This document shows positions 1-8,665 of a stretch of DNA of 8,665 nucleotides, in pieces. A program made the translations under genes and the position numbers. Every line of letters begins with the position of its first letter. Positions within the stretch are counted from its first letter, which is position 1. The notes below the pieces were generated by a model. That model saw nothing but the letters and a program-made list of their open reading frames with translations, searched no databases and had not been told where the DNA came from. The stretch lies in NCBI GenBank assembly GCA_016210895.1, contig JACQTG010000232.1, positions 1 to 8,665 of the forward strand, given 5' to 3'. Origin of the DNA: Acidobacteriota bacterium (lineage in GTDB: Bacteria > Acidobacteriota > Terriglobia > Acidoferrales > 2-02-FULL-67-57).

Positions 1-23
1 GCTGTCGCTGGCTGAGCTGACAT
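1..23 (-). CDS. Possible start of the next gene (ctaB-like?), cut by window edge
   Basis: An ATG lies 27 bases beyond the ctaA stop codon, on the same strand, and opens a frame reading MSAQPAT before the window ends. Seven residues identify nothing. Protoheme IX farnesyltransferase (CtaB), which makes the heme O substrate of CtaA, is often the neighbour of ctaA; that is the only reason to suggest it. No clear Shine-Dalgarno sequence precedes this ATG, so the true start may differ or lie outside the window. Confidence 0.25.
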
Positions 24-50
24 GCAGGCTCAGGATGTCGGTTGTAGCCC

Positions 51-983
51 TCACGGCGTCGCCTTCTCCGGAAGCGAAGGGAGTTCGAGCGCTGTCTGTG
101 CGGGAGTCAGCCAGCGATGAGCCTGCCAACTGAGCATGACGCTCGCCGCCAGCAGTAGAGCCCCGAAGGTCACGTGCAACACGGTCAGGGCCACCGCCGC
201 CGGCTCGGGCTGCGGCGCGTCTTTCGTGGCCAGTCGAATCCAGTACGAGCCGACGCCCAGGCCCAGCTGCACACTGAGCAGAACCAGCAGCCACCGCGCT
301 GTGGTCCGGAGCGGCCCGGCGGCGAGATGGCGGCGATAGAGCGAAGCCAGCGCGGCGGCCACGGCGAGCGTGACCACCACAGCGCCTACCACATGGGCGG
401 CCACACCGACGGCACGGTGGCGCACAAGCGCTCCCAGCAGGAGTTGGAGAAAAATCGTCCCACTGGCCAGCAGGCACAGCCAGCTGACTCGTGGCAGGCC
501 TCGATCTTCGAACGGGTGAGCCGCGCGCTTCCAGCTCGGGGACGTTACCAGAGCAAGGCTGACGACGGCGCAAAAAAACAACTGCGCCAGGCAGGCGTGG
601 GCCACCGACACCGCCGTGGGCAGCAGAAACAAGACCGTGATCCCGCCCAGAACCCCCTGCATGATGACCGCCAGGAGAGCCAGAAGCCCCAGGCGGCGCA
701 CCCAGCGACGCGGTTCGCGTCGCCACAGCCAGATGGCCAAGATGATGGTGAGCAGCCCCACGAAACTTGCCACCATACGGTGGCCATGCTCGTAGAGAAT
801 GCCTCCCACCATCGGTGGCATCCAACTGCCGTACGACAGGGGCCAATCCGGCACTGCCAGACCGGCGTCATTGCTGGTAACGAGCGCGCCCGCCACCAGC
901 AACAGCCACGTGCTCCCGGCCACCATCAGCGCGAAACGGTGCAGGCCGAGATCGTCCGGGGTTGGCGTTGCGTCGTGCTTCAT
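51..983 (-). CDS. ctaA: Heme A synthase (CtaA/COX15 family)
   Basis: This integral membrane enzyme oxidises the C8 methyl of heme O to the formyl of heme A, the cofactor of aa3/caa3 oxidases. Numbering from an upstream GTG at 1031, the protein has about eight hydrophobic segments and the family signature LVTSNDAGLAVPDWPLSYGSW-like loop at 50-70. Catalytic or heme-binding residues appear in the expected helices: E81 and H84 (EHGHR), H145, H213 and H286. The E-x2-H spacing matches B. subtilis E57/H60. The extracellular cysteine pair of the Bacillus enzyme is absent (V60 and S67 occupy the equivalent loop). The ATG at 983 is preferred because the in-frame GTG at 1031 follows a stop codon directly and lacks a ribosome binding site. 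The ATG has only an AAGGG 14 bases upstream, so the start is not secure. The protein is 310 residues from ATG or 326 from GTG, both normal for the family. Confidence 0.9.
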   Translation of the reverse strand: MKHDATPTPDDLGLHRFALMVAGSTWLLLVAGALVTSNDAGLAVPDWPLSYGSWMPPMVGGILYEHGHRMVASFVGLLTIILAIWLWRREPRRWVRRLGLLALLAVIMQGVLGGITVLFLLPTAVSVAHACLAQLFFCAVVSLALVTSPSWKRAAHPFEDRGLPRVSWLCLLASGTIFLQLLLGALVRHRAVGVAAHVVGAVVVTLAVAAALASLYRRHLAAGPLRTTARWLLVLLSVQLGLGVGSYWIRLATKDAPQPEPAAVALTVLHVTFGALLLAASVMLSWQAHRWLTPAQTALELPSLPEKATP

Positions 984-1102
984 GGCTGAGGCATTTGCCC
1001 TTGGCGCAGGTGCCTTCGCTGTCCTAATCACTCACACCAAGAAGGAAAAAGCGCAGCGGGGATCGCGTTGCTCGAGCTTTTTGCTGGCGAGGGGGTAAGC
1101 AA

Positions 1103-1217
1103 GGAGGGCCACAAACGCTGCCCGGTCGTGGCCGGCTTGGAGACCCCCCGCCTCAAGTGGAAACTTCGTCGAGAAGCCGAGGCGGTCTTTCCCCTGCTCA
1201 ACGAGGTTGTGGCCTCC
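1103..1217. repeat. Nested inverted repeats between the cupredoxin gene and ctaA
   Basis: Outer arms GGAGGGCCACAA (1103-1114) and TTGTGGCCTCC (1207-1217) pair over 11 bases with a one-base bulge. Within them CCGCCTC (1148-1154) pairs with GAGGCGG (1179-1185). Inside that, CTTC (1164-1167) faces GAAG (1173-1176). The arms lie in the gap of about 240 bases that separates the lipoprotein stop from ctaA. No T-run follows on the transcribed strand, so a classical intrinsic terminator is not supported. A folded leader, a processing site or chance in GC-rich DNA all remain possible. I see no convincing promoter or reading frame on the coding strand in the rest of this gap. Confidence 0.35.
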
Positions 1218-1225
1218 GGGCTACC

Positions 1226-2014
1226 TTAGTTCCCACCTGCACCCGCGAACGTGAACTCAACCGTCTTGCTCTCCTTGGCCGCCAGCGTAACCTTTTGCTG
1301 AAGCGTCCCGTACCGCTCGTGCCAGGCCTCGATGACGTATTCGCCCGGTGGCAACCCCTTGATTTCGAAGGCACCCTGCGGGCCCGTGACGGCGAAGAAC
1401 GGGTGCTTGAACACGCCGATGTAGCTCTTCATCCAGGGGTGCACGTTGCACTTGACGGGAACGGCCACTTCTTCGCGCGGGAAACTGCGCACCAGGTTCT
1501 CGCTCCCCGGCGGCATGGACGTGTTCCACTCGCGGTTATTTTTAGGCACGGGGTGAATATTGTGCGTGGTGGGATCGTTGTTCAGGATATGAATCTCCTG
1601 TCCCGTCTGCACGGCGGAGACGTGGGGGATATACAGACACCCCTTCTGATCCAGGACAGCGGGCTCACTGGGCGTCGGAAAAGAAACGTTCCCCAACCCC
1701 TCTTTGACGTAGACGAGCACGTAGCGCAGCGTCCTGTTTTCGTTCACGACTACTTCTTCCGACCGTACCGGTTCCTTGTGTACTTTCATGCAGGCGGCTT
1801 CCGTGTCCATCCGCAAAGCGGGCATCCGCGGCGGTGTTCCTTGAAAGCTGACCTTGCCCGTCACCGCGGCCGCCGTGGCCGGGTCAATCTGCGCCACCGG
1901 CGCCGCCTCGGGCGTCGGGCCTCCCTCGGAAGTAACCTCAGCCTCTTTCTTGCAGCCGACTGCGAACAGAAGCACCAGGGTTGTTGCCAAGCTTACGAGT
2001 TTTTCTTTCGTCAT
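1226..2014 (-). CDS. Cupredoxin-like lipoprotein with carboxypeptidase-regulatory-like C-terminal domain
   Basis: This is a 262-residue exported protein that probably binds copper and may carry electrons in the periplasm. From the ATG at 2014 there is a lysine-containing n-region, a hydrophobic stretch and a lipobox-like FAVGC with C21 as the likely lipidated cysteine. A Pro/Ala/Glu-rich linker follows (about 22-50). The middle (about 50-200) resembles a cupredoxin fold: a histidine loop TTHNIH (H151, H154) is followed by KCNVHPWM with C189, H192 and M195, the usual His, Cys-x2-His, Met order of type 1 copper sites. Two extra cysteines, C75 and C126, could form a disulfide. Residues 206-258 (AVTGPQGAFEIKGLPPGEY...) look like a CarboxypepD_reg beta-sandwich. 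Such proteins are often named methylamine utilization protein or hypothetical. The start is chosen because AAAGGTG lies 8 bases upstream and the signal peptide begins there; an in-frame extension to 2098 would overlap the upstream gene. The partner is inferred from position only. Confidence 0.82.
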   Translation of the reverse strand: MTKEKLVSLATTLVLLFAVGCKKEAEVTSEGGPTPEAAPVAQIDPATAAAVTGKVSFQGTPPRMPALRMDTEAACMKVHKEPVRSEEVVVNENRTLRYVLVYVKEGLGNVSFPTPSEPAVLDQKGCLYIPHVSAVQTGQEIHILNNDPTTHNIHPVPKNNREWNTSMPPGSENLVRSFPREEVAVPVKCNVHPWMKSYIGVFKHPFFAVTGPQGAFEIKGLPPGEYVIEAWHERYGTLQQKVTLAAKESKTVEFTFAGAGGN

Positions 2015-2022
2015 CGGGTTTG

Positions 2023-2029
2023 CACCTTT
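2023..2029 (-). promoter_or_regulatory. Ribosome binding site of the cupredoxin lipoprotein
   Basis: AAAGGTG on the minus strand sits 8 bases before the ATG at 2014. It decides this start over the longer in-frame extension, which would run into the preceding gene and bury the signal peptide. Confidence 0.65.
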
Positions 2030-2057
2030 CTCAATTGAAGAATTGCCGAAGTCCTTG

Positions 2058-5000
2058 TCATTGCGATTGTACCAAATTTGCGCGCTCTCCGCCGGCACGG
2101 TTTGCGCTCGCGGCTCGGCCCGTTAGCAAGCGCTGTTCTTCCGGGGTGAACTGAAACATATAGCGCACGAGCAAGTCAGCATGATCGCCGCGGTAACCGC
2201 GGAAGCTTTCCGGGGTAGGGCCGGCGAACACCCAGCGGTTGCCCTCCCGCCGGAACAGCCCGGATGGCATGGAAGTTCCCGGCTGCATTCTGGCCGGATC
2301 GACGATCCAGCGCTCGGTCCAGGCGGGTTTCAAGCGCTCGGCCGCTAGGAGGAAATTCGGCGCTGTGGCGGTACGGTCGTGTGCCGGATCACCGGTGGCG
2401 TGACACCGCAAGCACGGCGCAGCCGGGTGGGTGAACAACTGCCGGGCCAGCATCCGCTCCTGGCCGGTCAAGGGCTCGAGCTTGGGCGGGATGTAAGGCA
2501 GCGGCTGAGTTGAGAGCGCCTGGAAGAAGCGCACCAGCTTGGCAATCTCTTCCGTCGAGAGATAGAAGGTAGGCATACGGGCGCGCAGGTAGGGACGCAC
2601 GCCGTTGCGATCCAACTGGGTTTCGCTCAGCGCGGGATTCTCAAGGAATTGCTTCATCCACTCTGGGTTCAGCCGCGCGCCGGCGCCGATCAGGCTGGGC
2701 GGCAACTGTTCCTTGCCTTCCGGAGTCTGGTATTGGGGCAAGCTCATCAGCACGGACTCTTGCCCGATGCGGACCTGGTGGCAGCCCACGCAGTTGTACT
2801 TGGTCGCGATCCACCAGCCGGCCTGGATGTCCTGGCGGTGGTCGGCGGGCTCGTAGCGGAGATGTTGCGGGATGGTCGGATCGACGCTGCCGAGCAGGAA
2901 GGTAGTCAGGGCCGTAACCTGCTCGGGGGTCAGATTGGGCGTCGGCATGCGCAAGCGCTCCCGCGGCTCCTTGACTTTGCCCTGGTCAAACGTGGCCGGG
3001 TTGGTGAGCTTCCGCTCGAAGAAACCCTTGTGGTCATACCACCTCCCGCGCGGCGACTTCGATCCATCGGGGAGGAGGCCGCGTTTGGCCTTCTCAGTGA
3101 GGAGGGCGAAATCGAGCCGCTCAATGGGCTTGCTGCCCTCGTTGGTCAACTCGGTTCCGATGCGGCCTTCCTCTTCGTAGCCCGCGATTTCGTGGCAGCC
3201 GGCGCAGCCATAGTGGCGCACGAGTTGGCGCCCGCGCCCTTTCAGTTCCGGGTCATCGAGGAAAGGAGCGCGCGGGTAGGTGCCCGGGTCCTCCTGCCGC
3301 AGCGTCAACAGGTAGCTGGCGATGTCGCGCGCCTCTTGCCAGGTGAGCCGCAGGCTCGGCATCACCGTCACCTGTTGGACTTGGAGTTCGTGGCCGTCGT
3401 TCGGACATTTGGAATGCTCGAGGTCGAAGACAAACGGTAATCCTTTGCGGGCATAGTCGCGCGGGCCGATGTCGCGCTTCTCGTAGGGGCAGTAGGGAAG
3501 CGTGCGCTCGCGCGGATTGTGAATCCAGCGTACGATGTAGTCGTAGTTGGCCTTCTCACCCAGGCGGCTCAAGTCGGCGGCAAAGTCTCCTCCCACGCCG
3601 CCCACGCTGTGGCAGGCCATGCAGCCGCGGCTCTCGAACAGTTCTTTGCCGCGCTGCGGGTTGCCGAGGGGCTGGCGGGGCAGGCGAGTCTGAATGCTGG
3701 ACTGCCAGATGAACGCACTAATGGCTTCGATTTCGTCCGCATCGAGTCGGAAGCGCGGCATCTTGGTGGTGGGCCGCCAGGCGTGGGGGTTTTCGAGCCA
3801 GACGGGAATCCATTCGGGGCGCAGTTTCAGCCGGATTTCTTTCAGGTTCGGGCCCACTTTTTTCTGGGCACGCAACAGGCCGCGGGAGCGGCGCTCCAGT
3901 TGTTCGATTTGGGCGTCAATGTTGCTGTTGGTGACCCGAAGGTTTTCCGCCTGCTGATAGTAGCGCTGGGCTTCCTGGTTGGTCTCGGCCTCATCGCCTT
4001 GCTGGATGCTGCGGGTGATTTCGAGCTCGTTCTGCTTGCCGGTCTTTTCCAGTTGCAGAACGTCCTGCTGGACCGCCTGCAGTTGCTCGGCCTCGTTATC
4101 GAAGCCTTCGTAGCGGTGGCAGCCGACGCAGCCGCGGAGGCGGAAGAGCGCTTTGCCTTCGTTCAACACGGAAGCATGCTCAAGGACAAAATCTTTGGCG
4201 TGGCACTGTTGGCAGCCGGCCTGGAAGTTTTCCCGGTAGAAGAGCGGCCACAGCCAGTACTTGTGTCGGCCGTGGCCCTTGGTGACGCTGGTGGTGGCGC
4301 GGCCGTTGCCGCCGTGGCAGGGTGAGCAGCCGAACTGCTCCGGGTCGTGAATCCGCAGGAGTTCGGGGGTGGGGTGGCTCGTGAACGGTGCGTCCGTACT
4401 CCGAGGCACCCCCAAGGCCGCCTTGGTCAAGGTGAGATTCGGCGGCACCAGGCCTTGGTCCATGCCCACGTGACACGACTGGCAGCGGTCGACCAGCACG
4501 GTTTCCGGGACGGCAAAATTTGCGGCCGACAGGACGTGGATTTGCCGGATACCGATTTCAAAACCTTCCATCTGCCGGGTGAGGCCATCCAGTTGTTGTT
4601 CCGCAAGTCCCACCAAGTGATCGTTCAGGTAGGTGTCGCGTTCGCGCCGCAAGCGGTTGGCCTCGGCCAGGAGCTCGGCACGCTGGGTCAGGAGTTGCGC
4701 CTTTTGGTCTTTCAAGCGGTTGAATTCGCCCTCGAGCTCCTCGTAGGTGAAGTTGGCGGTTTGGAGCGTGCCGTCGGCCTGCGGCAGCCGGACCTGAAAC
4801 GGTCCTCGCTTGACTTCTTCGATTTCGGCGCGCAGCTTTTTCTTGGCCGCCTCGCCGCCGGCGGTTTCCAGCTCGTACACCAGGGCCGTGACCTCTCCGC
4901 GGGCGGTTTGAAACGTATCCGTCAGGGCCGCGATCTGGTGCTCGACGAGCCGGGTCTGGCGGTCAATCTCATGCACGCGCGGCGCCACGGCCTGTTCGGC

Positions 5001-5270
5001 GGCCAGCATGGCTTGTTCCAGCCGCTGGAACTCAGCCGACTGGCGAACCGCAAGCTCGCGCCCGCGCTGCTCGGGCTTGAGCTTTTCGAGGTAGTCGGCG
5101 TAGAGAGCCTGGAAGCGTTTCTGATAGTCCTTCCAGGGGCGCAGCCCGTAGAACTCGTCGTAGAGCGCCCAGACGAGAGATGCCAGCAGGAGGAGCGAGG
5201 CGAGCAGAACCGGCCCGCTCATTGACTGGCTGGTAACTGGGTCTCTGTCCTGTGCGGGCGCGTCAGGCAC
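2058..5270 (-). CDS. Membrane-anchored octaheme c-type cytochrome with coiled-coil stalk
   Basis: This 1070-residue protein probably replaces cytochrome c1 as electron acceptor of the adjacent Rieske/cytochrome b complex. One N-terminal membrane helix (about 19-37) is followed by a predicted coiled coil rich in Leu, Glu, Gln and Arg (about 45-245), placing the rest in the periplasm. Eight CXXCH motifs start at C263, C315, C353, C381, C550, C689, C827 and C953. The first three are closely spaced and lack an obvious Met-Pro ligand, so they resemble a multiheme block. The last five each have a downstream Met-Pro (M504, M637, M775, M899, M1001), as in class I cytochrome c domains. A second Gln/Glu-rich helical segment (about 392-470) separates C381 from M504. 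A cysteine pair, C594 and C622 (YCPYEK, SKCPNDGHEL), sits between heme 5 and its Met. The GTG start has a GGAGG 6 bases upstream, better support than the ATG at 5222. It follows the cytochrome b gene by 33 bases. Its electron acceptor is unknown. Confidence 0.9.
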   Translation of the reverse strand: MPDAPAQDRDPVTSQSMSGPVLLASLLLLASLVWALYDEFYGLRPWKDYQKRFQALYADYLEKLKPEQRGRELAVRQSAEFQRLEQAMLAAEQAVAPRVHEIDRQTRLVEHQIAALTDTFQTARGEVTALVYELETAGGEAAKKKLRAEIEEVKRGPFQVRLPQADGTLQTANFTYEELEGEFNRLKDQKAQLLTQRAELLAEANRLRRERDTYLNDHLVGLAEQQLDGLTRQMEGFEIGIRQIHVLSAANFAVPETVLVDRCQSCHVGMDQGLVPPNLTLTKAALGVPRSTDAPFTSHPTPELLRIHDPEQFGCSPCHGGNGRATTSVTKGHGRHKYWLWPLFYRENFQAGCQQCHAKDFVLEHASVLNEGKALFRLRGCVGCHRYEGFDNEAEQLQAVQQDVLQLEKTGKQNELEITRSIQQGDEAETNQEAQRYYQQAENLRVTNSNIDAQIEQLERRSRGLLRAQKKVGPNLKEIRLKLRPEWIPVWLENPHAWRPTTKMPRFRLDADEIEAISAFIWQSSIQTRLPRQPLGNPQRGKELFESRGCMACHSVGGVGGDFAADLSRLGEKANYDYIVRWIHNPRERTLPYCPYEKRDIGPRDYARKGLPFVFDLEHSKCPNDGHELQVQQVTVMPSLRLTWQEARDIASYLLTLRQEDPGTYPRAPFLDDPELKGRGRQLVRHYGCAGCHEIAGYEEEGRIGTELTNEGSKPIERLDFALLTEKAKRGLLPDGSKSPRGRWYDHKGFFERKLTNPATFDQGKVKEPRERLRMPTPNLTPEQVTALTTFLLGSVDPTIPQHLRYEPADHRQDIQAGWWIATKYNCVGCHQVRIGQESVLMSLPQYQTPEGKEQLPPSLIGAGARLNPEWMKQFLENPALSETQLDRNGVRPYLRARMPTFYLSTEEIAKLVRFFQALSTQPLPYIPPKLEPLTGQERMLARQLFTHPAAPCLRCHATGDPAHDRTATAPNFLLAAERLKPAWTERWIVDPARMQPGTSMPSGLFRREGNRWVFAGPTPESFRGYRGDHADLLVRYMFQFTPEEQRLLTGRAASANRAGGERANLVQSQ

Positions 5271-5276
5271 CCCGGT

Positions 5277-5281
5277 CCTCC
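5277..5281 (-). promoter_or_regulatory. Ribosome binding site fixing a GTG start for the octaheme cytochrome
   Basis: GGAGG on the minus strand lies 6 bases before GTG at 5270. The alternative ATG at 5222 has no comparable motif, so the protein most likely begins MPDAPAQDRD, giving a 16-residue polar segment before the membrane helix. Confidence 0.7.
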
Positions 5282-5303
5282 AACGATTTCGTGGGTGACA
5301 ACC

Positions 5304-6239
5304 CTAGACGTTGAACCACGGCGTGACCCACACGTACTTGATGCGAAACAGCAGGCGAGCCAGCATCTTGACGGGCAGCCCCAGCATCGTGATCAACAAG
5401 AACTGCAGCGTCAGGTATTGGAGCAGGCTCATCCGCCGGTAGACCTTGCGGTTGAATTCGGTCAAGGTGATCAGCTTGTGGATGAGCCAGCCCGCCGCGG
5501 CGTAGTAGAGCCCCACCACGATGGCGCCAAAGATGATTTTTCCCCAGACACTGGTGATGCCGAGGATGTCGGGCAGGTCGCGGTTGACCTCGAAGACTAG
5601 GCGATTGTGATCCCAGGTCTGGCCGGGCCAGAACCACATCCAGCCGGGGCCGCGGATGAAGGTGCCGATGAAGATCATCGTCACCCAAAGCACGAGGAAG
5701 CCAAAGCAGAAGGCGAGGATGGCGAACTTGCGCTGGCGGAAGGTGTAGTAGCCGTTGCCGAGCGGGTTGGTGTCGAGGTAGGGAATGGCCATCAGGCCGA
5801 TGATGATCAGCGTCGGCATCAGCACGCCGGCAATCCACGGGTCGAAGTAGACCAGCATCTCCTGCAAGCCGAGGAAATACCAGGGCGCCTTGGCCGGGTT
5901 CATCGTCAGGTTCGGATTGGCCGGCTCTTCGAGCGGCGCGTTCAGCGTGATCGACCAGACCATCAAGATGAAGGTTACGATGATGGCGGCGAGAAATTCG
6001 ATTCGCATCAAAAACGGCCAGACGTGCACCTCGCGGTCCCAGCCGGGCTTGAAGGGAAAGGCCTTGCGGTGGTGGGTCTTGGCCATTTCCTGATTGGCTT
6101 CGAGCTGCGTCAGCAGGCGGTCGTTGGCCAGTGCTTGGCGGAATCCCATCCAGAAATAGAACGGAATCAGAAACAGCAGGGCAACGATGGGGACGTTGTC
6201 GGGTGCGGAAACAATCTCCCAGAGTTGGTGCCAGTCCAT
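5304..6239 (-). CDS. Cytochrome b C-terminal subunit (subunit IV-like, carries Qo motif)
   Basis: This 311-residue membrane protein corresponds to the C-terminal half of cytochrome b and completes the quinol oxidation site with the heme-bearing subunit encoded just upstream. It is nearly twice the length of chloroplast subunit IV. About six hydrophobic segments can be seen, near 17-31, 82-98, 135-153, 172-194, 234-254 and 272-290. The Qo signature lies at 115-127 as PAKAPWYFLGLQEML, so the usual PEWY is APWY here (118-121). A WMWFWPGQTWDHN motif at 200-212 lies in the loop after the fourth segment. AGAGGG is placed 5 bases before the ATG. The stop codon of the preceding cytochrome b gene is 28 bases upstream, consistent with cotranscription. 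No heme-b ligand pair is expected or seen in this subunit. Confidence 0.9.
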   Translation of the reverse strand: MDWHQLWEIVSAPDNVPIVALLFLIPFYFWMGFRQALANDRLLTQLEANQEMAKTHHRKAFPFKPGWDREVHVWPFLMRIEFLAAIIVTFILMVWSITLNAPLEEPANPNLTMNPAKAPWYFLGLQEMLVYFDPWIAGVLMPTLIIIGLMAIPYLDTNPLGNGYYTFRQRKFAILAFCFGFLVLWVTMIFIGTFIRGPGWMWFWPGQTWDHNRLVFEVNRDLPDILGITSVWGKIIFGAIVVGLYYAAAGWLIHKLITLTEFNRKVYRRMSLLQYLTLQFLLITMLGLPVKMLARLLFRIKYVWVTPWFNV

Positions 6240-6267
6240 CTCAGCCCTCTCTTGCTTCCACCTTTCG

Positions 6268-7209
6268 CTAGTCGCGTCGCGTCCCGCTCGGGATCATCAC
6301 CACCGGCGCGTCTTTCCGCTCTTCTCGGATCTCGGACTCCAGCATGATGGAGTTCGGGCCGGAGATGCCGCCGTCCTTGCGCACGCGCCAGAAATGCACG
6401 CCCATGAAGATGGCCGCCAGCAGGGGGATGGCGATGCAGTGCCAGATGTAGGCCCGGAGGAGCGCATTCGAGTCCACAATCGAGCCGCCCAGCAAGGCAA
6501 AGCGCACGTCGTTGTAAGGGGTCATACCCAATTCGAGCCCGAAGGGACCTTCGGATCCGAGTAATGGCGTCGCGCGCGCCATGCTCGTGCCCACCGTCAC
6601 CGCCCAGAAGCCCAACTGGTCGTCTGGCAGCAGGTAGCCAGTGAACGAGAGCAACAGGGTCAGCACAAGCAGGACGACACCGACACACCAATTGAACTCG
6701 CGCGGCCGCTTGTAGGAGCCGGTCAGGAAGACCCGGAACATGTGGAGCCAGACGGTGATGATCATCAGGTGGGCGGCCCAGCGGTGCATGTTGCGCAGGA
6801 GCTTCCCGAAGGGCACGTCGTGCTCGAGATAGAGAATGTCCCGGAAGGCCTGTACCTTGGTGGGATGGTAGTAGAACATCAGCAGCACCCCGGTGAACGT
6901 CAGCACGATGAAGAGGTAAAAGGTGATGCCGCCCATCCCCCAGGTGTAGCTGTAGCGCACGGCGTCGCGGTTGATCTTGGCCGGGTGGAGGTGGAAAAAA
7001 ACGTTCGTTAGGACGCCAAGGGCGCGGTTCCGCGGCTGCTCGTCGTGCTTGACGCGGAACATCGAGCGCCAGAGTTGCGTCTTCTGCGGGTCCTTGAGCG
7101 ACTCGGCTTCTCCCCGGACTTTCTCCTTCAGAACCTTGGTCTTCTCCTGTATGTTGTCGAGCAGGGCGGTCAAGCGGTTTCGGCCGCGTTCGTTTTTTTC
7201 TTCACTCAT
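6268..7209 (-). CDS. qcrB: Cytochrome b N-terminal subunit (b6-like, di-heme b)
   Basis: This 313-residue protein binds the two b hemes of the quinol oxidoreductase. The ligand pairs are H142/H156 (MHRWAAH...WLHMFR) and H257/H272 (WHCIAIPLL...GVHFWR). Their spacings, 14 and 15 residues, equal those of chloroplast cytochrome b6 (H86/H100, H187/H202). The RKDGGISGP sequence after the fourth helix is also b6-like. The position matching b6 Cys35, which anchors heme c(n), is G91 here: both lie 51 residues before the first histidine and are followed by a similar GGIT. A charged, probably helical cytoplasmic N-terminus of about 75 residues is longer than in b6. The ATG has a GGGGG-type purine run 5 bases upstream. 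It sits 52 bases after the Rieske gene and 28 before the C-terminal cytochrome b gene. The name qcrB is used for family membership; petB would be equally defensible. Confidence 0.92.
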   Translation of the reverse strand: MSEEKNERGRNRLTALLDNIQEKTKVLKEKVRGEAESLKDPQKTQLWRSMFRVKHDEQPRNRALGVLTNVFFHLHPAKINRDAVRYSYTWGMGGITFYLFIVLTFTGVLLMFYYHPTKVQAFRDILYLEHDVPFGKLLRNMHRWAAHLMIITVWLHMFRVFLTGSYKRPREFNWCVGVVLLVLTLLLSFTGYLLPDDQLGFWAVTVGTSMARATPLLGSEGPFGLELGMTPYNDVRFALLGGSIVDSNALLRAYIWHCIAIPLLAAIFMGVHFWRVRKDGGISGPNSIMLESEIREERKDAPVVMIPSGTRRD

Positions 7210-7261
7210 TCTTTCCCCCGCAGGGCGCCATTCGCCCGAAAGAGGTCAGCCGTCTTGCGCC

Positions 7262-7870
7262 TCAGGCAATCAAGTAGGCGTCCGGGTCGTTGAAATGGTT
7301 TGTTCCGCCTTTTGGCCACTGATACAGCTTGCTGACGTCTACGACGATCTGCCCGGTGGCGTCGAGTTTGACGTGGGCGCGGTCCATCGGCCGCGGCGCC
7401 GGGCCCTCAAAATTGATCCCTTCGCTGTCGTAGCCACTGCCGTGGCACGGGCACTTGAACTTGTTCTCGCTCTCTTTCCAGTCCGGCGTACAGCCCAGGT
7501 GCGTGCAGCGGGCGTAAATCACGAACAGCCGCTCGGCATTCCGCACCACCCAAATCCGATACCCCTGCTGGAAACGCGTGTCCACGCCGAGGCCAAAATC
7601 CGACGGGTAGCCGACCGAGAAGACGGTCTTGGGTTCGAAGAGGGCGCGGGGGAAGAAGAACCGGAGAAACATCAGGAAGTTCACCCCCAAGTAGCCCCAG
7701 ATACACGCCCAGATGAAGCGGCGGCGCATCCGCCGCACTTCTTTCTGGCCGGTCTCGCCCGTCACCGCCGTCGCTGGCGGTCTGACGAATGCCTTGAGCA
7801 AGCCACGCAAGCCGGCCCAGAATCCAGGTGCCTTTTTAGGGACCGCCTTGTCAACCTGTGTGTCGGCCAT
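7262..7870 (-). CDS. qcrA: Rieske 2Fe-2S protein of the bc complex
   Basis: This 202-residue protein carries the high-potential 2Fe-2S cluster that takes the first electron from quinol. Box I is CTHLGC at 122-127 and box II is CPCHGSGY at 140-147; C122, H124, C140 and H143 would bind the cluster and C127/C142 would form the stabilising disulfide. Both the box II Ser (S145) and Tyr (Y147) linked to high redox potential are present. One membrane helix spans about 52-73, preceded by RRMRRRFIW, which could act as an uncleaved twin-arginine export signal. The ATG directly follows an in-frame TAG and has no strong ribosome binding site within 10 bases. The gene is the first after the promoter at the hemH stop codon and begins the complex operon. 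Confidence 0.95.
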   Translation of the reverse strand: MADTQVDKAVPKKAPGFWAGLRGLLKAFVRPPATAVTGETGQKEVRRMRRRFIWACIWGYLGVNFLMFLRFFFPRALFEPKTVFSVGYPSDFGLGVDTRFQQGYRIWVVRNAERLFVIYARCTHLGCTPDWKESENKFKCPCHGSGYDSEGINFEGPAPRPMDRAHVKLDATGQIVVDVSKLYQWPKGGTNHFNDPDAYLIA

Positions 7871-7912
7871 CTAGCTGTTTGTTTTCGAGCCCTGCTCTTT
7901 TGCCCCAAAAAA

Positions 7913-7941
7913 TTTATAGTCGCTGCACCAAACTCTGTCAA
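7913..7941 (-). promoter_or_regulatory. Sigma-70-like promoter overlapping the hemH stop codon
   Basis: On the minus strand TTGACA (7936-7941) is followed by exactly 17 bases and then TATAAA (7913-7918). The -35 matches the consensus fully and the -10 in five of six positions. The -35 element contains the TGA stop codon of hemH. Transcription would start near 7906, leaving a leader of about 36 bases before the Rieske ATG. The AT-rich stretch right after the -10 stands out from the GC-rich surroundings. This would let the respiratory complex be expressed separately from hemH. No operator-like repeat is evident. Confidence 0.6.
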
Positions 7942-8665
7942 GCAAACTCGAAACCCGGCGAGACGGTTTCTCCCACGGCTGCGCGCACCAACTCGGCCAG
8001 AGCCTGGATGAAGGTGGGAGAATCATTGAGTCCAGGCATCAGGGCGAACTGCCGAAGGCCAAGCGTCTGCGCCAGGGCGCGGGCCACGCCGTCAATTTCG
8101 TGGAGTGTCTCGATGTGGTCGGAGACAAAGGAAATCGGCACGACTAAGACGTTTTGCGCACCTTGGCTGGCGAGCCGGTCCAGCGTGCTTTCGAGCCGTG
8201 GCTGCAGCCAGCGCCCGGGCCCCACCTTGCTTTGATAGCAAACGTGATAGGGATAGCTCCAGCGTCCCTGCTTCATTACCAGTTCGACTGAGGCTTTGAC
8301 CTGGGCCTCGTAGGGGTCACCCTGCGCCACCACATCGGCGGGAATCCCATGCGCGCTGAACACAAGATGAAGCGGCCCCGAACCTGCGAACGGCTCAAGT
8401 GCCTGCTCGATTCGCTCCACCACCGCTTGGATGAAGCGGGAATGGTCGTAAAAGTGCCGAATCACTTTGACCGGGAGATAGTTTTTGGCTCGCCGGGCAT
8501 ACTGCCGGTTCCACTCATTCAGGCTGCTTCCGGTTGTGACCTTCGAGTATTGAGGGTATAGAGGCAGCAGAATGATTTCCGCGCAGGCGTCCAGGTTAAG
8601 CGTGCAGATGGCTTCTTCCGTCAGCGGGTGCCAGTAGCGCATCGCCACCACGACCTGTGCATCCA
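7938..8665 (-). CDS. hemH: Ferrochelatase, C-terminal part (5' end outside window)
   Basis: Ferrochelatase inserts ferrous iron into a porphyrin to make heme. The visible 242 residues are open to the right edge; the first readable codons are DAQVVVAMRYWHP, matching the conserved MRYWHP region. Other family motifs follow in order: LPLYPQYSKVTTGSS, FSAHGIP with the metal-site histidine, CYQSKVGPGRWLQP, and VPISFVSDHIETLHEID with the conserved active-site glutamate. Compared with the usual 310-350 residues, roughly 90 N-terminal residues lie outside the window. A GTG at 8651 is internal to the conserved core and is not a start. The gene is followed by the respiratory complex genes on the same strand after 67 bases, and no intrinsic terminator separates them. 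Confidence 0.95.
   Translation of the reverse strand, partial: DAQVVVAMRYWHPLTEEAICTLNLDACAEIILLPLYPQYSKVTTGSSLNEWNRQYARRAKNYLPVKVIRHFYDHSRFIQAVVERIEQALEPFAGSGPLHLVFSAHGIPADVVAQGDPYEAQVKASVELVMKQGRWSYPYHVCYQSKVGPGRWLQPRLESTLDRLASQGAQNVLVVPISFVSDHIETLHEIDGVARALAQTLGLRQFALMPGLNDSPTFIQALAELVRAAVGETVSPGFEFA

What the first reader, a model, noticed from the sequence alone, without database searches (positions are those of the whole stretch)
2058..7870. bc-type complex that appears to use an octaheme, coiled-coil cytochrome instead of cytochrome c1
Rieske, split cytochrome b and a 1070-residue c-type cytochrome follow each other with gaps of 28-52 bases, and no mono- or diheme c1/cytochrome f gene is present between them. 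The eight CXXCH motifs and single N-terminal anchor are seen directly. That this protein is the complex's c subunit is inferred from gene order. Such a subunit would give an electron wire far longer than c1 and could bypass a soluble cytochrome c.
Basis: partly seen in the sequence, partly recalled or inferred. Interest (0 to 1): 0.72.

Follow-up and report, generated by a model that had tools for sequence, protein, structure and literature searches.

The report
Respiratory complex with an eight-heme wire
A bacterium related to Acidobacteriota appears to build its quinol-oxidising respiratory complex with a large eight-heme cytochrome in place of the usual one-heme subunit, encoded beside a membrane-anchored blue copper protein and a heme-A gene, which suggests a wired path from quinol towards oxygen; complexes of this general kind are already described in other bacteria.

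Summary
Confirmed: Rieske, b6-type cytochrome b, a subunit-IV-like protein and an octaheme, single-anchor, coiled-coil cytochrome lie head to tail, with no other c-type gene between. The order is conserved: where enough DNA is held, the subunit-IV-like gene precedes the octaheme in 34 of 34 member loci, cytochrome b in 31 of 31, Rieske in 30 of 30. In 79 of 79 aligned octahemes, down to 27% identity, eight CXXCH and eight further ligands (3 His, 5 Met) are invariant. A cytochrome c1 model finds nothing in 23 carrier genomes. Best reading: a b6f-like quinol oxidase whose c subunit is an eight-heme relay, probably passing electrons to the blue copper protein or directly to CuA. The kind is known: such operons are published for Nitrospina, Kuenenia and Methylomirabilis, and the window's Rieske is 54% identical to Kuenenia Kustd1480. 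New are the acidobacterial form, the copper protein, the oxidase linkage and the missing heme-cn cysteine. Bypass of soluble cytochrome c is not shown.

The parts
7262..7870 (-). Rieske [2Fe-2S] protein; CTHLGC...CPCHGSGY cluster motif
   Evidence: PF00355 E 2e-9; best solved relative is Kuenenia Kustd1480 (9rk3), E 1.3e-39, 54% identity over 105 aa; cluster Cys/His in 31 of 31 rows
6268..7209 (-). b6-type cytochrome b, N-terminal half, four heme-b histidines (H142, H156, H257, H272); the heme-cn cysteine of b6 is Gly91 here
   Evidence: PF00033 E 2e-40; best solved relatives are b6 of b6f complexes; the histidines are invariant in 31-32 rows
5304..6239 (-). Subunit-IV-like C-terminal half of cytochrome b, enlarged, with APWY in place of PEWY at the Qo site
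   Evidence: PF00032 E 9e-6; subunit IV of b6f E 1e-4; APWY in 32 of 32 rows with letters
2058..5270 (-). Octaheme c-type cytochrome, 1070 aa: N-terminal membrane anchor, long helical hairpins, three probable bis-His hemes (CXXCH 263, 315, 353), five probable His/Met hemes (381, 550, 689, 827, 953)
   Evidence: eight CXXCH and eight distal ligands invariant in 79 of 79; AlphaFold2 pLDDT 86, pTM 0.79
1226..2014 (-). Cupredoxin lipoprotein (262 aa from ATG at 2014; the mechanical ORF runs to 2098): lipobox Cys21, type-1 copper ligands H151 or H154, C189, H192, M195, plus a carboxypeptidase-regulatory-like domain
51..1031 (-). Heme A synthase CtaA
   Evidence: PF02628 E 1e-24; found downstream in 28 of 33 loci with at least 2.5 kb
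7938..8663 (-). Ferrochelatase HemH, cut by the window edge (neighbour, perhaps co-transcribed)
   Evidence: PF00762 E 2e-79; next to Rieske also in L015, L017, L018

Best explanation
This is a quinol-oxidising Rieske/cytochrome b complex of the b6f-like (split b) type. Its c subunit is not cytochrome c1 or f but an octaheme cytochrome anchored by one N-terminal helix, with helical hairpins that probably clasp the complex. SHOWN: gene order, eight heme sites and eight invariant distal ligands, the adjacent cupredoxin with intact type-1 copper ligands, and, in part of the relatives, a linked CuA-type aa3 oxidase with no heme c of its own. INFERRED: the Rieske head reduces one of the membrane-near hemes; the electron runs along the heme chain; it leaves through the membrane-anchored blue copper protein, or directly, to CuA of an aa3 oxidase and to O2; cytochrome b returns the second electron through the Q cycle. 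So the operon probably encodes a large part of a quinol-to-oxygen chain, related to the Kuenenia Kustd1480-1485 type but turned to aerobic respiration.
For: Synteny: subunit-IV-like gene in 34 of 34, cytochrome b in 31 of 31 and Rieske in 30 of 30 member loci with enough upstream DNA, including an Omnitrophota locus whose octaheme is about 27% identical (L037). Eight CXXCH in 240 of 240 listed proteins, the two queries included. In 79 of 79 aligned sequences the invariant His and Met are the eight CXXCH His plus H299, H308, H333, M504, M637, M775, M899, M1001. PF02167 (c1): 0 of 23 carrier genomes, while the control set rings in Caulobacter. Cupredoxin within 600 bp in 33 of 36 loci, copper ligands in 36 of 36 rows, plastocyanin fold. 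coxA downstream in 11 of 23 loci with at least 5 kb. In a second draw COX1 lies in the same cluster in 6 of 10 genomes, in two different orders. In one single-contig chromosome (G009) the only COX1 match is the linked one. CoxB has the CuA motif and no CXXCH in 15 of 15 octaheme-linked cases. Rieske close to Kustd1480; PMC12954380 reports +335 mV for Kustd1480 and a model in which long helices of Kustd1485 wrap the complex.
Against: No protein evidence of assembly. In G131 octaheme, cupredoxin and ctaA lie on a different contig from Rieske/b/subunit IV. In 12 of 23 loci with at least 5 kb downstream no coxA follows. The two loci nearest to the window disagree: L018 (whole octaheme, 67% identical) has none within 7.4 kb, L036 (a fragment, 71% over its part) has coxB and coxA. 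The window ends at ctaA, so an oxidase link is not shown for the window itself. G009 encodes a small signal-peptide cytochrome c of about 100 residues that could be the carrier. The PEWY glutamate of the Qo site is not conserved (APWY), so a standard Qo site cannot be taken for granted. Structure searches with the octaheme model gave only generic helices.
Confidence: 0.7

Rival explanations
1. The octaheme is the c subunit, but it hands electrons to an ordinary soluble cytochrome c, which then feeds the oxidase; the cupredoxin is a copper chaperone or does something else.
For: G009 encodes a small stand-alone cytochrome c with signal peptide. CoxB keeps a normal CuA site and no own heme. In L003 no cupredoxin was found although coxB and coxA follow.
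Against: No small cytochrome c gene lies among the window genes. The cupredoxin is within 600 bp in 33 of 36 loci with its copper ligands kept in 36 of 36 rows, and stays with the octaheme in the split genome G131.
Confidence: 0.35
2. The octaheme serves another acceptor, for example an outer-membrane or extracellular metal, and is only co-expressed with the Rieske/b complex.
For: Weak similarity, just below the cut-off, to MtrC/MtrF-type domains in the N-terminal multiheme part (PF22113 E 6e-7, 29.7 bits against 30). The best NCBIfam model of the cytochrome b is ExtP of a Geobacter selenite/tellurite operon, also below its cut-off (264 against 290 bits).
Against: N-terminal membrane anchor, no porin family among the seven window proteins, a heme A gene and in part of the relatives an aa3 oxidase in the same cluster, five His/Met class-I-like hemes.
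Confidence: 0.1
3. The complex works as proposed for anammox bacteria, splitting electrons towards NAD(P)H.
For: The closest solved Rieske is Kustd1480, whose complex carries a putative NAD(P) oxidoreductase (PMC12954380, passages).
Against: None of the seven window proteins matches an NAD(P) oxidoreductase family; in the relatives this was not searched for. The heme-cn cysteine is Gly in 29 of 30 rows with letters. Linkage, where seen, is to an oxidase.
Confidence: 0.05

Closest known systems
Rieske/split cytochrome b/octaheme operon of Nitrospina gracilis, Kuenenia stuttgartiensis and Methylomirabilis oxyfera (PMC3578206, passages seen)
   Same: Fe-S subunit, split b of b6f type, and an atypical octaheme cytochrome as the only neighbouring c subunit
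   Different: The passages seen name no cupredoxin or oxidase linkage for that operon; homology of its octaheme to the one here was not tested because its sequence was not reached
Kuenenia Kustd1480-1485 complex (PMC12954380, abstract and passages seen; Rieske structure 9rk3)
   Same: Rieske 54% identical over 105 residues; b6-like cytochrome b, enlarged subunit IV, large multiheme c with long helices
   Different: The Kuenenia complex has a putative NAD(P) oxidoreductase and heme cn; the window shows neither, and carries a blue copper protein and a heme A gene
Actinobacterial bcc-aa3 obligate supercomplex (PMC8361435, passages seen)
   Same: Works alike if the inferred path is right: extra c heme on complex III hands electrons to the oxidase without a soluble cytochrome c
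   Different: Diheme cytochrome and (recalled) unsplit b; not a member
Acidobacterial bc1-A1 oxidase superoperon (PMC8407424, passages seen)
   Same: Complex III and A1 oxidase genes adjacent; oxidase-then-bc is also the order in L049 and L050

Membership tests
Cytochrome b6f complex | Cytochrome b6 with two bis-His hemes plus separate subunit IV | tested here: met
Cytochrome b6f complex | Cys35 of b6 that holds heme cn | tested here: not met
   Cys35 aligns with Gly91; Gly in 29 of 30 rows with letters, Cys only in L037. So it works like a b6f core but is not filed as a b6f complex
Cytochrome b6f complex | Cytochrome f | tested here: not met
   No cytochrome f family match among the seven window proteins; the rest of the genome is not held
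Cytochrome bc1 complex | Cytochrome c1 (PF02167) | tested here: not met
   0 of 23 carrier genomes; the octaheme does not match PF02167
Rieske/split-b/octaheme complexes (Nitrospina, Kuenenia, Methylomirabilis) | Rieske, split b and an octaheme as only neighbouring c subunit | tested here: met
Rieske/split-b/octaheme complexes (Nitrospina, Kuenenia, Methylomirabilis) | Sequence homology of the octaheme to Kustd1485 or the Nitrospina protein | not tested
   Those names did not appear among the 120 rows listed by each; only the Rieske subunit could be compared
Type-1 (blue) copper protein | Cupredoxin fold with His, Cys, His, Met ligands | tested here: met
   copper binding itself untested
Complex III-IV supercomplex | Physical association with aa3 oxidase, no soluble carrier needed | not testable with these tools
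   Gene linkage only

The most novel reading that the evidence does not exclude
A whole-chain quinol:O2 machine: b6f-like core, eight-heme wire, tethered blue copper relay and aa3 oxidase act as one carrier-free supercomplex in Acidobacteriota, with copper instead of cytochrome c as the last relay before CuA.
Probability: 0.33. Interest if true: 0.72.

Novelty: new variant of a known kind. Interest (0 to 1): 0.5.

Why it matters
Complex III usually has a one-heme or two-heme exit subunit. A deeply conserved eight-heme exit subunit, with a pattern of three His and five Met distal ligands kept from Acidobacteriota to Omnitrophota, next to a blue copper protein and a heme A gene, makes the question 'why so many hemes?' (called not entirely clear for the anammox relatives in PMC12954380) approachable in aerobic bacteria, if a cultured carrier is found (not checked here).

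Tried and rejected
Looking for the window's own genome: none is held. Solved structures of the octaheme by sequence: none at E 0.01; of the cupredoxin: only a purple cupredoxin at E 0.77. Fold searches with the octaheme model: no Foldseek match at E 0.001 and only helical hairpins in the second look; this does not show a new fold. Rejected: a cytochrome c1 hidden elsewhere (0 of 23 genomes); an HAO-like octaheme (no such family; a weak PF13435 cytochrome c554 match at E 0.014 was not followed); caa3 oxidase as partner (CoxB without CXXCH in 15 of 15 linked cases, whereas the CoxB near a Rieske/b cluster with at least four c hemes, L043, has one). A homology test against the Kustd1485, Nitrospina and Methylomirabilis octahemes could not be made. 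Modelling of the complex with hemes was not available. Paper searches for an acidobacterial octaheme complex listed none that I recognised by title, abstract start or passages; this covers only the held open-licence library. Known limits: 39 loci from one scan, one of them (L039) dropped as a non-member; L026 and L027 and L003 carry broken frames in octaheme, subunit IV or cytochrome b and were counted as present; alignments hold fragments. The second draw shares G009 with the first set; L047-L050 are not near-identical to the first loci, the other draws were not compared. I asked for completeness 90, but the answer shows no completeness values.
Full report
What is there. On the - strand of the window seven genes follow each other: ferrochelatase (cut by the edge), Rieske, cytochrome b6-like, subunit-IV-like, octaheme cytochrome, a lipoprotein, and heme A synthase.

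The octaheme. The closest listed relatives are 72% identical; where a source names an organism it is mostly Acidobacteria or Terriglobia, once Candidatus Xenobia. That search scored 4242 relatives at E 0.001 and listed 120; the one with the Omnitrophota protein scored 806 and listed 120. All 240 listed proteins, the two queries included, have exactly eight CXXCH. An alignment of 79 sequences, 24 of them from the second search at 27-31% identity, gives a clean picture: eight CXXCH, three invariant further His (299, 308, 333) and five invariant Met (504, 637, 775, 899, 1001). No other His or Met reaches 95%, and none of the 79 sequences breaks any of these sites. That the His serve hemes 263, 315 and 353 and the Met serve 381, 550, 689, 827 and 953 is my inference from order and domain type. 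AlphaFold2 gives a confident model (pLDDT 86, pTM 0.79) with an anchor helix and long helical hairpins at 45-218 and 393-468; fold searches returned only generic helices.

Linkage. Of 39 loci from one genome scan, one (L039, 24% identity, five CXXCH) is a distant cytochrome and was dropped. Among the 38 others, those whose DNA ends too near were set aside: the subunit-IV-like gene precedes the octaheme in 34 of 34, cytochrome b in 31 of 31, Rieske in 30 of 30. In a second draw of 119 genomes from the phylum of G009, 10 carry the octaheme at E 1e-60, G009 itself included; cytochrome b is adjacent in 9 of 10 (G009, the others). The exception, G131, has Rieske, b, IV, a ctaA-like frame, ctaB, coxB, coxA and coxC on one contig and octaheme, cupredoxin and ctaA at the end of another; I cannot tell a true split from an assembly fault. 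Cytochrome c1 (PF02167) is not found in 23 of 23 carrier genomes while the control Caulobacter rings; most of these genomes are drafts of unknown completeness.

Which Rieske/b type. Cytochrome b is closest to b6 among solved structures, but the cysteine that holds heme cn in b6f is Gly91 here and Gly in 29 of 30 rows with letters; L037 from Omnitrophota keeps Cys. The Qo motif of the subunit-IV-like protein is APWY in 32 of 32 rows with letters, not PEWY. The Rieske protein is nearest to Kuenenia Kustd1480 (9rk3; E 1.3e-39 against 6e-24 for the other Kuenenia Rieske and 4e-16 for the first b6f entry), 54% identical over 105 residues. It has the Ser and Tyr beside the cluster that PMC12954380 links with high potential; a high potential here is inference.

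The oxidase. ctaA follows in 28 of 33 loci with at least 2.5 kb and ctaB in 29 of 32 with at least 3 kb. coxA lies downstream on the same strand in 11 of 23 loci with at least 5 kb of DNA, plus L003 and L036 with less. In the second draw COX1 is in the same cluster in 6 of 10 genomes, four downstream and two upstream of Rieske. CoxB has the full CuA motif and no CXXCH in 15 of 15 octaheme-linked cases. In G009, a single 5.1 Mb contig, the linked COX1 is the only match. Against: 12 of 23 loci have no coxA downstream, among them L018 (67% identity over the whole octaheme), while L036 (71% over a fragment) has it. For the window itself only ctaA is shown.

How it most likely works. Quinol is oxidised at Qo; one electron goes through cytochrome b, the other through the Rieske head to a membrane-near heme of the octaheme, along its chain, and out to the tethered blue copper protein or directly to CuA. 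The first half follows from established bc/b6f chemistry; the second half is inferred from gene linkage. G009 also encodes a small cytochrome c of about 100 residues, so a soluble carrier is not excluded.

What is known. PMC3578206 (passages) states that Nitrospina has a split-b operon whose only neighbouring c subunit is an atypical octaheme, and that Kuenenia and Methylomirabilis share this operon structure. PMC12954380 (abstract and passages) models Kustd1480-1485 with a large multiheme cytochrome whose helices wrap the complex, and calls the need for so many hemes not entirely clear. PMC4683180 (passages) reports pentaheme cytochromes beside a Rieske/b complex of Methanoperedens. PMC8407424 (passages) describes bc1-oxidase superoperons in Acidobacteria without an octaheme in the passages seen. 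So the principle is published; the acidobacterial form with copper protein, oxidase linkage and no heme-cn cysteine is the new part, as far as reach.

Noticed in passing
L040 2956-6986, L041 2612-6614, L052 5544-9574 (G004, G010, G121): A second kind of Rieske/b cluster in the same genomes, with a shorter eight-CXXCH cytochrome (717-859 aa frames) and, about 2 kb away, another cupredoxin-like gene.
   Followed up: partly
L042 2528-7391; L051 2958-6781; L045 3884-6958; L043 8512-11336; L044 3977-6219: Further Rieske/b clusters whose c partner has 10, 7, 5, at least 4 (cut by the contig end) CXXCH, or is fused to cytochrome b with 2: a series of heme counts on one core.
   Followed up: partly
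window 6985-6993 (cytochrome b H73, H75): An HLHP motif before the first helix of cytochrome b is kept in 30-31 of 31 rows; PMC12954380 proposes an extra inter-monomer heme b on His62 of Kustd1481. Whether the residues correspond was not tested.
   Followed up: no
window 5304-6239 (residues 118-121): APWY instead of PEWY at the Qo site in 32 of 32 rows, Omnitrophota included; Glu127 nearby is invariant.
   Followed up: no
L029 21170-21637 and other loci: A DUF420 gene recurs downstream of ctaB even where coxA is not adjacent, which may point to oxidase maturation (role recalled, not tested).
   Followed up: no
L047 and L048 (G131): Octaheme, cupredoxin and ctaA on a different contig from Rieske/b/IV/cox genes: relocation of octaheme plus copper protein together, or an assembly fault.
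   Followed up: partly
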